A stretch of 64,000 nucleotides of DNA from Paramagnetospirillum magnetotacticum MS-1 (lineage in GTDB: Bacteria > Pseudomonadota > Alphaproteobacteria > Rhodospirillales > Magnetospirillaceae), in NCBI RefSeq assembly GCF_000829825.1, contig NZ_JXSL01000020.1:372001-436000 (forward strand), given 5' to 3'. The position numbers were made by a program, and so were the translations under genes. Of the stretch, positions 1-64,000 are shown one piece after another. A model generated the notes under the pieces. It searched no databases and was not told the origin of the DNA. It saw only the letters and a list, made by a program, of their open reading frames with translations. Every line of letters begins with the position of its first letter. Position 1 is the stretch's first letter.

Positions 1-1
1 C

Positions 2-1411
2 TATTTCGACGACGCCGCCCGCACCGCCACCAAGGACGCCGCCCGTCTGGCCGGTCTGGAAGTGCTGCGCCTGGTCAACGAGCCCACGGCCGCCGCCCTG
101 GCCTATGGCTTGGACAATGCCGCGGAGGGACTCTACGCCGTCTATGATCTGGGCGGGGGCACCTTCGACATCTCCATCCTGCGCATGGAAAAGGGCGTCT
201 TTCAGGTCAAGTCCACCGGCGGCGACGCCGCTCTGGGCGGCGACGACATCGACCACGCCATCGCCGAGCGCTTCCTGGCCGAACGCCATGGCGAGCATGG
301 CGCCGAGACTATCACGGCGGGCGAGGCCAAGCAGGCCCTGGCCGCCGCCCGCGTGGCCAAGGAATGCCTGTCGGGGCGCGCCTCCGGCGATTGGATGATC
401 GAGGTGGACGGCAAGCCGTCCCGCCACTCCATGACCCGTGACGCGTTGGAAGCCCTGGCCGCTCCCTGGGTGGACAAGACCATGTCCATCTGCCGCTCGG
501 TGATCGAGGATGCGGGCATCGAAGTCGCCGAGATTCAGGGCGTGGTGCTGGTGGGCGGCTCGACCCGCATGCCCCTGGTGCGCCGCAAGGTGGCCGAACT
601 GTTCGGCCGCGAGCCCCTGGCCGACATCAACCCCGACGAAGTGGTGGCCGTGGGCGCCGCGCTCCAGGCCGAGGCCCTGACCATCGGGTCCGACACCCTG
701 CTGCTGGACGTCACACCGCTGTCGCTGGGTATCGAGACCATGGGCGGCATCGTGGAAAAGGTCATTCCGCGCAATACCCCCATCCCCGTGGCCATGGCCC
801 AGGAATTCACCACCTATCAGGACGGCCAGACCGCCATGGCCATCCATGTGCTTCAGGGCGAGCGCGAGATGGTGGACCAGAATCGCTCCCTGGCCCGTTT
901 CGTTCTGCGCGGCATTCCCAATATGGCCGCCGGTGCGGCCCGCATCCGCGTCACCTTCACGGTGGATGCCGACGGGTTGCTGACCGTCTCGGCCAGCGAG
1001 GCGACCACGGGCGTGGAGCAGCAAGTGGCGGTCAAGCCGTCCTATGGCCTGACCGAGGACGAAATGGCCAATATGCTGCGCGATTCCCTGGTCAACGCCA
1101 AGGATGACATGGAATCGCGCCTGTTCGCCGAGACTGCCGTCGAGGCCCGCCGCTCTGTGCTGGCGGTGCAGGCGGCCTTGGGTGCCGATTCTGACCTCTT
1201 GTCTGAAACCGAGCGACAGGATATCGATGCAGCTATCGCCGGTGTGGATGCTGCCATCGCCTCCGGCGACCGCGACGCCGTGACGGCCGCGTCGGAAGGC
1301 CTGGAGGCCGCCACCAAGACTTTCGCCGAACGGCGGATGGACCGTGGCATCCGCGCCGCCCTGGCTGGCATGGCGGTGGATAAGCTCGATGACGCCCTTA
1401 GCGGCGATTAG
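2..1411 (+). CDS. hscA: Fe-S cluster chaperone HscA, 5' end missing
   Basis: This is the Hsp70-family chaperone that, with HscB, helps move Fe-S clusters from the scaffold IscU to target proteins in the cytoplasm. The reading frame is open from base 2, so the N-terminal part of the ATPase domain lies left of the window. Visible are the Hsp70 signatures [11 protein letters not shown] (about residue 20 of the visible part), [10 protein letters not shown] and [10 protein letters not shown], then the substrate-binding domain with the [14 protein letters not shown] start and a helical lid. The HscA assignment over DnaK rests on the ferredoxin and IscX genes directly downstream and the absence of a long acidic DnaK tail. 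It is 17 bases from fdx, in one operon. Confidence 0.93.
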
Positions 1412-1428
1412 ATAGGGAAAGCCGGTTC

Positions 1429-1767
1429 ATGCCCAAGATGACGTTCATCGCCCCCGATGGAACCCGCCAGGAAGTCGACGCCCCCGAGGGATTGTCGGTG
1501 CTGGAAGTGGCGCACCACGCCAAGATCGAGTTGGAAGGCGCCTGCGAGGGCTCGCTGGCCTGTTCCACCTGCCATATCGTGGTGGCCAAGGAATGGTACG
1601 ACAAGCTGTCGCCCGCCACCGAGGACGAGGAAGACATGCTGGATCTGGCCTTCGGCCTGACCGCCACTTCCCGGCTGGGCTGTCAGATCATCATGAGCAA
1701 GGAGTTGGACGGCCTGGTGGTCACCCTGCCTGCCGCCACCCGCAACATGATGGTCGACAAGAAGTAG
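1429..1767 (+). CDS. fdx: Isc-type [2Fe-2S] ferredoxin
   Basis: An adrenodoxin-type [2Fe-2S] ferredoxin of 112 residues that supplies electrons for Fe-S cluster assembly. The cluster ligands are visible: [10 protein letters not shown] gives three cysteines in the C-x5-C-x2-C spacing and a fourth follows in the LGCQIIM segment, typical for this family. The histidine right after the third cysteine (CSTCH) is also typical. It sits between hscA and iscX, the standard isc order, with short gaps on both sides, so it is almost certainly cotranscribed. Length matches the family. Confidence 0.95.
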
Positions 1768-1780
1768 GGAACGGCCGGCG

Positions 1781-1975
1781 ATGAAGTGGACCGATACCCT
1801 CGACATCGCCATCGCCCTGGAAGAAGCGCATCCTGACGCCGATAACGTCAATTTGCGCTTCACCGACCTGCATCACTGGGTCTGCGCCTTGCCCGGCTTC
1901 GCCGACGATCCTGCCAAGTCCAACGAGAAAATTCTCGAAGCCATTCAGATGGCCTGGATCGACGAGCGGGATTAG
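1781..1975 (+). CDS. iscX: Fe-S assembly protein IscX
   Basis: A small acidic protein of 64 residues matching IscX (YfhJ), which binds the cysteine desulfurase IscS and modulates cluster assembly. The family pattern is visible: MKWTDTLDIAIAL at the start, the DPxxV-like stretch DADNVNLRFTDLHHWV, and the end LEAIQMAWIDER. It is the last gene of the isc operon here, 13 bases after fdx, and keeps the hscA-fdx-iscX order. Confidence 0.93.
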   Translation: MKWTDTLDIAIALEEAHPDADNVNLRFTDLHHWVCALPGFADDPAKSNEKILEAIQMAWIDERD

Positions 1976-1990
1976 CGCAGACTTCCCTCC

Positions 1991-2692
1991 ATGAATCCCT
2001 TCGCCCTTCTGCCCGCTGTCGATCTGGCGGCCTTCGCGGCCTTTCTGGTGCTGTGGACCGGATATACGATCATGGCCGACCGTCTGACAGCGGATGGTCA
2101 CACCCTGCTGGCGGCGACGGCGCGTCTTCGCCTGACCTGGATGCGCAATATGTGCGACCGGGAGGTCCGGGTGGCCGACAGTGCCCTGCTGGGCAATCTG
2201 ATGCGCAGCGTGTCGTTCTTCGCCTCGGCCTCCATCCTGATCCTGGGTGGACTGGTGGCCCTGCTGGGCGCGGGAGAGCGGGCCTATGCCGTGATCCAGG
2301 ACCTGCCCCTGGTCGCCGAATCGCCCAAGGGCGTGTTCGAGACCAAGGTGGTCTTGCTGGCCGGGGTCTTCGTCTACGCCTTTTTCCAGATCACCTGGTC
2401 GCTGCGGCAGTTCAATTACTGCTGTGTCCTGCTGGGCGCCGCCCCGCTGGCCGATGCGGCGGCCTCGGTCAAGGACGTCTATGCCGAGAATGCCGCCCGG
2501 CTCAACGCCCTGGCCGCGCACAGCTTCAATCGGGGACTGAGGGCTTATTACTTCGCCCTGGCCCTGATGACATGGTTCATCCATGCCGGGGCCATGGTGG
2601 CCGCCACCACCGTGGTGGTGGCGGTGCTCTATCGCCGGGAATTCAGGTCCAAGACCCTGCGGGCACTGAATGCGGCGGTGCCGCCGGGCTGA
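1991..2692 (+). CDS. DUF599 family membrane protein
   Basis: A 233-residue predicted inner membrane protein with about four hydrophobic segments (roughly residues 7-25, 75-95, 115-135 and 190-215). The general pattern, with WMRNM after the first segment, a central [10 protein letters not shown] helix and a conserved FNYC in the middle, fits DUF599. No biochemical function is known. It starts 15 bases after iscX and could be read through from the isc operon, but a functional link is not shown. Confidence 0.7.
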
Positions 2693-2714
2693 TTGGGCAC
2701 TCGCCCAAGCCCAT

Positions 2715-3317
2715 CTACTCCATCAGCGCAATCTTGATATTGGCCGCCTGCATCAGGTCCTTCTTGGGCTGGCGCAAGGGCTTGACGGCTACCAGATCGA
2801 CGATCATCTCCTGGACCACGTTTCTGAGGGCGTCGATCTGTTCCAGGATCTGGGCGGGCATTTGGCCGGCGAAGCGCCGCCGGGGGACGGAATAGGTGAC
2901 CAGTTCCGGCTGCCAGTCGCCGCGATAGCCGTAATCGGCCCGCCAGTACCAGGGCTGGGAGAAATAGCCGAAGCTTCTGGCGAAATAGGGCTTCACATGG
3001 GTGGGGTTGGTCCAGGCGTCGTCATGGGCGCCGTGGGGGACGCGGATCTGCATCTTGGCGCCGGGCTTGGCGATGCGCCACAATTCCTGCATCAGGGGAA
3101 GGGGATCGGGGATGTGCTCGATCAGATGCGACAGCAGGAACTCGTCGATGCTGCTGTCCTCGAAGGGCAGGGGAGTGGTGGCGCACAGCGACAGATCGGC
3201 CACCACATCGACGCCGGGCAGGGCCATGGAATCCAGGTTGATCCAACCTTCGCGGATATCGCGGCCACAGCCGAGATTGAGTTTGCGCGAGGAAGCCGAC
3301 TTCTTTTTCGCAGCCAT
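2715..3317 (-). CDS. SAM-dependent methyltransferase, class I
   Basis: A 200-residue protein with a class I methyltransferase fold. Motif I is KLNLGCG near residue 12, followed by an acidic residue region (NLDSM) and the late motif [19 protein letters not shown], typical of the Methyltransf_11 group. The first residues are Lys/Ser-rich. The C-terminal third (residues 120-200) is less typical and rich in aromatic residues. The substrate cannot be read from the sequence; similar proteins often sit in polysaccharide or lipid clusters. It is divergent from mnmA with a 96-base gap. Confidence 0.75.
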
Positions 3318-3413
3318 GGGACTGGTCCAGACAAGGGGATAAATGACGGTCCTGTTCTACAGGCACCACGGCTTCGTTGCAACGCGCCCCGCCCATCTTC
3401 TACAAGGGAAGGC

Positions 3414-4535
3414 ATGAACAGTCTCGACATCGATAAGCCCGCTTCGGCCACCCGCGTGGTGGTCGCCATGTCGGGTGGCGTGGATTCCTCGGCCGTCGCC
3501 GCCCTGCTGAAGGAACAGGGCTACGACGTGGTGGGCGTCACGCTTCAGCTTTACGATCTGGCGACCAGCGGTATCGAACCCGGCGCCTGCCGCCCCAATA
3601 CCTGCTGCGCGGGCAAGGACATCCATGACGCCCGCGCCGTGGCCGATGCGCTTGGCATTCCCCATTATGTGCTGGATTTCGAGGAAACCTTCCGTCGTGA
3701 CGTGGTCGAGCGCTTCGCCCAGACCTATCTGGAGGCGAAGACGCCGGTGCCTTGCATCGAGTGCAACCGCACGGTCAAGTTCCGCGATCTTCTGGGCGTG
3801 GCCAAGGATCTCGGCGCCGACGCCCTGGCCACCGGCCATTACGTGCGGCGCCGCTCCGGTCCCCAGGGGCCGGAGATGTGGGCCGGGCGCGATCCGGGCC
3901 GGGACCAAAGCTATTTCCTGTACGCCACCACGCGGGCGCAACTGGACTTTCTGCGCTTTCCCCTCGGCGACATGTCGGGCAAGGAGGAGACGCGGGCCAT
4001 CGCGGCGCGCCACCACCTGCCCGTGGCCGCCAAGCGCGATAGCCAGGACATCTGTTTCGTGCCCGATGGCGATTACGCCGCCCTGGTCACCCGCCTGCAC
4101 CCCGAAGCCGCACGGCCGGGCGAGATCGTCGACAGTTCTGGCAAGGTGCTGGGCCGCCACGAGGGTCTGATCCACTACACGATCGGCCAGCGGCGGGGTC
4201 TGGGCCTGGGCGGCGGCCCACCGCTTTATGTGGTGGCGTTGGAACCCGAAACCGACCGGGTGGTGGTGGGCGGACGCCAGGACCTGGACTGTCCGGTGGT
4301 TCCTGTGGAGGCGGTCAACTGGCTGGGCGGCGACGAGACGGAACTGCGCGTCGCCGTCAAGGTGCGCTCCACCCGCCCAGCGGCACCGGCCCTGCTGCGC
4401 CGTCTGCCCAATGGCCGAGCCGAGGTGATTCTCGACCACCCGGAACAAGGCGTCGCCCCCGGCCAGGCCTGCGTCTTCTACCAGGGGGAACGGGTCCTGG
4501 GCGGAGGCTGGATTTCCCGCGTGCGAGAGGCTTGA
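3414..4535 (+). CDS. mnmA: tRNA-specific 2-thiouridylase MnmA
   Basis: MnmA installs the 2-thio group on U34 of the tRNAs for Lys, Glu and Gln. The ATP pyrophosphatase loop SGGVDSS lies near residue 20. The catalytic cysteine pair is present in TPVPCIECN and [10 protein letters not shown]. The protein is 373 residues, normal for the family. The frame stays open far upstream (to 2670), but that part has no family similarity and overlaps the opposite-strand methyltransferase. The ATG at 3414, preceded by AAGGGAAGG, is the natural start. It ends just before tRNA-Met. Confidence 0.96.
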
Positions 4536-4578
4536 CAGCAATCGCCCGGACCATTATACGAACCGCTCTCGACGCGAT

Positions 4579-4655
4579 GGCGGGGTAGCTCAGCTGGTTA
4601 GAGCACGGGAATCATAATCCTGGGGTCGGGGGTTCAAGTCCCTCTCCCGCTACCA
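4579..4655 (+). tRNA. tRNA-Met (anticodon CAT), elongator type
   Basis: A 77-base cloverleaf with encoded CCA. The acceptor strand GGCGGGG pairs with TCCCGCT, with G-U at both ends. The D arm is GCTCAGCTGGTTAGAGC, the anticodon loop ATCATAA gives CAT, and the T arm is GGGGG-TTCAAGT-CCCTC. The sequence resembles alphaproteobacterial elongator tRNA-Met rather than initiator tRNA. A tRNA-Ile2 with modified C34 is the main alternative. The 3' half is the integration site of the element that follows; the element restores the 3' end, so the tRNA stays intact. Confidence 0.95.
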
Positions 4656-4657
4656 TC
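4611..4657 (+). repeat. attL: 47-bp direct repeat in tRNA-Met
   Basis: The 47 bases running from the anticodon loop through CCA plus two bases (starting ATCATAATCCTGGGGTCGGG) are repeated exactly at 10283-10329. Sequences diverge on both sides of the match. This is the classic footprint of a tyrosine integrase using a tRNA 3' half as attB. Confidence 0.93.
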
Positions 4658-4669
4658 GAAAGTCCTTGA

Positions 4670-4705
4670 AAAACCTCGGTTTTCTAACGAAAGCCGGGGT
4701 TTTTT
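4670..4705 (+). terminator. Rho-independent terminator after tRNA-Met
   Basis: AAAACCTCGGTTTTC (4670-4684) pairs with GAAAGCCGGGGTTTT (4689-4703) over 15 positions with two G-U pairs and a TAAC loop, followed by further T residues. It lies inside the element, just past attL. The element therefore brings its own terminator for the tRNA, replacing the host one now found after attR. Confidence 0.8.
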
Positions 4706-4716
4706 CATGGCAAAAT

Positions 4717-4840
4717 CGTTCTGGAAACCACCAGAATAGATTCTTACAGATTATCCAGCAATTTCCGTAACTTACCCGGATTTCTCTGGATGCTCCACCA
4801 CGCTCCGAAAAGTCATTTCCAGAACGGTTTCCAGAAAACC
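4717..4840 (+). repeat. TTCCAGAA-type repeats near attL, candidate integrase arm sites
   Basis: Copies of a short motif cluster here: CGTTCTGGAA at 4717-4726, its exact inverse TTCCAGAACG at 4817-4826, and TTTCCAGAAAACC at 4828-4840. Related TTCCAGAAAAAC and CCCAGAAAAAAC copies lie at 10222-10246, inside the integrase 3' end near attR. Motifs repeated on both sides of the attachment site are what arm-type sites of tyrosine integrases look like. The 4658-4985 interval otherwise contains no gene, only this, the terminator, the palindromes and a promoter. Confidence 0.45.
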
Positions 4841-4867
4841 TGACGCAAGTTTAGAGCCATTCAAATT

Positions 4868-4917
4868 TGTAGGATATATCCAACAACGGGAAATGGTATT
4901 TGTGTAGGATATATCCA
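4868..4917 (+). promoter_or_regulatory. Paired palindromic operators (GGATATATCC)
   Basis: The 15-mer TGTAGGATATATCCA occurs at 4868-4882 and 4903-4917, 35 bases apart. Its core GGATATATCC is a perfect 10-base palindrome. The pair sits just upstream of the predicted promoter of the excisionase-like gene, so it is a likely operator for an element-encoded or host dimeric regulator. Confidence 0.6.
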
Positions 4918-4920
4918 CAG

Positions 4921-4949
4921 TTGTAGCGGCAACACGAATCCGATATGCT
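4921..4949 (+). promoter_or_regulatory. Predicted sigma70-type promoter of the excisionase-like gene
   Basis: TTGTAG at 4921-4926 and TATGCT at 4944-4949 are separated by 17 bases, and the ATG follows 36 bases later. It lies directly after the palindromic operator pair. Based on consensus match only. Confidence 0.4.
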
Positions 4950-4985
4950 CCCTTCCAGTCGTAACGCACTGAAAGGCCCCCGCTA

Positions 4986-5234
4986 ATGTCTCGCTCGCTC
5001 CCCCATGACCCTGAATTGCTCCCCGGCTACCTGGATAAGGTGGCAGTCGCTAAGGCGCTTGGCCTCCATCCGAAAACGGTCGAGCGGCTGCCGCTCCCCT
5101 GCGTCCAAATTGGGCGTAAGAAGCTGTACCGCATGGACGCATTGACCTTCATCACCGAAACCTCGGACCTGAACGAAGTTCAGCAAAAATTACTCGAACG
5201 TGTTTCGGTATTTTTGGCTGGAATGCGCCAATAA
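4986..5234 (+). CDS. Excisionase-like helix-turn-helix protein
   Basis: An 82-residue protein with an AlpA/excisionase or MerR-like DNA-binding domain. The stretch LDKVAVAKALGLHPKTVERL (about residues 16-35) is the helix-turn-helix. The wing-like CVQIGRKKLYRMDALTFI follows, as in Xis-type winged helices that read the substrate then position a wing. As the first gene after attL and opposite the integrase, it is a good candidate for the recombination directionality factor or an early regulator. The exact role is inference. Confidence 0.65.
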   Translation: MSRSLPHDPELLPGYLDKVAVAKALGLHPKTVERLPLPCVQIGRKKLYRMDALTFITETSDLNEVQQKLLERVSVFLAGMRQ

Positions 5235-5240
5235 TAGACG

Positions 5241-5319
5241 TTGACAGTGTAGGTAAAAGCCTAAACTATACTTAGCATAATCAAAACGCCTAGAGTCAAT
5301 TGCTTGACTCTAGGCGTTT
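5241..5319 (+). promoter_or_regulatory. Promoter-like TTGACA followed by a perfect leader hairpin
   Basis: TTGACA at 5241-5246 is followed by TATACT at 5267-5272 (20-base spacer, long) or TAAACT at 5262-5267 (15 bases, short). Immediately after comes a perfect 16-bp inverted repeat, AAACGCCTAGAGTCAA at 5284-5299 and its complement at 5304-5319, with loop TTGC. The hairpin would lie at the 5' end of the transcript and has no T run, so it may stabilise the mRNA, attenuate it, or terminate the previous gene weakly. Confidence 0.45.
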
Positions 5320-5363
5320 CCTTGTGTTGGTATCGCCACAGATACAGCAACACGAGGCGCAAA

Positions 5364-5855
5364 ATGCTCTCCCAGTCTTATCCTGAATCCATCGCCACGC
5401 TGGCCGCAGGCGTCAATCCTGCGACGCTGCGCGGCTGGCGCACTCAAGGCCCCCTGACCGAGTTCAAGCCCGGCGCCCATACCGCCCGGCAGGTGCTGAT
5501 CCTGCGGTTGGCCAAGGAGCTGTCGGCCGCTGGCATCCCTGCCGCCACCTTCGGGGACATGGCCACCAAGGTGATCGATCAGCTCTCCACCCAGCCGAAC
5601 GTCATGATCGAGCTGCTTCATGCGCCCGCTCATGAGCTGCGTGGCAAGGCCCCCATGCTGTTGATCTGGCGCGATGCCCAGGGCGCGTATCAGCACCTGC
5701 TGGCCCGGTCCCCCGACCTGTCCGGCGTGGTCCGCTGGGACGTGGTGCAGCTCTCGGAGATCATCGGCCCTGTGCTCCGCCGCGCCGATCAGCTCCAAGC
5801 CGATCTGGCGCTGGCCCAGGCCAAGGACGAGGAGTCGACCGATGCCCAGGCTTAA
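5364..5855 (+). CDS. MerR-like DNA-binding protein of the element
   Basis: A 163-residue protein. The N-terminus SIATLAAGVNPATLRGWRTQ (about residues 9-28) resembles a MerR-type helix-turn-helix followed by a wing-like TEFKPGAHTARQVLILRLAK. The C-terminal half is helical with no recognised domain. ATG 5364 is chosen because the earlier in-frame TTG at 5304 falls inside the leader hairpin. The last 14 bases overlap the start of the capsid gene, so the two are translationally coupled. A regulator of capsid expression is plausible but not shown. Confidence 0.6.
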   Translation: MLSQSYPESIATLAAGVNPATLRGWRTQGPLTEFKPGAHTARQVLILRLAKELSAAGIPAATFGDMATKVIDQLSTQPNVMIELLHAPAHELRGKAPMLLIWRDAQGAYQHLLARSPDLSGVVRWDVVQLSEIIGPVLRRADQLQADLALAQAKDEESTDAQA

Positions 5856-7119
5856 CCACCGCGACCTGACCCGGCGCCGCTGGAAGGCATTCGATGAGGC
5901 CAAGGCCATCATGGACAAGGTCCATGGCCGCGACCTGACCGCCGCCGAGTGCAAGGTCGTCGACTCTCATATCGCCGAGATCAGGGTGTTGGATGCCCAG
6001 ATCGAGACCCTGAAAAAGGACGAAGCTATGAAATCTCGTGAAGCCGTGCCGTATGGCACCGAAGGCCATATGCAGTTGAAAGACGCCAATGGCCATAACA
6101 TCCCGGTCCTGCGTAAGGGCCAGCCGTTCGCCGCCCTGGCAGAGCGCAGCGAAGCGGACGAAGTCCCACTGGCTGGCCTCGTCAAGGCGATGTGCACCAA
6201 TGACTGGCGTGGGCTGCCCGCCCAGGCGAAGTCAATGTCCGCTGGCACCGGGATCAGTGGTGGCCTCCTGATCGGGCAGGAGACCTCGGCCCAGATCGTG
6301 GACTTGGTCCGCAATAAGGCCCGTTGCTTCCAGGCTGGCGTGATGACGCTGCCGATGCCTGCCGGTAACCTGACCCTGGCCCGCTTGGACTCGGACGTCA
6401 CTCCCGCTTGGCGTGGTGAGAATCAGACCATCGCCAATTCCGACGCCGCTTTCGGCGCCGTCCAGCTCTCGGCCAAGTCGCTGGCGGTGAACGTCAAGAT
6501 GTCGCTCGAACTGGCCAGCTTCGCCAGCAACGCCAGCGATGCCTTAATGCACTCCATCTCCGAGGCCATGGCCCTGGCGATGGATGCCGCCATCCTGTCC
6601 GGTTCTGGTATTGGCCGGGAGCCGCTGGGCATCATCAACCAGCCGGGCATCCTGACGCAGGACTGCGCCAATCACTATCTGACCGACACTGGCTATGGCT
6701 GGGATCCCTTTGGCGCCGCCCTGGGCCAGCTCCGGGCGCGGAACCTGGACGAGACGAGCGATTCGTTGTCGCTGCTGGTCTCCCCCGGCATCGCCACCGC
6801 ACAAGACCGGCTGGTGGACACCCTGGGCCGCTCCATCGTGCCGCCGCCCTACATGGAATCGATCCCGCGCATGGTCACAAATCAAATCCCGGTGGCCACC
6901 GGCACGCCGAATACGTCCTGGGGCCTGATGGGCAAGTTTGATTCCATCGTCTGCGGCATCGCGCAGAACATCGTGTTGGAGATGAGCCGCGAAGCGGGTG
7001 ACGCCAGCGCCAGCGCCTGGACCTCCGGGCAGATCTGGCTGCGCGCCATGTGCTGGATGGACGTTGCCGTTCTGCGTCCTGCCCACTTCTGTCAGATCCA
7101 GAAAATCGGTCTGGCTTAA
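5842..7119 (+). CDS. HK97-family phage major capsid protein
   Basis: A 425-residue major capsid protein of the HK97 fold. The first ~65 residues are charged and helical (RRRWKAFDEAKAIMDK...), like the scaffolding delta domain of HK97 gp5. The rest shows the family pattern: a GGLLIGQETSAQIVDLVRN segment near residue 150, SVEMxAEL-like KMSLELASFASNASD in the middle, and the GSGIGREPLGIINQPG loop (about residue 255) that is very typical. ATG 5842 overlaps the preceding gene and was preferred to the in-frame start at 5674, which lies wholly within that gene. No prohead protease gene is nearby, so the delta domain may stay uncleaved or be cut by a helper phage protease. Confidence 0.88.
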   Translation: MPRLNHRDLTRRRWKAFDEAKAIMDKVHGRDLTAAECKVVDSHIAEIRVLDAQIETLKKDEAMKSREAVPYGTEGHMQLKDANGHNIPVLRKGQPFAALAERSEADEVPLAGLVKAMCTNDWRGLPAQAKSMSAGTGISGGLLIGQETSAQIVDLVRNKARCFQAGVMTLPMPAGNLTLARLDSDVTPAWRGENQTIANSDAAFGAVQLSAKSLAVNVKMSLELASFASNASDALMHSISEAMALAMDAAILSGSGIGREPLGIINQPGILTQDCANHYLTDTGYGWDPFGAALGQLRARNLDETSDSLSLLVSPGIATAQDRLVDTLGRSIVPPPYMESIPRMVTNQIPVATGTPNTSWGLMGKFDSIVCGIAQNIVLEMSREAGDASASAWTSGQIWLRAMCWMDVAVLRPAHFCQIQKIGLA

Positions 7120-7128
7120 CCCATGGGG

Positions 7129-7219
7129 CCGGGGGGAGTCGCGTCCCCCCGGCAGACGACGGGTCTCACTCCCCGTCTGCAAGCTCCCGGCGGTCAAAGT
7201 CTCCTTGGGGACCGCCGGG
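7129..7219 (+). terminator. Tandem GC-rich hairpins after the capsid gene
   Basis: CCGGGGGGA (7129-7137) pairs with TCCCCCCGG (7144-7152), and CCCGGCGGTC (7186-7195) pairs with GACCGCCGGG (7210-7219). A weaker GCAGACG/CGTCTGC-like stem lies between. The stems are strong but lack T runs, so they may act as RNA stabilisers, attenuators or a partial terminator between capsid and the small ORFs. Confidence 0.5.
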
Positions 7220-7246
7220 GGTTCCCTCTTCGAAGGAATCCCCATC

Positions 7247-7489
7247 ATGTTGACAGCCGAAGAACTAAAGCCCGTGATCAATGCCCATACAGCCGCCGTA
7301 GTGAAGGCGCTGACCACCGTGGTCACCGACACCCTGACCATGGGCGCCGCATCCGTCGCCGGGCAGGATCAGACCGCCATCGCCGCCCAGGTGCGCCAGT
7401 CGGAACAGGCCCTGGGCCATGCAATCGAGACCATGCGCCTGGGCATCCTCCGCGCCGTCTTCTGCAATCCCGAGGCCGATCATGGCTGA
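7247..7489 (+). CDS. Small hypothetical protein of the element (80 aa)
   Basis: An 80-residue, mainly helical protein starting MLTAEELKPVINAHT. The start at 7247 has the upstream GAAGGAATC, a fair ribosome site. It overlaps the next ORF by 8 bases. No domain is recognised. Its place just after the capsid gene would suit a virion, head-completion or assembly protein, but nothing in the sequence proves this. Confidence 0.5.
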   Translation: MLTAEELKPVINAHTAAVVKALTTVVTDTLTMGAASVAGQDQTAIAAQVRQSEQALGHAIETMRLGILRAVFCNPEADHG

Positions 7490-7793
7490 TGATCCGGTTT
7501 GGACGCACTCCGTAGCCGTGTTCGAGGCGCTGATTGGGGTGGTCATGAGTGCCATCTATATGGAGGCAGAGACCAAGGGTACTGCCGCCCGAGAGAAGGC
7601 TTTCACCGAGTTTGACGGTGTTGTCAAAGACCTGCTGAACGCCATCTATCAGGCCAATTGGCATATCGCCAAGGCGGTCAATCCCGCTACCGCAATCCAG
7701 GCCGCCGAGGTGGAGGCGCTCCAGGCGAAAGCCGAGGCCAGCCGAGCTGCGGCCGACTGGATGAAGTCCCTTACGGAGAGCGAAAAGAAATGA
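7482..7793 (+). CDS. Small hypothetical helical protein of the element (103 aa)
   Basis: A 103-residue protein with a hydrophobic stretch near the N-terminus (SVAVFEALIGVVMSAIYME, residues 10-28) and an Ala/Glu-rich helical, possibly coiled-coil C-terminal part. It overlaps the previous and following genes by a few bases, so it is part of a coupled operon. Function unknown. Confidence 0.5.
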   Translation: MADDPVWTHSVAVFEALIGVVMSAIYMEAETKGTAAREKAFTEFDGVVKDLLNAIYQANWHIAKAVNPATAIQAAEVEALQAKAEASRAAADWMKSLTESEKK

Positions 7794-7933
7794 TCCTGAC
7801 CGTCGATCTTAATGACCCCGACCTTCTGCCTGTCGAAAAGCTGGTGTTGGAAGAGCTGGCCCGGCGCCAGGAAGCCCGACGCCAGCGCCGCACCCAGACC
7901 CAGACCGAGGACGAGGCCCGTGCCGTCGCCTGA
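7790..7933 (+). CDS. Short ORF in the element operon (47 aa)
   Basis: A 47-residue ORF starting at the ATG that overlaps the previous stop (AATGATC). It has an acidic N-terminus (MILTVDLNDPDLLP) and a basic, Arg/Gln-rich C-terminus. The start-stop overlaps on both sides support that it is translated. No homologue is recognised. Confidence 0.4.
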   Translation: MILTVDLNDPDLLPVEKLVLEELARRQEARRQRRTQTQTEDEARAVA

Positions 7934-8165
7934 TACCCCCCGGCAAGCCCTGATCCGGGCCGTGCGGAGCTATGCCCAGCTCCATGGTCTGCAACCCGCC
8001 CAGGTCTGCGCCCTGGCTGGCTGCGGCAAGCTGTATTGGGAGCGCCTGACCTGCGGGGCCAATGTTTCCTTGTCCACCATGGACCGGGTCCGGGCGTACA
8101 TGTCCGAGCACACGGCGCCGCCATTTCATTCTGTGCCGAGGCCCCGGCGCGCGAAGCGGGGCTAG
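7920..8165 (+). CDS. Small helix-turn-helix-like protein
   Basis: An 81-residue ORF with a GTG start overlapping the previous stop by 14 bases. The stretch YAQLHGLQPAQVCALAGCGK followed by NVSLSTMDRVRAYM resembles a short lambda-repressor/Cro-type helix-turn-helix. The basic tail PRPRRAKRG fits DNA binding. It may be the element's transcription regulator. The start codon is uncertain. Confidence 0.45.
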   Translation: MPSPDTPRQALIRAVRSYAQLHGLQPAQVCALAGCGKLYWERLTCGANVSLSTMDRVRAYMSEHTAPPFHSVPRPRRAKRG

Positions 8166-8250
8166 TACGCCCCCGCCATTACGATCCCGCCCTTGGCTCT
8201 GCCAGCCCTTTGTGTAAACTGATGAAGCCAAGGGGTTGTGGGGTGCTCAA

Positions 8251-8580
8251 ATGAGCCAAGAAACAAAGGCGCTTATTGTTGCGGGTATAGCTGCTGCATG
8301 TGTTCTAGTCGCCTACTTCATCCCCACTGGTGTGGCATGGCAGAGGAAACACCAATCCCGCAGGGCCATCTTTATCCTCAATTTGGCATTAGGCTGGACC
8401 GGCCTGGGGTGGCTGGTTTCCATAATTTGGGCATTTACTGGAACCAGCAAAGAAGCGGCTGCAGATATAGCAATCGCAACATCACGGCCAGACAATGACA
8501 CTATCGCCTGCCCTAAATGCGCCGAAACGATTAAGAGGGCAGCCAGAGTTTGCCGGTTCTGCGGCCATGAAATTGCCTGA
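8251..8580 (+). CDS. Superinfection immunity (Imm-like) membrane protein with zinc ribbon
   Basis: A 109-residue protein. Two transmembrane segments (about residues 9-29 and 40-64) include FILNLALGWTGLGWLVSIIW, the hallmark of the T4 Imm-type superinfection immunity family, which blocks DNA entry of related phages at the inner membrane. The C-terminus carries a zinc ribbon with two CxxC pairs (CPKCAETIKRAARVCRFCG). ATG 8251 is preferred over the upstream in-frame codon at 8236. It fits an element that protects its host, or itself, from competitors. Confidence 0.7.
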   Translation: MSQETKALIVAGIAAACVLVAYFIPTGVAWQRKHQSRRAIFILNLALGWTGLGWLVSIIWAFTGTSKEAAADIAIATSRPDNDTIACPKCAETIKRAARVCRFCGHEIA

Positions 8581-8627
8581 TCAAGGCCGCCACACCACCG
8601 CCATCTTCGGCTGGCAGCATGGCCAGC

Positions 8628-8879
8628 ATGAACACCACCCCCACCATCGCCGTGCTGATCCTGTCCACCGCTACCAGCGCCCTGGCTGCTGATACGCCGC
8701 CATCCATCCGGGTGATTGGCCAACAGGTCTATACGGTGGATCAGCGGGGCAACACCACCGGGACCATCCGAGAGCTGAGTCCGGGGAACTGGCACGTCCT
8801 GGATCAGAAGGGGATGACGGTTCGTACGATCCAGACGCCGCCGGGCTGCCAGCCGTTCTTGCCGTGCCAGGGTCGGTAA
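8628..8879 (+). CDS. Small secreted hypothetical protein
   Basis: An 83-residue protein with a Sec-type signal peptide (MNTTPTIAVLILSTATSALA, cleavage likely after ALA). The mature part is short with a repeated V-D/T-Q-x-G-x-T pattern (YTVDQRGNTTGT, HVLDQKGMTVRT) and a C-terminal CxxxxxC. An ATG three codons upstream (8619) is an alternative start. Function unknown. Confidence 0.5.
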   Translation: MNTTPTIAVLILSTATSALAADTPPSIRVIGQQVYTVDQRGNTTGTIRELSPGNWHVLDQKGMTVRTIQTPPGCQPFLPCQGR

Positions 8880-8916
8880 CGCGTTATTGAGAGTCGCGCC
8901 CATGGTAACGCGTTAT
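8875..8916 (+). repeat. Two copies of GGTAACGCGTTAT upstream of the integrase
   Basis: GGTAACGCGTTAT occurs at 8875-8887 and 8904-8916, 29 bases apart. The core TAACGCGTTA is a perfect palindrome. The pair lies about 85-125 bases before the integrase start and may be an operator controlling it. Confidence 0.5.
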
Positions 8917-8998
8917 GGAGTGATGATCCGATTTGTTTGACAACGGGAATTTTTACAGAAATACTGATAACAGGATTTTTTCTGGAAGGGTTCCCCCC

Positions 8999-10273
8999 AT
9001 GGCAAACGGATCAGTCTATCAGCTCATACGCGACGGCAAGCCTGTGCTGCGCAAGAGCGGCAAACCCATTTGGTGCGTCGAGTACAAAGCGCCTGACGGC
9101 AAGCGGGTGACCAAGTCCACCTTCGTGTCCAAGCGGGAGGCCGAGTCGTTCTTGGCCGAAATCACGGTGGAGAAAAAGCGGGGCGTCCATGTCGCCGAGC
9201 GCGACTCCATCACTGTGGAGAAGGCCGCCGAGAACTGGCTGAAAGACGCAGAGGCGGCCGGGCTGGAACGCTCCACACAGGAGCAATATGAACGGCACGT
9301 TCGCATCTACATCAACCCGAAGCTCGGCACCACCAAGCTGTCAAAGCTGACCCTGGCCGACGTCTCCAACTTCCGCGATGACGTGACCGCCGGATGGGAA
9401 GGGGAGGGGGGCAAGCGGATCGGATCGCCTGCCATGGCCGGGAAGGTGTTCACGTCGCTGCGGTCCATCATTTCCCTGGCCCAAGAGAAAGGCTTCGTCG
9501 CCACGAATGTTTGCGCCGCCGCCCGCCGGAAGAAGAAGAGCAAGCGGCACGCTCCGACCAACGGGGCCGCTATGCGGATCCCGACCATTCCAGAGATCGA
9601 AGCACTTGAGAAAGCAGCCGCTGAACACTACCCCGGCAAGATGCACGCCATGTTGTCCACCGCAATCCTCACCGGTCTGCGGCTGTCAGAGCTGCGGGGG
9701 CTGCGCTGGGCTAACGTCGATCTGGACGCTGGCAAGCTTCAGGTGGTCGAGCGGGCCAACGAGTGGGGCGAGATCGGTTCACCGAAGTCCGAGACGTCCT
9801 GGCGGACCATGGACATGGGCAAGCCTCTGGTGGCCACCATGCGCGCTTGGAAGCTCGCCCAGCCGCTTGCAGAACGGGGTAAGAATCTGGTCTTCCCCAA
9901 TGGTGCCGGGAATGTCGAATCGGCGTCCAATCTCCATCACCGGTTCGTCCACCCGGTTCAGGTCCAAGCCAAGCTGATCGGCGAGGACGAGGACACCCGG
10001 TTTTCGTGGCATGACTTCAGGCACCTTTATGCTTCGATCCACATAGCGAACGGGCGGACTGTTGTGGAGGTACAGCACCTGTTGGGACACTCGACTCCAT
10101 CCACCACCCTGAACACATACGCCCACTTGTTCCAGGCCACGGGCGAAAAACGCAACGCAGGCGATGATATTGCAGCGGCCCTTTTCGGAGCGTCCCAGAA
10201 CAAACCGGAGCGTAAAGTGGATTCCAGAAAAACACCCAGAAAAAACGCTGTAACCCGCATAAAACATAGCTAA
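8999..10273 (+). CDS. int: Tyrosine site-specific integrase
   Basis: A 424-residue tyrosine recombinase that integrates and excises the element at tRNA-Met. It has an N-terminal arm-binding region (MANGSVYQLIRDGKPV...WCVEYKAPDGKR, residues 1-45), a SAM-like core-binding domain (about 70-180) and the catalytic domain with R228 (TGLRLSEL), H338-x-x-R341 (HDFRH), H364 (LGHS) and the nucleophile Y374 (NTYAH). All catalytic residues are present, so the gene looks functional. ATG 8999, with GGAAGGG upstream, is chosen over an in-frame TTG at 8933. The 3' end abuts attR. Confidence 0.93.
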   Translation: MANGSVYQLIRDGKPVLRKSGKPIWCVEYKAPDGKRVTKSTFVSKREAESFLAEITVEKKRGVHVAERDSITVEKAAENWLKDAEAAGLERSTQEQYERHVRIYINPKLGTTKLSKLTLADVSNFRDDVTAGWEGEGGKRIGSPAMAGKVFTSLRSIISLAQEKGFVATNVCAAARRKKKSKRHAPTNGAAMRIPTIPEIEALEKAAAEHYPGKMHAMLSTAILTGLRLSELRGLRWANVDLDAGKLQVVERANEWGEIGSPKSETSWRTMDMGKPLVATMRAWKLAQPLAERGKNLVFPNGAGNVESASNLHHRFVHPVQVQAKLIGEDEDTRFSWHDFRHLYASIHIANGRTVVEVQHLLGHSTPSTTLNTYAHLFQATGEKRNAGDDIAAALFGASQNKPERKVDSRKTPRKNAVTRIKHS

Positions 10274-10282
10274 ACAACAGGC

Positions 10283-10329
10283 ATCATAATCCTGGGGTCG
10301 GGGGTTCAAGTCCCTCTCCCGCTACCATC
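10283..10329 (+). repeat. attR: 47-bp repeat, orphan tRNA-Met 3' fragment
   Basis: Exact copy of 4611-4657. It contains the anticodon loop onwards of tRNA-Met but no 5' half, so it is not a tRNA gene. It marks the right end of the element and begins nine bases after the integrase stop. Confidence 0.93.
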
Positions 10330-10352
10330 TCGACAGTCCTTGCGACTGACAT

Positions 10353-10395
10353 AAGCCTTCCCAGGGTGCAAGACCTTGGGGAGGCTTCGTGTTTT
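10353..10395 (+). terminator. Displaced host terminator of tRNA-Met
   Basis: AAGCCTTCCCA (10353-10363) pairs with TGGGGAGGCTT (10377-10387) with one G-U, followed by CGTGTTTTT. It lies downstream of attR in the host sequence and probably terminated the tRNA-Met transcript before the element inserted. Confidence 0.65.
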
Positions 10396-10566
10396 TCGGC
10401 TCGCCACTGAAATTTCAGCTAGGTCTCTTTCCCGGCGCCTTTGGCGCGGCCGGTTCTGGCGGCGTTGTTCGCGACCAATGCCCCAGGCATAGAGAATGTG
10501 TTATCCATCGTATGTCCATTTTTCAGGGCTATACTTCCCCATGCGGCACTTTGGACGCTTGGCCCG

Positions 10567-12276
10567 ATGATTCTGAGGACGATGAGGACAGTGGCAAGCT
10601 GGTGGGGATCGTCTGAAATCAAGGTTCTGGGCACTTGTCTGGCGTTTCTTGGCGCATTCTTGCCCTGTGCCGCCAGCGCGCAAAGTCGCCTGCCTTCTAC
10701 GGTGGAGCCCGGGCGCGAGCGGCCTGCGCCCTCGCTTGCCCCCCAGGGGAATTTCGACATCACCATTCCGGCGCCCAAACGCGCGCCATTGGGCCAGGAC
10801 GTGGACCTGCTGCGCTTTCAGGTGCGCGAGATCCTCATCGAGGGCTCGACCGTCCTCAGCGGGAATGACCTGTCCGCCCTGACCGCGCCGCTGATCGGGC
10901 GCGAGGCGTCGCTGTCGGACATTATCGCCATCGCCGAGGCCATCGAGGCCCGTTATCGGGAAGAGGGCTATCTGCTGGTCCGCACCGTGGTCCCGCCTCA
11001 GCGGACCAGGAACGGCATCTTCCGCATTCAGGTGGTCGAAGGCCATATCGGCTCGGTTTCCGTGGAAGGGCTGAGCGGCGCGGAGGAGGCCCGTGCCCGG
11101 GGAATGCTTTTGCCCCTGCTGGCCGAGCGGCCCTTGCGTAATGCCACCATGGAACGGGCCCTGCTGCTGTTGAACGACCTGCCCGGCATGAAGGCCGTGG
11201 GCTTGCTGAAGCCCTCCAAGGAGGAGACCGGCGCCGCCGATCTGGTGGTGACGGCCAAGGTCGCGGCGGTGGACGTGACCGCCAGCATCGATAACCGTTC
11301 GTCGCGCTACGAGGGGCCGTGGGTCGCCAATTCCGATCTTGGGCTCAATTCGCTCTCCGGTTTCGGCGAACGAGTCTCATTGGGCGTATCAAGCACGCCC
11401 GATGGCCGCAAGAAGAAGGCCGTGCGCCTGGGCTATGCCCAGCCCCTGGGCGTGGATGGACTCCTGGCCTCCTTGGCCTTCGACTATTCCATGTCCCGGC
11501 CGGGCTTCACTTTGTCCGAGCAGGATGCCCGCACCTTCAGTTCCAATCTCGGCGGTAGGATCGCCTATCCCGTGATTCGCAGCCGGGCTCATACCGTCAT
11601 GGCCGAAGGCGGCCTGACGGCGCGCATGGCCAACAGCCATCTGTCGGGCGCTCCGGTCAGCTTCGACCGCTGGCGGGTGGCCGATGCGAAACTGTCCTGG
11701 CTGCATTCCGGCTGGCTGTCGGGCGTGAACAGCATGGGCGCCGGGATATCGCGGGGATTGCCGCAATTGGGCGGCAGCCAGAAGGACGTTGAACTGTTGT
11801 CGCGCGGCGGCGCCGATCCCGGCTTCACCAAATACACCTTCGACATCAGCCGTCTGCAGAATCTGGCGCCCGCCTGGGATCTTTATGTGGGCGCCTCCGG
11901 GCAATACGCCGACCGGACCTTGCTGTCGGGTGAGGAATTCGCCCTGGGCGGCACCACTTTCGGCCATGGTTTCGATCCCAGCGCGCTGCTGGGCGATCAC
12001 GGTTTTGGAACCACCGTATCCTTGCGCCACGACATCTCGCCCCTGGCGCCCATGGTGCGGTCGTTAATGGCCTACACCTTCTACGACGCCGGGCTGGTCT
12101 GGACGCACAGCACGGGCGGACAGCAGGGCCTGGCCTCGTTTGGCGGCGGGCTACGCTCGGCTTTGAACGAAAGCCTGGAAGGCACATTGGAACTGGCCCA
12201 TCGCGCCTATGGGGCGGACAGCACCGCCGGGGGACATTTCGCCCGCGTCATCGTTGCTTTGTCGGGACGGTTCTAG
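10567..12276 (+). CDS. TpsB two-partner secretion outer membrane transporter (ShlB/FhaC family)
   Basis: This is the outer membrane partner that exports the TpsA protein encoded two bases downstream. After a signal peptide (hydrophobic VLGTCLAFLGAFLPCAASA), a POTRA domain covers about residues 65-135 (FQVREILIEGSTVLSGNDL and REEGYLLVRTVVPPQ). A second, TpsB-type POTRA follows, and a 16-stranded beta barrel ends in the typical C-terminal aromatic (SGRF). The FhaC signature loop lies in the last third. ATG 10567 is chosen since the upstream in-frame codons (from 10441) encode no signal peptide-like start; ATG 10582 is another option. It heads an operon of five genes. Confidence 0.88.
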   Translation: MILRTMRTVASWWGSSEIKVLGTCLAFLGAFLPCAASAQSRLPSTVEPGRERPAPSLAPQGNFDITIPAPKRAPLGQDVDLLRFQVREILIEGSTVLSGNDLSALTAPLIGREASLSDIIAIAEAIEARYREEGYLLVRTVVPPQRTRNGIFRIQVVEGHIGSVSVEGLSGAEEARARGMLLPLLAERPLRNATMERALLLLNDLPGMKAVGLLKPSKEETGAADLVVTAKVAAVDVTASIDNRSSRYEGPWVANSDLGLNSLSGFGERVSLGVSSTPDGRKKKAVRLGYAQPLGVDGLLASLAFDYSMSRPGFTLSEQDARTFSSNLGGRIAYPVIRSRAHTVMAEGGLTARMANSHLSGAPVSFDRWRVADAKLSWLHSGWLSGVNSMGAGISRGLPQLGGSQKDVELLSRGGADPGFTKYTFDISRLQNLAPAWDLYVGASGQYADRTLLSGEEFALGGTTFGHGFDPSALLGDHGFGTTVSLRHDISPLAPMVRSLMAYTFYDAGLVWTHSTGGQQGLASFGGGLRSALNESLEGTLELAHRAYGADSTAGGHFARVIVALSGRF

Positions 12277-12278
12277 CC

Positions 12279-14474
12279 ATGAACACCATGACACGCCGCA
12301 CTTTGCTTCTGGCCAGCACCATCTTGGCCTTCGCTACCCTCCAGACCGCTCTGGCCGCGCCCCAGAGCGGCACCGTGGTCAGCGGAAAGGCCACCATCAC
12401 CCAAAGCGGCAATACCCTGATCATCGTCCAGCAAAGCGCGACCCTGGTCATCAACTGGAACAGCTTTTCCATCGGGGCTGGGGAAGTGGTGCGCATCACC
12501 CAGCCCAATGCCCAGGCCTCCATCCTCAACCGGGTCACCGGCAGCACCATCTCCAGCCTGAACGGCCAGTTGCTGGCCAATGGCATCGTCTTCATCGTCA
12601 ATCCCAACGGCATCCAGATCGGCAGCAGCGGGCGCATTTCGGCGGGCTCTTTCGTCGCCACCACGTCTTCCATCGCCAATGCGGACTTCCTGGCTGGGCG
12701 CTATGTCTTCGCCGCCGCTCCGTCGGGCAGCAGTGTGGCCAATGCTGGCATCATCAGCGCCTTGCCCGGTGGCACGGTGATCCTGGCCGCAATCCAGGTG
12801 GAGAATTCGGGCCGCATCGAGGCGCCCCAAGGCACGGTGGCCCTGGGCGCCGCCAAGACCTTCAACGTCGACATCAACGGCGACGGATTGCTGCGCTATC
12901 AGGTGGGCGAGGCGGCGATAGGCGCGGTGGCCACCAATACGGGGGCCATCAGCGTTCCCGGAGGTCAAGTGCTGATCGCGGCGCGCTCCATCGATTCGGT
13001 GGCGCGCGAGGTGATCAATGTGGGCGGGCTGGTGGAGGCCAATTCCGTCTCGGCCCATAATGGCGAGATCGTCTTCGACGGCGGGGCAACCGGCATCGTC
13101 TCGGTCACGGGCCAAGTCCAGGCCCAGGGCGTCAATAGCGGCGAGACCGGCGGCACGGTCAAGGTGCTGGGCGAGACCGTGGCGGTGATGGACAATGCCC
13201 GTGTCGATGCCTCGGGCGCGGCGGGTGGTGGCACCGTGCTGGTGGGCGGCAACTGGCATGGCGAGGGCGCCGAGCCCAAATCCCAGGTGGCCTATCTCGC
13301 CGCCTCATCGGTGGTGGCGGCGGATGCCACCGAGAAGGGCAATGGTGGTCAGGTGGTGGTGTGGTCCGAGAACACCACGCGCAATTACGGCACAATCAGC
13401 GTCAAGGGCGGGCCGCAGGGCGGCGACGGCGGCGCGGTGGAAGTCTCCAGCCGGGGGGCTCTCGACTTTCAGGGCGACGTGATCCGAACCGCCGCCTTAG
13501 GGCGTGCGGGCAGCCTGCTACTTGATCCGCTGGATTTCAACATCACGGCCGGACCCAATGCCGGTCCCACCAATATGGGCGGCTCACCGCTGGAGCCCAC
13601 CGCTGGCGGCGCCTCCATCAATGACGGCAAGATCAATAATCTGCTGGGAGGCGGCTCGTTGACGCTGCGGACCTTGGCGGGCGGCAATATCACCATGATG
13701 AACAACGCCCATATCAATTCGGGCAGCGCCAATTCGCTGACCATCAATTCCGGGGGAGATTTCAACGGCCAGTCGGGGGCGACCATCAATATCGGCGGCA
13801 GCCTGACCATTACCGCGGCCAATCAGCTCAGCTATTCCGTGGGCGGTACGGTGACCGGCAACATTACCCTGTCGGGCGCGGGCGTGAATCTGGGCGGCGG
13901 CGGGGCCACCACCATCACGTCGACCACCGGCTATATCGACGTGACCGCCACCGGCAGCAATATCACCAATCAAGCGACGCTCACCGCCAATGCCGTTGGG
14001 GTTAGGCTGCACAATCCCTCCGGAGGTGGTTCTCAGTTACCTCCGCCTCCTCCGCCTTCTCCGTTTGGGGGGGGAAGCGCAGGCGCTGCGGGGCCAGGAT
14101 TCGGGATGGGGATGGGGCCAGGGGGCGGCCCGGGCCCCGGAGCGCGTTCGGGGCCGGGCGTTGGCGATGTGCTGGGGGGCAACGGTCCCGCGGCCCAAGG
14201 ACCGGCGGGCGAGAATGGCGGCGAATCCGCCTTCGGGCCACCCGCAGGCGAGGGCGGCCCCCAGAATGCCGCCGAGGGCGCGCCAGCCGGAGCGCCGCCA
14301 CCCGGTGGCGGTGGCCGCGAGGGGCCGCGCCGCGAGCCTCCGGCCAAGACCTCGGTGGCCCAGGTCATCCCCGGCCTGCTTCAGCGTGAAGTGGCCCCGG
14401 CTCCCGGCGGCAACCAGGGCGTTCCGGGTGTGAGCCAGCGCTACTCCAGCTTCGGGAATCCCGCGCTGTGGTAA
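12279..14474 (+). CDS. TpsA-type filamentous hemagglutinin domain protein
   Basis: A 731-residue secreted exoprotein, the likely substrate of the adjacent TpsB. It has a signal peptide (cleavage near residue 27), then the TPS domain with INWNSFSIG (about 58-66) and the NPNGI motif at 108-112, followed by beta-helix-like sequence rich in Gly, Asn, Ser and Thr. It is short for a TpsA and lacks long repeat arrays. The last ~140 residues are Pro/Gly-rich (PPPPPPSPFGGG onward) with little order expected. Adhesion or contact function is the family norm, not shown here. Two bases separate it from tpsB. Confidence 0.85.
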   Translation: MNTMTRRTLLLASTILAFATLQTALAAPQSGTVVSGKATITQSGNTLIIVQQSATLVINWNSFSIGAGEVVRITQPNAQASILNRVTGSTISSLNGQLLANGIVFIVNPNGIQIGSSGRISAGSFVATTSSIANADFLAGRYVFAAAPSGSSVANAGIISALPGGTVILAAIQVENSGRIEAPQGTVALGAAKTFNVDINGDGLLRYQVGEAAIGAVATNTGAISVPGGQVLIAARSIDSVAREVINVGGLVEANSVSAHNGEIVFDGGATGIVSVTGQVQAQGVNSGETGGTVKVLGETVAVMDNARVDASGAAGGGTVLVGGNWHGEGAEPKSQVAYLAASSVVAADATEKGNGGQVVVWSENTTRNYGTISVKGGPQGGDGGAVEVSSRGALDFQGDVIRTAALGRAGSLLLDPLDFNITAGPNAGPTNMGGSPLEPTAGGASINDGKINNLLGGGSLTLRTLAGGNITMMNNAHINSGSANSLTINSGGDFNGQSGATINIGGSLTITAANQLSYSVGGTVTGNITLSGAGVNLGGGGATTITSTTGYIDVTATGSNITNQATLTANAVGVRLHNPSGGGSQLPPPPPPSPFGGGSAGAAGPGFGMGMGPGGGPGPGARSGPGVGDVLGGNGPAAQGPAGENGGESAFGPPAGEGGPQNAAEGAPAGAPPPGGGGREGPRREPPAKTSVAQVIPGLLQREVAPAPGGNQGVPGVSQRYSSFGNPALW

Positions 14475-14498
14475 GGCTGGCGCTCTTTGACCCCCAGT

Positions 14499-14602
14499 GT
14501 CATCCCGAGCGACGTCGAGGGATCTCCGCCTGGGCCATTGGTGCCGGTTCTGAAAATTCGTGCCAGAACGAGATCCCTTCTCCCGGTGGTCGTCGGGATG
14601 AC
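14499..14602 (+). repeat. Palindromic dispersed repeat, copy A (104 bp)
   Basis: The element begins GTCATCCCGA and ends TCGGGATGAC, with inner arms GAGGGATCTC and GAGATCCCTT, forming a long imperfect hairpin. A near copy lies at 20187-20292. Such boundary-conserved palindromes are miniature mobile or extragenic palindromic repeats. Copy A lies between tpsA and the CHAT gene and, if an upstream start were used, would be translated into the CHAT protein. Confidence 0.75.
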
Positions 14603-14620
14603 ACATCAATAAGTTCTGCG

Positions 14621-17515
14621 GTGGGGATCAGGCTGGCCATCATCGCCGCGTTTCTTCTGCCCGCCTTCGCCGCCTTGGCCGAGGGCGTGCCCCTGGGCAA
14701 GGATCTGCTGGGCCAGGAGTGCCGGGGGGAAGTCAGAGCGGCCATCTCGCCCGATGCCAGGGTGCCACCGCCCATGGACGTCTATTGCGGTCCATCCGCC
14801 CTGGCCGGGGGGCGGGTCCGCGCCGATTGGGCCGGGGCCGAGAGTGTCGAGCAGGCCCTGGCCGCCAGCCCGGTGGCCGCCGATACCGCATCGCGGCTGG
14901 CCTGCCAACCGGCCCGGCCCGAGCGCGGGCAAATGGTGGCGGCCTGCATGTCGCGCGAGGGCGGCTGGCCCGCCATAACGCTTGCCACCCTGCGCGGTCC
15001 GCTGCTGCTCCAGGCCGAGGGAACGCCCGCCAATCAACCGGCCCTGGAAGCGGCCATGGCCCATCTCGCCCCCTTGAGCGACGGCGCCGCCTCGGCGCCA
15101 GCCGCCGCCCGGCCCGATGGTCTTTATGATTCCAGTCTGGCGGCCAGCTATCGCGACCTGACCGAACTGGCGCGGCTCAACAACGGCATGGGCAATCATG
15201 CCGGGGCCGAGCAGGCCTATCGCCGCGCCTTGGATGTGCAGCGCAAGGTGTTCGGCGACAACGATCCCGGACTGGGCGACACGCTGATGCATCTGGCCCT
15301 TGAGGTCAGCAACCAGGGACGCTTCGTCGAGGCGGCCGAATTGTTCCGCCGGGCCGAGCCCTTGGTGCGCAAATCCATCACGCCATTGGATATGCCCCGG
15401 CTGATCAGCTATCAGGCGCTGGACGCCGCCAACCGCCACAGCTTCGCCGAGGCCCGCGCCCTGGCCCATCAGGCCAGCCTGCTCCGCCAAACCCTGATGG
15501 CGTCTGAAGGAGGCGGCCAGGTTGCCAAGGGTGTTTTGATGGATGCCTTTCTGGCGCGGGGAGAATTGGCCCAGAGCCTGCTGGTCGAAGCCTCCATGTC
15601 GCTGCGGCTCGACGATGTGGCTTCGGCCGCCGTGACGGCCGCCGAGGCCCTGTCCATTACCGGAGACAGCAATAATCTGCCAGGCGGCTGGCGGGTCCAG
15701 GCGCTGTCCACCATGGGGCTGGTGCTGGGCCGCCAGGGCCGCTATTCCGAGGGCGAGGCCCTGCTGAACGAGGCGGTCGGTCTCAGCCAACGTCTGTTCG
15801 GCGACGGCATGCCCACGGTGCTGGCCTGGGCCGCCCTGGGCCGTTTTCGCGCCGAGCAGGGGCGCTACACCCAGGCCATGCAGGCCTTCCGCCAGGAATT
15901 CGCGTTGCTGGCCCGTCATAGCGCAGAAGGGATGCGGCTGGGATTCGAGGCGGCATCACCCTTCATCGTGACCGCCCTGGAACTGGCGGAGCAGGGAGGC
16001 GAGGAGCGCGACGTCCTTCTTGATCAGGTTTTCTCGGTGCTGCAATTGGTCCAGGCCGGGCAGCAATCGGACATGGTCTCGCATGCGGCGCTGAAATTCG
16101 CCTCCGGCGACGAGCGCATCGCCAAGATGGTGGCCGAACGCCAGGACAGCCAGCGCCGACGCGATGAAATCCGCCTATCGCTCGCCTCCGAGGCAGCTCT
16201 TCCGGACGACCAGCGAAACGGTGACCGCGAGGCCTGGCTGGCCGACGAATACCGGTTCGCGGTGGCGCGCATGGCCGAACTGGATGGCCAGTTGCGCAGC
16301 GCCTTTCCCGATTACGCCAATCTGTCCAGCCCGGCCCCCGTGACCATCGCCCGGCTGCGTTCGGCGTTGGGGGCGGGCGAAGGGGTGATCGCCTTTGCCT
16401 TCGGCGACGACTTCGGTCTGGCGGTCATGGTGACGCCCGATCGGGTGGAGGCGAAGCGCCTGGACATCACCAGGGAAGACCTGGCCGCCGAAGTTTCGGA
16501 ACTGCGCAAGGGGATTACCGTTCAGGATGGCCGGGTCGGGCGCTATGATCTTGGCCGCGCCCATGCCTTGTACGCCAAGCTGTTCGCTCCCCTGTCCCCG
16601 CCCTTGGGCGCGTTGCGCCATCTGCTGGTTATTCCCGCCGGAGCCCTGGCCAGTCTGCCGGCGGCGGCCCTGGTGGTGACGCCGCCATCGTCCAACGACC
16701 CCGGCCGAGCCGATTGGCTGGCGCGGCACAGCGCGCTCAGCCAATGGCCGTCGGTGGGCGCCCTGGTCACCATGCGCCGCCATGCGGGCAAGTCCTTGGC
16801 CAGCCTTCCCCTGCTCGGCATCGGCAATCCCAGTTTCGGAGGAATGGGTCCCAAAGGCTCGGCTTCCCTGGTTCAGCACTGCCGCAGTGATGGACCGCTG
16901 CCCGCCGGGCTGTTGGGCCAGCTGGCGCCGCTGCCCGACACCGAGGTGGAGTTGCGCTCGGTGGCCAAGGTTCTGAACGCGTCGGGGGACGACATCCTCG
17001 TGGGTGGCGGGGCGACCGAAGCCGCGCTCCGGGCCAAGTCCCTGGACCGCTACCGCGTGCTGTACTTCGCCACTCACGGATTGCTTCCGGCGGAATTGCG
17101 CTGCCAGTCCGAGCCGGGTCTTGCCCTGGCCCCGCCTGCCGGAGGGGCCGCGACCAAGGCCGGGGACGGATTGCTGGAAGCAAGCGAGATCGCAGCGCTT
17201 CGCCTGGATGCCGATCTGGTGGTGCTGTCGGCCTGCAACACGGCCTCGGCGGGGGGTGGGTTCGGCGGCGAGGCTCTGTCCAGTCTGGCCGATGTCTTCT
17301 TTCACGCCGGGGCCCGCTCGGTCCTGGCGTCCCACTGGCCGGTGCCGTCGGTGTCCACCACCCGCCTGATGACCGGTTTGTTCGAGATCAATGCCAAGGC
17401 CGAGGGACTGGACACGGCCTTGCAGCAGGCGCAACTGGCTCTTTTGGCCAATGAAGGAACCGCCCATCCCGTCCATTGGGCGGGCTTTTCCCTGATCGGC
17501 GGAGTGAAGCCATGA
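14621..17515 (+). CDS. TPR-CHAT protease-like protein
   Basis: A 964-residue secreted or membrane-attached protein. A signal peptide-like start (RLAIIAAFLLPAFAALA) follows a GTG at 14621. The frame is open to 14468, but that extension is a translated palindromic repeat, so it is rejected. TPR-like helices cover about residues 175-470 (GNHAGAEQAYRRALDVQRKV). The C-terminal ~340 residues are a CHAT domain with the caspase-like dyad H819 (FATHGL) and C872 (VLSACNTA), then the family SHWPVPS motif. CHAT proteins are peptidases or scaffolds related to separase and caspases. Together with TpsA this suggests a processing or adhesion-linked function. Its stop overlaps the next start. Confidence 0.85.
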   Translation: MGIRLAIIAAFLLPAFAALAEGVPLGKDLLGQECRGEVRAAISPDARVPPPMDVYCGPSALAGGRVRADWAGAESVEQALAASPVAADTASRLACQPARPERGQMVAACMSREGGWPAITLATLRGPLLLQAEGTPANQPALEAAMAHLAPLSDGAASAPAAARPDGLYDSSLAASYRDLTELARLNNGMGNHAGAEQAYRRALDVQRKVFGDNDPGLGDTLMHLALEVSNQGRFVEAAELFRRAEPLVRKSITPLDMPRLISYQALDAANRHSFAEARALAHQASLLRQTLMASEGGGQVAKGVLMDAFLARGELAQSLLVEASMSLRLDDVASAAVTAAEALSITGDSNNLPGGWRVQALSTMGLVLGRQGRYSEGEALLNEAVGLSQRLFGDGMPTVLAWAALGRFRAEQGRYTQAMQAFRQEFALLARHSAEGMRLGFEAASPFIVTALELAEQGGEERDVLLDQVFSVLQLVQAGQQSDMVSHAALKFASGDERIAKMVAERQDSQRRRDEIRLSLASEAALPDDQRNGDREAWLADEYRFAVARMAELDGQLRSAFPDYANLSSPAPVTIARLRSALGAGEGVIAFAFGDDFGLAVMVTPDRVEAKRLDITREDLAAEVSELRKGITVQDGRVGRYDLGRAHALYAKLFAPLSPPLGALRHLLVIPAGALASLPAAALVVTPPSSNDPGRADWLARHSALSQWPSVGALVTMRRHAGKSLASLPLLGIGNPSFGGMGPKGSASLVQHCRSDGPLPAGLLGQLAPLPDTEVELRSVAKVLNASGDDILVGGGATEAALRAKSLDRYRVLYFATHGLLPAELRCQSEPGLALAPPAGGAATKAGDGLLEASEIAALRLDADLVVLSACNTASAGGGFGGEALSSLADVFFHAGARSVLASHWPVPSVSTTRLMTGLFEINAKAEGLDTALQQAQLALLANEGTAHPVHWAGFSLIGGVKP

Positions 17516-18219
17516 CGCGATCCGCAATCCTGTTGGTCCTTGCCCTGGTGGGCTGGTGCTTTCCCGCCCTTGCCGTCGAGGTCTATGTGGTCGAGGCCAA
17601 GGGGCTGGATCTGGCTCCCGGTCAGGTGCTGGACGGGGGCAAGCCCATATCTCTGGCCCTGGGGCAGAAGCTGGTCCTGGTGACCAGCGACGGGCGGACC
17701 ATCAAGCTCAAGGGGCCTTCGGAAGCCGCGCCCGCCGCCGAGGTGCAGGCGGGCGGGGCGGATATGGCCAAGTCCTTGAAGGGATTGGTGGCGGCCAGGG
17801 CCGCCGATACCACCTCGGCCGGTGTGGTGCGCAGCAATGCAGAGAAAAGGCCGCCCTTGCCAGAGCCCTGGCTGGTGGATGTCCGCCATGGCGGCAACCA
17901 CTGCCTGCTTTCAGACGCCGAGACGGTGCTGTGGCGGGGGACGGAGAGACGCGGCGACGAGGAGATCGAGATTTCACCCGCCGATCGCTCCTGGCTGGCC
18001 AAGGCCCCCTGGCCGGGCAATTCGGACCGGCTGGCGCTTCCGCCATCGCTGAAACTTCAGGACGGCAAGGCCTATAAGGTGATCTTAGGCAAAGCCCCCG
18101 TGGCCATCACCATCCACGCGGTTCCCGCCGGTTTGGGGACCGATGCCGCCCTTGTCGCCTGGATGCTGGAACTGGGGTGTGAGACCCAGGCCCAGGCCTT
18201 GGCGGTTGGAGGGCGCTGA
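17512..18219 (+). CDS. Secreted hypothetical protein in the TPS/CHAT operon
   Basis: A 235-residue protein with a clear signal peptide (SAILLVLALVGWCFPALA). The mature part is not recognised. It has a central HGGNHCLL motif and beta-rich sequence near the end (PWPGNSDRLALPPSLKLQDG), consistent with a periplasmic protein. The ATG overlaps the CHAT stop codon (ATGA), and the next gene starts one base after its stop. It therefore belongs to the operon and is a candidate accessory factor of CHAT or the cyclase. Confidence 0.75.
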   Translation: MTRSAILLVLALVGWCFPALAVEVYVVEAKGLDLAPGQVLDGGKPISLALGQKLVLVTSDGRTIKLKGPSEAAPAAEVQAGGADMAKSLKGLVAARAADTTSAGVVRSNAEKRPPLPEPWLVDVRHGGNHCLLSDAETVLWRGTERRGDEEIEISPADRSWLAKAPWPGNSDRLALPPSLKLQDGKAYKVILGKAPVAITIHAVPAGLGTDAALVAWMLELGCETQAQALAVGGR

Positions 18220-18220
18220 C

Positions 18221-20158
18221 ATGGAGCGGATCAGGCGATGGTTCGGCCAAGGCGCGGTGGCCCTTGTATCGGTGGTCTTCGCCTTTCTGCTGGGTGAGTA
18301 TCTGCCCTTTCTGGTGATCGTGGAAAACTGGGCCGCCGATTACCGGGTGGCCAGTCTCACTCCGGCCGAGCCCCAGCATCCCGATATCGTGGTGGTCTCC
18401 ATCACCGAGGACACGCTGCAACTGTTTCCCTACCGCTCGCCGGTGGATCGCCATTTCCTGGCCGGGCTGCTGGAAGACCTGGACGGAGCGGGGGTCCGCG
18501 CGGTGGGGCTGGACGTCTTGTTCGACCAGCCTTCCGAACCGGCCAAGGATGCGGAACTGCGCGCCGTGCTGGCGCGCATGAAGGCGCCGGTGGTGGCCAG
18601 TTATATCGGCGCCGATGAGGGGCTCAACGAGGATCAGCGGGAATATCTGGACGAGTTCCTGCCCCAGGGACAGCGGGGCTATGCCTCCTTGCACAAGGAC
18701 GCCTACGACCAGACCGTCCGTGAGATGTTCTCCGGGCGCCAGTCTCCCGACGGCTTCATCCCCGGTTTTCCCCTGGCCCTGGCCGCCCGGATCAATCCCG
18801 GCGGCACCTATTTTGCCCAGCCCATGGCGTGGCGCGGTAAGGCCGGGCCGGAACTGGCGCCGTTCCGCCATTTCCCCGCCCATACGGTCAAGCTCATGCC
18901 CAAGGACTGGCTGCGCGGCAAGATCGTGCTGATCGGCTCGGATCTCAGCCTGACCGACCGTCACCGCACGCCGTTCTATGTGGGGGAAAGCGGTCCGAAC
19001 CGCTTGATGCCGGGTGTGGATATCCACGCCCATGCCTTGGCGCAATTGCTCGACGGGCGGCGCGGCGACTCTTTGGATGTGCGGATGAAGCTGTTGCTTT
19101 GCGCCGTCATCGCCCTGGCCGCCGTGGCGCTGTCGCGCCTTCCTTTCGGCGTCGGCGTCAAGGCCGGGTTGGCGGGGTTGCTTCTGGTCGCCCTTTGGGT
19201 GGGGGGATTCTTCGCCTTCGCCCGGACCGGGCTCAACATTCCTCTCCTGATGCCCAGCCTGGCCCTGGCCAGCGCCATGTGGCTGGCCGAAACCCTGGGT
19301 GGCCGTCAGGAACGCCAGCAAAAGCAGTTCATCAAGAACGCCTTCGGGCTTTACATGTCGCCCAGCATCGTCGACGAACTGGTCAAGGACCCGTCGCGCC
19401 TGACTTTGGGGGGCGAGCGCCGGGAGATGACCTTCCTGTTCACCGATGTGGCGGGCTTCACCACGGTGTCGGAACAGACCGAGCCTGCGGTGCTGGGCGC
19501 CATGCTCAACCAGTATTTCGACGGCGTTTGCTCCATCTTGATGGAGCAGGGCGGCGCCGTGGTCGACTTCATCGGCGACGCGGTGTTCTGCCTGTTCGGC
19601 GCCCCGGTTGCCCATCCCGATCATGCCGAGCGCGCCATCATCTGCGCCCGGCGCATCGAGGAATTCTCGCGCAGCTTCCGCGAACTGGACCATGTCCGCG
19701 CCACGGGCTGGGGCATCACCCGGATCGGCGTTCACACGGGCAATGCCCTGATCGGCAATTTCGGTTCGGGCAAGCGCTTCAAGTATTCGGCGGTGGGCGA
19801 TGCGGTGAATACGGGGGCGCGTATCGAGGGGCTGAACAAGTATTTCGGCACGGCGGTCTGCGTGTCGGAGACCAGCGTCGCCGCCTCGGGCATGGCGGGG
19901 CTTCGGCCCCTGGGGCGCTTCACCCTCAAGGGAAAATCCCATCCCATCGCCGTGTTCGAACCAGTCTCGGATGAATGGCTTAACAGTCCGGCAGGACAGG
20001 GCTATCTGGCCGCTTATGCCCTGATGGCCGAAGGACAGGGCGGGGACGCTCTGGCGGCTTTTCAGGCACTGGAAGGCGACGACCCGTGCATCGCCTTCCA
20101 TCTGGAACGGTTGAAGAGCGGCGAGACCACCGACGTGGTCACCATGAAGGATAAATAG
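18221..20158 (+). CDS. CHASE2-domain adenylate/guanylate cyclase
   Basis: A 645-residue inner membrane receptor cyclase. A first membrane segment (about residues 12-35) leads to a CHASE2 sensor domain (about 40-290, with HPDIVVVSITEDTL and the GLDVLFDQP motif). Three further membrane segments (about 290-360) follow, then a class III nucleotide cyclase domain (about 390-580). Metal-binding aspartates D409 (FTDVAGF) and D453 (GDAVFCLFG) are present, and the KYSAVGDAVN motif is typical of bacterial cyclases. It would make cAMP or cGMP in response to a periplasmic cue. Four cyclic-nucleotide-binding proteins are encoded just downstream on the opposite or same strand. Confidence 0.88.
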   Translation: MERIRRWFGQGAVALVSVVFAFLLGEYLPFLVIVENWAADYRVASLTPAEPQHPDIVVVSITEDTLQLFPYRSPVDRHFLAGLLEDLDGAGVRAVGLDVLFDQPSEPAKDAELRAVLARMKAPVVASYIGADEGLNEDQREYLDEFLPQGQRGYASLHKDAYDQTVREMFSGRQSPDGFIPGFPLALAARINPGGTYFAQPMAWRGKAGPELAPFRHFPAHTVKLMPKDWLRGKIVLIGSDLSLTDRHRTPFYVGESGPNRLMPGVDIHAHALAQLLDGRRGDSLDVRMKLLLCAVIALAAVALSRLPFGVGVKAGLAGLLLVALWVGGFFAFARTGLNIPLLMPSLALASAMWLAETLGGRQERQQKQFIKNAFGLYMSPSIVDELVKDPSRLTLGGERREMTFLFTDVAGFTTVSEQTEPAVLGAMLNQYFDGVCSILMEQGGAVVDFIGDAVFCLFGAPVAHPDHAERAIICARRIEEFSRSFRELDHVRATGWGITRIGVHTGNALIGNFGSGKRFKYSAVGDAVNTGARIEGLNKYFGTAVCVSETSVAASGMAGLRPLGRFTLKGKSHPIAVFEPVSDEWLNSPAGQGYLAAYALMAEGQGGDALAAFQALEGDDPCIAFHLERLKSGETTDVVTMKDK

Positions 20159-20186
20159 CCGGTCGCCCTATCAAATGACTCGTCTT

Positions 20187-20292
20187 GTCATCCCGAGCGA
20201 AAGTGAGGGATCTCCGTCTGGTAGGGCGGTGCCGATTTCCGAAACGGCGCTCCAGGATGAGATCCCTCCTCCCGATGGTCGTTCGGGATGAC
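20187..20292 (+). repeat. Palindromic dispersed repeat, copy B (106 bp)
   Basis: Begins GTCATCCCGA and ends TCGGGATGAC like copy A at 14499-14602, and shares internal blocks such as GAGGGATCTCCG and GATGAGATCCCT. It fills most of the 159-base gap between the convergent cyclase and cyclic-nucleotide-binding genes, where it could also stop transcription from both sides. Confidence 0.75.
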
Positions 20293-20317
20293 TGGTCACA
20301 TCATAGGGCGGCTGGCC

Positions 20318-20698
20318 TCAATCTTCGACGCGGGCCGACAGATCCAGGATGCGGTGTTTGAGGAACAGCACCCAGTCGCGCATGAAGGGGTCCAACCCGG
20401 CGATCTTGGCCTTGAACTTGTCGGCGGTGATGACCATCAGTTCGGTGCGCTCGGCGGCGATGGCGGCGGCGCTGCGCGGCGTGTTGTCGATCAGCGACAA
20501 TTCGCCGAAGGCCTTGGGTGCGGTCAGGGTGACCAGCACCACGTCGCCGGTCTGGTTGCGCTTGACGATGCGCACCGAGCCCGAGCGTATGATGAAGGCG
20601 GTTTCGGACTTGTCGCCCTCTTCGAAGATGATCTGGCCCGCCTCGAACACCAGATGGTCGAGCTGCTTGTCCAGCGATTCGGGAGCGGCCTGCGTCAT
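20318..20698 (-). CDS. Cyclic nucleotide-binding domain protein (126 aa)
   Basis: A stand-alone CNB (Crp-like) domain: FEAGQIIFEEGDKSETAFII starts it, and FGELSLIDNTPRSAAAIA (about residues 64-81) matches the phosphate-binding cassette, including FGE and the Arg that contacts the cyclic nucleotide phosphate. There is no DNA-binding helix-turn-helix. The C-terminal helix has the motif LDPFMRDWVLFLKHRILDLSARV, shared with the next gene. It may be a sensor subunit for the CHASE2 cyclase product. Its start overlaps the stop of the upstream gene (ATGA), so they are one operon. Confidence 0.85.
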   Translation of the reverse strand: MTQAAPESLDKQLDHLVFEAGQIIFEEGDKSETAFIIRSGSVRIVKRNQTGDVVLVTLTAPKAFGELSLIDNTPRSAAAIAAERTELMVITADKFKAKIAGLDPFMRDWVLFLKHRILDLSARVED

Positions 20699-22281
20699 GA
20701 TTTTCCCCCCGCGCTGCTCTTGACCACCCGCGCCGAAAGATCGGTGATGCGGCTGACCAGATATTGGACCCAGAAGCGGCAGAAGGGATCGAGGGATTCG
20801 ATCCGCTTTTCCATCTCCTTCATGCTAATGATGCGCAACTGGCAGCCGCCCATGGTGGTGGCGGTGGCGGTGCGCTTCATGGGGCTGAACAGGGCCAGTT
20901 CGCCGAAGAAGGCGTCCTCGTTGAGCCGCGCCAGCATGACCAGTTGCTTTCTGTGAACAGTGGTGATCTCCACATGGCCCGAGACCACCTGGAAGGCATG
21001 GTCGGGATCGGCGCCCTCGCGGAAGATGACGCTGCCCGGCGCGAAGCTTCGTACCTCGGCCCCCTGGGCGGCCAGTTCGGCCAGATGGGCGGCGATTTGG
21101 CGCGGTGTCGAGGGGGGCGCGGCGGGTGCGGGCCTGTCAGTGGCCATGCCGCCGGGACCGAACAGGGCCATTTCGCGCTTGGCCAGGGCCTCGGCCACCA
21201 GGCTCCCCCCTAAGACCGTATCGCCCTGGCGCAGTTTCGACGCCACCGCCTTGAAGGAATCCCGCTCGCGGGTGGGGTCATAGCGGTCGAGGGGCTGGGA
21301 ACTGCAGATCTGGCGGGTGAGGCGGTCCAGCAGGGCGGTCTGGGTCTGAGGCATGCGACCGGCGGCAAGCAGGGGCAGGAAGACGGCCAGATGGGCCGCG
21401 GCCTCCGAGGCCGAACCGTCGAAACTGCCGTCGCACAGTTCGGCGATGGAGCAGACCAACTGGCCGAGATTGCGCTGAAACCCCAGAATATCGTGGAGCG
21501 CCGAGGGGATATAAACCAGATCGGCCACCACGCCGTCGATCATGGCCAGCACGTCGTCGCGGGGCTCGGTCCCGCACATGAGGGCCAGGCGCTCGAACTT
21601 GGCCAACCAGGACCGGTGCTGCACCAGATCGCGGCACAGCACCACCAGGGCGTGGTACTCCTCGCGGCCCTTGGGCGCCAATCCCACCACCGCGTCCAGC
21701 ACGTCGTCCAGCTTGGCCCCCACCAGATCGGGCAGTCCCCGGCTTTCGCCCACATTGTGGATGCGCTGGGTGATCTTGGTGACGACGTCATAGATCTTGT
21801 CGCGGCGGGCCGAAGCCGATTGACCGGGAAGCACGCCCTGAAGCGCAGCCACGCGCTCGACCCCGGCTTCCAGAAGATTGCCGTAGGCTTTGACGTTTTG
21901 CAGCGCCCGGTAATTGTGCAGGAATTCGGTCGGCGTGAGGAAGACCCGCTCGATATAGCGCCGGCACAGCCGGCTGATGGTCATCCGGGTCTCGACACCA
22001 TAAAAATCATAGATATCGGTGCACAAATGGGCGTCGTCGATGACGACGATTTCCAGGTTGGTTTCAGGTGATTCACGGATTTCGCAATGGACGACGGTTT
22101 CGTCGCAGGAGCCGTCGGCTTTTTTCGTCTCCTTGACGATGCGGATTCCCATGCATTGAGGATCGGCGAACAGGCGATCGGCGACAGCCCTGGCTGCGTC
22201 CTGGCCGGGTCGCTGCTCCGCCGAAATCCAGTGGTCCTCGCCGAAGGTCTGGACGTCGAAAACCGTCTGCCCTTCGCTCAT
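20695..22281 (-). CDS. Large protein with C-terminal cyclic nucleotide-binding domain
   Basis: A 528-residue protein. The first ~390 residues are mainly helical and unrecognised. A cyclic nucleotide-binding domain occupies roughly 405-510 (GSVIFREGADPDHAFQVVSG and FGELALFSPMKRTATATT). The C-terminus has a helix with LDPFCRFWVQYLVSRITDLSARV, very like that of the small downstream protein, so the two are diverged copies sharing a C-terminal module. ATG 22281 is chosen over the upstream in-frame ATG at 22335 because it gives the more ordinary start and spacing. It is divergent from the pseudokinase gene. Confidence 0.7.
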   Translation of the reverse strand: MSEGQTVFDVQTFGEDHWISAEQRPGQDAARAVADRLFADPQCMGIRIVKETKKADGSCDETVVHCEIRESPETNLEIVVIDDAHLCTDIYDFYGVETRMTISRLCRRYIERVFLTPTEFLHNYRALQNVKAYGNLLEAGVERVAALQGVLPGQSASARRDKIYDVVTKITQRIHNVGESRGLPDLVGAKLDDVLDAVVGLAPKGREEYHALVVLCRDLVQHRSWLAKFERLALMCGTEPRDDVLAMIDGVVADLVYIPSALHDILGFQRNLGQLVCSIAELCDGSFDGSASEAAAHLAVFLPLLAAGRMPQTQTALLDRLTRQICSSQPLDRYDPTRERDSFKAVASKLRQGDTVLGGSLVAEALAKREMALFGPGGMATDRPAPAAPPSTPRQIAAHLAELAAQGAEVRSFAPGSVIFREGADPDHAFQVVSGHVEITTVHRKQLVMLARLNEDAFFGELALFSPMKRTATATTMGGCQLRIISMKEMEKRIESLDPFCRFWVQYLVSRITDLSARVVKSSAGGKS

Positions 22282-22401
22282 CCCGGTTCCCCTTTTCGGC
22301 GCCCTGAGGGCGCGCAAAAATCCCATAAAAATCAAATACGAAATTGCCAGGAGCGCCGCTCTGGGTCAAGCTGTGAGACGGCTGGAAAAGGGAGGGTGGA
22401 C

Positions 22402-23460
22402 GTGGCTGTTGCACAAGGGATTCGCGACCGGTACCGCATACTCGGCGAGCCGGTGCCCTTTGCCCAGGGACAGGTTTATTCCGGCCTCGATCCCTTTGCC
22501 GATCGCGCGGTTCGGATTTACGAAATTTCGGCTGGCCAAGCGGGCTTTCGCCCCGGCTCCCTGGTGGAGGATGTGAGGGAAGGCGGGCGTGCCAGCCATC
22601 CCAATCTGTTGCCCGCCCTTCTCGATATGGCCTCCAAGAGCGGACCGTCCTTTCTGGTGACCTCCTCGGTCAAAGGCGTGCGCCTGGATTCCATGGCGGC
22701 CGATACCGGCCTGACCGAGCAGGGGGCTCTGCATATCGCCCGCGTGCTGGGCAATGTCATGGTCTATTGCTGGAAAAGCGGGCTGAAGGGACTGGGCTTT
22801 GGCCCCAAATCCGTCGTGGTCGCCCAAGAGGGCATCCGCGTCGCCAGCATCGCCGAAAGCCGCCTGCTGGCCCGCGCCGAGGGGCGCGCCATCGAGGATA
22901 CCGCCAGCGATATCGCCGCCTATTCCCAAGTCCTCGACTGCATGGTGGAACTGTGCCGCCGGGCGGGTGGCAAGGCCGTCACCTTGGAAACCGCCGCATT
23001 GGCCATCAAGAATATGGGGATCGGCGCCGCCCGGCAGATCATTAACGGTCCCTTGGAAGAGGCCGTGGACGATGGTTCCGGTGCGGCGCGGCTCACCTTG
23101 GATTCCGGCGACTTCATCTTCAAGGAGAGCGATTCCTCCGATGATACCTTCTATGTGCTGGAAAAGGGACTGGTGCAGGTGGTCAAGGCCGATGGCCTGG
23201 GCAACGAGATGTTTCTCGACTTCACTCGTCCCGGTCAGCTGATCGGCGAGATGGCGGTGATCGACAAGCTGCCGCGCATGGCGTCCGCCCGCGTTCTGGA
23301 GCCCTCTCGCCTGCTGGTCATCCGCGGCGAGAATTTCCGCACCCGTTTGGGCAAGCTGGATAAGGTCGCCTTGATGCTCATCGAAACCCTGTCCGGGCGC
23401 CTGCGCCAGCGCGCCGACGAGGTCACCAAGCTGAAGGCCGCTCTGGGGGGGAATCGCTAA
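22402..23460 (+). CDS. Pseudokinase-like protein fused to a cyclic nucleotide-binding domain
   Basis: A 352-residue protein. The N-terminal ~185 residues look like a degenerate Ser/Thr kinase: DRYRILGEPV (lobe start), R38 in the place of the beta-3 lysine, HPNLLPAL (as in kinases), a catalytic loop reduced to GLKGLGFGPKSVVV with no HRD, and SDIAAYSQVLDCMVEL matching the helix-F SDIYSLG-type motif. Residues about 230-345 form a CNB domain with FIFKESDSSDDTFYVLE and GEMAVIDKLPRMASARV. Catalysis is unlikely, so it is a scaffold or regulator whose state depends on cyclic nucleotide. GTG 22402 has the AGGGAGG ribosome site six bases upstream. It is convergent with the diguanylate cyclase gene, whose stop overlaps its stop. 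Confidence 0.65.
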   Translation: MAVAQGIRDRYRILGEPVPFAQGQVYSGLDPFADRAVRIYEISAGQAGFRPGSLVEDVREGGRASHPNLLPALLDMASKSGPSFLVTSSVKGVRLDSMAADTGLTEQGALHIARVLGNVMVYCWKSGLKGLGFGPKSVVVAQEGIRVASIAESRLLARAEGRAIEDTASDIAAYSQVLDCMVELCRRAGGKAVTLETAALAIKNMGIGAARQIINGPLEEAVDDGSGAARLTLDSGDFIFKESDSSDDTFYVLEKGLVQVVKADGLGNEMFLDFTRPGQLIGEMAVIDKLPRMASARVLEPSRLLVIRGENFRTRLGKLDKVALMLIETLSGRLRQRADEVTKLKAALGGNR

Positions 23461-24794
23461 CCCGAGATTTCCAGCCGGTTGCGTCCGGCCTGCTTGGCGA
23501 CGTAGAGGGCCTGATCGGCCCGGCTCAGCGCCGCGTCGATGGACTTTTCCCCGTCTTGAAGCAAGGACAGCCCCAGGCTGGCGGTGATGGCGATCGTGGC
23601 TCCGCCGATGGTGATCTTGGTGGCGGCGATGGCCAGGCGCAGCCTTTCGGCGGCCTCGGTGGCGGCGTTGAGATCGTCGCCGGGAAACAGGATGCCGAAT
23701 TCCTCGCCGCCCAGACGTCCGAACAGATCGGTTTCGCGCAAGGTCGACCGGCAGGTGTCGGCCAGCGCCTTGAGGGCGGCGTCCCCGGCGGCATGACCGT
23801 ATTCGTCGTTGATCTTCTTGAAGTGGTCCACGTCGAGCATCAGCACGGCCAGAGGGGTCTTCGCCCGTCCGGCCCGGATGATCTCGGTATGGGCGCGCTC
23901 CAGGAAATGGCGGCGATTGGCGATACCCGTCAGGGAATCCTGGCTGGCCAGCCGGGTGAGTTCCTCCTGCAGCCGCTTGGTCTCGGTGACGTCTTCCTTC
24001 AGGGCCACGAAATGGGTGAGAAGCCCCGTGGGGCTGCGCACCGGCGCGATGGAGCATTTTTCCCAGTAGAGGGAACCATCCTTGCGGCGGTTGCAGAATT
24101 CGCCGTGCCATTCTCCGCCGTCCAGAATGGTCCGCCACAAATCCTGGTAGGTAGACGGTGGCGTAAGGCCGGATTTGAACAGGCTGGTGGTTTTCCCGAT
24201 CACCTCTTCGGGCTGCCAGCCGGTGACGGCGGTGAACTTGCGGTTCACATATTCGATCCGACCGGCGATATCGGTGATCAGGACGAGATTGGGGCTGTGT
24301 TCGACGGCGCTGGTCAGTTTGCGCAGTTCCATCTCGATATGGCTCTTGGCCTCGACCATGGCGCTGGTCCAGCGGACCCGCTCGCACAACAGGCGGATGA
24401 TCGGCTGATGCAGCCGGGGCTCGGCCAGGAGAAGGGCGTGGAAGTCGTTCCGGTTGATGGTGAAGACGCAGGTCCGCTCGACGGCGTAGGCATCGGCGCT
24501 GCGGGGCAGGTCGTCGAGCAGGGCGATTTCGCCGAACACGGTGCCTGGTGGCAGCAGGTTCATGTGGTGGACGTCGCCCGTGGCGGTCTCGACCCCGATC
24601 TGAATCTGACCCTCCAGGACGCAGAACAGAAAATCGCCGGGATCTCCCTTGCGGAACAGGACCTGCCCCGGCCGCAAGGTAACGATGTGGCCCAATGCGG
24701 CAACCTCGTCCAGCGCCTCGACCGCCAGACCCTCGAACAGGTCATGGCGGCTCAAGGCCTGGCGGATGGCGTCACGGTCCACGGCGCGCTTCAC
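23457..24794 (-). CDS. CNB-PAS-GGDEF diguanylate cyclase
   Basis: A 445-residue cytoplasmic protein predicted to make c-di-GMP. A CNB domain lies at about 15-130 (FGEIALLDDLPRSADAYA), a PAS domain at about 160-270 (NLVLITDIAGRIEYVNRKF) and a GGDEF domain at about 285-440 with the active-site GGEEF. RETD sits five residues before it, matching the RxxD inhibitory I-site. It would tie cyclic AMP/GMP levels to c-di-GMP synthesis. The start overlaps no neighbour; the stop overlaps the pseudokinase stop. Confidence 0.9.
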   Translation of the reverse strand: MKRAVDRDAIRQALSRHDLFEGLAVEALDEVAALGHIVTLRPGQVLFRKGDPGDFLFCVLEGQIQIGVETATGDVHHMNLLPPGTVFGEIALLDDLPRSADAYAVERTCVFTINRNDFHALLLAEPRLHQPIIRLLCERVRWTSAMVEAKSHIEMELRKLTSAVEHSPNLVLITDIAGRIEYVNRKFTAVTGWQPEEVIGKTTSLFKSGLTPPSTYQDLWRTILDGGEWHGEFCNRRKDGSLYWEKCSIAPVRSPTGLLTHFVALKEDVTETKRLQEELTRLASQDSLTGIANRRHFLERAHTEIIRAGRAKTPLAVLMLDVDHFKKINDEYGHAAGDAALKALADTCRSTLRETDLFGRLGGEEFGILFPGDDLNAATEAAERLRLAIAATKITIGGATIAITASLGLSLLQDGEKSIDAALSRADQALYVAKQAGRNRLEISG

Positions 24795-24814
24795 GGAAAA
24801 AGACAGTCCCGGCC

Positions 24815-25072
24815 CTACTTGGCCGGTTCCATCGCCTTTTTCGCGGCTTCAGCCTGAGCCTTCTGCTCGGCTTCGGTCTGGGCGCGGGCCTTATCCTTGC
24901 GGGTATCCTCGACGGCCTGCTGCGCCGCTTTGCTGACGGCGTCGCTGGTGGCGCGTCCCGCCTGGGTGCCGACTTCCGCGCCCACGGACGGATTGGGCAC
25001 GGATTGGGCCTTTGTCACGGTCGGCGCCAAAACGAGGATGGCCAACGCGATTCCGGTCAGGATCTTGTTCAT
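24815..25072 (-). CDS. Small secreted hypothetical protein, charged tail
   Basis: An 85-residue protein with a signal peptide (ILTGIALAILVLAPTVTKA) and an Ala, Lys, Glu-rich helical C-terminal half (KDKARAQTEAEQKAQAEAAK). The frame is open to 25639 upstream but that part overlaps the lipoprotein gene and lacks any signal, so ATG 25072 is used. Possibly a small periplasmic helical protein; no family recognised. Confidence 0.6.
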   Translation of the reverse strand: MNKILTGIALAILVLAPTVTKAQSVPNPSVGAEVGTQAGRATSDAVSKAAQQAVEDTRKDKARAQTEAEQKAQAEAAKKAMEPAK

Positions 25073-25116
25073 GTCAAATTTTCCTTTCCCCAAGTAACTC
25101 TGGATATTAAGGCGGT

Positions 25117-25992
25117 TTAGCGTCCCTGCCGCCAATCCGGCAGGGCGGCAAGGGTCTGGGCCGCGGCCAGATTGGGCCATTCCTCGGCCCAGCAGCACAC
25201 ATGCCCGAATTTCTCCACCGGCAGCAGGCGGGCCCGGCCCTGGGCATTGGCGCGCGAGACGAAGGCGCGGCCCACCTCGGCGGGAACCACCTCGTCGCGC
25301 CCGCCCGTGAGATGGACCTGCGGGATATGCGCGACGCGCCCGGCCATGGCCGCGGGATCGAGGGAGGGTGTCAGAGGTGTCAGCCCCTGAAGTCTGGTCC
25401 ACAGGGCGAGGTCCAGATTGGCGGCCACGGTGACCAGGGCGCTGACATCGCTGCGCGCCGCCGCCACCAGAACCGCCAGAGCTCCGCCCCCGGAATAGCC
25501 GACCAGGACAATCCGCTCGGCCTTCACCCGTGCCTTGATCCGGTCGATGGCCGCGCCGACGCCCGCCACCACTTCCGGGGCATAACGGTGCGAGGTCCAG
25601 TAGGCAGGGTGGCAGGGGGGCTTCATGCCGTACTGACACGGCCTGGCCAGCCAGGCGACCGGCCCGCCGGGATGGGCCAGGGCCAGACGCAGGGTCAGCG
25701 GGTCCGTGGGGGTGGGGTCGGCGGAGACGGTGTGAGGGCCGAGAAAGGCAAGGCCGTCGCCCTCAAGATAGACGGTCAGGGCCGCTCCGCTTCCGGTGGC
25801 GGGCGAAACGGCCGCGGCCAGCAAGAAGGGTGATGCCTCCACCATTGCATAGCTCCAGCCCGCCTGATGGGCGAGGTACTCGGCCTTGTGCGGGACCGCG
25901 ACGAAAGCGTCACCGGCGCAGCCGCCGAGGCAGACGAGCGTCGCCGTCAGGAGCCAGGCCTTGGTGCGGCGGAAAAGAGATGCGCGTCTCAT
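25117..25992 (-). CDS. Lipoprotein alpha/beta hydrolase
   Basis: A 291-residue predicted lipoprotein with lipobox LGGC (MRRASLFRRTKAWLLTATLVC start). The alpha/beta hydrolase catalytic elements are visible: nucleophile elbow GYSGGG (about residue 170), acid TGGRDEVVP and histidine KFGHVCCW. Esterase or lipase-like activity at the outer or periplasmic side is likely; substrate unknown. ATG 25992 gives the lipoprotein signal; the frame extends to 26121 with no signal there. Confidence 0.8.
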   Translation of the reverse strand: MRRASLFRRTKAWLLTATLVCLGGCAGDAFVAVPHKAEYLAHQAGWSYAMVEASPFLLAAAVSPATGSGAALTVYLEGDGLAFLGPHTVSADPTPTDPLTLRLALAHPGGPVAWLARPCQYGMKPPCHPAYWTSHRYAPEVVAGVGAAIDRIKARVKAERIVLVGYSGGGALAVLVAAARSDVSALVTVAANLDLALWTRLQGLTPLTPSLDPAAMAGRVAHIPQVHLTGGRDEVVPAEVGRAFVSRANAQGRARLLPVEKFGHVCCWAEEWPNLAAAQTLAALPDWRQGR

Positions 25993-26253
25993 TTGAGGGC
26001 TTGAGGGCGCATGCAATTTACAGGCAGCCGACACCTGTTCCAATAGCAACTGAGCGGTTCGCAATTGTAAGGATATCGCCCCAATCTCCACAATCCCCAC
26101 ACAATCCGAGCGCAAATTCATTGATAGTGGACGAAATTTGCTCTCTATCTCAATGATATCAAATAGATTTCCTGACTGTGTATTGATTTTTAAACTTTGT
26201 CCAGTTAGCTTGACTTGAGACGCGTTGAATTCAATAGGGCAGGGGATCTCGGT
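25993..26253 (+). promoter_or_regulatory. AT-rich gap upstream of the outer membrane protein gene
   Basis: A 261-base stretch that is clearly more AT-rich than its neighbours. TTGACT at 26210-26215 is a possible -35 site for the gene at 26254, but the -10 region is weak (around TCAATAGGG). The gap separates divergent genes and holds no ORF that I can support. Confidence 0.3.
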
Positions 26254-27414
26254 ATGGGCTGGTTGTTTCGTGGAAGCTTGGCGGTTGCCGTCGTCGCGTT
26301 GAGCCTAGCGGGCGTGCCTGCCTTTGCCGGTCCCCCCTGTCCGCCTCCTCCTCCTGGCGCTCCGCCCCAGGGTGGCGGTTGTAATGGCGGCCCGCCCCCG
26401 GTCGGCGGTGGCAAGGGTCCGCCTCCCATGATGGGTAATCTTGTCGGCGGCATGATCGGTGGCCGTGTGGCCCAGGCCGTGGGCGGCGCCATGGGCGGCG
26501 GCGCTGGCATGCCCGGCGGTCCCGGTGGTGGTGCTCCTGGTGGCCCCGGTGGTCCGGGTGGTGGCAACGTCGGCAGCGGACCTCAGACCAGTCTTGATGA
26601 GTCCGACACCTCTGTGACCGGCATGTCGGCGGGTAGCCTTCCCGCCACCATCGGCCTGTGGGTCAACGCCGGACAGACCTGGCTGGATGGCGATCAGGTC
26701 AACAACGACTATTACGGCACCATCAAGACGGCCATGACCGGCGCCGACGTTACCATCAACGGCAAGTATATCCTGGGTCTGTCAGCCGGTATCGGCCGCG
26801 AGGCCACCAAGATCCGCTATTCCAATATCGACATCACCGGGCAGACCGGCACCGTGGCACCCTATGCCGCCTATATCATCAATGACATCTTCTATGTGGA
26901 TATGTCGGGCGGCGTCAGCCGAGTGCTGTATCATGAGCAGTCGAATTCCCAGAAGGGCGACTATACCGGCCTGCGCTACTTCACCGGCGCCAATCTGAAT
27001 GCCGCCAAGACGTTCGGCTCCTGGTCGCTCAGCACCAATATCGGCTATCTCTATTCGGCCGAAAAGGTGCGGATGTACACCACCAATACCGGCTATGTGG
27101 TGAACGAGACCAAGTCGCGCACCGGCCAGATCCGCAGCACCAGCAAGGCGGGCTACACCTATCTGACCTCCTGGGGCTGGCTGTATCCCTTCGCCTCGGT
27201 CCGTCTGGAATATGACGCCAACAAGACCGGCGCCACCCCCATCGACACCGCTGGCACCATGGCCGCCAACAGCCTGTTCGGAACCACGTTCGGGGCGGGA
27301 ACCAGTGTCGGAATCGGCGCCAACAGCACCTTCACCGTGGAAGGGACGACGACGGAATTCCGCGAGCATTCCTCCGTCTACGGCTTGACGGGCACGTTCC
27401 GTTACAAGTTCTGA
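26254..27414 (+). CDS. Autotransporter-like outer membrane beta-barrel protein
   Basis: A 386-residue secreted protein. After a signal peptide (AVAVVALSLAGVPAFA), residues about 25-110 are a Pro/Gly/Met-rich low-complexity linker (PPCPPPPPGAPPQGGG and later GGAGMPGGPGGG). The C-terminal ~260 residues are alternating beta-strand sequence ending in the outer membrane signature TFRYKF with C-terminal phenylalanine, as in autotransporter barrels. It has no long passenger domain. It is 77 bases upstream of the PqqD-like gene and might be the outer membrane part of that system. ATG 26254 is chosen for the signal peptide. Confidence 0.7.
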   Translation: MGWLFRGSLAVAVVALSLAGVPAFAGPPCPPPPPGAPPQGGGCNGGPPPVGGGKGPPPMMGNLVGGMIGGRVAQAVGGAMGGGAGMPGGPGGGAPGGPGGPGGGNVGSGPQTSLDESDTSVTGMSAGSLPATIGLWVNAGQTWLDGDQVNNDYYGTIKTAMTGADVTINGKYILGLSAGIGREATKIRYSNIDITGQTGTVAPYAAYIINDIFYVDMSGGVSRVLYHEQSNSQKGDYTGLRYFTGANLNAAKTFGSWSLSTNIGYLYSAEKVRMYTTNTGYVVNETKSRTGQIRSTSKAGYTYLTSWGWLYPFASVRLEYDANKTGATPIDTAGTMAANSLFGTTFGAGTSVGIGANSTFTVEGTTTEFREHSSVYGLTGTFRYKF

Positions 27415-27426
27415 CCTAAGACATTT

Positions 27427-27451
27427 CCCCCGGCCGGTTTCCGGTCGGGGG
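27427..27451 (+). terminator. Hairpin between outer membrane protein and PqqD genes
   Basis: CCCCCGGCCG (27427-27436) pairs with CGGTCGGGGG (27442-27451) around a GTTTC loop, ten pairs with one G-U. There is no T run, so it may attenuate rather than end transcription. The PqqD operon could still be read through or have its own promoter. Confidence 0.4.
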
Positions 27452-27491
27452 GAGCCATCACAGACGCCAAGAATGGCGGCGAGGGAAGAGA

Positions 27492-27767
27492 ATGTCCGTG
27501 GATCTGCGCGACATATTGAATGATTTGATCGCCAAGGACCGCCTGCCGGCCCTGGCCATCAGCGCCAACGGCTTTGCCTTCGATCCCCGCTCGGGCCAGA
27601 GCTTCACCGTCAATCACACCGGTATCGCCACCGTGGAATTGCTGCTGGCCAACAATTCCATTGATGCCACCGTTGACGAGTTGGCCCGTCAGTACGACGT
27701 ACCTGAAGACGTTGTTCTCGGGGCCGTCGAAGTCTTCATCCGTCAGCTTGCCCGGTATCTGACATGA
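27492..27767 (+). CDS. PqqD-like protein (peptide-binding RRE type)
   Basis: A 91-residue protein resembling PqqD: AISANGFAFDPRSGQSFTVN in the first half, then TVDELARQYDVPEDVVLGAV and a helix near the C-terminus. PqqD-like domains often act as RiPP recognition elements that bind precursor peptides for tailoring enzymes; others have different roles. Its stop overlaps the start of the ATP-grasp gene (ATGA), so it is the first gene of the coupled operon. No obvious precursor peptide gene is visible beside it, which leaves its partner unknown. Confidence 0.65.
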   Translation: MSVDLRDILNDLIAKDRLPALAISANGFAFDPRSGQSFTVNHTGIATVELLLANNSIDATVDELARQYDVPEDVVLGAVEVFIRQLARYLT

Positions 27768-28870
27768 TCCCCCTGACCAAGACCTCTTCCGACTGGCGCC
27801 GTTGGACCATCGCCATTACCGGCGTCAATGCCAAGCCCGACAATCCCGGACCGGGGCTGGCGGTGGCGCGCTGCCTGCGCGAGTCCTTAGGCTTTACAGG
27901 CCGCCTGATCGGCCTGGGCTACGAGGTCCTCGATCCCGGCCTTTATCATTCGGGGATCTTCGATGCGGGCTATCTCATCCCCTATCCTTCGGGGGGCAGC
28001 GAGGGCCAGCTTGAGCGGCTGATGGAAATCCACGAGGCCGAGCGCATCGACGCCGTCATTCCCTGCCTGGATGCCGAGTTGTCCACCTTCGCCCATAATG
28101 CGGTCGCCCTGGGCGCGGCGGGTATCCGCATGATGGCGCCGGGCTTGGAGCAATTGCGGGCGCGGTCCAAGGACAATCTGGGCGAGCTTTGCCGCGATCT
28201 CGGCATTCATACGCCAGAGACCCAAAAGGTCTCCGATGCCGGGTTCTTCGAGCGTTGCCGCGACGAGGGCTGGACCTATCCCCTGGTGGTCAAGGGCATC
28301 TATTACGACGCGGTGGTGGCCGAAACCCCGGAAGACGCCAAGGCCGCCTTTCACCGCATTGCCGCCCAATGGGGCTATCCCGTGCTGGTCCAGCAATTCG
28401 TCGGCGGCTACGAGATCAATCTCACCGCCATTGGCGACGGATCGGGCGAGATGATCGGTCCGGTGATGATGCGCAAACGCGCGCTGACCGATAAGGGCAA
28501 GGCCTGGGCTGGCATCTCCATCGATGACGACCAGCTGGAAGCCATGGGCCGCACCATCATGGCAGGCACCAAATGGCGCGGAGGGCTGGAAGTGGAGGCC
28601 CTGCGCGGCGATGACGGAAAGCTGTACCTGATCGAGGTCAATCCGCGCTTTCCCGCCTGGATCTATCTCAGTCACGGGGTCGGTTGCAATCTGCCCCAGG
28701 CCCTGCTGCGCCTGATGGCCGGAGACCGTCCCACCGACCTGCCCCGGCCGCGTCCCGGGACCTTGTTCATCCGCTATGCGGAGGAGCTGATCGTCCCGCT
28801 GGAGCAGTTCCAGGCCATGATGGTCGAGGGTGTGGTGGCCGCACCTTGCAACAAGAACCGCGTAGCTTGA
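27764..28870 (+). CDS. ATP-grasp ligase (PylC/carbamoyl-phosphate-synthase-like)
   Basis: A 368-residue ATP-grasp enzyme. The N-terminal ~110 residues are a Rossmann-like preATP-grasp domain (ITGVNAKPDNPGPGL). The central part has WTYPLVVKGI, giving the ATP-binding lysine. The metal-binding EVNPRF (E291, N293) closes the site. Such enzymes join a carboxylate to an amine or similar nucleophile with ATP, as in PylC or D-Ala ligases. The substrate is not visible. In context, with a decarboxylase and an amidotransferase, it likely builds an amide or peptide bond on a small product. Its start overlaps the PqqD-like stop. Confidence 0.8.
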   Translation: MIPLTKTSSDWRRWTIAITGVNAKPDNPGPGLAVARCLRESLGFTGRLIGLGYEVLDPGLYHSGIFDAGYLIPYPSGGSEGQLERLMEIHEAERIDAVIPCLDAELSTFAHNAVALGAAGIRMMAPGLEQLRARSKDNLGELCRDLGIHTPETQKVSDAGFFERCRDEGWTYPLVVKGIYYDAVVAETPEDAKAAFHRIAAQWGYPVLVQQFVGGYEINLTAIGDGSGEMIGPVMMRKRALTDKGKAWAGISIDDDQLEAMGRTIMAGTKWRGGLEVEALRGDDGKLYLIEVNPRFPAWIYLSHGVGCNLPQALLRLMAGDRPTDLPRPRPGTLFIRYAEELIVPLEQFQAMMVEGVVAAPCNKNRVA

Positions 28871-28883
28871 TCGGATAAGCTTG

Positions 28884-30266
28884 ATGTCCAAGGAAACGGG
28901 CAGCCGGCGGGGCTGGGAGCCGCCCTATATCACGCCGCACCGCCATGACAATTCCAAATTCGGCCGCCGCGCGGCGCGCGACAATTGCTGGGAACAGATC
29001 GACGGCGTCGATGTGGAATACCTGATGTCGCGCTACGGTTCGCCGCTGTTCATCGCCTCGGAGCGCCGCCTGCGCGAGAATGTGCGCCGGGTCAGGGGCG
29101 CTTTCGAGCGGCATTACCGCCCGGTGGTGCACGGCTGGTCCTACAAGACCAATTACACCAGCGCCATCTGCCGCATTTTGCATCAGGAAGGCTCGTGGGC
29201 CGAAGTGGTCTCGGCCTTCGAATACGAGAAGGCGCGCTCGCTTGGCGTTCCCGGCAACCGCATCATCTTCAACGGCCCCAACAAGCCCCGCGCCATTCTG
29301 GAACGCGCCATCGCGGAAGGCGCCCGGCTGCATGTGGACCATCTGGACGAACTGGAACTGATCGAGCGCATCGCGCGAGAAAAGGGCGAGGTGGTGCCGG
29401 TGACGCTGCGGCTCAACTTCAATACCGGCTATACCGATCCGTGGAGCCGCTTCGGCTTCAACCTGGAATCGGGACAGGCCCACAGCGCCGCCTCCCGCAT
29501 CAAGCGCAGCGCCCATCTGAGGCTGACCGGCCTGCACAGCCATATCGGCACCTTCATCCTCGAGACCCGCGCCTATGCCGAGCAGGTGCGCCTCATGTGC
29601 AACTTCATGAAGACGGTCGAGGCCGATGGCGAATGCGTCATCGATGCCATCGATATCGGTGGCGGGCTGCCGTCCCGCAATGCGCTGCAAGGCATCTATC
29701 TGCCGCCCGAACAGGCGGTCCCGGCGGTGGAGGAATACGGCGCCGCCGTGTGCTCCGCCCTGGAGGAATGTCTGGCCGACCGGGTCGGTCCCCATCCTAC
29801 CTTGTTCATCGAAAGCGGCCGCGCCGTGGTCGATGACGCCGTGTCCCTGGCGTCCACCGTGGTCGGCACCAAGCGCCTGCCCGACGGGCGGGCGGCGGCC
29901 GTCCTCGACGCTGGCATCAATTCCATGCTGACGGCGTTGTGGTACCACCATCCGGTCAAGCTGACCAAGCCCAAGGCGGGCGATTCCGCCGATACCGTCC
30001 TCTACGGCCCCATGTGCATGAATATCGACGTCATGCGCCATACCGTGCAATTGCCGCCGCTGTCGGTGGGCGATTGCCTGGTCTTCAATCCGGTGGGCGC
30101 CTACAACAACACCCAGTGGCTGCAATTCATCGAATACCGTCCGGCGGTGGTGCTGATCCATTCCGACGGCGAGCATTCGGTGATCCGCGAGGCCGAAACC
30201 ATCGAGGATATGAACCGGCACGACAGGCTGCCCACCCATCTGCAGTCTCCGGTCGATCTGCCATGA
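28884..30266 (+). CDS. Fold-III PLP-dependent decarboxylase
   Basis: A 460-residue member of the alanine-racemase-like barrel family (Orn/Lys/Arg/DAP decarboxylase group II). The PLP lysine is K88 in GWSYKTNY; GLHSHIGT and DIGGGLP are the typical barrel motifs. The C-terminal domain has GPMCMNIDV, where the catalytic cysteine and aspartate positions of the usual CESxD are kept but the residues between differ, and VGAYNNTQW with the active-site tyrosine. The changed motif argues for a substrate other than DAP. ATG 28884 is 13 bases after the ATP-grasp stop; a TTG precedes it. Confidence 0.82.
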   Translation: MSKETGSRRGWEPPYITPHRHDNSKFGRRAARDNCWEQIDGVDVEYLMSRYGSPLFIASERRLRENVRRVRGAFERHYRPVVHGWSYKTNYTSAICRILHQEGSWAEVVSAFEYEKARSLGVPGNRIIFNGPNKPRAILERAIAEGARLHVDHLDELELIERIAREKGEVVPVTLRLNFNTGYTDPWSRFGFNLESGQAHSAASRIKRSAHLRLTGLHSHIGTFILETRAYAEQVRLMCNFMKTVEADGECVIDAIDIGGGLPSRNALQGIYLPPEQAVPAVEEYGAAVCSALEECLADRVGPHPTLFIESGRAVVDDAVSLASTVVGTKRLPDGRAAAVLDAGINSMLTALWYHHPVKLTKPKAGDSADTVLYGPMCMNIDVMRHTVQLPPLSVGDCLVFNPVGAYNNTQWLQFIEYRPAVVLIHSDGEHSVIREAETIEDMNRHDRLPTHLQSPVDLP

Positions 30267-30793
30267 CGGCGCCGCCCTTCATCCTGCGCGCCCCCCGGCC
30301 CGAGGATGTGGCCGCCTATTGCGGCTTTCTGAGCGACCCGGATGTCCATATCTGGCTGGAGGACCGCTGCCAGCGGCCCCTGTCCCTGCCGGAAATCCAG
30401 GCCTTCGTCCTGGGGCCCGCCTGGTGCCGCTGGGCCATCGAATGCGATGGGGCCTTTGTCGGACTGACCGGTCTGGAAGACTACGACCCGGCGCGCGGCA
30501 CCGCCCGCTTCTTCATCGTCATCGGCGACCGCAAGCTGTGGGGGCGAGGGCTGGGCGAGGCGGTGATCCGCCGCGTGCTGGAGCATGGCTTCCATGGCCT
30601 GGGCCTGCGCAAGATCGTTTCCGATTTCATGGCTCCCAATCAGGGGTCGCGGCGGATTCACGAGCGCGCGGGATTTCGGGAAGAAGGTTGCGCCCGCGAT
30701 GATAGCTGGCGCCGGGGTGGATGGGTCGACCGGGTCTATGTGGCCATTTTCAAGGACGAGTTCGACGCCCAATCCCAAGGCGCGCCATCATGA
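30263..30793 (+). CDS. GNAT-family N-acetyltransferase
   Basis: A 176-residue GNAT protein starting with the family pattern FILRAPRPEDVAAYCGFLSD. The acetyl-CoA binding region is near GRGLGEAVIRRVLEHGF (motif A, R/Q-x-x-G-x-G/A) and the C-terminal GSRRIHERAGFREEG is typical of the RimJ-like subgroup. It would acetylate an amine on a product or intermediate. Its start overlaps the decarboxylase stop and its stop overlaps the next start, so the operon is translationally coupled. Confidence 0.85.
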   Translation: MTAPPFILRAPRPEDVAAYCGFLSDPDVHIWLEDRCQRPLSLPEIQAFVLGPAWCRWAIECDGAFVGLTGLEDYDPARGTARFFIVIGDRKLWGRGLGEAVIRRVLEHGFHGLGLRKIVSDFMAPNQGSRRIHERAGFREEGCARDDSWRRGGWVDRVYVAIFKDEFDAQSQGAPS

Positions 30794-32991
30794 CCGTTCC
30801 GCGCGGGGATAACCCCGAGCGCCGGGCCGCGATCGAGGTGAAATGTCAGGCACCGGCCGAACGGCCGCTGTTCAAGTTCGTGCATGATCTGGTCTATGGC
30901 TACGGCTCGTTCATGTTCTTTACCCGCCCCTCGGCCAATCTGCTGCTGGTGGCCTGCACCATGATGCGGCCCTGGGTGGGATTGCTCGGCATGCTGGCTG
31001 GGATCTCCACCTTGCTGTGGCGGCGCTGGCTGGGGCTGTCCCTGGTCGCCGCGGGTGGCCTTGAAGTGGTCAACGGCATTCTGGCCGGGCTGCTGGTGGG
31101 CTATTTCTTCGCACCCGACTGGCGGGCCATGGCGCTGGGCCTGTGCGCGGGGCCCTTCGCCGTGCTGGTGTCGGCCTGGATGGGCGATGGGCTGCGCCGG
31201 GCCAATCTGCCGCTGCTGTCGGGGTCCTTCGTCGTGGTCGGAGCGGGCTTGCTGGCCGTCGGCAGGGCCATGGCCCTGCCTTTCGCGCCGCCGCCGGTTC
31301 TGGTTCCCGTGGAGTGGATGCCCGCGCCCGTCTACGAGTTCCTGCGCGCCCTGGGCGGCATTTATCTCACCCGTACGGTGGAAGGGGGCGCCTTCGTCCT
31401 GGCCGCGCTGGCCCTGTCGTCGCGCACCTTGGTGCTGCTGGCGGTGATGGCCCATGCCATCGCCCAGATCACCCTGCTGGGCCTGGGCATTCCCGCAGGC
31501 AGTCTGGCAGGCAGTTCGGCGGCCAGCGCCGCCATCATGGCCGCCATCATGACCGGCGGATTGTTCACGGCGCCCGGCGCGCGCGCCGCCGGTGTCGCGG
31601 GTTTTTCCGCCCTATGCGCCACCGTGGCGGCTTTGTCGCTTTACAACGCCCTGTTCTTCATGGCCCTGCCGCCGCTATCCCTGCCGTTCCTGGTGGTCAC
31701 CTGGCTGGTGATGCTGACCCTGCGGCCCGAGCATGGCGCGGCCTGGAACCGCTACTGGCTGGCGCCCTCCCTGCCCGAACGCAGCCTGGAGCGGGCCCGT
31801 CAGGCCGAGGCGCGGGGCCTGTCGCCCCATAGCGTCGGCCTGCGCGCACCGTTCTTCGGCCGTTGGGATGTCTATCAAAGCTTCGACGGCCCCCATACCC
31901 ATCAGGGGCCCTGGCGTCACGCGCTCGACTTCCACCGCATGGTCGATGGTCATGCCTATCGCGGCGATGGGGCGCAGCTTGCCGACTTCTACTGTTTCGG
32001 CCAGATCGTCCGCTCGCCCGCCTGGGGGCAGGTGGTGGCTCTTCGCGCCGATCTTGCCGACAATGCGCCGGGCGAGGTAGACCCGGTCAATTGCTGGGGC
32101 AATTACGTTTTGATCGCCATCGGCAATGACAATTACGTCCTGGTCGCCCATCTGCGCCAGGGCAGTGTCAGCGTTGCATTGGGAGAGACGCTCGTCCCCG
32201 GCCACCCTCTCGGCCAGTGCGGCAATTCCGGGCGTTCGCCCCAGCCGCATATCCATCTGCATGTCCAGGTGGGCATGGCATTGGGCAGCCCTACCCGGCC
32301 TTTCCATCTCAGCGGCATCTGCATCGATCACCGCTTCGTCCTGGACGGCATCCCCGCCGAGCGCGAGAAGGTGGCGGTGCCCCATGTCAGCGAGGCCCTG
32401 AAGCGCTCGCTGCATTACCAGATCGGGCAGCGGCTGGCCTATGGCTGCGCCGATGGGACGGAACTGGTGCTGGAAGTCGATCTCGGCCCCACCAACACCT
32501 TCGGTCTGGTGGCGGGCAGCGGCGCCCGCATCCTGCTGGCCGAGACCGACAATCTGCTGGCGCTTTACGAGCGGTTCGGCGCGCGCGACCGGCTGTTCGA
32601 CGCTTTCGTCCTGGCGGCGGGGCTGACCCCGCTGATCGATATCGAGGCCGAATGGTCGGATGCTCCGCCCGCCCGCCTGCTGCCATTGCCGCCGCCGTTG
32701 CGGGCCATGCGCTGGCTGCTGCCCGGCCTGATCGGCGCCAAGAGCCATTACCGCCGCGACTGGGACGCCGAAACCCAGGCCTGGCAGCAATCGGGCACCC
32801 ATTGCCTAACCCTGGCCGGGCGGGTCGTGTGGCAGTGCCGAAGCGGAGCCCTGATCACCGAGGGCGGCGGCATCGTCGGCTTCTCGCTGGACGCCCCCGG
32901 CATGGCCATTCAGGCCCGGCTGACCCGTCTGGGCTTCAAGAGCGATACCGGCGTCGAAGGGTGGGAACAGCCCGTGGCGCGGGCGTCGTAA
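30790..32991 (+). CDS. Urea transporter domain fused to M23 metallopeptidase
   Basis: A 733-residue membrane protein. Residues about 45-320 are hydrophobic, with the UT-family arrangement (VVNGILAGLLVGYFF, NLPLLSGSFVVVGAG, LPPLSLPFLVVTWLVM). Residues about 370-520 form a LytM/M23 peptidase-like domain with the metal-ligand pattern THQGPWRHALDF and HIHLHVQ, plus the family GNSGRSPQPHIHLH stretch. The last ~200 residues are less clear. It may move a small polar product through a UT-type channel and act on peptidoglycan on the outside. The ATG at 30790 overlaps the GNAT stop. Confidence 0.72.
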   Translation: MTVPRGDNPERRAAIEVKCQAPAERPLFKFVHDLVYGYGSFMFFTRPSANLLLVACTMMRPWVGLLGMLAGISTLLWRRWLGLSLVAAGGLEVVNGILAGLLVGYFFAPDWRAMALGLCAGPFAVLVSAWMGDGLRRANLPLLSGSFVVVGAGLLAVGRAMALPFAPPPVLVPVEWMPAPVYEFLRALGGIYLTRTVEGGAFVLAALALSSRTLVLLAVMAHAIAQITLLGLGIPAGSLAGSSAASAAIMAAIMTGGLFTAPGARAAGVAGFSALCATVAALSLYNALFFMALPPLSLPFLVVTWLVMLTLRPEHGAAWNRYWLAPSLPERSLERARQAEARGLSPHSVGLRAPFFGRWDVYQSFDGPHTHQGPWRHALDFHRMVDGHAYRGDGAQLADFYCFGQIVRSPAWGQVVALRADLADNAPGEVDPVNCWGNYVLIAIGNDNYVLVAHLRQGSVSVALGETLVPGHPLGQCGNSGRSPQPHIHLHVQVGMALGSPTRPFHLSGICIDHRFVLDGIPAEREKVAVPHVSEALKRSLHYQIGQRLAYGCADGTELVLEVDLGPTNTFGLVAGSGARILLAETDNLLALYERFGARDRLFDAFVLAAGLTPLIDIEAEWSDAPPARLLPLPPPLRAMRWLLPGLIGAKSHYRRDWDAETQAWQQSGTHCLTLAGRVVWQCRSGALITEGGGIVGFSLDAPGMAIQARLTRLGFKSDTGVEGWEQPVARAS

Positions 32992-34487
32992 TGTGCGGTA
33001 TCGCCGCCACCATCGGCCTTAGCGACGCCACGGCCTTTACCAGCCTGTTCGGCGCCATCGGCCATCGCGGCCCCGACGAGAGCGGCATCCGCGAAAGCGG
33101 GGACATCCGCATCGGCATGCATCGTCTGGCCATCGTCGGGCGCATGGGCGATTCCGTCCCGCTGATCGGAGCCGATGGTCTGGTCCTGGCCTTCAACGGC
33201 GAGATCTACAATCACCAAGCCCTGCGGGCGGATTTTCCCGATTACCCCTTTGCCGGTCAATCGGATGCCGAGGTGCTGTTCCCGCTTCTCAAGCGCCACG
33301 GCCTGGGCGGTCTTGACCGATTGCGCGGCATGTTCGCCTTCGTGCTGACCGATATGGAGAGCGGCGAATTCCTGGCGGTGCGTGATCCCTTCGGCATCAA
33401 ACCGCTATATTACGCCGAGACCGGCGGCGGCTTTGCCTTTGCCTCGGAGATGAAGGCCTTCGCCGCCATGGGCATCACGCCGCGCTTCCTGCCGCCGGGC
33501 CATCTGCTGACCCGCCATGGGCTGAGGCGGTGGTATCGGGTTCCCGGTCGTTTCCGACTGTCCCGGCGCCCCAATCTTCGCGCATTGCTGGAGCGGGCCG
33601 TGGCCTCCCATCTGCCTCCTGAAGGCCCCTGCGGCGTGTTTCTCAGCGGGGGGCTGGACAGCTCTCTGGTCGCCGCTTTGGCCGCGCGGTCGCGGCCCGA
33701 TATGGTCGCTTACAGCGTGGTCCTGCCCGGTTCTCCCGATGAGGAGCCCGCCGCCCTGATGGCCGCCCATCTGGGCATCCGGCACAAGGTGCTGCGGGCG
33801 ACTGCGGATGATATCCGCGCCGCTCTGCCTGAAGTGATCGGGGCGCTGGAAAGCTTCAATCCCATCATGGTGCGCAACGCCGTTCCCCTTTATCTGCTGT
33901 CCAAGATGGCGGCCAAGGATTGCAAGGTGGTGCTGGGCGGCGATGGGGCCGACGAATTGTTCGCAGGCTACGACTATCTGTCCCGGGTGCCGCGCCGGTT
34001 CTGGCCCCAGGCCATGGATTACGGCTTCAGCAATCTGCATCGCACCGAGTTGCAGCGGGTGGACCGCATGACCATGGCCCATGGTCTGGAGTTGCGGGTG
34101 CCCTTCCTGGACCGCGAGGTGGCGGAAGCGGCCGTCAACCTGCCCCTTTCCGCCAAGTTCGGGATCAAGGACGGCACCCCCATGCCGAAGCTGGCGCTGC
34201 GCGAGGCTGCCGAAGGATTGCTGCCGCCTTCCATCCAGTGGCGCCGCAAGCTTCCCCTGGCCGATGGCAGCGGTTTCGGCGGCCTGGATCTGGGAGCGGG
34301 GCGGGACAAGGCGGATCCGGTTCCTGGTTGGGATGTGGGGGACGAGGATGCAGTGGCGTTCTTCCCCCTCTGGCGGGTCCGCTTTCCCCTTGCCCGTCCG
34401 GACAGCGCCATCTGGAGGGATTGCGGCCGTTACCACGATTTCGAGGAATGCCATGGACGCCCGCTGCTCGAACTCTTTCGCCGCTAA
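32991..34487 (+). CDS. Asparagine synthetase-like amidotransferase
   Basis: A 498-residue class II glutamine amidotransferase plus synthetase. The nucleophile Cys2 follows the initiator Met (MCGIAATIG) and glutaminase features RGPDESG and NGEIYNH are present. The ATP-binding loop SGGLDSS is at 219-225, then GGDGADELFAGYD in the synthetase half. It is shorter than standard AsnB, and the C-terminal region is less conserved. In a tailoring cluster, such enzymes may make an amide, a beta-lactam or a similar product rather than free asparagine. It starts with TAATG overlap. Confidence 0.8.
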   Translation: MCGIAATIGLSDATAFTSLFGAIGHRGPDESGIRESGDIRIGMHRLAIVGRMGDSVPLIGADGLVLAFNGEIYNHQALRADFPDYPFAGQSDAEVLFPLLKRHGLGGLDRLRGMFAFVLTDMESGEFLAVRDPFGIKPLYYAETGGGFAFASEMKAFAAMGITPRFLPPGHLLTRHGLRRWYRVPGRFRLSRRPNLRALLERAVASHLPPEGPCGVFLSGGLDSSLVAALAARSRPDMVAYSVVLPGSPDEEPAALMAAHLGIRHKVLRATADDIRAALPEVIGALESFNPIMVRNAVPLYLLSKMAAKDCKVVLGGDGADELFAGYDYLSRVPRRFWPQAMDYGFSNLHRTELQRVDRMTMAHGLELRVPFLDREVAEAAVNLPLSAKFGIKDGTPMPKLALREAAEGLLPPSIQWRRKLPLADGSGFGGLDLGAGRDKADPVPGWDVGDEDAVAFFPLWRVRFPLARPDSAIWRDCGRYHDFEECHGRPLLELFRR

Positions 34488-35859
34488 CGCCCGGCTGCTG
34501 GTCAAGGCCGTTCTGGCCGGAATGGCGGAACTGGCGCTGTGCCGCGATTGGCGGGCGGGGCTGCTGATCATCGCGGGCTTTCTTCCCTTTTCGCCCGAGG
34601 CCTGCGGCATGGCCCTGCTGGGGGCATCGGTGGCGACGGCCTGGCCGTTTGTGCGGCAAAGCGATGTCCGCCTGCTCAATTCCGGCTGGTACGGCGCCAA
34701 TGGGGCTCTGTGCGGTTTCCTGGTGGAATGGTATTTCGCCGACCCTCTGGGCGCGGTGATTCTGACCGTGTTGTCGGCCTGGGCGGCGGCGCTGATTCTT
34801 GAGGCGATCGTGATTCCGCTGGGCGATGCCCCGCTGGCCATGGCGCCTTTGACCATCCCCTTCCTGGTGATGGCCGCCCTGATCACCGTGTCGGTACGGC
34901 CGCTTTACAAGGTGATGGAAAGCCTGGCGGTGTCAGAGCCTGCCGCGGCGGTCTCGGGGCCGGAAGGGGCGGATGATTGGAGCCGTCTGGGCTGGGGCCA
35001 GTTCCAAAGGGGCGAGGTGGGGCCGTCGGTCCGCAGTTTCAACGCCGCGCTGACCCTGGATCCCGCCCACCCCTGGGCCTTGGACGGCTTGGGCTGGGCG
35101 GTCTATTCCCAGGGCCGTTACGGCGAGGCGGAAGGGTTGTTCGCCCGCGCCCAGGCGGCCATGCCCGGCTTGGCCGATCCACTGACCGGCCTGGGTTGGA
35201 TCGGACTTCGCCAAGGCCGCTTTGAGGCGGCTTACCGGCATTTCTCCGAGGCCTTGGCCCGGGATGGCGGCTCAGCAGTGGCCGGTGAGGGATTGGGCCG
35301 CGCGCTGCTGGCTTCGGGCCGCCATAGGGATGCCGAGATGGTCTTCCTGGGCCTCTTGGGTAGTTCGCCCGCCGCCCTTCGGGGGCTGGCCGATTCGCGG
35401 CGTATGCTGCTGCTGAATGGCGCCGCCTTGACCCCGGATTCCAGGGAATGGGCCGAGCTTATCCGACTCCTGGGCTGGAAGGTGGCAGCTCTCGGCGGGC
35501 TTGCCCTCACGGTTCTGATCTGGACGCCGGTCGCCGGGATGATCGGTCTGTCGCTCATGGCTTTGGGGGCGATGACGGGCGTGCTGCTGGCCGGTCCCTC
35601 ATCCCTGCTCTGGTTCGATCTTCACCTTCAAACGGTGGCCATGACCGGATTGCTGATGGCCCGGCCCCAGCATTTCCGGGGCCTTTGGAGCCTGATTGCC
35701 GTGCTTGGCCTGGCCGTCGCCGTCTGGGCCGTATCGCACCGCCTGGGCATCTGGTTGCCGCTTTTGTCCTTCAATCTGGCCGGTATGGCCGGTCTGCTGC
35801 TGCTCAGGCGGTCCGGCGCAGGCCTCGGGCCGATCCATATTTTCTCCAAGTTCAATTGA
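34453..35859 (+). CDS. Urea transporter-like protein with inserted TPR domain
   Basis: A 468-residue membrane protein. Residues about 10-155 contain one UT-like half (WYGANGALCGFLVEWYF and APLTIPFLVMAALI). Residues about 175-305 form about three TPR repeats (WGQFQRGEVGPSVRSFNAAL, then two similar helical pairs). A second hydrophobic part (about 335-460, ending with LPLLSFNLAGMAGLLLL) looks like the other UT half. A soluble TPR module thus separates the two halves. The start overlaps the end of the amidotransferase gene by 35 bases. Assembly with the product-making enzymes or with the first UT protein is inference. Confidence 0.6.
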   Translation: MDARCSNSFAANARLLVKAVLAGMAELALCRDWRAGLLIIAGFLPFSPEACGMALLGASVATAWPFVRQSDVRLLNSGWYGANGALCGFLVEWYFADPLGAVILTVLSAWAAALILEAIVIPLGDAPLAMAPLTIPFLVMAALITVSVRPLYKVMESLAVSEPAAAVSGPEGADDWSRLGWGQFQRGEVGPSVRSFNAALTLDPAHPWALDGLGWAVYSQGRYGEAEGLFARAQAAMPGLADPLTGLGWIGLRQGRFEAAYRHFSEALARDGGSAVAGEGLGRALLASGRHRDAEMVFLGLLGSSPAALRGLADSRRMLLLNGAALTPDSREWAELIRLLGWKVAALGGLALTVLIWTPVAGMIGLSLMALGAMTGVLLAGPSSLLWFDLHLQTVAMTGLLMARPQHFRGLWSLIAVLGLAVAVWAVSHRLGIWLPLLSFNLAGMAGLLLLRRSGAGLGPIHIFSKFN

Positions 35860-35914
35860 TATCCTGCAATGCTCTGGCGGGTGCCGATCTGGCGCCTGTC
35901 GATCTGGAACGCCC

Positions 35915-37324
35915 ATGAACCTGGATATTCGAACCCTTCTGGTGGCTGTCCTTATGGTCTCGGCCGCTTCGGCAGCCGCCAGATTCGTGTTGTGGCTCCA
36001 GCACTCCTCCATTCCTGGGCTTGTTCAGTGGTTCGTGTCCATGTTGCTGGGGGCCTTGGTCATCGGTCTGATCGCCGTGCCGGGAGACAGCGTTTCGCGC
36101 ATGGCTTTCGCCATCGCCCCCTCGATCGTGGTCGTCGGATACGCCGTGGTCTGGGACGGGTTCCGCCGCTTCACCGGACGCCCTCCTTTGTCGCCGGTCA
36201 TGATCATGTTTTTGGGCAGTGCGGCCCTCTTGCTTTTGGCGCTGATCGCCATTCAGGGAAGCATGGCCTTTCGGGTCGCGCTCAACACCAGCGTGGCCGG
36301 GGTGATTTGCGCCATCATTTCGATCGAGCTGTTCCTCTCGGCCGGGCAAGGTCAGCGGGCCATGCGGATTACCGCAACCCTTTATGCGGCCAGCAGCGTC
36401 TTCTTCTTGCAGCGCACGGTGGCCGTCATGATCGATCCCACGCAGATCGGTCCGGTGGGTGTGGACAGTATCCAGACCCCGACCGCCCTTTGGTGGCTGG
36501 CCATGCCCCTGACCATCACCCTGGGCATGATTTTGATGACCGGCGAGCGGCTTCAGATGGACATCAATCAGAAGATGATCCGCCTGGACGAGGTCACCGC
36601 CCAGAAGCTGGCCGAGGAGCGGTTGCGCATGGCCGAGAAGGAGCGCATGGAGGGGGCGCTGCGCCAATGGATGGCCGATTCCTCCCACGAATTGCGCACG
36701 CCCATTTCGGTCCTGCGGGCCCAGATCGAAGCCATCCAGGATGGCGTCTTCACCGCCGATGCCCGCCGCCTCGAAGTCCTTCACCACGAGGTGATGGGCA
36801 TGACGCGGCTGGTGGAGGATCTGTTCCTGCTGGCCCGGTCCGATATCGGCCAGTTGGAATGCCGTTCCGACCCCATCGACATTCTCGATGTTCTGGACGG
36901 GGTGATCCATGCCTTTCGCGGCCGTTACGCCGAGGCAGGGCTGGGGCTGGAGGCGCCCGACGATTCAGCGGGCGGGCTGGTGATCTCGGGCGATGCGGTG
37001 CGCCTTAGGCAGGTGTTTTCCAATCTGTTGGAGAACAGCCTGCGCTATACCGATCCCGGCGGGCGGCTGGTGATAAGCCATCGCGGGCAGGGGGCGGGCG
37101 TGCTGTTTCACTTCGACGATACGGCACCCGGGGTTTCCGAGGACAACATGGCCCATCTTTTCGATCGCTTTTTCCGCGTGGACGTCTCACGCAGCCGCGA
37201 AAGCGGCGGATCGGGCCTGGGGCTTGCGCTCAGCCGTACACTGATCGAGGCCCATGGCGGCACCATCGAAGCCATGCCCTCGCCGCTGGGCGGACTGAGG
37301 ATCGCGGTCAGGTTTTCTTGCTAG
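35915..37324 (+). CDS. Sensor histidine kinase with multi-TM N-terminus
   Basis: A 469-residue kinase. About six membrane segments fill residues 5-215, so sensing is within or near the membrane. The H box SSHELRTPISVL gives the phosphorylated histidine (about residue 253). N box NLLENSLRY, the FDDTAPGVS motif and GGSGLGLALS complete the HATPase domain. It follows the UT-TPR gene by 55 bases and precedes its response regulator by 11, so it may control the upstream operon. The ligand is unknown. Confidence 0.88.
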   Translation: MNLDIRTLLVAVLMVSAASAAARFVLWLQHSSIPGLVQWFVSMLLGALVIGLIAVPGDSVSRMAFAIAPSIVVVGYAVVWDGFRRFTGRPPLSPVMIMFLGSAALLLLALIAIQGSMAFRVALNTSVAGVICAIISIELFLSAGQGQRAMRITATLYAASSVFFLQRTVAVMIDPTQIGPVGVDSIQTPTALWWLAMPLTITLGMILMTGERLQMDINQKMIRLDEVTAQKLAEERLRMAEKERMEGALRQWMADSSHELRTPISVLRAQIEAIQDGVFTADARRLEVLHHEVMGMTRLVEDLFLLARSDIGQLECRSDPIDILDVLDGVIHAFRGRYAEAGLGLEAPDDSAGGLVISGDAVRLRQVFSNLLENSLRYTDPGGRLVISHRGQGAGVLFHFDDTAPGVSEDNMAHLFDRFFRVDVSRSRESGGSGLGLALSRTLIEAHGGTIEAMPSPLGGLRIAVRFSC

Positions 37325-37335
37325 GAGGGCGCTTG

Positions 37336-38025
37336 ATGACGCAGGAACGCAAAATCCTGGTGGTCGAAGACGAACCGGCCATCGCCGATGTTCTGGTGGA
37401 ATATCTGCGCCATGCGGGCTATTCGCCCAGTCATGTGGCCGATGGCCGGGTCGCGCTGGACGAAATCCGCCGCGATCCGCCCGACCTCGTGGTCCTCGAT
37501 ATCATGCTGCCCGGTATGGATGGGACGGCGGTCTGCCGGGAACTGCGCCGGTTTTCCACCATTCCGGTAATCATGGTGACCGCCAGGGTCGAGGAGATCG
37601 ACCGTCTTTTGGGTCTCGAAGTGGGCGCCGACGACTATATCTGCAAGCCCTTCAGCCCCAGGGAGGTCGTCGCCCGCATCACCAGCCTGTTCCGCCGCAT
37701 GGAATGGGGGAATCCGGTTCCGGCATCGGGACCGGCCCAGCTGGAGATCGACGATGCCGGTCTGCGCATTTGCATCAACGGGAACCGCCTGCCCCTGACC
37801 CCGACCGAATTCAGGCTGATGCGGCTGCTGGCCTCCAGTCCTGGCCGCATCTACACCCGCGCGCAGATTCTCGATCTGGCCTATCATGGCGACCAGGACG
37901 TGTCGGACCGCATCATCGACAGTCACGTCAAGAACATACGAAAGAAGATTTCCTCGGTCTGGCCGGATGTCGATGTCATTCACTCCGTTTATGGCATTGG
38001 CTATCGCTATGAGATCGTGGCGTAG
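37336..38025 (+). CDS. OmpR-family response regulator (BaeR-like)
   Basis: A 229-residue response regulator. The receiver has the acidic pocket VVEDEP, phosphoacceptor aspartate in VLDIMLPGMDG (about residue 55) and lysine in YICKPFSP. The C-terminal winged helix of OmpR type has TPTEFRLMRLLAS and DSHVKNIRKKI. The ATG at 37336 follows AGGAGG, a strong ribosome site. It is cotranscribed with the kinase and is its likely partner. Confidence 0.92.
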   Translation: MTQERKILVVEDEPAIADVLVEYLRHAGYSPSHVADGRVALDEIRRDPPDLVVLDIMLPGMDGTAVCRELRRFSTIPVIMVTARVEEIDRLLGLEVGADDYICKPFSPREVVARITSLFRRMEWGNPVPASGPAQLEIDDAGLRICINGNRLPLTPTEFRLMRLLASSPGRIYTRAQILDLAYHGDQDVSDRIIDSHVKNIRKKISSVWPDVDVIHSVYGIGYRYEIVA

Positions 38026-38157
38026 TGGGCCGCCTCAGATCGAGAGGGTTTCTGCGGGAATTTGGGCCGGAAACGCCGCAGCGCTTTTGCCGCCAAGACC
38101 CCGATCATGCTATGATCGCCTTCCATCCGACCATTGAGGCGAGGGGACGGCCCCAAA

Positions 38158-38976
38158 ATGTTTACGCGCAGAACCGTACTCTCCGGACTGTTCGGCCTTG
38201 CGGCGACGGCGGCGGGTGTGGGCGGTCGGTCGGGAGAGGCCTGGGCGGCCCGATCCCATGGCCGTCTGGATGCGGTGATCGACATCAGCCATTCGACGAC
38301 GGTCAGGGACTTCCGGGCGGCGCGGCAGCGCAGCAATATCCTGGGGGTCATTCACAAGGCCAGCGAAGGCGGCGATTGGCGCGATCCCCTGTATTCCAGC
38401 CGACGCGTCGAGGCGGAGGCGGCCGGTCTGCTGTGGGGCGCCTATCATTTCGGGACGCGTGAATATTCGGGGGCGGAACAGGCGGCCATGTTCCTCAAAT
38501 CGGCGCGGCCCGGGCCCACGACGCTGTTGGCCCTGGATCTCGAGTTCAACGAGTTGAATCCGTCCAACACCATGCGCCTGCGTCAGGCCGAGGATTTCGT
38601 GCGATCGGTCCTGGCGGCCACAGGCCGTCACCCCCTGATCTACACCAACGCCAAATGGGCCGACGGCGAACCCATGGGGCGCGGTCAGCACCGCCTGGGC
38701 GGAAGGATCAGCGAGCATTCCATTTTGGCCAATTGCCCCCTCTGGCTGGCCGATTACCGGGACCAGCCCCAGTTGCCCAGCGCCTGGCGCGGCAAGGGAT
38801 GGCATTTCTGGCAATATGCGGGCGATACCGAGGATGGCGGCCCGCGGGGGCATCGGGCGCGCAGTGTTTCCGGCGTGGTGCGATGCGACCGCAATCTGTT
38901 CCAGGGAGACGCGGCCATGCTGCGCAAATTCTGGACGGCCGCCGCCGGTGGCGCAGGCGCGAAGCGAAAGGCCTGA
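38158..38976 (+). CDS. GH25 family lysozyme-like protein, exported
   Basis: A 272-residue protein with a Tat-like signal peptide (FTRRTVLSGLFGLAATAAG). The mature part has the GH25 pattern: AVIDISHSTTVRDF at the start, GVIHKASEGG, GAYHFGT and LLALDLEF, the last with the catalytic acidic residues, then WHFWQYAGD near the end. It would cleave the peptidoglycan sugar backbone in the periplasm. It follows the response regulator by 132 bases and could be part of its regulon. Confidence 0.85.
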   Translation: MFTRRTVLSGLFGLAATAAGVGGRSGEAWAARSHGRLDAVIDISHSTTVRDFRAARQRSNILGVIHKASEGGDWRDPLYSSRRVEAEAAGLLWGAYHFGTREYSGAEQAAMFLKSARPGPTTLLALDLEFNELNPSNTMRLRQAEDFVRSVLAATGRHPLIYTNAKWADGEPMGRGQHRLGGRISEHSILANCPLWLADYRDQPQLPSAWRGKGWHFWQYAGDTEDGGPRGHRARSVSGVVRCDRNLFQGDAAMLRKFWTAAAGGAGAKRKA

Positions 38977-39023
38977 CCCGGACCACCCCTGGGATCAGCC
39001 AAGGGGTGGCCGCGGTCCCGGCG

Positions 39024-40886
39024 TCAGTATTCCTTCTTGTTTTCCCACATGGACTCGTTGAAGCGCACCACCCGGTTGCGGCCGTTTTCCTTGGCCTGAT
39101 ACAGGGCGACATCGGCGAACTTCACAGCCTGCCAGAAGGTGTCGCTGTCGGTGGGGAAATCGGACAGGCCGATGGAGATGGTCTTGCGGATGGTGACCGT
39201 TCCGGCCTGCACCGTCAGGGCCTCGACCATGGCGCGGATCTTTTCGGCGACCTGATCGGCCTCCGTGCAGGGGGTGTCGACCAGGACGATGAGGAACTCC
39301 TCGCCGCCGAAGCGGATCACCATGTCGGAGGCGCGGACCGCCTGGCGCAGGACCTTGGACAAGGCCTTCAGCACCGCATCGCCCGCATCGTGGCCATAGG
39401 TGTCGTTGACCATCTTGAAATGGTCGAGATCGAGCATCATCACCGTCAACGCCGATTTGCGCCGGTGGACATTGGCCACCAGGGTATCGACGTATTCCTC
39501 CAGGAAGCGGCGGTTGTTCAGCCCGGTCATGGGGTCGCTCAGCGAGGATTCCCGCAAGGTCTCCATCAGCCGCTTGGTCTCCAGGACGGGGGCGGCCTCG
39601 CGCAGATAGACGTTCACGAAGGGAATCTTGTCCAGTAGATCCTGCTGCTGCTCTTCGGTGGTGACCAGTTGCAAGACATTGCCGACCAAACCGGACTGGA
39701 TGACCGGCAGACAGATATGCTTGTAGGTCTCGGTGTCGTTTTCCGGCTGGAAAGCGTAACAGATGGCTGGATTGGTGACGCCATCGACCATATGGCCGGT
39801 GCGTCGCGCCCGGCAGCCCTCGCTGCGCACCAGAATCTGAGGATCGCACCAGCGGCAGGACCCGTTCGATTCGCCATCGACGAAGAGCGGCGTCATCTGA
39901 TTCTTGTTGGGCACGATCTCGTAGAGCGAGAACGTCCTGATATTGAACTCGGAATCGAGCATGCGGGCCAGACGGTCGTGGATTTCGGCCTTGGTCTCGT
40001 CCTCCTCGATGGCCTGTTTGAACCGGGCGGCGCGCGACAGGCTGTCCACCAGATCGATGGTGGCGTTCAGCAGGTTCTCGTCGGGGCTGGGCGTCCGGTT
40101 GGTCAGACGCGCGACGCTTTCGCCGATGCGGTTCAGGCCGTTGTCGAGGAAGGATAGAAGGCGGTTCATATCGCCTGCGATCTGGCCGACCTCGTCATCG
40201 GTGCGTTGAACGACCTGACCTTTGAAATCGCCGCGGAGCGCACGCTGGACGGCCAGTTCCACATTGTAGGCGGTGGTCGATACCGGCTGGATGACGCGCC
40301 GGATCAGGAAGAAGGTGGCGGCGCTGAACAGCACCACGGTGCCGACGATTCCGGCGACGGTGAGCAGCGCCTTGGACTTCAGCTCCGCGATGGACATGGA
40401 CAAGGTCACGGCGCCCAGAACGGCGCCCTCGGGCACCTGATGACATTGCATGCAGTTGGGCGAGCCGCGCGTCGAGGCGATGAAGGGGATGGTGCCGCGG
40501 AAAATGGTTCCGTCGGCGCCTTCTTCCACGCGGTAGACCGGCTTGCCGTCGCGCAGAACCTGCTGTTCCACATCGTCGCTGGGGGATTCGCGGCCCAGAC
40601 CCTTGCCGAACTGCTGTTCCACCATGGACGAGCGAACCACCTGGGCCGATGTCAGTCCCTGTACATCCATCAGGCGGCTGAGAAAGCTTTCCCGCTTGTC
40701 GATCACGCCGTTGATCATGGATTCGGTCAGATGGACGCGAACGATCTCGGCTGCGGTGCGGATGTGATCCGTGGCCGAAGCGATGGAGAAGGATCGGAAG
40801 GCGTACAGATTGATGGCCACCAGCATGACCACCAGACTGACGGCCATGGCCACGAAGAACATCGTAACCTTTGAGTTCAGGCTCAT
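39024..40886 (-). CDS. Heme c-containing sensor diguanylate cyclase
   Basis: A 620-residue inner membrane GGDEF protein. It has a first TM helix (about 10-30), a periplasmic domain (about 31-170) with the c-type heme motif CMQCH at 145-149, a second TM (about 173-195), HAMP (about 196-250), a GAF-like region with several cysteines (CRWC, GCRAR, ICYAF at about 350-390) and a GGDEF domain with GGEEF. RASD, five residues earlier, matches an I-site. Covalent heme suggests sensing of redox state, O2 or NO, with a c-di-GMP output. ATG 40886 is used since the upstream frame gives no TM start. It is divergent from the cytochrome c gene. Confidence 0.85.
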   Translation of the reverse strand: MSLNSKVTMFFVAMAVSLVVMLVAINLYAFRSFSIASATDHIRTAAEIVRVHLTESMINGVIDKRESFLSRLMDVQGLTSAQVVRSSMVEQQFGKGLGRESPSDDVEQQVLRDGKPVYRVEEGADGTIFRGTIPFIASTRGSPNCMQCHQVPEGAVLGAVTLSMSIAELKSKALLTVAGIVGTVVLFSAATFFLIRRVIQPVSTTAYNVELAVQRALRGDFKGQVVQRTDDEVGQIAGDMNRLLSFLDNGLNRIGESVARLTNRTPSPDENLLNATIDLVDSLSRAARFKQAIEEDETKAEIHDRLARMLDSEFNIRTFSLYEIVPNKNQMTPLFVDGESNGSCRWCDPQILVRSEGCRARRTGHMVDGVTNPAICYAFQPENDTETYKHICLPVIQSGLVGNVLQLVTTEEQQQDLLDKIPFVNVYLREAAPVLETKRLMETLRESSLSDPMTGLNNRRFLEEYVDTLVANVHRRKSALTVMMLDLDHFKMVNDTYGHDAGDAVLKALSKVLRQAVRASDMVIRFGGEEFLIVLVDTPCTEADQVAEKIRAMVEALTVQAGTVTIRKTISIGLSDFPTDSDTFWQAVKFADVALYQAKENGRNRVVRFNESMWENKKEY

Positions 40887-41082
40887 AATCTGTGGCTTTC
40901 CCAATAGGCAAGAGCTGATCCCGGATTTAAAATCACGGACAGTTCTCATAAGCTCGCTGGCCGACATCATATATGTCCAATGTATCTTTAGATGATTGCT
41001 CGGTCATAATACTGTCAAGGTGATCTTCTGGCAATCGCCTGCACGCTGTGGGTGATGCCTTGGGGATGGAGACGATTTAGGC

Positions 41083-42087
41083 GTGATCTTATCCGTTCAA
41101 TTTGGTCTGACCTGGCCACCACTTTGGCCATTCGCCCTAAAGCCAAGCCTTGTCGCCTGGGCGGAGCCGAGCTTGAGGGCGGAGATTGCCTCGGGCCTGG
41201 TCGTGGTCTTGGCGGCCTTGGTCTTGTTTGCGGCCTGTTGGAAGCTTCATTCGATGGGGCGGTGGCTGGCCATCGCGACGGCTCTGATTCTCCTGGCCGC
41301 CGCGCCCGGCCTGGATCTGTTGCTGGTGCCGGCCACGCCCACCGGCTTTTGGCCTTCTCCCACGGGCTTCACCGTGCAATCGGTGGTGCGGGGCGAGGCG
41401 GTCTATGCCCGCCATTGCCGCAACTGCCACGGCGCCGAAGGGCGTGGCGACGGCCCCGAAGCGTCCCGGCTGGCGGTTCCTCCCGCGGATCTTACCGCCG
41501 AGCATCTGTGGGACCATCCCGATGGCGACCTGTTCTGGTGGGTGAGCCAGGGCATGACGGGCGTGAATGGACGATCCGTCATGCCGGGCTTTGCCGACAA
41601 ACTGCCGGAGGCGGAACGCTGGGAGGTGATCGACTTCCTCCATGCCAACGCCGCCGCCGCCGAACAGGCGCGGACCGGGTTTTGGACCCACGGCTTCATG
41701 GTTCCCGACATGATGGCCACCTGCGCCGATGGCAGCCGGATAAGCCTGTCGGGCCAGCGGGGCAAGCCCATTCATATCATTGTCGCCGGGGCTTTGGGCG
41801 TGGCGGAAGGCGGCACGTCTCCGACCTTCGTCATCGGCGGGAATTCTCCGTCTCCTTCGGCCTGCATGGTAGGTGACCCTGAGGCCCGCCGGGCCCTGGC
41901 CATTACCCTTGGCCTGAATGAGGACGGGATCGAGGGCAGCCAGTTCCTGGTCAGTCAGGAAGGCTGGCTGCTGGCCCATTGGCACCAGGGAGGCGCGCCA
42001 GCCCCCGACAGCCTGCCTTTCGTGGCCGAGACCCTGCGCAATGTCTGCCTGACCACGACGCAGAATCGGCATGCGCCCCATCGCTAG
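41083..42087 (+). CDS. Membrane-anchored c-type cytochrome with extra C-terminal domain
   Basis: A 334-residue protein. Two membrane segments (about residues 35-52 and 60-82) are followed by a periplasmic mono-heme cytochrome c domain with CRNCH at 112-116 and probable Met ligand in SVMPGF. The last ~130 residues (from about 200) do not match cytochrome c and look thioredoxin-like in pattern (ATCADGSRISLSGQRGKP), but without a CxxC. It starts at a GTG at 41083. Function is probably electron transfer or copper handling; the start is uncertain. It is divergent from the heme c sensor gene. Confidence 0.7.
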   Translation: MILSVQFGLTWPPLWPFALKPSLVAWAEPSLRAEIASGLVVVLAALVLFAACWKLHSMGRWLAIATALILLAAAPGLDLLLVPATPTGFWPSPTGFTVQSVVRGEAVYARHCRNCHGAEGRGDGPEASRLAVPPADLTAEHLWDHPDGDLFWWVSQGMTGVNGRSVMPGFADKLPEAERWEVIDFLHANAAAAEQARTGFWTHGFMVPDMMATCADGSRISLSGQRGKPIHIIVAGALGVAEGGTSPTFVIGGNSPSPSACMVGDPEARRALAITLGLNEDGIEGSQFLVSQEGWLLAHWHQGGAPAPDSLPFVAETLRNVCLTTTQNRHAPHR

Positions 42088-42123
42088 TGCTTTGATACAG
42101 AGGTAATATTCAGCATTCATTCC

Positions 42124-42240
42124 GCCTCGTCATAGCCGGGCTTGTCCCGGCCACCCACGCGGCTCCTCAAGAATGCCATCCGAAGCAATGAGTTCGGCGG
42201 ATGGACGTGGGTACCCGGCACAAGGCCGGGCATGACGGAG
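42124..42240 (+). repeat. Palindromic dispersed repeat, type 2 (about 117 bp)
   Basis: The first arm TCGTCATAGCCGGGCTTGTC pairs imperfectly over about 35 bases with GACAAGGCCGGGCATGACGGA-type sequence at the other end (42206-42240). An inner CCATCCG/CGGATGG pair sits near the centre. The sequence differs from copies A and B at 14.5 and 20.2 kb. It is the kind of extragenic palindrome common in alphaproteobacteria and lies at the 3' end of two convergent genes. Confidence 0.7.
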
Positions 42241-42282
42241 AGGCGTGGGGCCGTGTATCCTGTGAATGAGTTCGTGCGCCAG

Positions 42283-43344
42283 TTATCCCAGGCCCAGCCG
42301 GGATCCGTCATAGCGTGATGCCAGAATGGGCTCCCACCAGTCGCAATGATCCAGATACCATTGGACGGTCCGGGCGATGCCCTCGTCAAAGCCGATGGCG
42401 GGCGACCAGCCCAATCCGTCCAGGGTGGAGCTGGCATCCATGGCATAGCGGAAGTCGTGGCCGGGCCGGTCGGCGACCATCTGGATGAGGTCGCGGCGGG
42501 GCCTGTCCGCCGGTTTCAGGCGGTCGAGGATGCGGCAGATGGCGTCCACCACCTCCAGGTTGGAACACTCGGTTCCGCCCCCGAACAGATAGGTGCCGCC
42601 CGGCTGCCCCCGCTCCAGGGCCAGGCACAGACCCCGGGCGTGATCCTCCACATGCAGCCAGTCGCGGCGGTTGGCGCCGGTGCCGTAGACGGGCAGGGGC
42701 TCGCCGCGCAAGCCGCGCAGAATCATCAGGGGGATGAGCTTTTCGGGAAACTGATACGGGCCGTAATTATTGGTGCAGTTGGTGACCATCACCGGCAGGC
42801 CCCAGGTATGCGCCCAGGCGCGGGCCAGATGGTCGCCGCCCGCCTTGCTGGCCGAATAGGGCGAGCGGGGCTGATACTGGGTGTCCAGATTGAAAGCCGC
42901 GTCATCGGGGCCCAGGCTGCCGAACACCTCGTCGGTGGAGACCTGGACATAGCGGAATTGGGCGGCCTCGGCTCCGGACAACTTGCTCCAATAGGCGCGC
43001 ACCGCTTCCAACAGATGGAAGCTGCCCATCAGATTGTGCTCCATGAAGGCCTCGGGGCCGTCGATGGAGCGGTCCACATGGGTCTCCGCCGCCAGATGGA
43101 GCACCGCGCATGGGCGATGCTCGGCCAGCAGGGACGACACAAGATCGCGGTCGCGGATATCGCCATGGACAAAGCGGTGGCGGGGCGACTCCTTGACCTC
43201 GAATAGGGCGGCGGGCGAGGCGGCATAGGAGAGGCGGTCGAGATTGACCACGCTCCAGCCCGTCTCGCCGATCAGATGGCGCACCACGGCCGAGCCGATG
43301 AACCCGGCGCCGCCGGTGACCAGGACGGTGGGGGCCTGGCTCAT
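42283..43344 (-). CDS. rfbB: dTDP-glucose 4,6-dehydratase RfbB
   Basis: A 353-residue extended short-chain dehydrogenase that converts dTDP-glucose to the 4-keto-6-deoxy form. NAD binding [10 protein letters not shown] is at the N-terminus, the active-site pair TDEVFG lies near residue 142, and YSASKAGG has the catalytic Tyr-x3-Lys. Length and motifs match the family. It follows rfbA with an ATGA overlap; the order rfbD-rfbA-rfbB on the minus strand is coupled. A type 2 repeat follows its 3' end. Confidence 0.94.
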
Positions 43345-44213
43345 GGCGCTTCCTTGGCCAGGCGAGCCAGATAGGCGCCGTAATCATTGCCCGGCATGGC
43401 GGCGGCCAGCGCGGCCAGTTGGTCACGGGTGATCAGCCCCTGGCGGAAGGCGATTTCCTCGGGACAGGCGATCTGCAATCCCTGACGCTTTTGAATGGTG
43501 CGCACGAATTCCGAGGCTTCCATCAGGGAATCATGAGTGCCGGTATCGAACCAGCCGAAGCCCCGGCCAAGGCGCGTCACTTTCAGGTCGCCCCGGCGCA
43601 GGTAAAGGCTGTTGACGTCGGTGATCTCCAATTCGCCGCGCGGCGAAGGCGCCAGATCGCGCACCATCTCGACCACATCGGAATCGTAGAAGTACAAGCC
43701 GGTCACCGCCCAGTGGGAACGGGGAGTCTTGGGCTTTTCCACGATGGACAGGGGCAGTCCTTGCGCATCCATCTCCAGAACGCCATAGCGCTCGGGCGCA
43801 CCCACTTCATGGACGAAGATGTTGGCGCCCTTGTCCAGGTTTGCCGCCTGTTGCAGCAAGCCGCCCAGTCCGCCGCCGAAGAAGATGTTGTCGCCCAGGC
43901 ACAGGGCGCAAGGCTCACCGCCGATGAAGTCCTCACCGATCAGGAAGGCCTGGGCGATGCCTTCGGGACGCGGCTGCACGGCGAACCGGATGGAGATGCC
44001 CCAGGCTGAACCGTCACCCAGAACGCGCTGAAACCCGGCCAGATCGTCGGGTGTGGTCACCACCAGGAATTCGGAAATCCCCGCCAGCATCAGCGTGGTC
44101 AGCGGGTAGTAAATCATGGGTTTGTCGTAGACCGGCAACAACTGCTTGGACAGTCCGCGCGTCAACGGGTGCAGCCGCGTACCGGCGCCGCCTGCCAGGA
44201 TGATCCCCTTCAA
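43341..44213 (-). CDS. rfbA: Glucose-1-phosphate thymidylyltransferase RfbA
   Basis: Makes dTDP-glucose, the first committed step to dTDP-rhamnose. The nucleotidyltransferase signature [20 protein letters not shown] is at the start, then KPMIYYPL and [17 protein letters not shown]-like motifs, and [10 protein letters not shown]. The protein is 290 residues, normal for RfbA. The start is TTG at 44213, with AGGGGG upstream; it overlaps the rfbD stop as TTGA. Longer ORF reading upstream is outside the family. Confidence 0.93.
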
Positions 44214-45100
44214 ATCCGTTCCCCCTGTTCGCTCAAGATCCGCCGCAATTGCGGTACCAGCATGGTCTGCCAGTGGGGTCTTGGCAACCCGACCAACCGG
44301 TCGAACTTGCCGCAATCCAGCCGTGAATTGGCGGGGCGGACCGCCGGAAGGCCATATTCCGTGGCGGTGATCGCCTCCAGCGGGACCTTTTTGTAGCCCA
44401 ATTGGACCATCTCGGCCAGGATCACGGCGGCGATCTCGTGCCAGTTGGCGGCGCCCGAAGCGGCGAAATGATAGGTGCCCCGCTCCAATCCCTCGTTCAC
44501 CATCTTGGCGCCGAGGGCCAGGGCGGCCTGGGCCACGCAATCGGCATGGGTCAGGGCCCCGGTCTGGTCGCTGACCACGCGCAAATGGCGTCCGGCCCGG
44601 ATGGCGCCTGCGATGGCGCGGACGAAATCGCCCCCCTGGCCGCCATAGAGCCAGGAGACCCGCATGATGGCGTGATCGGGGTTGAGGCTCCGCACCGCCT
44701 CCTCGCCCGCCGCCTTGCTGGCACCGTAGACCGATAGCGGGGCCATTGGGTGGTCTTCCGGGTAGGGATCGGGGGCGGTTCCGTCAAAGACGTAATCGGT
44801 GGAGATATGGATCAAGGGCACGCCCCGCGTGGCGCAGGCCCGCGCCAGATGTGCGGGGCCGGTGCCGTTGACGGCAAAGGCCGCGTCCCTCTCGGATTCG
44901 GCCCGGTCCACGGCGGTGTAGGCGGCGGCGTTGATCACCAGGGACCAGGAGTCCCGGTCCAAGGCCCGCTCCACCGCATCGGGGTCGGTGATATCGAGCT
45001 GTTGCCGTCCCAGCCCCGTCAGAGCGGTCCCTTCCGGAAGCTCGGCGCAACCCAGGGCGCGGCCGAGCCGTCCTTGCGCACCGCACACCAAAATCCGCAT
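44210..45100 (-). CDS. rfbD: dTDP-4-dehydrorhamnose reductase RfbD
   Basis: Final reductase of dTDP-L-rhamnose synthesis. N-terminal [10 protein letters not shown] is the dinucleotide fold, ISTDYVFDG and YGASKAAGE give the family core and the Tyr-x3-Lys, and RVSWLYGG is typical. 296 residues, as usual. ATG 45100 is chosen; the longer frame lies over the zinc-finger gene. No rfbC (epimerase) gene is seen next to these three. Confidence 0.92.
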
Positions 45101-45182
45101 TCGCCCCACCTGCCCGGTTGCCCTTGCCGCGACTATATACGCCGGGATGGTGGGGCGAGAAAACAGGGATCGGTGATCCGGC

Positions 45183-45527
45183 TCAGTCGAAGATATCGAG
45201 CAGCCCGCGCATGCCGGTCTTCTTCTGATGCCCGTAATGGCCGTCGTGTCCGTGCTTGTCGTGATGATCGCCGTGACGGGCGGGCCATTGATGGGCCTCC
45301 GGGGCGGCATGGCCCCAATTGGAGGCTGCCGCTCTTGAGCCGAAGCCCGCAGTTGGGGGAGGGGCCGCGTAGGCCGTCTCGTCTTCCCTCAGAGGCTGAA
45401 GCAGCTTCTCCAATTCCCCGCGATCGAGCCAGACGCCCCGGCATTGGGGGCAAATGTCGATCTCGACTCCGGATCGCAAGACATTGGTCATTCCCACATT
45501 GCAGTTGGGGCATACGAGCAGGGGCAT
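45183..45527 (-). CDS. TFIIB-type zinc finger protein
   Basis: A 114-residue protein. The N-terminal half has two CxxC pairs (CPNCNVG and CPQCRGVW), the zf-TFIIB pattern, followed by WLDRGELEKL. The C-terminal half is His-rich (HGDHHDKHGHDGHYGH), which may bind metals. Function unknown; it may be a small regulator or chaperone. Confidence 0.85.
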   Translation of the reverse strand: MPLLVCPNCNVGMTNVLRSGVEIDICPQCRGVWLDRGELEKLLQPLREDETAYAAPPPTAGFGSRAAASNWGHAAPEAHQWPARHGDHHDKHGHDGHYGHQKKTGMRGLLDIFD

Positions 45528-45701
45528 GGCATCGTCTCCGAGACAAAAGATGGATGATCCTGGTGGTGCGCACCTGAATGGATTGGGAATCAGCGGTTCA
45601 TGCCGGGTTCAGGTTGACCCGGCTAAAGCATGGATGGCTGCCGGTCTTAAATGGCGGCCTGCCCATTTGCGGTGAGGCACTGAAAACGCTACTTTAGGGC
45701 C

Positions 45702-47363
45702 ATGAGAGCTTTTCCCATGATAACCAGGGTTTTGGTGGCCGCATTGGTGGTCTTCGCCAGCCTTCCGGCCCTGGCCGAGGATCTGGCGGGGACGCTGAAG
45801 AAGGTGGGCGATAGCGGCACCCTGACGCTGGGTATCCGCGAATCCTCCTATCCCCTGTCCTATCTGGACGATGGCCAGAAGCCCATCGGCTATCACATCG
45901 ATATCTGCACCCGCCTGGCCGAGGCGGTGAAGACCCGTCTGGCGCTGCCCGCGCTGAAGGTGGAAACCCTGCCGGTGACCTCGCAGAACCGCATTCCGCT
46001 GGTGCAGAACGGCACCGTGGACCTGGAATGCGGCTCGACCACCAATAACGAGGCCCGCGCCCGGCAGGTGGCCTTTGCCCCCACCACCTTCGTCACCAAG
46101 GTACGCATGGCGGTGAAGAAGTCTTCGGGCATCACCAGCATCGCGCAACTGGCGGGCAAGCCGGTGGCCATCACCACCGGCACCACCAGCGTGCAACTGG
46201 TCCGCGCCCACAAGAAGGGCCAGAACGTCGCCTTCAAGGAGATCTACGGCAAGGATCACGCCGATTCCTTCCTGCTGCTGGAAACCGACCGGGCCGTGGC
46301 CTTTGTCATGGACGACAATCTGCTGGCCGGGCTGATCGCCACCTCCAAGGCGCCCGGCGATTACGCCATCGTCGGCGAGGTGCTGAGCGTCGAGCCCATC
46401 GCCATCATGCTGCGGCGCGACGATCCCCAGTTCAAAGCCCTGGTGGACGACACCGTCAAGGCCATGATGGCCTCGGGCGAGGTGGAGCGGATCTACGCCA
46501 AGTGGTTCCAGTCACCCATTCCGCCGCGCGGCATCAATATGGCCTTCCCCATGAGCGGGCAGTTGAAATCCCTGATCAAGTCCCCCGCCGACATTCCCGC
46601 CGAGGCCTTCGTCCGTAAGGAGACGTCAGGCTATCGCTGGAACTGGGGGATCTATTTCGAGCCGGTGCCGTCGGGGACCGAGACCTATCTGTCCTGGCTG
46701 CTCTGGGCGCTGGTCTGGACCCTGGCTATCTCGCTCTCCGCCTGGGCTCTGGCTCTGGTCCTTGGCGTTGTGGCGGGCGCGCTGCGGACCGTGCCTGACC
46801 GCCGGGTCGCGGGCCTGGCTACCGCCTATGTGGAGCTGTTCCGCAATATCCCGCTCCTGGTGCAGATGTTCCTTTGGTTCTTCGTGGTGCCTGAACTCCT
46901 GCCGTCCTCCTGGGCGTTGTGGGTCAAGCAGGAGATGCCCGCCAAGGAATTCGTCATCGCCTTTCTGTGTCTCGGCCTGTTCACCTCGTCGCGGGTGGCC
47001 GAGCAGGTGCGCGCCGGTATCGAAAGCCGCCCCCGGGGCCAGCGCATGGCCGCCCTGGCCTTAGGCCTGACCGAGACCCAGGTGTTTCGCCATGTGACCC
47101 TGCCGGTGGCGCTTCGGGTGGTGATTCCGCCGCTCACCTCGGAATTCATGAATGTGTTCAAGAACTCCTCGGTGGCCTTCGCCATCGGCATGGCGGAGCT
47201 GACCTTCGTCGCCCGCCAGATGCAAGAAGAGTCGGAGCAGGGCATCGAAACCCTGGCGGCGGTGACGCTGCTGTATTTCCTCTGCGCCTTTTTGGCCAAC
47301 CGGGGCATGGCCCTGATGGAGCGGCGCACCCGCATACCGGGGCTGTTGGGGGAGGCGCGCTAG
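45702..47363 (+). CDS. Glutamate/aspartate ABC transporter, binding protein-permease fusion
   Basis: A 553-residue fusion. After a signal peptide, residues about 30-270 are a type 3 solute-binding domain (LTLGIRESSYPLSYLDDGQ, TLPVTSQNRIPLVQNGTVDLE). Residues about 325-545 are an amino-acid ABC permease (YVELFRNIPLLVQMFLWF, and the EAA-like LALGLTETQVFRHVTLP). In most bacteria these are separate (GltI and GltJ). Two more genes, a second permease and an ATPase, follow in overlapping order and complete the importer. Glutamate/aspartate is the family guess; other acidic or polar amino acids remain possible. Confidence 0.85.
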   Translation: MRAFPMITRVLVAALVVFASLPALAEDLAGTLKKVGDSGTLTLGIRESSYPLSYLDDGQKPIGYHIDICTRLAEAVKTRLALPALKVETLPVTSQNRIPLVQNGTVDLECGSTTNNEARARQVAFAPTTFVTKVRMAVKKSSGITSIAQLAGKPVAITTGTTSVQLVRAHKKGQNVAFKEIYGKDHADSFLLLETDRAVAFVMDDNLLAGLIATSKAPGDYAIVGEVLSVEPIAIMLRRDDPQFKALVDDTVKAMMASGEVERIYAKWFQSPIPPRGINMAFPMSGQLKSLIKSPADIPAEAFVRKETSGYRWNWGIYFEPVPSGTETYLSWLLWALVWTLAISLSAWALALVLGVVAGALRTVPDRRVAGLATAYVELFRNIPLLVQMFLWFFVVPELLPSSWALWVKQEMPAKEFVIAFLCLGLFTSSRVAEQVRAGIESRPRGQRMAALALGLTETQVFRHVTLPVALRVVIPPLTSEFMNVFKNSSVAFAIGMAELTFVARQMQEESEQGIETLAAVTLLYFLCAFLANRGMALMERRTRIPGLLGEAR

Positions 47364-47365
47364 AG

Positions 47366-48025
47366 ATGTTCGCCGATCTCGATTTCTCGGTCATTGCCGC
47401 CAGCCTGCCCTTCATCCAGGTGGGGCTGCTGTTCTCCCTCAAGCTTACCCTGGTGGCCATGAGCGGCGGCATTGTTCTCGGTACGCTGCTGGCCCTGGCG
47501 CGGCTTTCGGGGGCAAACTGGCTGGCGCGCGCGGCGACGGCCTATGTGAACGTCATGCGTTCCATTCCGTTGGTCCTGGTGATCTTGTGGTTCTTCCTGG
47601 CCATCCCGCTGCTGACCGGAGCGCCCATGGGGGCCGAGACCTCGGCCCTGATCACCTTCACGGTGTTCGAGGCCGCCTTCTATGCCGAGATCATGCGGGC
47701 CGGCATCAACAGCGTGCCCAAGGGTCAGACCTGGGCCGCCCAGGCCTTGGGGCTGAACCGCGTCCAGACCATGACCAGCGTGGTCCTGCCCCAGGCTTTC
47801 CGGGCCATGACGCCCTTGCTGCTGACCCAGACCATCGTCTTGTTCCAAGATTCGTCCCTGGTCTACGCCATCGGCGCCAAGGACCTGCTGAAAGCCGCGG
47901 AAATCGCGGGCAAGAACTATAACCGGCCGGTGGAGATGTATCTGTTCGCCGCCGGTCTGTATTTTGCCATCTGCTTCTCCCTGTCCCAGGTGGTGAAGCG
48001 CCTCGTCAAGGGCAAGCGCATATGA
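47366..48025 (+). CDS. Amino acid ABC transporter permease (GltK-like)
   Basis: A 219-residue permease with five or so membrane helices and the family motifs [15 protein letters not shown] and the EAA loop [21 protein letters not shown]. It starts two bases after the fusion gene and its stop overlaps the ATPase start (ATGA). It pairs with the permease part of the fusion. Confidence 0.9.
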
Positions 48026-48750
48026 TCGAGATCTCGGGCGTTTCCAAGTGGTATGGGGCGGTAAAGGTGCTAGATGATTGCACCACCTCCGTGGCCAAGG
48101 GCGAGGTGGTGGTGGTCTGCGGCCCGTCGGGCTCGGGCAAGTCCACCTTGATCAAATGCGTCAACGCCCTGGAGCCGTTTTCCCAAGGAAGCATCACGGT
48201 CAAGGGCACCTCCATCAACGATCCCGCCACCGATCTGCCCAAACTGCGCGCCCATGTGGGCATGGTGTTTCAGCATTTCGAGCTGTTCCCCCATATGAGC
48301 ATCCTGGACAATCTTTGCCTGGCTCCGGTCAAGGTGCTGGGGCGCAGCCAGGACGCCGCCCGCGCCAAGGGCCTTGCCCTGCTGGAGCGGGTGGGGCTGG
48401 CCGCCCATGCCGGGAAGTTCCCAGCCCAGATGTCGGGCGGGCAGCAGCAGCGCGTGGCCATTGCGCGTGCCTTGGCCATGGACCCGGTCTGCATGCTGTT
48501 CGATGAACCCACCTCGGCGCTGGACCCCGAGATGATCGGCGAGGTCCTCGACGTCATGGTGGAGCTGGCCCGCGAAGGCATGACCATGATGGTGGTCACC
48601 CACGAAATGGGCTTTGCCCGCACCGTGGCCGATCGGGTGGTGTTCATGGATCGGGGCCGCATCGTCGAGGATGGGCCCAAGGAAAGCTTCTTCGCCCATC
48701 CCGCCACCGAACGCGCCCAGCAATTCCTGGCGCGGATTCTGCGGCATTAA
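48022..48750 (+). CDS. Amino acid ABC transporter ATP-binding protein (GltL-like)
   Basis: A 242-residue ABC ATPase. Walker [11 protein letters not shown]-loop [11 protein letters not shown], signature [15 protein letters not shown], Walker [13 protein letters not shown] and switch histidine VVTHEMGF are all present. It is the last gene of the transporter operon. Its stop overlaps convergently with a small membrane protein gene. Confidence 0.95.
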
Positions 48751-49070
48751 GACTTCGCGGCGGTGTCGTCCTCTTGGCCGAGCCCATGGAGATAGTCCTG
48801 GGAGTCCCGCAACTGCTGCTGCTCCGACGGCATGGCCAGCGGAGCCGGAGGGGCGGAGGTCTTGGCCCCGCCCAGTAGGGCGCCCAATCCATAGATCAAA
48901 CCGCCCAGTACGGCGATCAGCGCGCCACCGCCCGCGATGACGAACAGAAAGACTTCGATGGATGCGTCGGCGCTGACCATCAGGGCTTGCACGGCATAGA
49001 GGGCGCCACCCAGACCGACGACCAGCCCCACGGATTTCACCATGCAGGACATACCGCCTCTGATGCTCAT
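48747..49070 (-). CDS. Small membrane protein, 2 TM
   Basis: A 107-residue protein with two membrane segments (about 12-30 and 40-65) and a short Pro/Ala/Gln-rich cytoplasmic tail. Gly-rich helices ([20 protein letters not shown]) dominate. A GAGGGGG ribosome site precedes ATG 49070. No family recognised. Confidence 0.6.
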
Positions 49071-49306
49071 TCAAGCCCCCTCGATGTTGGTGCGCCCGCC
49101 ATCGGGGCCGCCGATCTTCTGTAATTGGACAGAGCGATTTGTGCAACCGGGAAGCCGACGGCGTCTATCCACCGTTGGAGGTGTTGCCCTGCTTCCGGGT
49201 GGTTGAATTCCCACCCCTCATGGGTGGTCATACCAATTAGCATGGGCGAAATATAATTACCCAGCCTAATATGCTGCAACGCAATATCAGCGTTTAGGAG
49301 GGTGCT

Positions 49307-49399
49307 ATGTATATGATTGAACTGGCGATCGTGTCGCTAATGAAGCTGGTGCAGGGTCTCTTCGACCAAGAGGAAAGCGGGCATTCGCCGCTGGTCTGA
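49307..49399 (+). CDS. Very short ORF with a perfect ribosome site (30 aa)
   Basis: The ORF encodes MYMIELAIVSLMKLVQGLF followed by DQEESGHSPLV: one hydrophobic helix then an acidic tail. A perfect AGGAGG precedes the ATG by six bases. The strong ribosome site, rather than any homology, supports translation. It could be a small membrane peptide or leader. Confidence 0.45.
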   Translation: MYMIELAIVSLMKLVQGLFDQEESGHSPLV

Positions 49400-49465
49400 C
49401 ACCGGGCGCCCCCTATTGGCGGACAAGCCGCCGCCAAGCGGGGGGCATTCCCGCGCGACGTGTCG

Positions 49466-49672
49466 CTACGTCACCAGGGTGAGCCCCAGCCGGGCTCCCA
49501 CTTCGGCCAGCAGGCTCAGAATCTCGCTATCGACCAGATCCTTGGCCAGGGCCATGCCGATGCAAAGGCGCAGGATCTCGTCCTTGCTGGCCGTGGCGCT
49601 GAGACTGGTGACCACCTGAGTTGCCAGTCGCTTGATTTCCGCTTTCGTCTCGAAGCCTGTTTCCCAGGTCAT
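49466..49672 (-). CDS. Small hypothetical protein (68 aa)
   Basis: A 68-residue helical protein (MTWETGFETKAEIKRLATQV start) with an ATG preceded by GGGAGGATTC. No recognised domain. Ribosome site and helical amphipathic character support a real gene. It runs opposite to the 30-residue ORF. Confidence 0.5.
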   Translation of the reverse strand: MTWETGFETKAEIKRLATQVVTSLSATASKDEILRLCIGMALAKDLVDSEILSLLAEVGARLGLTLVT

Positions 49673-49748
49673 CTTGAATCCTCCCAATTAAAATAGGGGT
49701 ACTCCAAGATCGGGGGCGCTTCAAGTTACAACGAGTTTACGGAGACTG

Positions 49749-49786
49749 GAAAAGGCGAAAGGCCCCAGGTGTCCCTGAGGCCTTTC
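49749..49786 (-). terminator. Terminator of tRNA-Thr
   Basis: On the minus strand GAAAGGCCTCAGG (49786-49774) pairs with CCTGGGGCCTTTC (49769-49757) around a four-base loop, with one G-U, followed by a short T-rich run. It ends right after the tRNA-Thr CCA. Confidence 0.8.
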
Positions 49787-49787
49787 A

Positions 49788-49863
49788 TGGTGCTGCCGAA
49801 TGGAATCGAACCATCGACCTTACCCTTACCAAGGGTATGCTCTACCGACTGAGCTACGGCAGC
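49788..49863 (-). tRNA. tRNA-Thr (anticodon GGT)
   Basis: A 76-base cloverleaf on the minus strand with encoded CCA. The acceptor begins GCTGCCG, the D arm is GCTCAGTCGGTAGAGC, the anticodon stem-loop TACCC-TTGGTAA-GGGTA gives GGT, and the T loop is TTCGATT. All stems pair. Confidence 0.95.
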
Positions 49864-49986
49864 AATTTCAAGGAGCAGCGGGCCACCCCGTGAAGAGGGG
49901 CGCTTTATGCCACACTCGATATGCCGACGCAAGCGTCTTTCCTGGGCTCTTGACGCGCTTTTCACAAGGGCTCAAAACTGCCACCC

Positions 49987-50193
49987 ATGAATGATGATTC
50001 CTGCCCGAAATTCTCGGCCCGCGGCCATGCCGAGGCCGCCCGGCGCCAGCAGCGTCAGGCCGAGGCTTTGCGGGCCAATCTGGCGCGGCGTAAGGCCCAG
50101 GGGCGCGCCCGCGCCGAAGGGGAGGCGGAAGCCGCGCCGGGGGGCGAGCCTTGCTCCGCTTCCGGCCCTGGAGTACAAGACAGCGAGACTTGA
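49987..50193 (+). CDS. Small basic hypothetical protein upstream of dcd
   Basis: A 68-residue, Ala/Arg-rich protein (EAARRQQRQAEALRANLARR) that lies 15 bases before dcd. Its helical, basic character and spacing suggest a real small gene, possibly cotranscribed with dcd. No family is certain. Confidence 0.5.
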   Translation: MNDDSCPKFSARGHAEAARRQQRQAEALRANLARRKAQGRARAEGEAEAAPGGEPCSASGPGVQDSET

Positions 50194-50208
50194 AGAGGAA
50201 TAGCGCTC

Positions 50209-50763
50209 ATGTCCGTCATGCCCGACAGCTGGATCCGCGAGATGGCCAAGACCAAGGGCATGATCGAGCCCTTCACCGAAAAGCAGCAACGCGCCGGTGT
50301 CATCTCCTACGGCGTCTCCTCCTATGGCTACGACGCCCGCGTCAGCCGCGAGTTCAAGATCTTCACCAATGTGGATTCGGCGGTGGTCGACCCCAAATCC
50401 TTCTCGCCCAATAGCCTGGTGGATCGCGAGACCGATGTCTGCGTCATTCCGCCCAACAGCTTCGCCCTGGCCCGCACGGTGGAGTATTTCCGCATTCCCA
50501 GGGACGTTTTGGTCATCTGCCTGGGCAAGTCCACCTATGCCCGCTGCGGCATCATCGTCAATGTGACGCCGCTGGAGCCCGAATGGGAAGGCCACGTCAC
50601 CTTGGAATTCTCCAACACCACGCCGCTGCCCGCCAAGATCTATGCGGGGGAGGGGGCTTGCCAGTTCATCTTCCTGAAAGGTGATTCCGTGTGCGAGACC
50701 TCCTATTCCGACCGGTCGGGCAAATATCAGGGGCAGCAGGGTGTCACCCTGCCCCGCCTCTGA
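50209..50763 (+). CDS. dcd: dCTP deaminase
   Basis: Converts dCTP to dUTP for dTTP synthesis. 184 residues with the family motifs [15 protein letters not shown], the catalytic region [31 protein letters not shown] (parts) and the C-terminal [17 protein letters not shown]. The next gene starts inside its last bases, so the two are coupled. Confidence 0.96.
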
Positions 50764-52273
50764 CGCGACCGGGGCCGAGGCCTTTCTGGCCGATCCCCGC
50801 AGCCATGGCGGGGCGGCGGTGGAGCGGATCGACACCCATATCTCCACCCTGTTCCTGGCCGCAGACCGCGTCTTCAAGCTGAAGAAGCCGGTCTGCCTGC
50901 CATTCCTCGATTTCACCAGTCTGGCGGCGCGCCAGAAAGCCTGCGAGGCGGAGCTTGAAATCAACCGCCGCGCCTCGCCCGAGCTTTATCTCGGCCTGCG
51001 CCGCCTGACCCGAAAGGCGGGTGGCGGGCTGGAACTGGACGGACCGGGCGAGGTGGTGGACTGGGCGGTGGAAATGCGCCGCTTTGACCAGGAGGGGCTG
51101 TTCGACCGATTGGCGCAGCGGGGCGAACTGGATCGTTCGCGCTGCAACGCGCTGACCGAGGCCATCGCCGCCTTTCACCTCAATGCGCCGGTGCGAAGCG
51201 ATCGGGGCGGGCGGGCCGGTCTGGACTGGACCATCGCCACCAACCGCCTGTCCATGTTGGCCCAGTCCGCCATCCTGCCCGTGGATGAGGTGGAGGATCT
51301 GGCGGACAGTTCCTTTGCCGCCCTGGAGCGATTCGCGCCCCGCATGGAGGAGCGGCGTTTGGGCGGACTGGTGCGCCAGTGCCATGGCGATCTGCATCTG
51401 GGCAATATCTGTCTGTGGCAGGGACGGCCCACCCTGTTCGACGCCATCGAGTTCTCCGAGGATATCGCCTGTATCGATGTGATCTATGATCTGGCCTTCC
51501 TGCTCATGGATCTGGACCATCGCGGCGCGCGGCAACAGGCCAATTGGGTGATGAACCACTATCTGGATCTCACCGGCGATTTCGCTGGGATCGCCCCCAT
51601 GCCGCTTTATCTTTCGGCCCGCGCCGGGGTGCGCGCCCATGTCTGCGCCACCATGGCCCATGGGGCGAGCGGGGAGGGGCGCGATAAATTGGTGGTCGAT
51701 GCGCGCTCTTATCTGGCCGCCGCCAGGGCCTATCTGTCGCCGCCGCCGCCCCGGCTGCTGGCGGTGGGTGGGCTGTCGGGCAGCGGCAAGTCGCGCATGG
51801 GCCGCGAACTGGCGCCCTTTCTGGCGGTGCCGGGCGCGGCGGTGGTGCGCAGCGATTCCTTGCGCAAGCATCTGATGGGTGTCGCCATCGACCAGAAGCT
51901 GGGCCCCGAGGGTTATGTCCCCGAGGTCACCGAACGCACCTATGAGCGTCTCTACGCCACCTGCGCCGGTTTGCTGGCCGACGGGCATTCGGCGGTGGCC
52001 GACGCTGTCTTCGCCAAGCCGGAGCAACGGGTCGCCATCGAGCGCGTCGCCAAGGCGGCGGGCGCGCGCTTCGACGGATTGTGGCTGGAGGCGCCCGCCG
52101 AGCTGTCCAAGGCCCGTATCGCCGAGCGCAAGGCCAATGTCTCGGACGCCACGCCCCAGGTGCTGGAGCATCAGTTGTCCTATGATCTGGGCGCTATCGC
52201 CTGGACCCGGATCGATTCCGCGCCACCCAAGGATGTGACCCTGGCCGCTGGCAGGGCGGCGCTTCAGGTATAG
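50741..52273 (+). CDS. Aminoglycoside phosphotransferase-like kinase fused to AAA/P-loop kinase
   Basis: A 510-residue bifunctional protein. The N-terminal ~330 residues resemble an APH-type kinase: [12 protein letters not shown] is the catalytic Brenner loop, [20 protein letters not shown] follows. The C-terminal ~170 residues have a P-loop GGLSGSGKS and look like an AAA_33-type small-molecule kinase. Such fused proteins are common in alphaproteobacteria but their substrate is not known. The GTG start at 50741 overlaps the dcd end by 23 bases. Confidence 0.75.
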
Positions 52274-52350
52274 CTCCTCCCGAAGTCTGCGGATTTCCAA
52301 GCCTGGGAATGGGGCGCATAATATTGGTCGTCGCAGGAAGGAGAGCCGTC

Positions 52351-53217
52351 ATGTCCGCCTTCAAATCCATTCTGGTTCCGGTCGAGGCCGAAATGTCCGC
52401 CGCCATTCCCCTGGATACCGCCTTGCGTCTGGCTGGGCGCTTTTCCAGTCATGTGACCGGCCTGCATGTGCGCTCCGATCCCACCAACGCCGTGCCGCTG
52501 GTGGGCGAGGGAATGTCGGGCGCCATGGTCGAGGAGATGATCGGCATCGCCGAAACCCAGGCCGCCCAACGGGCCAAACTGGCCCGTGCCGCCTTTGATG
52601 CCGCCCTGGCCCGCAACGGGACGCCGCTGGTCGATACGCCGCCGGTGGATGGGGTATCGGCGGAATGGGTCGAAGTGGTCGGGCGCGAGGAGGATGTGAT
52701 CACCTGGCGCGGCCGGGTGTCGGATATGGTCGTGTTCAACCATCCCGGCGGCGAAGCCGAGGTGGCCGCCATGATCACGCTGAACACGGCGCTGATGGCC
52801 TGCGGCCGTCCGCTGCTGCTCTGCCCAGCCGAACCGGCGCCGCTGCCCGGCACCAATGTCTGCATCGCCTGGAACGGCAGCGCCGAAGCGGCCCGCGCCG
52901 TGGCCTTCGCCATGCCCTTCCTGCAAGGCGCCTCTGCGGTGACCATCCTGACCGTGGCCGAGCATGCGGGCGGCCCCGCCCCGGCCGGGGATCTGGAGAC
53001 CTATCTGGCCTGGAACGGGATCTGCGCCACCACCACCATCATTCAGGCATCCTCCTCCCATGCGGGCGAGGAATTGCTGCGCCAGACCCGCCAAGTGGGC
53101 GCCGATCTGCTGGTGATGGGGGCCTACACCCATTCGCGCCTGCGCCAGTTGATCCTGGGCGGCGTTACCCGCCATGTCATTTCCCATGCGCAGCTGCATG
53201 TGCTGATGTGCCACTGA
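52351..53217 (+). CDS. Tandem universal stress protein (UspA)
   Basis: A 288-residue protein with two Usp-like halves. The first starts AFKSILVPVEAEMSA, the second CIAWNGSAEAARAVAFAMPF. The C-terminal MGAYTHSRLRQLILGG (G-x2-G-x9-G(S/T)-like) is the ATP-binding motif of the second half. Cytoplasmic stress factor. ATG 52351 follows AGGAGAG. The stop overlaps the Nudix start. Confidence 0.85.
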   Translation: MSAFKSILVPVEAEMSAAIPLDTALRLAGRFSSHVTGLHVRSDPTNAVPLVGEGMSGAMVEEMIGIAETQAAQRAKLARAAFDAALARNGTPLVDTPPVDGVSAEWVEVVGREEDVITWRGRVSDMVVFNHPGGEAEVAAMITLNTALMACGRPLLLCPAEPAPLPGTNVCIAWNGSAEAARAVAFAMPFLQGASAVTILTVAEHAGGPAPAGDLETYLAWNGICATTTIIQASSSHAGEELLRQTRQVGADLLVMGAYTHSRLRQLILGGVTRHVISHAQLHVLMCH

Positions 53218-53924
53218 TGGGGGTGAAAGGGTCCCGGCGGCAGGCCGACTACCGTCGCTACCGCGAATTGGTGGAGACCCGGCCGGGGCTGTTCGACCGC
53301 TCCGAAGGCGGGATCGCCATTTTGCTGGACGAGGGCGATATTGCCGCCGCGTCCAAACTGGTGGCCCGTCGCAACCGGGCCAAGGGCCTGCCAGCGTCCT
53401 CGGCATCCATCGGCGTGCTGGTCGAGGATGCCTATATCCTGGTGCTGCGCGACGCGGTGCGCTTTCCCGACGGATCGCTGGGCACCCATAACCGGGTGAT
53501 CTACGCCAATGGCGCCAGGGGGGTGGGCGTGTTGCCTCTGCTCGACGGGCGTATCGTCCTGCTGCGGGTGTTCCGCCACGCCATCGGGCGCTTTCTGCTG
53601 GAGATTCCCCGCGGCTCGGTGGAGGCGGGGGACGAGCTGGAGGAAACCGTGCTGCGTGAAATCGCCGAGGAAACCGGTGGTCATGTCACCACGGCCAGCC
53701 ATCTGGGCCGTTCGTTCTGCGATACCTCTTTATCCAATGCGGGACTCGATTACTTCCTGGCCCAATTGTCATGCGTGGGCGAGCCGCAATTGTCCGAGGG
53801 CATCTTCGATATCGTCATGGTGACACCTGAACGTTTCGCCGAAATGGTGATGACGGGCGAGATGGAGGATACCCATGCCGTCAACGCCTTTTGCATGGCG
53901 CGGCTGCGGGGATTGGTGCCATGA
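53217..53924 (+). CDS. Nudix hydrolase
   Basis: A 235-residue Nudix protein. The Nudix box is GSVEAGDELEETVLREIAEETGG; the first Glu of the consensus is Asp but the REIAEE core is intact. The enzyme hydrolyses a nucleoside diphosphate linked compound such as ADP-ribose or a dinucleotide. Its start overlaps the Usp stop (TGATG) and its stop overlaps the next start, so the three genes are coupled. Confidence 0.85.
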   Translation: MGVKGSRRQADYRRYRELVETRPGLFDRSEGGIAILLDEGDIAAASKLVARRNRAKGLPASSASIGVLVEDAYILVLRDAVRFPDGSLGTHNRVIYANGARGVGVLPLLDGRIVLLRVFRHAIGRFLLEIPRGSVEAGDELEETVLREIAEETGGHVTTASHLGRSFCDTSLSNAGLDYFLAQLSCVGEPQLSEGIFDIVMVTPERFAEMVMTGEMEDTHAVNAFCMARLRGLVP

Positions 53925-54535
53925 CCGTCTTTCTGGTTCGCCATGGCCAATCGGAAGGTAATCGCGATGTGGTGTTCTCCGGGCTCAGCGATCATCCGCT
54001 GACCCCCTTGGGGCGCGCCCAGGCGGCCGAGGCCGGGCGGTCGCTGCTTGGGTTGCGCTTTGCCCATGTACTGACCTCGTGCCTGTCACGGGCTGTGGAG
54101 ACCTGCGACCTGCTGCTGGCGGCGTCGGGTTCGGAGGTGGGAAACCGCAGGCGCCTTGAGCGTTTGAACGAGCGCAATTTCGGGGTGTTCGAGGGCAACG
54201 CCGACGATTCTGCGACCCTGGCCGCCGATCCGATCCGCCGGAGTGTCGCCTACGACGTGGCCTATCGCCCCGAGGGTGGCGAGTCCATGCTGGACTGCCT
54301 GGAGCGGTCGGTGATTTGCTTCGAGGCGGATATTCTGCCCCTGGCTGTGGATGGTCACGTTCTGGTGGTGACCCATGGCAATGTGGTGCGTTCCCTGGCC
54401 CTTTATCACCTGGGCTGGCCGGTGGACATGCTGCCGGAGATGCCGTCGCGCAACTGCCTGATTACCCGGATCGAGCCGTTGGGCTGGGTCAAACCCGCTC
54501 GGACAGCCAGATGGCCAGGCGGCAGCCACCCTTGA
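53921..54535 (+). CDS. Histidine phosphatase (phosphoglycerate mutase family)
   Basis: A 204-residue member of the branch 1 histidine phosphatase family. LVRHGQSEGNRD is the active site with the phosphohistidine, TSCLSRAVETCD and VVTHGNVVRSL give the second histidine. Dependence on 2,3-bisphosphoglycerate or other phosphatase activity cannot be decided. The 3' end overlaps the convergent coq7 gene. Confidence 0.88.
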   Translation: MTVFLVRHGQSEGNRDVVFSGLSDHPLTPLGRAQAAEAGRSLLGLRFAHVLTSCLSRAVETCDLLLAASGSEVGNRRRLERLNERNFGVFEGNADDSATLAADPIRRSVAYDVAYRPEGGESMLDCLERSVICFEADILPLAVDGHVLVVTHGNVVRSLALYHLGWPVDMLPEMPSRNCLITRIEPLGWVKPARTARWPGGSHP

Positions 54536-55052
54536 TGGCCGCCGAAAGCAGGGGATAGGCCGGGGCCTGTTCGGCACCGTGCTCCAGACCGATATCGCGG
54601 TGCTCCAACTCGTCCTGGCGGAATTTGACGATGGTGTCCTTAAGCGCCGCCTCGTCCTCGCCCAGTTGCTCGGCCTGACGGGCGTAATGCTCGTCGATGG
54701 TCTCTTCCACCGCCACGGTGCAGGCCATGGCCGCCTTCTCGCCCAGCAGGGCGGTGCCCGCCCCCAAGGCGAAGCCAGCCAGATGCCACAGTGGAGACAG
54801 GATGGTCGGTCGGGTGCGGCGCTCGGAGATCATGCGGTTGAAGGTGTCTAGATGCTCCTGCTCCTGCTCGGCCATGCGCTTGAGCAGGGGCGCGGCGGGA
54901 CCGCCCTTGCGGCCAAGAATGGCCCTTTGCCCCTGATAGATGCGCACCGCGCCCAGTTCGCCCGCCTGATTGACCCGCAAGAAGCGGTCGATCAGTCCGG
55001 CATGGTCGAGGTCGCCGGGAATGGCATTGCCGCCGGTCTTCTTTCTGTTCAT
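54489..55052 (-). CDS. coq7: Ubiquinone hydroxylase Coq7
   Basis: A 187-residue di-iron carboxylate enzyme that hydroxylates demethoxyubiquinone. The E..ExxH pattern is visible: RVNQAGELGAVRIYQGQ, EQEQEHLDTFN, then VEETIDEHYARQ and FRQDELEHRDIG. Length fits the bacterial form. The start at 55052 overlaps the dsbB stop by ATGA. The frame to 55550 beyond is not part of the protein. Confidence 0.92.
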   Translation of the reverse strand: MNRKKTGGNAIPGDLDHAGLIDRFLRVNQAGELGAVRIYQGQRAILGRKGGPAAPLLKRMAEQEQEHLDTFNRMISERRTRPTILSPLWHLAGFALGAGTALLGEKAAMACTVAVEETIDEHYARQAEQLGEDEAALKDTIVKFRQDELEHRDIGLEHGAEQAPAYPLLSAAIKGGCRLAIWLSERV

Positions 55053-55528
55053 GAGGAGGCCTCCGAACGCTTGACCGCCCACAGCACGCCCAGGCCGAAC
55101 AGGGCCGAGAACGGGACGTTGAGGACGGCCATGGTGATGCCGTGGAACGACCATGCCGGGGTATCGCATTGGGCCTCGGCGGGGCGGCTCATCTCGGCCA
55201 TCAGGTCGGCTACGGCGATGTCTCCGCCTTGGGCGCCGGAGCAGACCGCAGACGCCCACCAATGCTGTTCCACCCCCACATGGTAGATTGCGATGCCGCC
55301 ATTGATCAGCAGCAAGAGGCCTGCGATGCGCAGCAGGAGACTGGCGGGCGGGTCCGCCTTCAGGGCGGCAAGTCCCAAGAGGGCGGCCAGGACGAAGGGC
55401 ACCCTCTGAATCAGGCAGAGATTGCAGGGGCGCAGGCCGAACCCATACTGGGCGACCAGGGCGAAAGCCAGGGCGGCGAGGCAGGTGGCGGCCACCGAAA
55501 GGGCGATGGAGCGGGTCGTGATGTTCAT
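55049..55528 (-). CDS. dsbB: Disulfide bond formation protein DsbB
   Basis: A 159-residue inner membrane protein with four TM helices. CNLC at the end of helix 1 is the first redox pair, and two more cysteines (SAVCSG and AEAQCDT) lie in the second periplasmic loop. It reoxidises DsbA and passes electrons to quinone. Coupling with coq7, the ubiquinone gene, is apt as DsbB uses quinone. Confidence 0.88.
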   Translation of the reverse strand: MNITTRSIALSVAATCLAALAFALVAQYGFGLRPCNLCLIQRVPFVLAALLGLAALKADPPASLLLRIAGLLLLINGGIAIYHVGVEQHWWASAVCSGAQGGDIAVADLMAEMSRPAEAQCDTPAWSFHGITMAVLNVPFSALFGLGVLWAVKRSEASS

Positions 55529-55542
55529 TGCACCGCACTATA

Positions 55543-56544
55543 ATGGCCATGCCGGAGCTTGACCATCATAACCCGCGCCGCCCACAATCGGCCTCCCAAG
55601 ACGAAGGAGAGGCCGTGACCCTCGATGAGATCCGGGCGGGCGGCAAATCCGCCCTGGCCCGCGCCCTGGCGGAACTGGAACGCTTTCCCGACGCGCCCGA
55701 AACCGTGGCGCTTTTGGACCGCGCTTATGCCGAACCCCGTGCCCATGTGGTGGGCATGACCGGGCCGCCCGGTGTGGGCAAGTCCACCTTGATGAATGCG
55801 TTGATCGCCGCTTGGCGCGCCGGTGGCCGCACGGTGGGCTGCATCGCCGTCGATCCGTCGTCGCGGCGCTCTGGCGGCGCCTTGCTGGGCGACCGCACCC
55901 GGCTGACTACCGATCCCGAAGACCAGGGCATCTTTGTGCGCTCCATGGCGGCCCGCGACCGTCTGGGCGGTCTGGCGGCGCTGACCGTCTCGGCCATGGT
56001 GCTGATGCGGGCCCTCTACGACGTGGTTCTGATCGAGACGGTGGGGGTCGGCCAGAGCGAGACCGACGTGGTGGGGGTCGCCGATACGGTTCTGTTCTGC
56101 GTCCAGCCGGGCTCGGGCGATTCGCTGCAGTTCATGAAGGCGGGCATCGCCGAGATCCCCCATGTGGTGGTGGTGACCAAGGCGGATATGGGCGCGGCGG
56201 CGGTGCGCGCCCGCGCCGATGTGCTGGGCGCGCTGGGCCTGGGCGGCGGTGGCGGTCAGGAAGGCTGGGAAACGCCGGTTCTGATGGTGTCGTCGGCACG
56301 GCGCGAAGGGGTGGAGGCCTTGGTCGCGGCCATGGACGGCCATGCCGCCTGGCTGGGGGCCGAGGAGCGTCTGGCGGCGGCGCGGCATGCCCAGGCCGAG
56401 GCCTGGCTGGAAGAAGCGATCCGCGAACGCTTCGGCCGCGAGGGCGTGCGCCGTGCCGGGGATTTGTCGCTCGAGCGGGGGGACTCTCCCTTCGTCCGGC
56501 TGGCCCAATTGTCGGCCCGGCTCGGTTTCGACGCTAAAGGTTGA
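55543..56544 (+). CDS. MeaB/ArgK-type GTPase, methylmalonyl-CoA mutase chaperone
   Basis: A 333-residue P-loop GTPase of the G3E-related MeaB family. Walker A GPPGVGKST, the CIAVDPSSRRSGGALLGDR motif typical of MeaB, switch ETVGVGQSE and the guanine-specificity VVTKADMG are all present. It protects and loads the B12-dependent methylmalonyl-CoA mutase. Start is uncertain: ATG 55543 or 55549; a GTG is at 55615. It is divergent from dsbB. Confidence 0.88.
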   Translation: MAMPELDHHNPRRPQSASQDEGEAVTLDEIRAGGKSALARALAELERFPDAPETVALLDRAYAEPRAHVVGMTGPPGVGKSTLMNALIAAWRAGGRTVGCIAVDPSSRRSGGALLGDRTRLTTDPEDQGIFVRSMAARDRLGGLAALTVSAMVLMRALYDVVLIETVGVGQSETDVVGVADTVLFCVQPGSGDSLQFMKAGIAEIPHVVVVTKADMGAAAVRARADVLGALGLGGGGGQEGWETPVLMVSSARREGVEALVAAMDGHAAWLGAEERLAAARHAQAEAWLEEAIRERFGREGVRRAGDLSLERGDSPFVRLAQLSARLGFDAKG

Positions 56545-56604
56545 TTAAAATCATTAGGTCTCGCCGCAGATATTGACATCCCCCGTCATTCGACCGACCA
56601 TCGC

Positions 56605-57948
56605 ATGACTATTGTCTTAGGGGGAAACGTGCCCTCGTCCGCCACTGCCGCCGGGGCTGGTACTGCCGTCATGGATCACGAGCTCCTCGAGCTCGTGTCG
56701 GCGCTCGTCTGTATTTTGCACCAGGGCAATGTGGTCTTCATCAATCAGGCGGGCGTCAAGGTTCTGGGGCTTGGTTCCCAGCTTGACGCGCTGGGCACCG
56801 CCTTTGTCGAATTCGTGGAAACCGACTACCGCTTCCTGGTGGAGGCCGGTTGGGAATTGCTGGCCGAGGAAGAGTTTCTGCCTCTCAAGCTGATGCGCCG
56901 CGACGGCACCATGTTCGAGGCGGAAATCCGCGTCCGCCTCATTCCCGGCCCCGAGGAATCGTTTCTGCTCGAAGCCCGCGACATCTCCAAATTCGTCAGG
57001 TCGGCCGAGGCCCTGCGCGAGCGCGAGGAACGGTTGCAGGGCGTGCTGGCTTCGGTGGCGGAAGGCATCATCACTGTCGACGAACGCGGCGTGATCGAAA
57101 GCTCCAATCCGGCGGCCGAGCGCATGTTCGGCCATGGGAAGGGAAAGCTGGTGGGCCAGCATATCGGCCAGTTGATGGGAGCAGAGCGCCGCGAGCAGCA
57201 CCAGGAACTGTTCAATCAGTATTTGGCCGGTTCGGCCAAGCTGATGGGCCGGTCCGTCGAAAGCCTGGGCTTTCGCGCCGATGGCGGCAGCTTCCCCCTG
57301 GAGATTTCGGTTTCAGAGTTGCGCCACGGCAAGGGCCGCCTGTTCACCGGTATCCTGCGCGATATTTCCGAGCGCAAGGAGAATGAGGAGCGGATCAAGC
57401 GTCTGGCCCATCACGACACCCTGACCGGCCTGCCCAACCGCAATCTGCTCAACGACCGCATCAGCCATGCCCTGGCCCGCGTCCGGCGCCATGGCGGGCG
57501 CATGGCCGTGCTTTATGTGGATCTGGACAAGTTCAAGCCCATCAACGACACGCTGGGCCATGAAGCCGGTGACGCGGTCCTTAGGGAAGTGGCGCAGCGC
57601 CTGGATCATTGCGTGCGCAGTTCCGACACGGTGTCGCGAGTCGGCGGCGACGAGTTCGTGGTGGTGGTCGAAGAGATCGGCCGCCCCGGCGAGGCCGCCC
57701 AGGTGGCGCGCAAAATCCTCGAAGCCCTGGGAACGCCCATCGCCTATGAGAACCATGCCTGTCAGGTGGGAGCATCCATCGGCATCGCGGTCTTCCCCGA
57801 TGACGGCAATACCATGGAAGAGGTCAGCAAGGCCGCCGACGTGGCCATGTACCGGGTCAAGCATTCGGGCCGCAACGGCTATTGCTTCTATTCCGACTCG
57901 ATGCCGGTCGAGGACCTTGATCTGGCCGAGGTTCCGGCAGGCGGCTGA
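56605..57948 (+). CDS. PAS-PAS-GGDEF diguanylate cyclase
   Basis: A 447-residue cytoplasmic sensor. Two PAS domains lie at about 25-130 and 140-260 (GIITVDERGVIESSNPAAERMFG). The GGDEF domain at about 275-435 has an intact GGDEF, with RSSD five residues before it as an I-site. It should make c-di-GMP and respond to product inhibition. It converges on the zeta subunit gene. Confidence 0.92.
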   Translation: MTIVLGGNVPSSATAAGAGTAVMDHELLELVSALVCILHQGNVVFINQAGVKVLGLGSQLDALGTAFVEFVETDYRFLVEAGWELLAEEEFLPLKLMRRDGTMFEAEIRVRLIPGPEESFLLEARDISKFVRSAEALREREERLQGVLASVAEGIITVDERGVIESSNPAAERMFGHGKGKLVGQHIGQLMGAERREQHQELFNQYLAGSAKLMGRSVESLGFRADGGSFPLEISVSELRHGKGRLFTGILRDISERKENEERIKRLAHHDTLTGLPNRNLLNDRISHALARVRRHGGRMAVLYVDLDKFKPINDTLGHEAGDAVLREVAQRLDHCVRSSDTVSRVGGDEFVVVVEEIGRPGEAAQVARKILEALGTPIAYENHACQVGASIGIAVFPDDGNTMEEVSKAADVAMYRVKHSGRNGYCFYSDSMPVEDLDLAEVPAGG

Positions 57949-57951
57949 ACC

Positions 57952-58281
57952 CTACGGGCGTCCCATCTCGGTGACGATCTGTTCGCGCGCGATTTCCAGT
58001 AAGACCGCCATCTGGTGGCGGATGGCCGCCTCGTCCAGGGTGATGCCGCTGGCGATGAAGTCACGGACGATCTTGTGTCCGGCATCGCGGTCGGTGGCGT
58101 CGAATTCCACATCGACCACACTCAGGGCATAAGTCTTGGCGGCATCGCCGGAAATCCCCATCTGCTCGGCGGCCCAAAGCCCCAACAGCTTGTCGCGGCG
58201 GATTCTGGCCTTGAATTCCTGTTCCTGGTCCAGCCTGTATTTGGCCTCGAAGGCTTTTTCGCGATCGTCGAAAGCAGTCAT
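57952..58281 (-). CDS. F-ATPase inhibitor subunit zeta (DUF1476)
   Basis: A 109-residue protein matching the alphaproteobacterial zeta inhibitor of F1Fo-ATP synthase: DDREKAFEAKYRLDQEQEF at the N-terminus, RRDKLLGLWAAE, and the C-terminal four-helix part. It is not in an atp operon here, which is usual. It blocks ATP hydrolysis when not energised. ATG 58281 is the natural start; further upstream frame is unrelated. Confidence 0.9.
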   Translation of the reverse strand: MTAFDDREKAFEAKYRLDQEQEFKARIRRDKLLGLWAAEQMGISGDAAKTYALSVVDVEFDATDRDAGHKIVRDFIASGITLDEAAIRHQMAVLLEIAREQIVTEMGRP

Positions 58282-58392
58282 GATCAGCCGAGTTCCGTAC
58301 CCTTTGCGATGCTTGGCGCCCACCGGGTGAAAGCGGTGGACGCAAGTCGTGTTATAACGGGCCGACAGGCCGCTCGAAACGGATTTTTGCGA

Positions 58393-59157
58393 ATGTGCAC
58401 TCTTGTTCTGCTTCGCCGCCCGGGCCACCAATGGCCGCTGATCGTCGCCGCCAATCGCGACGAGATGAACACCCGGCCCTGGGATGGTCCGGGCCGTTGG
58501 TGGGACGACCGCCCCGAAGTGATGGCCGGGCTGGACAAGCTGGCGGGGGGGACCTGGCTGGGTGTCAACGATACCGGCGTCATGGCGGCCATTCTCAACC
58601 GCATCGGAACGCTGGGCCCGGCGCCGGGCAAGCGGTCGCGCGGCGAACTGGTACTCGAAGCCCTGGATCATGCCGATGCCGTGGACGCCGCTCAGGCCCT
58701 TGCCGATCTGGACGGGAACGCCTATCGCCCCTTCAACATGGTGGTGGCCGATAACCGCGACGCGTTTTGGATCCGGGCCGATGGACGGCGTGTCGAGGCC
58801 TTTCCCATCGCCCCCGGATTGCACATGATCAGCGCTCTCGATCTGGACGACCGGACCAGCCCGCGTATCGCCGCCTATCTGGATCGCTTCGCCGCAGCCC
58901 AGACGCCGCAGCCCGATCCCGCCCATTCCGAGGGCGGCGACTGGGCCGACTGGGCGGCGCTCATGGCCGATACCGGGGGAAACGGTCCCGATGGCGAGGA
59001 AACCCCCGCCATGTGTTTTCTCCGGCCCGACGGTTTCGGCACGGTTTCGGCGTCGCTGATCGCCCTTGCTGCGCCGTCGGAGACGGAAACCGGGCGGGTG
59101 TGGCGCTTCGCCGCCGGGCGGCCGGATCAGGTGGCCTATTCTTCCGTCGGCGGGTGA
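58393..59157 (+). CDS. NRDE family (TANGO2-like) protein
   Basis: A 254-residue protein named for the NRDE motif, visible as VAANRDEMNTRP near residue 20. The nucleophile-like Cys2 follows Met (MCTLVLLRRP). Similar to TANGO2, a conserved protein linked to lipid or heme handling in eukaryotes; bacterial role is not clear. Divergent from the zeta gene with a 111-base gap. Confidence 0.85.
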   Translation: MCTLVLLRRPGHQWPLIVAANRDEMNTRPWDGPGRWWDDRPEVMAGLDKLAGGTWLGVNDTGVMAAILNRIGTLGPAPGKRSRGELVLEALDHADAVDAAQALADLDGNAYRPFNMVVADNRDAFWIRADGRRVEAFPIAPGLHMISALDLDDRTSPRIAAYLDRFAAAQTPQPDPAHSEGGDWADWAALMADTGGNGPDGEETPAMCFLRPDGFGTVSASLIALAAPSETETGRVWRFAAGRPDQVAYSSVGG

Positions 59158-59330
59158 CGGTGGGGGGAACGCGGTTCTACTTCGTTTCGTTGTTTCCCGT
59201 TACCGAGCCTGCTATACCAAGCTCGAAACTAAGGTGACGGATTTATCCGCCACCTCTTCGCCGTCCGCGCATTCCTCCATCCGGCCTCCATGGGGGATGT
59301 GGCGCGGGCGCCATTGATTTGGATTTTTCC

Positions 59331-60095
59331 ATGGCAAGACGCAGACAGATTTACGAGGGCAAGGCCAAGGTCCTGTTCGAAGGACCCGAGCCCGGCACCT
59401 TGGTCCAGTACTTCAAGGATGATGCCTCGGCCTTCAATAACAAGAAGCGCGGCACCATTACCGGCAAGGGGGTCCTGAACAACCGCATTTCCGAGTATCT
59501 GATGCTGCGCTTGGGCGAGATCGGGGTGCCCACCCATTTCGTCCGCCGCTTGAACATGCGCGAGCAGCTGGTGCGCGAAGTCGAGATCATTCCGCTTGAA
59601 GTGGTGGTGCGCAATGTTGCCGCCGGTTCGCTGGCGCAGCGTTTCGGCCTGTCCGAGGGCACGCCGCTGCCGCGCTGTATCGTCGAGTGGTATTTCAAAT
59701 CCGACGCCCTGGACGATCCCATGGTGTCCGAGGAACACATCACCGCCTTCGGCTGGGCCACCACCCAGGACCTGGACGAGATGATGTCGCTGGCGCTTCG
59801 CATCAACGACTTCCTGTGCGGCCTGTTCCTCGGCGTCGGCATCCGGCTGGTGGATTTCAAGATCGAGTTCGGCCGCCTCTACAACGGCGACGACATGCAG
59901 ATCGTTCTGGCCGACGAGATCAGCCCGGATTCCTGCCGCTTGTGGGATCTGCGCACCGGCGACAAGATGGACAAGGACCGCTTCCGCCGCGATCTGGGCG
60001 GTGTGGAGGAGGCCTATCAGGAAGTGGCGCGGCGCTTAGGGATTCTGCCCGAAGGCGGCCCTCGCGACCTGAAGGGCCCCGCGCTCATGCAGTAG
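59331..60095 (+). CDS. purC: SAICAR synthetase PurC
   Basis: Catalyses the step from CAIR and aspartate to SAICAR in purine synthesis. 254 residues with family motifs: [42 protein letters not shown] and [17 protein letters not shown] 59331 chosen. Followed by purS after 56 bases. Confidence 0.95.
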
Positions 60096-60151
60096 GGGCC
60101 GCGAGGCCCCGCCTTCAAGGTTTCAACCAGTCAAGAAACGGATAGACCGAC

Positions 60152-60394
60152 GTGAAAGCCAAAGTCCATATCACCCTCAAGAACGGCGTTCTCGATCCCC
60201 AGGGCAAGGCGGTGCAGCATGCGCTGGGCTCGCTCGGCTTTGGCGGCGTCAATGACGTGCGGCAGGGCAAGTATATCGAACTCGATCTGGCCGAGACCGA
60301 CCGCGCCAAGGCCAAGGACGCGGTGGAGCAGATGTGCAAGGGCCTGCTGGCCAATACCGTGATTGAGAATTACGCCATCGAACTGGTGGACTGA
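60152..60394 (+). CDS. purS: FGAM synthetase subunit PurS
   Basis: A small 80-residue subunit of phosphoribosylformylglycinamidine synthase. VTLKNGVLDPQGKAV, GSLGFGGVNDVRQGKYIELDL and NTVIENYAIEL match the family. GTG start at 60152. In most relatives purQ follows; here a Pro-rich gene follows instead, so purQ must be elsewhere. Confidence 0.94.
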   Translation: MKAKVHITLKNGVLDPQGKAVQHALGSLGFGGVNDVRQGKYIELDLAETDRAKAKDAVEQMCKGLLANTVIENYAIELVD

Positions 60395-60402
60395 CGAGGG
60401 CG

Positions 60403-60966
60403 GTGGCTGTGAGGCGGTTCATTTTTCGCGTTGCGCTCTGTCTGACGGCGATTTCGGTTTTTCCGGCCCAGGCCGAGGATCCGGCCGCCCATACCGAGCC
60501 CTTGAAGAGCAACCTGCTGGGCGACATCATCGACGGAGTCGGTGATGTCCTTGGCGTGCTGGTCGGACCGCCCATTTCCAGCCCATCCCCCTATCTCAAT
60601 CTGCCGCCCACCGAGCCCCCAGCCCAGCCTCAGACACCCGTCAAGGTGGCTGTGCCGCCCGTCGCTCCTCCGCCCGAGCCGCAGCAGGCGCCCGCGTCCG
60701 TACCGGCGCCCGCACCCGTGATCGTGGCGACTCCTCCGGTGGCGGCCCCCCCGTCGGCACCGATAGCAAAACCTGTGGTCAAGCCCGTGGTTCCGCCCTC
60801 CGCCCCGCCGCCGCCGCGTCCGGTGGCTGCCGCTCCCGTGGTCGCGGCTCCTCCGGCGGCGCCGTCCGCGCCAGCGGCCGTCTCGCCCCCGCCACCGTCC
60901 TGTGCCTCGCGGGTGGCGGCCACGGCCACACTGGAGCAGATGCGCCGTTTACCCAAATGTCCCTGA
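60403..60966 (+). CDS. Secreted proline-rich hypothetical protein
   Basis: A 187-residue protein with a signal peptide (FRVALCLTAISVFPAQA) and a long Pro/Ala/Val-rich part from residue ~65 on, ending with C..C (PSCASRVAATATLEQMRRLPKC). The pattern suggests an unstructured cell-envelope spacer such as TonB-like or cell wall linker. It starts nine bases after purS but that link may be chance. GTG start (60403 or 60409). Confidence 0.6.
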   Translation: MAVRRFIFRVALCLTAISVFPAQAEDPAAHTEPLKSNLLGDIIDGVGDVLGVLVGPPISSPSPYLNLPPTEPPAQPQTPVKVAVPPVAPPPEPQQAPASVPAPAPVIVATPPVAAPPSAPIAKPVVKPVVPPSAPPPPRPVAAAPVVAAPPAAPSAPAAVSPPPPSCASRVAATATLEQMRRLPKCP

Positions 60967-61079
60967 TCGCCTTTCTTATTTTGGCCATAAACCCGTCCCA
61001 GGACGGCCATCATCCCCTCGTATGATGGTCTCCATGGCCCCCTTCGATCCTCGAAGGCGGGCGGTCATGGAGAACGAGA

Positions 61080-61277
61080 ATGTCGTACCCCCTGTTCGAC
61101 AGCGGCTATACCCTGTGGGCCGCTGACCTGGAGACCCGCCTGAAGGATCAGTTGGGAGCTTCGGTGCGCAGCCTGGGGATCGACCCTCGTCTGATGCTGC
61201 AAAGCTATTACTCCGGCTATACGGTTGCCGCCGCCCTGGCCTTGATCGCGGCGCGCTATCCCGCAGCCGGGATCTGA
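61080..61277 (+). CDS. Small hypothetical protein (65 aa)
   Basis: A 65-residue protein beginning MSYPLFDSGYTLWAADLETR with a GAGAACGAGA upstream, a weak ribosome site. The C-terminal half has a short hydrophobic stretch (GYTVAAALALIAARYP). No family recognised. Confidence 0.45.
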   Translation: MSYPLFDSGYTLWAADLETRLKDQLGASVRSLGIDPRLMLQSYYSGYTVAAALALIAARYPAAGI

Positions 61278-61407
61278 TTCCAGCCTCTTTCCGCCACCTA
61301 TCGTGATTTTGCAGCCCGGAAATCCATATCCGGGGTTGACGCGGGCCTCGGGGCACGGCGTCATATTGCAAAAGACCAAGATAAGGAACGGTGGAGGAGG
61401 AATATCC

Positions 61408-63438
61408 GTGGCGGTGAAGTGGCGTGGCCCGTTTCCGTGGCTCGCGGCGGCGTTTGCCGCCGATGTGGCCGTAACCATCACGGCTGGGTATTCCCTGTCC
61501 CGAGGTGTGGTCGGTCAAGAGGAGCTGACCGCCCTGGTGATGGTTTCACTGGCCGGCGCCACCGTCCTGTTCGCTGTATCCTGGAAGGCCGTGGAATTCC
61601 TGGTGGTCCGTTCCATCAAGAAAATGGCCGCCGAAGTGCGCGCCATCGCCTATGGCACCGGAGGGCGCGACCGCGTCGATCCCGAACGTTATTTCATGAT
61701 CGCTCCCTTGCCCGAGGCGGTGAACGAGGTCTGTTCACGCATGGTCAAGGCCCGCGCCGAACTGTCCGAGGGGATGAGTTCCGCCACCCGCAAGTCCGAG
61801 GAAAACTCCAACCGCCTGGCCGCCATTCTCAACGACCTGCACGAAGGCGTCGTGGTCTGCAACCAGCGCCATCAGCTGGTGCTCTACAACCAGGTGGCCT
61901 TCGACATGCTGCGCGAGACGGCGGAGTTGGGTCTGGGGCGTTCGCTGTTCGAAACCATCGCCCACGAGCCGGTGACGCATATGATGGACATCCTGGGCAA
62001 CCGCAGCGGGGTGGCGGAGGGTGGTCTTCCCTTTCTGGCCGGGACCGTCGATGACCGGATGCTGCTGCAAGGCCGCATGACGCTGATCCGCAGCGAAGAG
62101 GGGACGGTGACCGGCTATGTGGTCACCCTGGTGGACGCCGGTCCGCAATTGGCCGCCCTGGCGGGGCGCGAGGCGCTGCTGCGCGAAGTGGCCGAGGGTG
62201 TGGAGATGCCGCTGCGGCGCATGCTGCTGTCGGCGGGCGATGCCCCCGGCATCCGCCAGGAATGCACAGTGATTTCCGACGCCATCAAGCGGGTGACCAA
62301 GGGCTATCACGCCATGCTGGCGGGATGGTGGCCCATGGCCGACATCAATTCCACCGAACTGCTGTCCTTCGTGGCGTCAAGGCTGGGCGAGGGGATGGGC
62401 GCCACCGTGGTGGGCCTGCCGGTCTGGCTGCACGGCGATTCCCATTCCCTGGTGATGGCCATCGAATCCCTGATCTGGCGGGTGGCCGACCGCAGCGGCG
62501 CGACCCAGTTCGATCTGTCGGGCGGCGTCGATGATCACGGAGCCTGGGTCGAGTTCGCCTGGGAGGGCGAGGTGGTCGAGCAGGCCCAACTGGATCGCTG
62601 GCTGGCCCAGTCGCTGGTGGCCCTGGGCGGCATGACCGTCCGCGACGTTCTGGAACACCATGCCGGGACCGAGCTGATCCGGGATCGCCGGGATGGCGGC
62701 GGAGCCTTGCGCATTCCCATGCGCAAGGGCGTCGAGCAGCACGGGCATGGTCGACAGGTCCTGCCCGGTCGCCCCGAATTCTACGACATGACTCTGCTGG
62801 AGCAATCCCGCGATACCGGCGCCATGGGGGCGCAGCCGCTGAAATCCCTGACCTTCGTGGTCTTCGACACGGAGACCACCGGTCTTCATCCCTCCCAGGG
62901 CGACCAGATCGTGTCCATCGCGGGCGTGCGCATCGTCAACGGCCGGATTCTGTCGGGGGAAAGCTTCAACCGCATCGTCAATCCCGGTCGTTCCATCCCG
63001 GCGGAGTCCATCCGTTACCACGGCATCACCGACGAGATGGTGATCGACAAGCCTCCGGCGGGCGTGGTGTTGCCCCAATTCCGCTCCTATGTGGCCGATG
63101 CGGTGCTGGTGGCCCATAACGCCGCCTTCGATCTCAAATTCCTTCGCATGCGGGAGAAGGAGATGGGCGTCCGCTTCGACAGCCCCGTCCTGGACACCAT
63201 GATCCTGTCCAACTTCCTGGACGGGCCGGAGGCCGGGCATTCCCTGGACGATATCTGCGAGCGCTATGGCATCGAGATCACCGACCGCCATACGGCCCTG
63301 GGCGATTCCATGGTGACGGCTGCGGTGCTGCTGCGCCAGATCGAGGCCCTTGAGGGCCGGGGTATCCACACCCTGGATCAGGCGGTCAAGACCCTGGACA
63401 TCGCCATGATCCTGCACGAACGTCAGCGGGTGTTGTAG
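61408..63438 (+). CDS. Membrane PAS sensor fused to DnaQ-type 3'-5' exonuclease
   Basis: A 676-residue fusion. Two TM helices (about 8-60) lead to a coiled, PAS-like cytoplasmic region (about 140-260, LNDLHEGVVVCNQRHQLVLY) and a HATPase-like region (about 300-430) with weak motifs. The C-terminal ~190 residues are an exonuclease of the DEDDh class: FDTETTG (DEDDh motif I), VAHNAAFDLKFL (II) and RHTALGDS (III). GTG 61408 follows GGAGGAGG. The N-terminal part looks like a decayed histidine kinase sensor. It converges on the DUF294-type gene, a pairing known in other proteobacteria. Confidence 0.8.
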   Translation: MAVKWRGPFPWLAAAFAADVAVTITAGYSLSRGVVGQEELTALVMVSLAGATVLFAVSWKAVEFLVVRSIKKMAAEVRAIAYGTGGRDRVDPERYFMIAPLPEAVNEVCSRMVKARAELSEGMSSATRKSEENSNRLAAILNDLHEGVVVCNQRHQLVLYNQVAFDMLRETAELGLGRSLFETIAHEPVTHMMDILGNRSGVAEGGLPFLAGTVDDRMLLQGRMTLIRSEEGTVTGYVVTLVDAGPQLAALAGREALLREVAEGVEMPLRRMLLSAGDAPGIRQECTVISDAIKRVTKGYHAMLAGWWPMADINSTELLSFVASRLGEGMGATVVGLPVWLHGDSHSLVMAIESLIWRVADRSGATQFDLSGGVDDHGAWVEFAWEGEVVEQAQLDRWLAQSLVALGGMTVRDVLEHHAGTELIRDRRDGGGALRIPMRKGVEQHGHGRQVLPGRPEFYDMTLLEQSRDTGAMGAQPLKSLTFVVFDTETTGLHPSQGDQIVSIAGVRIVNGRILSGESFNRIVNPGRSIPAESIRYHGITDEMVIDKPPAGVVLPQFRSYVADAVLVAHNAAFDLKFLRMREKEMGVRFDSPVLDTMILSNFLDGPEAGHSLDDICERYGIEITDRHTALGDSMVTAAVLLRQIEALEGRGIHTLDQAVKTLDIAMILHERQRVL

Positions 63439-63440
63439 CT

Positions 63441-63507
63441 CGGACGAAAGTTGCTGCGCTGCCCCGCTACGCGTGGTCCTTCGCTTCGCTCGGTGTACTT
63501 TCGTCCG
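63441..63507 (+). repeat. Inverted repeat after the exonuclease gene
   Basis: CGGACGAAAGT (63441-63451) and ACTTTCGTCCG (63497-63507) are perfect complements 45 bases apart. The spacing and sequence suggest a palindromic element or long hairpin rather than a short terminator. It lies three bases after the exonuclease stop. Confidence 0.6.
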
Positions 63508-63567
63508 GGAAAAATACGGAAAGCCCTTGCTAGGGGCGGCCCGTCGCGGCGGGCTTGACTCGTTTAC

Positions 63568-63593
63568 CCTCAAGGGCGCTTGCGCCCTTGAGG
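63568..63593 (+). terminator. Hairpin between convergent genes
   Basis: CCTCAAGGGCG (63568-63578) and CGCCCTTGAGG (63583-63593) form a perfect 11-bp stem with loop CTTG. No T run follows on the plus strand, but its place between two convergent genes suits a bidirectional stop. Confidence 0.5.
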
Positions 63594-63603
63594 TCGCGGG
63601 GTG

Positions 63604-64000
63604 TCATCCGCCCACGCCGCAGACGAATTTCAGCGTCTTGATGCGGCGGAAGGCCCATTTCAGGCGGGCGCGGGTGCGCTTGTCGAAGCGCTTGGGATCG
63701 ATCTTGGCCGAAGCCGGAATCTGCTGGGCGATATCGGCCAATTGCTGTTCGAGCATGACGCGCAGGACGATTTCACGCACTTCGATGAAGTCGCGCAGGT
63801 CGTCCTCGTGCAGCACACCCGCATCCTTGAGGGCGGCAAAGCGCTCGTCGGTGCCGGTGGCCTGGATATGGGCGCGGATGGCGCGCATGCGCGCCGCGCT
63901 GACCAGGGGCAGCAGGCCGAACTTCTTGGCGTTGAGGCGGCCCTGCTTGGTGACGAAATTGCCGAACAGGCCGATGGAACCGTCCATCCCCGCTACATTC
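63604..64000 (-). CDS. DUF294/CBS-type nucleotidyltransferase-like protein, C-terminal part
   Basis: The frame is open to the window's right edge, so the N-terminus is missing. The visible ~130 residues match the DUF294_C helical domain (LNAKKFGLLPLVSAARMRAIRAH and DDLRDFIEVREIVLRVMLEQQ). The family usually also has cyclic nucleotide-binding and CBS domains and a nucleotidyltransferase-like core to the N-terminal side. Its neighbour, convergent, is the sensor-exonuclease gene, a common pairing. The first ATG inside the window (63987) is not taken as the start. Confidence 0.7.
   Translation of the reverse strand, partial: NVAGMDGSIGLFGNFVTKQGRLNAKKFGLLPLVSAARMRAIRAHIQATGTDERFAALKDAGVLHEDDLRDFIEVREIVLRVMLEQQLADIAQQIPASAKIDPKRFDKRTRARLKWAFRRIKTLKFVCGVGG

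Follow-up and report, generated by a model that had tools for sequence, protein, structure and literature searches.

Several described systems share parts with the locus analysed here. UT proteins (dvUT, UT-A, and UT-B; SLC14) are known as urea channels. The synthesis of NAGGN uses ATP-grasp, GNAT, and AsnB-type activities, and a fused GNAT/ATP-grasp synthetase is a defining feature of it. ATP-grasp and AsnB-type cyclases also occur in RiPPs. Polymer exporters such as PgaA and BcsC combine TPR repeats with an outer-membrane barrel, and AlgK/AlgE is a further exporter of this kind. In the butirosin pathway, BtrJ is said to be the ATP-grasp partner of the decarboxylase BtrK. The FigC/FslC clade of decarboxylases also contains the enzymes for citryl-diaminopropionate, citryl-serine, a microcin C adduct, and glutamyl-carrier protein, as well as the DAP and D-ornithine decarboxylases; the clade members other than these last two act on amino acids that have already been joined to something (PMC7857480).

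The cassette described here resembles each of these systems in part. Its PLP enzyme is like the FigC/FslC clade (SbnH, AcsE, MccE, BtrK) in fold, in the Cys-Met loop, and in the Thr and Tyr of the specificity helix (PMC7857480); however, His357 and Arg387 of FigC are replaced by Ile and Gln, the neighbouring genes are different, and the genes scanned contain no NIS synthetase. As with BtrJ and BtrK, an ATP-grasp ligase is paired with this type of decarboxylase (BtrK: PMC7857480); however, BtrK acts on a carrier protein, whereas the genes scanned here include no acyl carrier protein and the C-terminal end of the PqqD protein is too little conserved to mark an attachment residue. Unlike the urea transporters, the UT protein of the cassette is fused to an M23 domain and a further domain, is linked to biosynthesis genes, and has its urea contacts largely replaced. 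ATP-grasp, GNAT, and AsnB-type enzymes occur together as they do for NAGGN, in the lineage of the window only; in contrast to the NAGGN genes, GNAT and ATP-grasp are separate genes, and a decarboxylase and channels are added. The TPR and outer-membrane barrel logic is like that of PgaA and BcsC, and the cassette TPR protein has weak matches to the models of both; however, the scanned genes include no glycosyltransferase, a UT channel takes the inner-membrane place, and the barrels are compared by type. We describe a real and conserved cassette and offer a supported proposal for its mechanism.

The window, which is the whole 64-kb stretch that was analysed, contains seven genes in one direction (Table 1). 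The PqqD and ATP-grasp, PLP and GNAT, and GNAT and UT-M23 genes overlap by 4 bases each, the UT-M23 and AsnB genes overlap by 1 base, and a gap of 13 bases separates the ATP-grasp and PLP genes. The AsnB and UT-TPR genes overlap by 35 bases when the ATG at 34453 is used, and a Met is found at the aligned place in all three relatives aligned; an alternative ATG at 34522 would give a 34-base gap instead. The sequence-only reading had given the same arrangement, with overlaps at five of six junctions, and its domain assignments were confirmed by Pfam; the ATP-grasp gene was under the Pfam cut-offs, but its motif and structure matches agree with the assignment. The barrel that it placed before the operon and the two-component system that it placed after are both real by their Pfam matches.

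Table 1. Features of the cassette and its neighbours in the window. Domain calls used Pfam gathering scores and NCBIfam cut-offs.
Feature	Coordinates	Strand	Evidence
Outer-membrane barrel, autotransporter beta-domain, Gly/Pro-rich N-terminal part	26245..27414	+	PF03797 47.3 bits, over cut-off
PqqD-domain protein, core	27492..27767	+	PF05402 40.5 bits, over Pfam gathering score
ATP-grasp ligase, carbamoyl-phosphate-synthase-like/PylC-like, core	27764..28870	+	Motif and structure-profile matches
Alanine-racemase-fold PLP decarboxylase, FigC-like Cys-Met loop, core	28884..30266	+	Orn_Arg_deC_N 112 bits
GNAT acetyltransferase, accessory	30263..30793	+	Acetyltransf_3 PF13302 78.3 bits
UT-fold channel (predicted) with M23 and C-terminal beta-rich domain of no known family (UT-M23), core	30790..32991	+	UT 92.6, Peptidase_M23 33.3 bits
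AsnB-like glutamine amidotransferase, altered acceptor-site segments, accessory	32991..34487	+	Asn_synthase 220.6, GATase_7 112.8 bits
Split UT protein, TPR repeats between two halves (UT-TPR), accessory	34453..35859	+	UT 52 bits, TPR
Sensor histidine kinase, BaeS-like catalytic part, start ATG	35915..37324	+	HATPase_c 81, HisKA 43 bits
OmpR-family response regulator, BaeR-like	37336..38025	+	Pfam/NCBIfam profile matches

When 84,980 species genomes were scanned for the PLP enzyme, 130 relatives came to light, and the loci of the best 80 of these 130 were analysed; all counts per 80 loci or rows below refer to this set. The loci were picked by PLP similarity with near relatives included, and the counts do not represent independent events. 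The relatives among the best 80 of 130 are from Magnetospirillum, Magnetococcales, Accumulibacter, Gallionella, methanotrophs, Chromatiaceae, Obscuribacterales/Melainabacteria, Eremiobacterota, Anaeromyxobacter, Desulfobulbaceae, a Legionella MAG, and others; the cassette is present in Pseudomonadota, Melainabacteria/Cyanobacteria, Eremiobacterota, Myxococcota, and Desulfobulbaceae. In tblastn searches with the window proteins, ATP-grasp, UT-M23, and PqqD (which is short and diverged) were found in 76, 72, and 63 of the best 80 loci, respectively. GNAT and UT-TPR were each found in 3 of the 80 (GNAT adjacent); AsnB was found in 7, of which 3 have it next to the cassette. Gene order was counted in those of the best 80 loci with enough flank, using windows of 2.5 to 3.5 kb and ORF clusters. 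ATP-grasp lies upstream of the PLP gene in 74 of 75 loci, PqqD precedes ATP-grasp in 68 of 73 (including seven longer forms), and UT-M23 lies downstream of the PLP gene in 69 of 75. By this count all four core genes occur together in 63 of the 80 loci, an association beyond chance.

A reverse search with a UT-M23 profile is less exposed to the choice of loci by PLP similarity. Of 398 Pseudomonadota genomes, 42 had a match at E<=1e-30 and 36 of these at E<=1e-74, the genome of the window included; among the 30 best of 43 places, the PLP gene adjoins UT-M23 in 28. Eight PLP loci are without UT-M23; three of these end at a contig edge, and in two of the three genomes UT-M23 is located on another contig. 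Six PLP-bearing genomes (L049, L051, L052, L092, L109, and L110) had no UT-M23 at E<=1e-30. The trio of PqqD, ATP-grasp, and PLP genes without UT-M23 in L049, L051, and L052 speaks against the main model, as do L036, in which UT-M23 is upstream on the other strand, and L143 and L144, which have UT-M23 without a PLP gene.

The neighbourhood search that the sequence-only reading had proposed found the seven-gene order elsewhere. All seven genes occur in the same order in L035/L147 (Magnetococcales) and in L148, whose contig begins and ends within the PLP gene; the complete set is also present in L034, where GNAT is inverted, and L149 has six, without GNAT. A locus of this type in L033/L150, also with GNAT in L033, is cut by the contig end within the PLP gene. 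The order in the window is thus conserved, as a minority form. The homologues do co-occur and the coupled operon stands, but the conserved unit is PqqD-ATP-grasp-PLP-UT-M23 rather than the whole set; GNAT, AsnB, and UT-TPR are a lineage-limited addition to this four-gene core.

The closest solved structure to the PLP enzyme is N-citrylornithine decarboxylase (7kh2, E 2.7e-58), which scores better than DAP decarboxylase (2.2e-41). K88, H218, E310, and C378-M379-N380 are kept in 79 to 80 of the 80 aligned rows. PMC7857480 reports that, next to its catalytic Cys, FigC has Met in place of the acid that binds the side-chain amine, that its pocket is lined by Thr327/Thr330/Tyr331, and that His357 and Arg387 are near citrate in a docked model. 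These residues were mapped onto the cassette enzymes by counting along the alignment. The Met, Thr327, and Tyr331 are each kept in 80 of 80 rows, as is the Cys-Met loop of FigC (C378-M379), whereas the position of Thr330 is Trp in 79, His357 is Ile in 78, and Arg387 is Gln in 77. With the citrate contacts replaced and the FslC/FigC model NF041039 under its cut-off (220.7 versus 500 bits), identity with N-citrylornithine decarboxylase of the rhizoferrin pathway was rejected. Identity with DAP decarboxylase (LysA) was also rejected: its Cys-Glu-Ser loop is Cys-Met-Asn in all 80 rows, without the acid beside Cys, the position of the DAP-binding arginine is Phe (71) or Leu (9), and the LysA model TIGR01048 is under its cut-off (223.3 versus 297.9 bits). 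Since the FigC-type Met is kept and the citrate residues are replaced, the simplest reading of the alignment is that the substrate would be an amino acid with its far end capped by something other than citrate. The earlier assignment of a decarboxylation was correct but too general, as the enzyme most resembles those for capped amino acids.

The ATP-grasp protein scored 27.9 bits against a cut-off of 29.1 for ATPgrasp_Ter; the alignment shows that its E291-x-N293-x-R295 motif and conserved lysines are kept. Structure-profile searches matched 2pn1 (E 6.6e-15), carbamoyl phosphate synthetase, and, weakly, PylC (E 1e-4). The seven longer forms of PqqD among the best 80 of 130 loci carry an N-terminal extension, which was of the TetR_N type in the one scanned. 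Conservation at the C-terminal end of PqqD is too low in the alignment to mark an attachment residue.

The UT proteins of the cassette have the UT fold in structure and profile comparisons; the structure comparisons for UT-M23 cover the region outside its C-terminal domain. The residues Q24, T130, E187, and T294, reported as urea contacts in the bacterial channel dvUT, are kept in 0, 0, 0, and 7 of 56 UT rows, respectively, one row having Gln at E187 as in mammalian UTs; these four residues are a partial test, since mammalian urea channels have Gln at the E187 position and still carry urea. Other contacts are mostly or half kept (L84 in 45, L129 in 54, L247 in 52, F190 in 39, and F243 in 34 of 56). 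The urea transporter model TIGR03441 scored 37.6 bits, under its cut-off of 274.6, and no urease over cut-off was found in the genome. With the urea contacts largely replaced and no urease over cut-off, urea uptake is unlikely; the description of these proteins as urea transporter-like holds for the fold and probably not for the function. The M23 domain has the fold and the zinc-ligand residues. The charge pattern and the usual UT topology place it in the cytosol; against this, its nearest free-standing relative has a signal-peptide-like start. A script for signal-peptide patterns was uninformative, since 36 of 72 UT-M23 proteins passed it as well. In UT-TPR, the repeats are between two UT-like halves, the second recognised by weak alignment alone. 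The predicted model has low confidence (mean pLDDT 65.8, pTM 0.53), and the split-UT reading thus draws mainly on the sequence.

The GNAT protein had only weak matches to named acetyltransferases. AsnB is over the cut-off for asparagine synthetase B (TIGR01536, 355.6 versus 267.1 bits), and further AsnB-type genes are present in the genome. Each of the six cassette members that were aligned has GGDGADE or GGDGSDE together with MVRNA, where the E. coli and human enzymes have SGEGSDE and TTIRAS/TTVRAS, two aspartate-binding segments near the acceptor site.

An OmpR-type regulator is adjacent to the cassette in 31 of the best 80 loci. In tblastn, the window regulator shares 50-59% identity with 25 of these 31 and 30-49% with the other six; its best-scoring paralogue in the same genome is 44% identical. 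A tree of 45 regulators, calculated with one of two own-genome paralogues and with the other, L156, left out, placed the window regulator in a clade of 15 (support 99/91), all adjacent to a cassette; the other 14 are from Obscuribacterales/Melainabacteria, Cyanobacteria, Eremiobacterota, and MAGs titled 'bacterium'. Cassette-adjacent regulators do not form one clade, and at least two label changes are forced. There is no close regulator beside the seven-gene relatives L034, L147, L149, and L150, and the link is therefore not universal. These gaps, the 31 of 80 loci, and the lack of a single clade speak against the main model. The clade of cassette-adjacent regulators nevertheless indicates that the two-component system belongs to the cassette. 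It had been noted as standing after the operon; the place is correct. The N-terminal part of the kinase had no Pfam match.

A barrel related to that of the window and of the same type (56% identity over 339 aa) also precedes PqqD in L034, alone among the best 80 loci. In 25 of the 80, a same-strand family of about 300 aa (c13) is present; two members had no Pfam match and three no NCBIfam match, and from the alignment we read the family as a putative outer-membrane barrel. Membership of the window barrel in c13 was rejected, with no similarity to the c13 profile (hhalign probability 0.2), and the cassettes of L067 (Accumulibacter), L053 (Anaeromyxobacter), and L043 had no c13-type barrel next to them, which speaks against the main model. 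In place of the barrel, L147 and L149 have a FecR-domain protein together with a TPR protein whose second part is barrel-like and, in L147, weakly similar to SlipAM (19.5 versus 22 bits). A same-strand TPR protein of about 210 aa occurs in 24 of the 80 loci, and an OmpR-type regulator or barrel is adjacent in 51. Different barrels in one position suggest a function to be filled there, and the window barrel, noted earlier as standing before the operon, probably fills this recurring outer-membrane slot as a partner of the cassette.

We consider the chances about even that the cassette is a dedicated small-molecule pathway with ligation, decarboxylation, export through a channel, and a two-component switch. 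The ATP-grasp enzyme would join an amino acid to a second carboxylate or amine in the cytosol, and the PLP enzyme, judging from its active site, would decarboxylate the joined, distally capped amino acid to an amide-bearing amine. PqqD may serve as a binding protein for the product, for a peptide-like intermediate, or for the enzymes themselves, and where it carries a TetR-type DNA-binding domain it may also report the product level. UT-M23, with its UT fold and changed contacts, would pass the product, and its zinc-type domain could hydrolyse or bind the amide at the channel mouth. In many genomes, the associated TPR protein, which has a leader-like start, and the barrel would complete an envelope route, and the adjacent BaeSR-type system would switch the cassette. 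In the lineage of the window, GNAT and AsnB may further cap the product by acetylation and amidation, and the second, TPR-bearing UT protein may replace the separate TPR protein. More tentatively, and with less than even odds, we suggest an envelope-spanning system not described before, in which a UT-fold channel was turned from urea to the export of a dedicated capped-amine metabolite in several phyla, with the fused M23 domain as last processing step, TPR and barrel partners, and its own switch. A product with an amine, amide, or ureido group, as first guessed, is still a guess, with which the evidence is not in conflict.

Modification of peptidoglycan or the envelope, with M23 trimming peptidoglycan, the DAP-decarboxylase-like enzyme and AsnB altering DAP precursors, and the BaeSR-like system sensing envelope stress, is unlikely: the DAP signatures are absent, TIGR01048 is under its cut-off, M23 is placed in the cytosol, and no murein ligase is found among the labelled conserved neighbours. 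A compatible solute like NAGGN, an acetylated and amidated dipeptide, would use the same three activities, and AsnB scores 223.8 bits on the NAGGN amidotransferase model TIGR03104; this is far below the cut-off of 570.1 bits, however, and most cassettes lack GNAT and AsnB, while the decarboxylase and envelope proteins would be left unexplained, which makes this reading quite improbable.

Three further readings have lower odds still. A RiPP pathway with PqqD as peptide-binding element is very improbable: PqqD is over its Pfam cut-off and weakly matches the lasso PqqD model (34.5 bits), but the lasso models are under cut-off, and the neighbours conserved in at least six loci include no radical-SAM gene, no leader protease partner, and no gene for a small protein, in a search that covered ORFs of at least 60 aa near the cassette, with shorter or distant precursors outside its scope. 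We give hardly any weight to a siderophore or metallophore pathway like that of rhizoferrin, to which the closest characterised decarboxylase belongs; some relatives do have an outer-membrane barrel and a FecR-domain protein near the cassette, but the citrate contacts and the FslC score do not fit, and the genes scanned have no match to an NIS synthetase or a TonB plug. The UT fold would suit uptake of urea or an amide for nitrogen supply, a reading made extremely improbable by the replaced contacts, the lack of a urease over cut-off, and the ligase and decarboxylase genes that constantly accompany the UT gene. None of the system types tested fitted, and every domain is known except the C-terminal one of UT-M23. 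The open literature yielded no description of the cassette, and an earlier one is possible in subscription papers, which were mostly outside our reach; the proposal of a coupled operon for a small product that matches no named pathway is upheld to this extent. A UT branch with a changed pore, together with M23, a ligase, and a decarboxylase across phyla, points to a metabolite not described so far and to the channel fold being used in a new way, and the compactness of the four-gene core makes product and transport directly testable.

Plasmid-borne spread of the cassette was rejected: the PLP enzyme had no plasmid match at E<=1e-60, and UT-M23 at E<=1e-20 had only M23-domain matches, in two Halocatena plasmids. 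In the PLP tree the phyla are mostly clustered; Anaeromyxobacter is beside Chromatiaceae, and one Desulfobulbaceae row is inside Gammaproteobacteria, placements that fit occasional transfer, a signal that MAG binning errors could mimic. Beyond the known partners, the clusters present in at least six loci are a TPR family in Melainabacteria, the TetR-PqqD forms, and one generic GGDEF-type cluster; the remaining ones overlap labelled genes as antisense or frame-shifted shadows.

Seven relatives of the cassette in other genomes (L082, L086, L087, L088, L098, L105, and L107) encode a PqqD protein with a long N-terminal extension, from a gene located 5' of the ATP-grasp gene. In L105, the only extended form scanned, Pfam identified the extension as a TetR-type DNA-binding domain; this fusion hints at a reporting role for the PqqD domain in the pathway. 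The slot 5' of PqqD also varies: at loci L149 and L147, a FecR-domain protein and a TPR protein that includes a barrel-like region occupy the position held in the window by the autotransporter-type barrel.

Four residues (R595, W622, D624, and W665) are invariant in the C-terminal domain of UT-M23, for which Pfam gave no match.

Features of UT-M23 and of a relative of its M23 domain
Feature	Location	Description
UT-M23 C-terminal domain	window 32350-32991	beta-rich in the predicted model (high confidence)
Relative of the M23 domain	L160 4001-4627	encoded on Halocatena marina (Archaea) plasmids

The core genes also occur apart. In a Legionella metagenome-assembled genome (L052), the PqqD, ATP-grasp, and PLP decarboxylase genes stand alone, flanked by genes that by eye resemble those of secretion systems; UT-M23 was not found in this genome at E<=1e-30. 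L143/L151 and L144/L152 harbor UT-M23 and a TPR gene with no adjoining PLP gene, and in L151 a divergently oriented gene encodes a TPR protein, part of which looks barrel-like by eye.

Both ends of contig L148 (8496 bases) fall within the PLP gene, and the complete seven-gene set lies between them. The ends do not overlap, and 57 residues of the PLP protein are absent. This arrangement could reflect a tandem copy, a circular form, or an assembly artefact.
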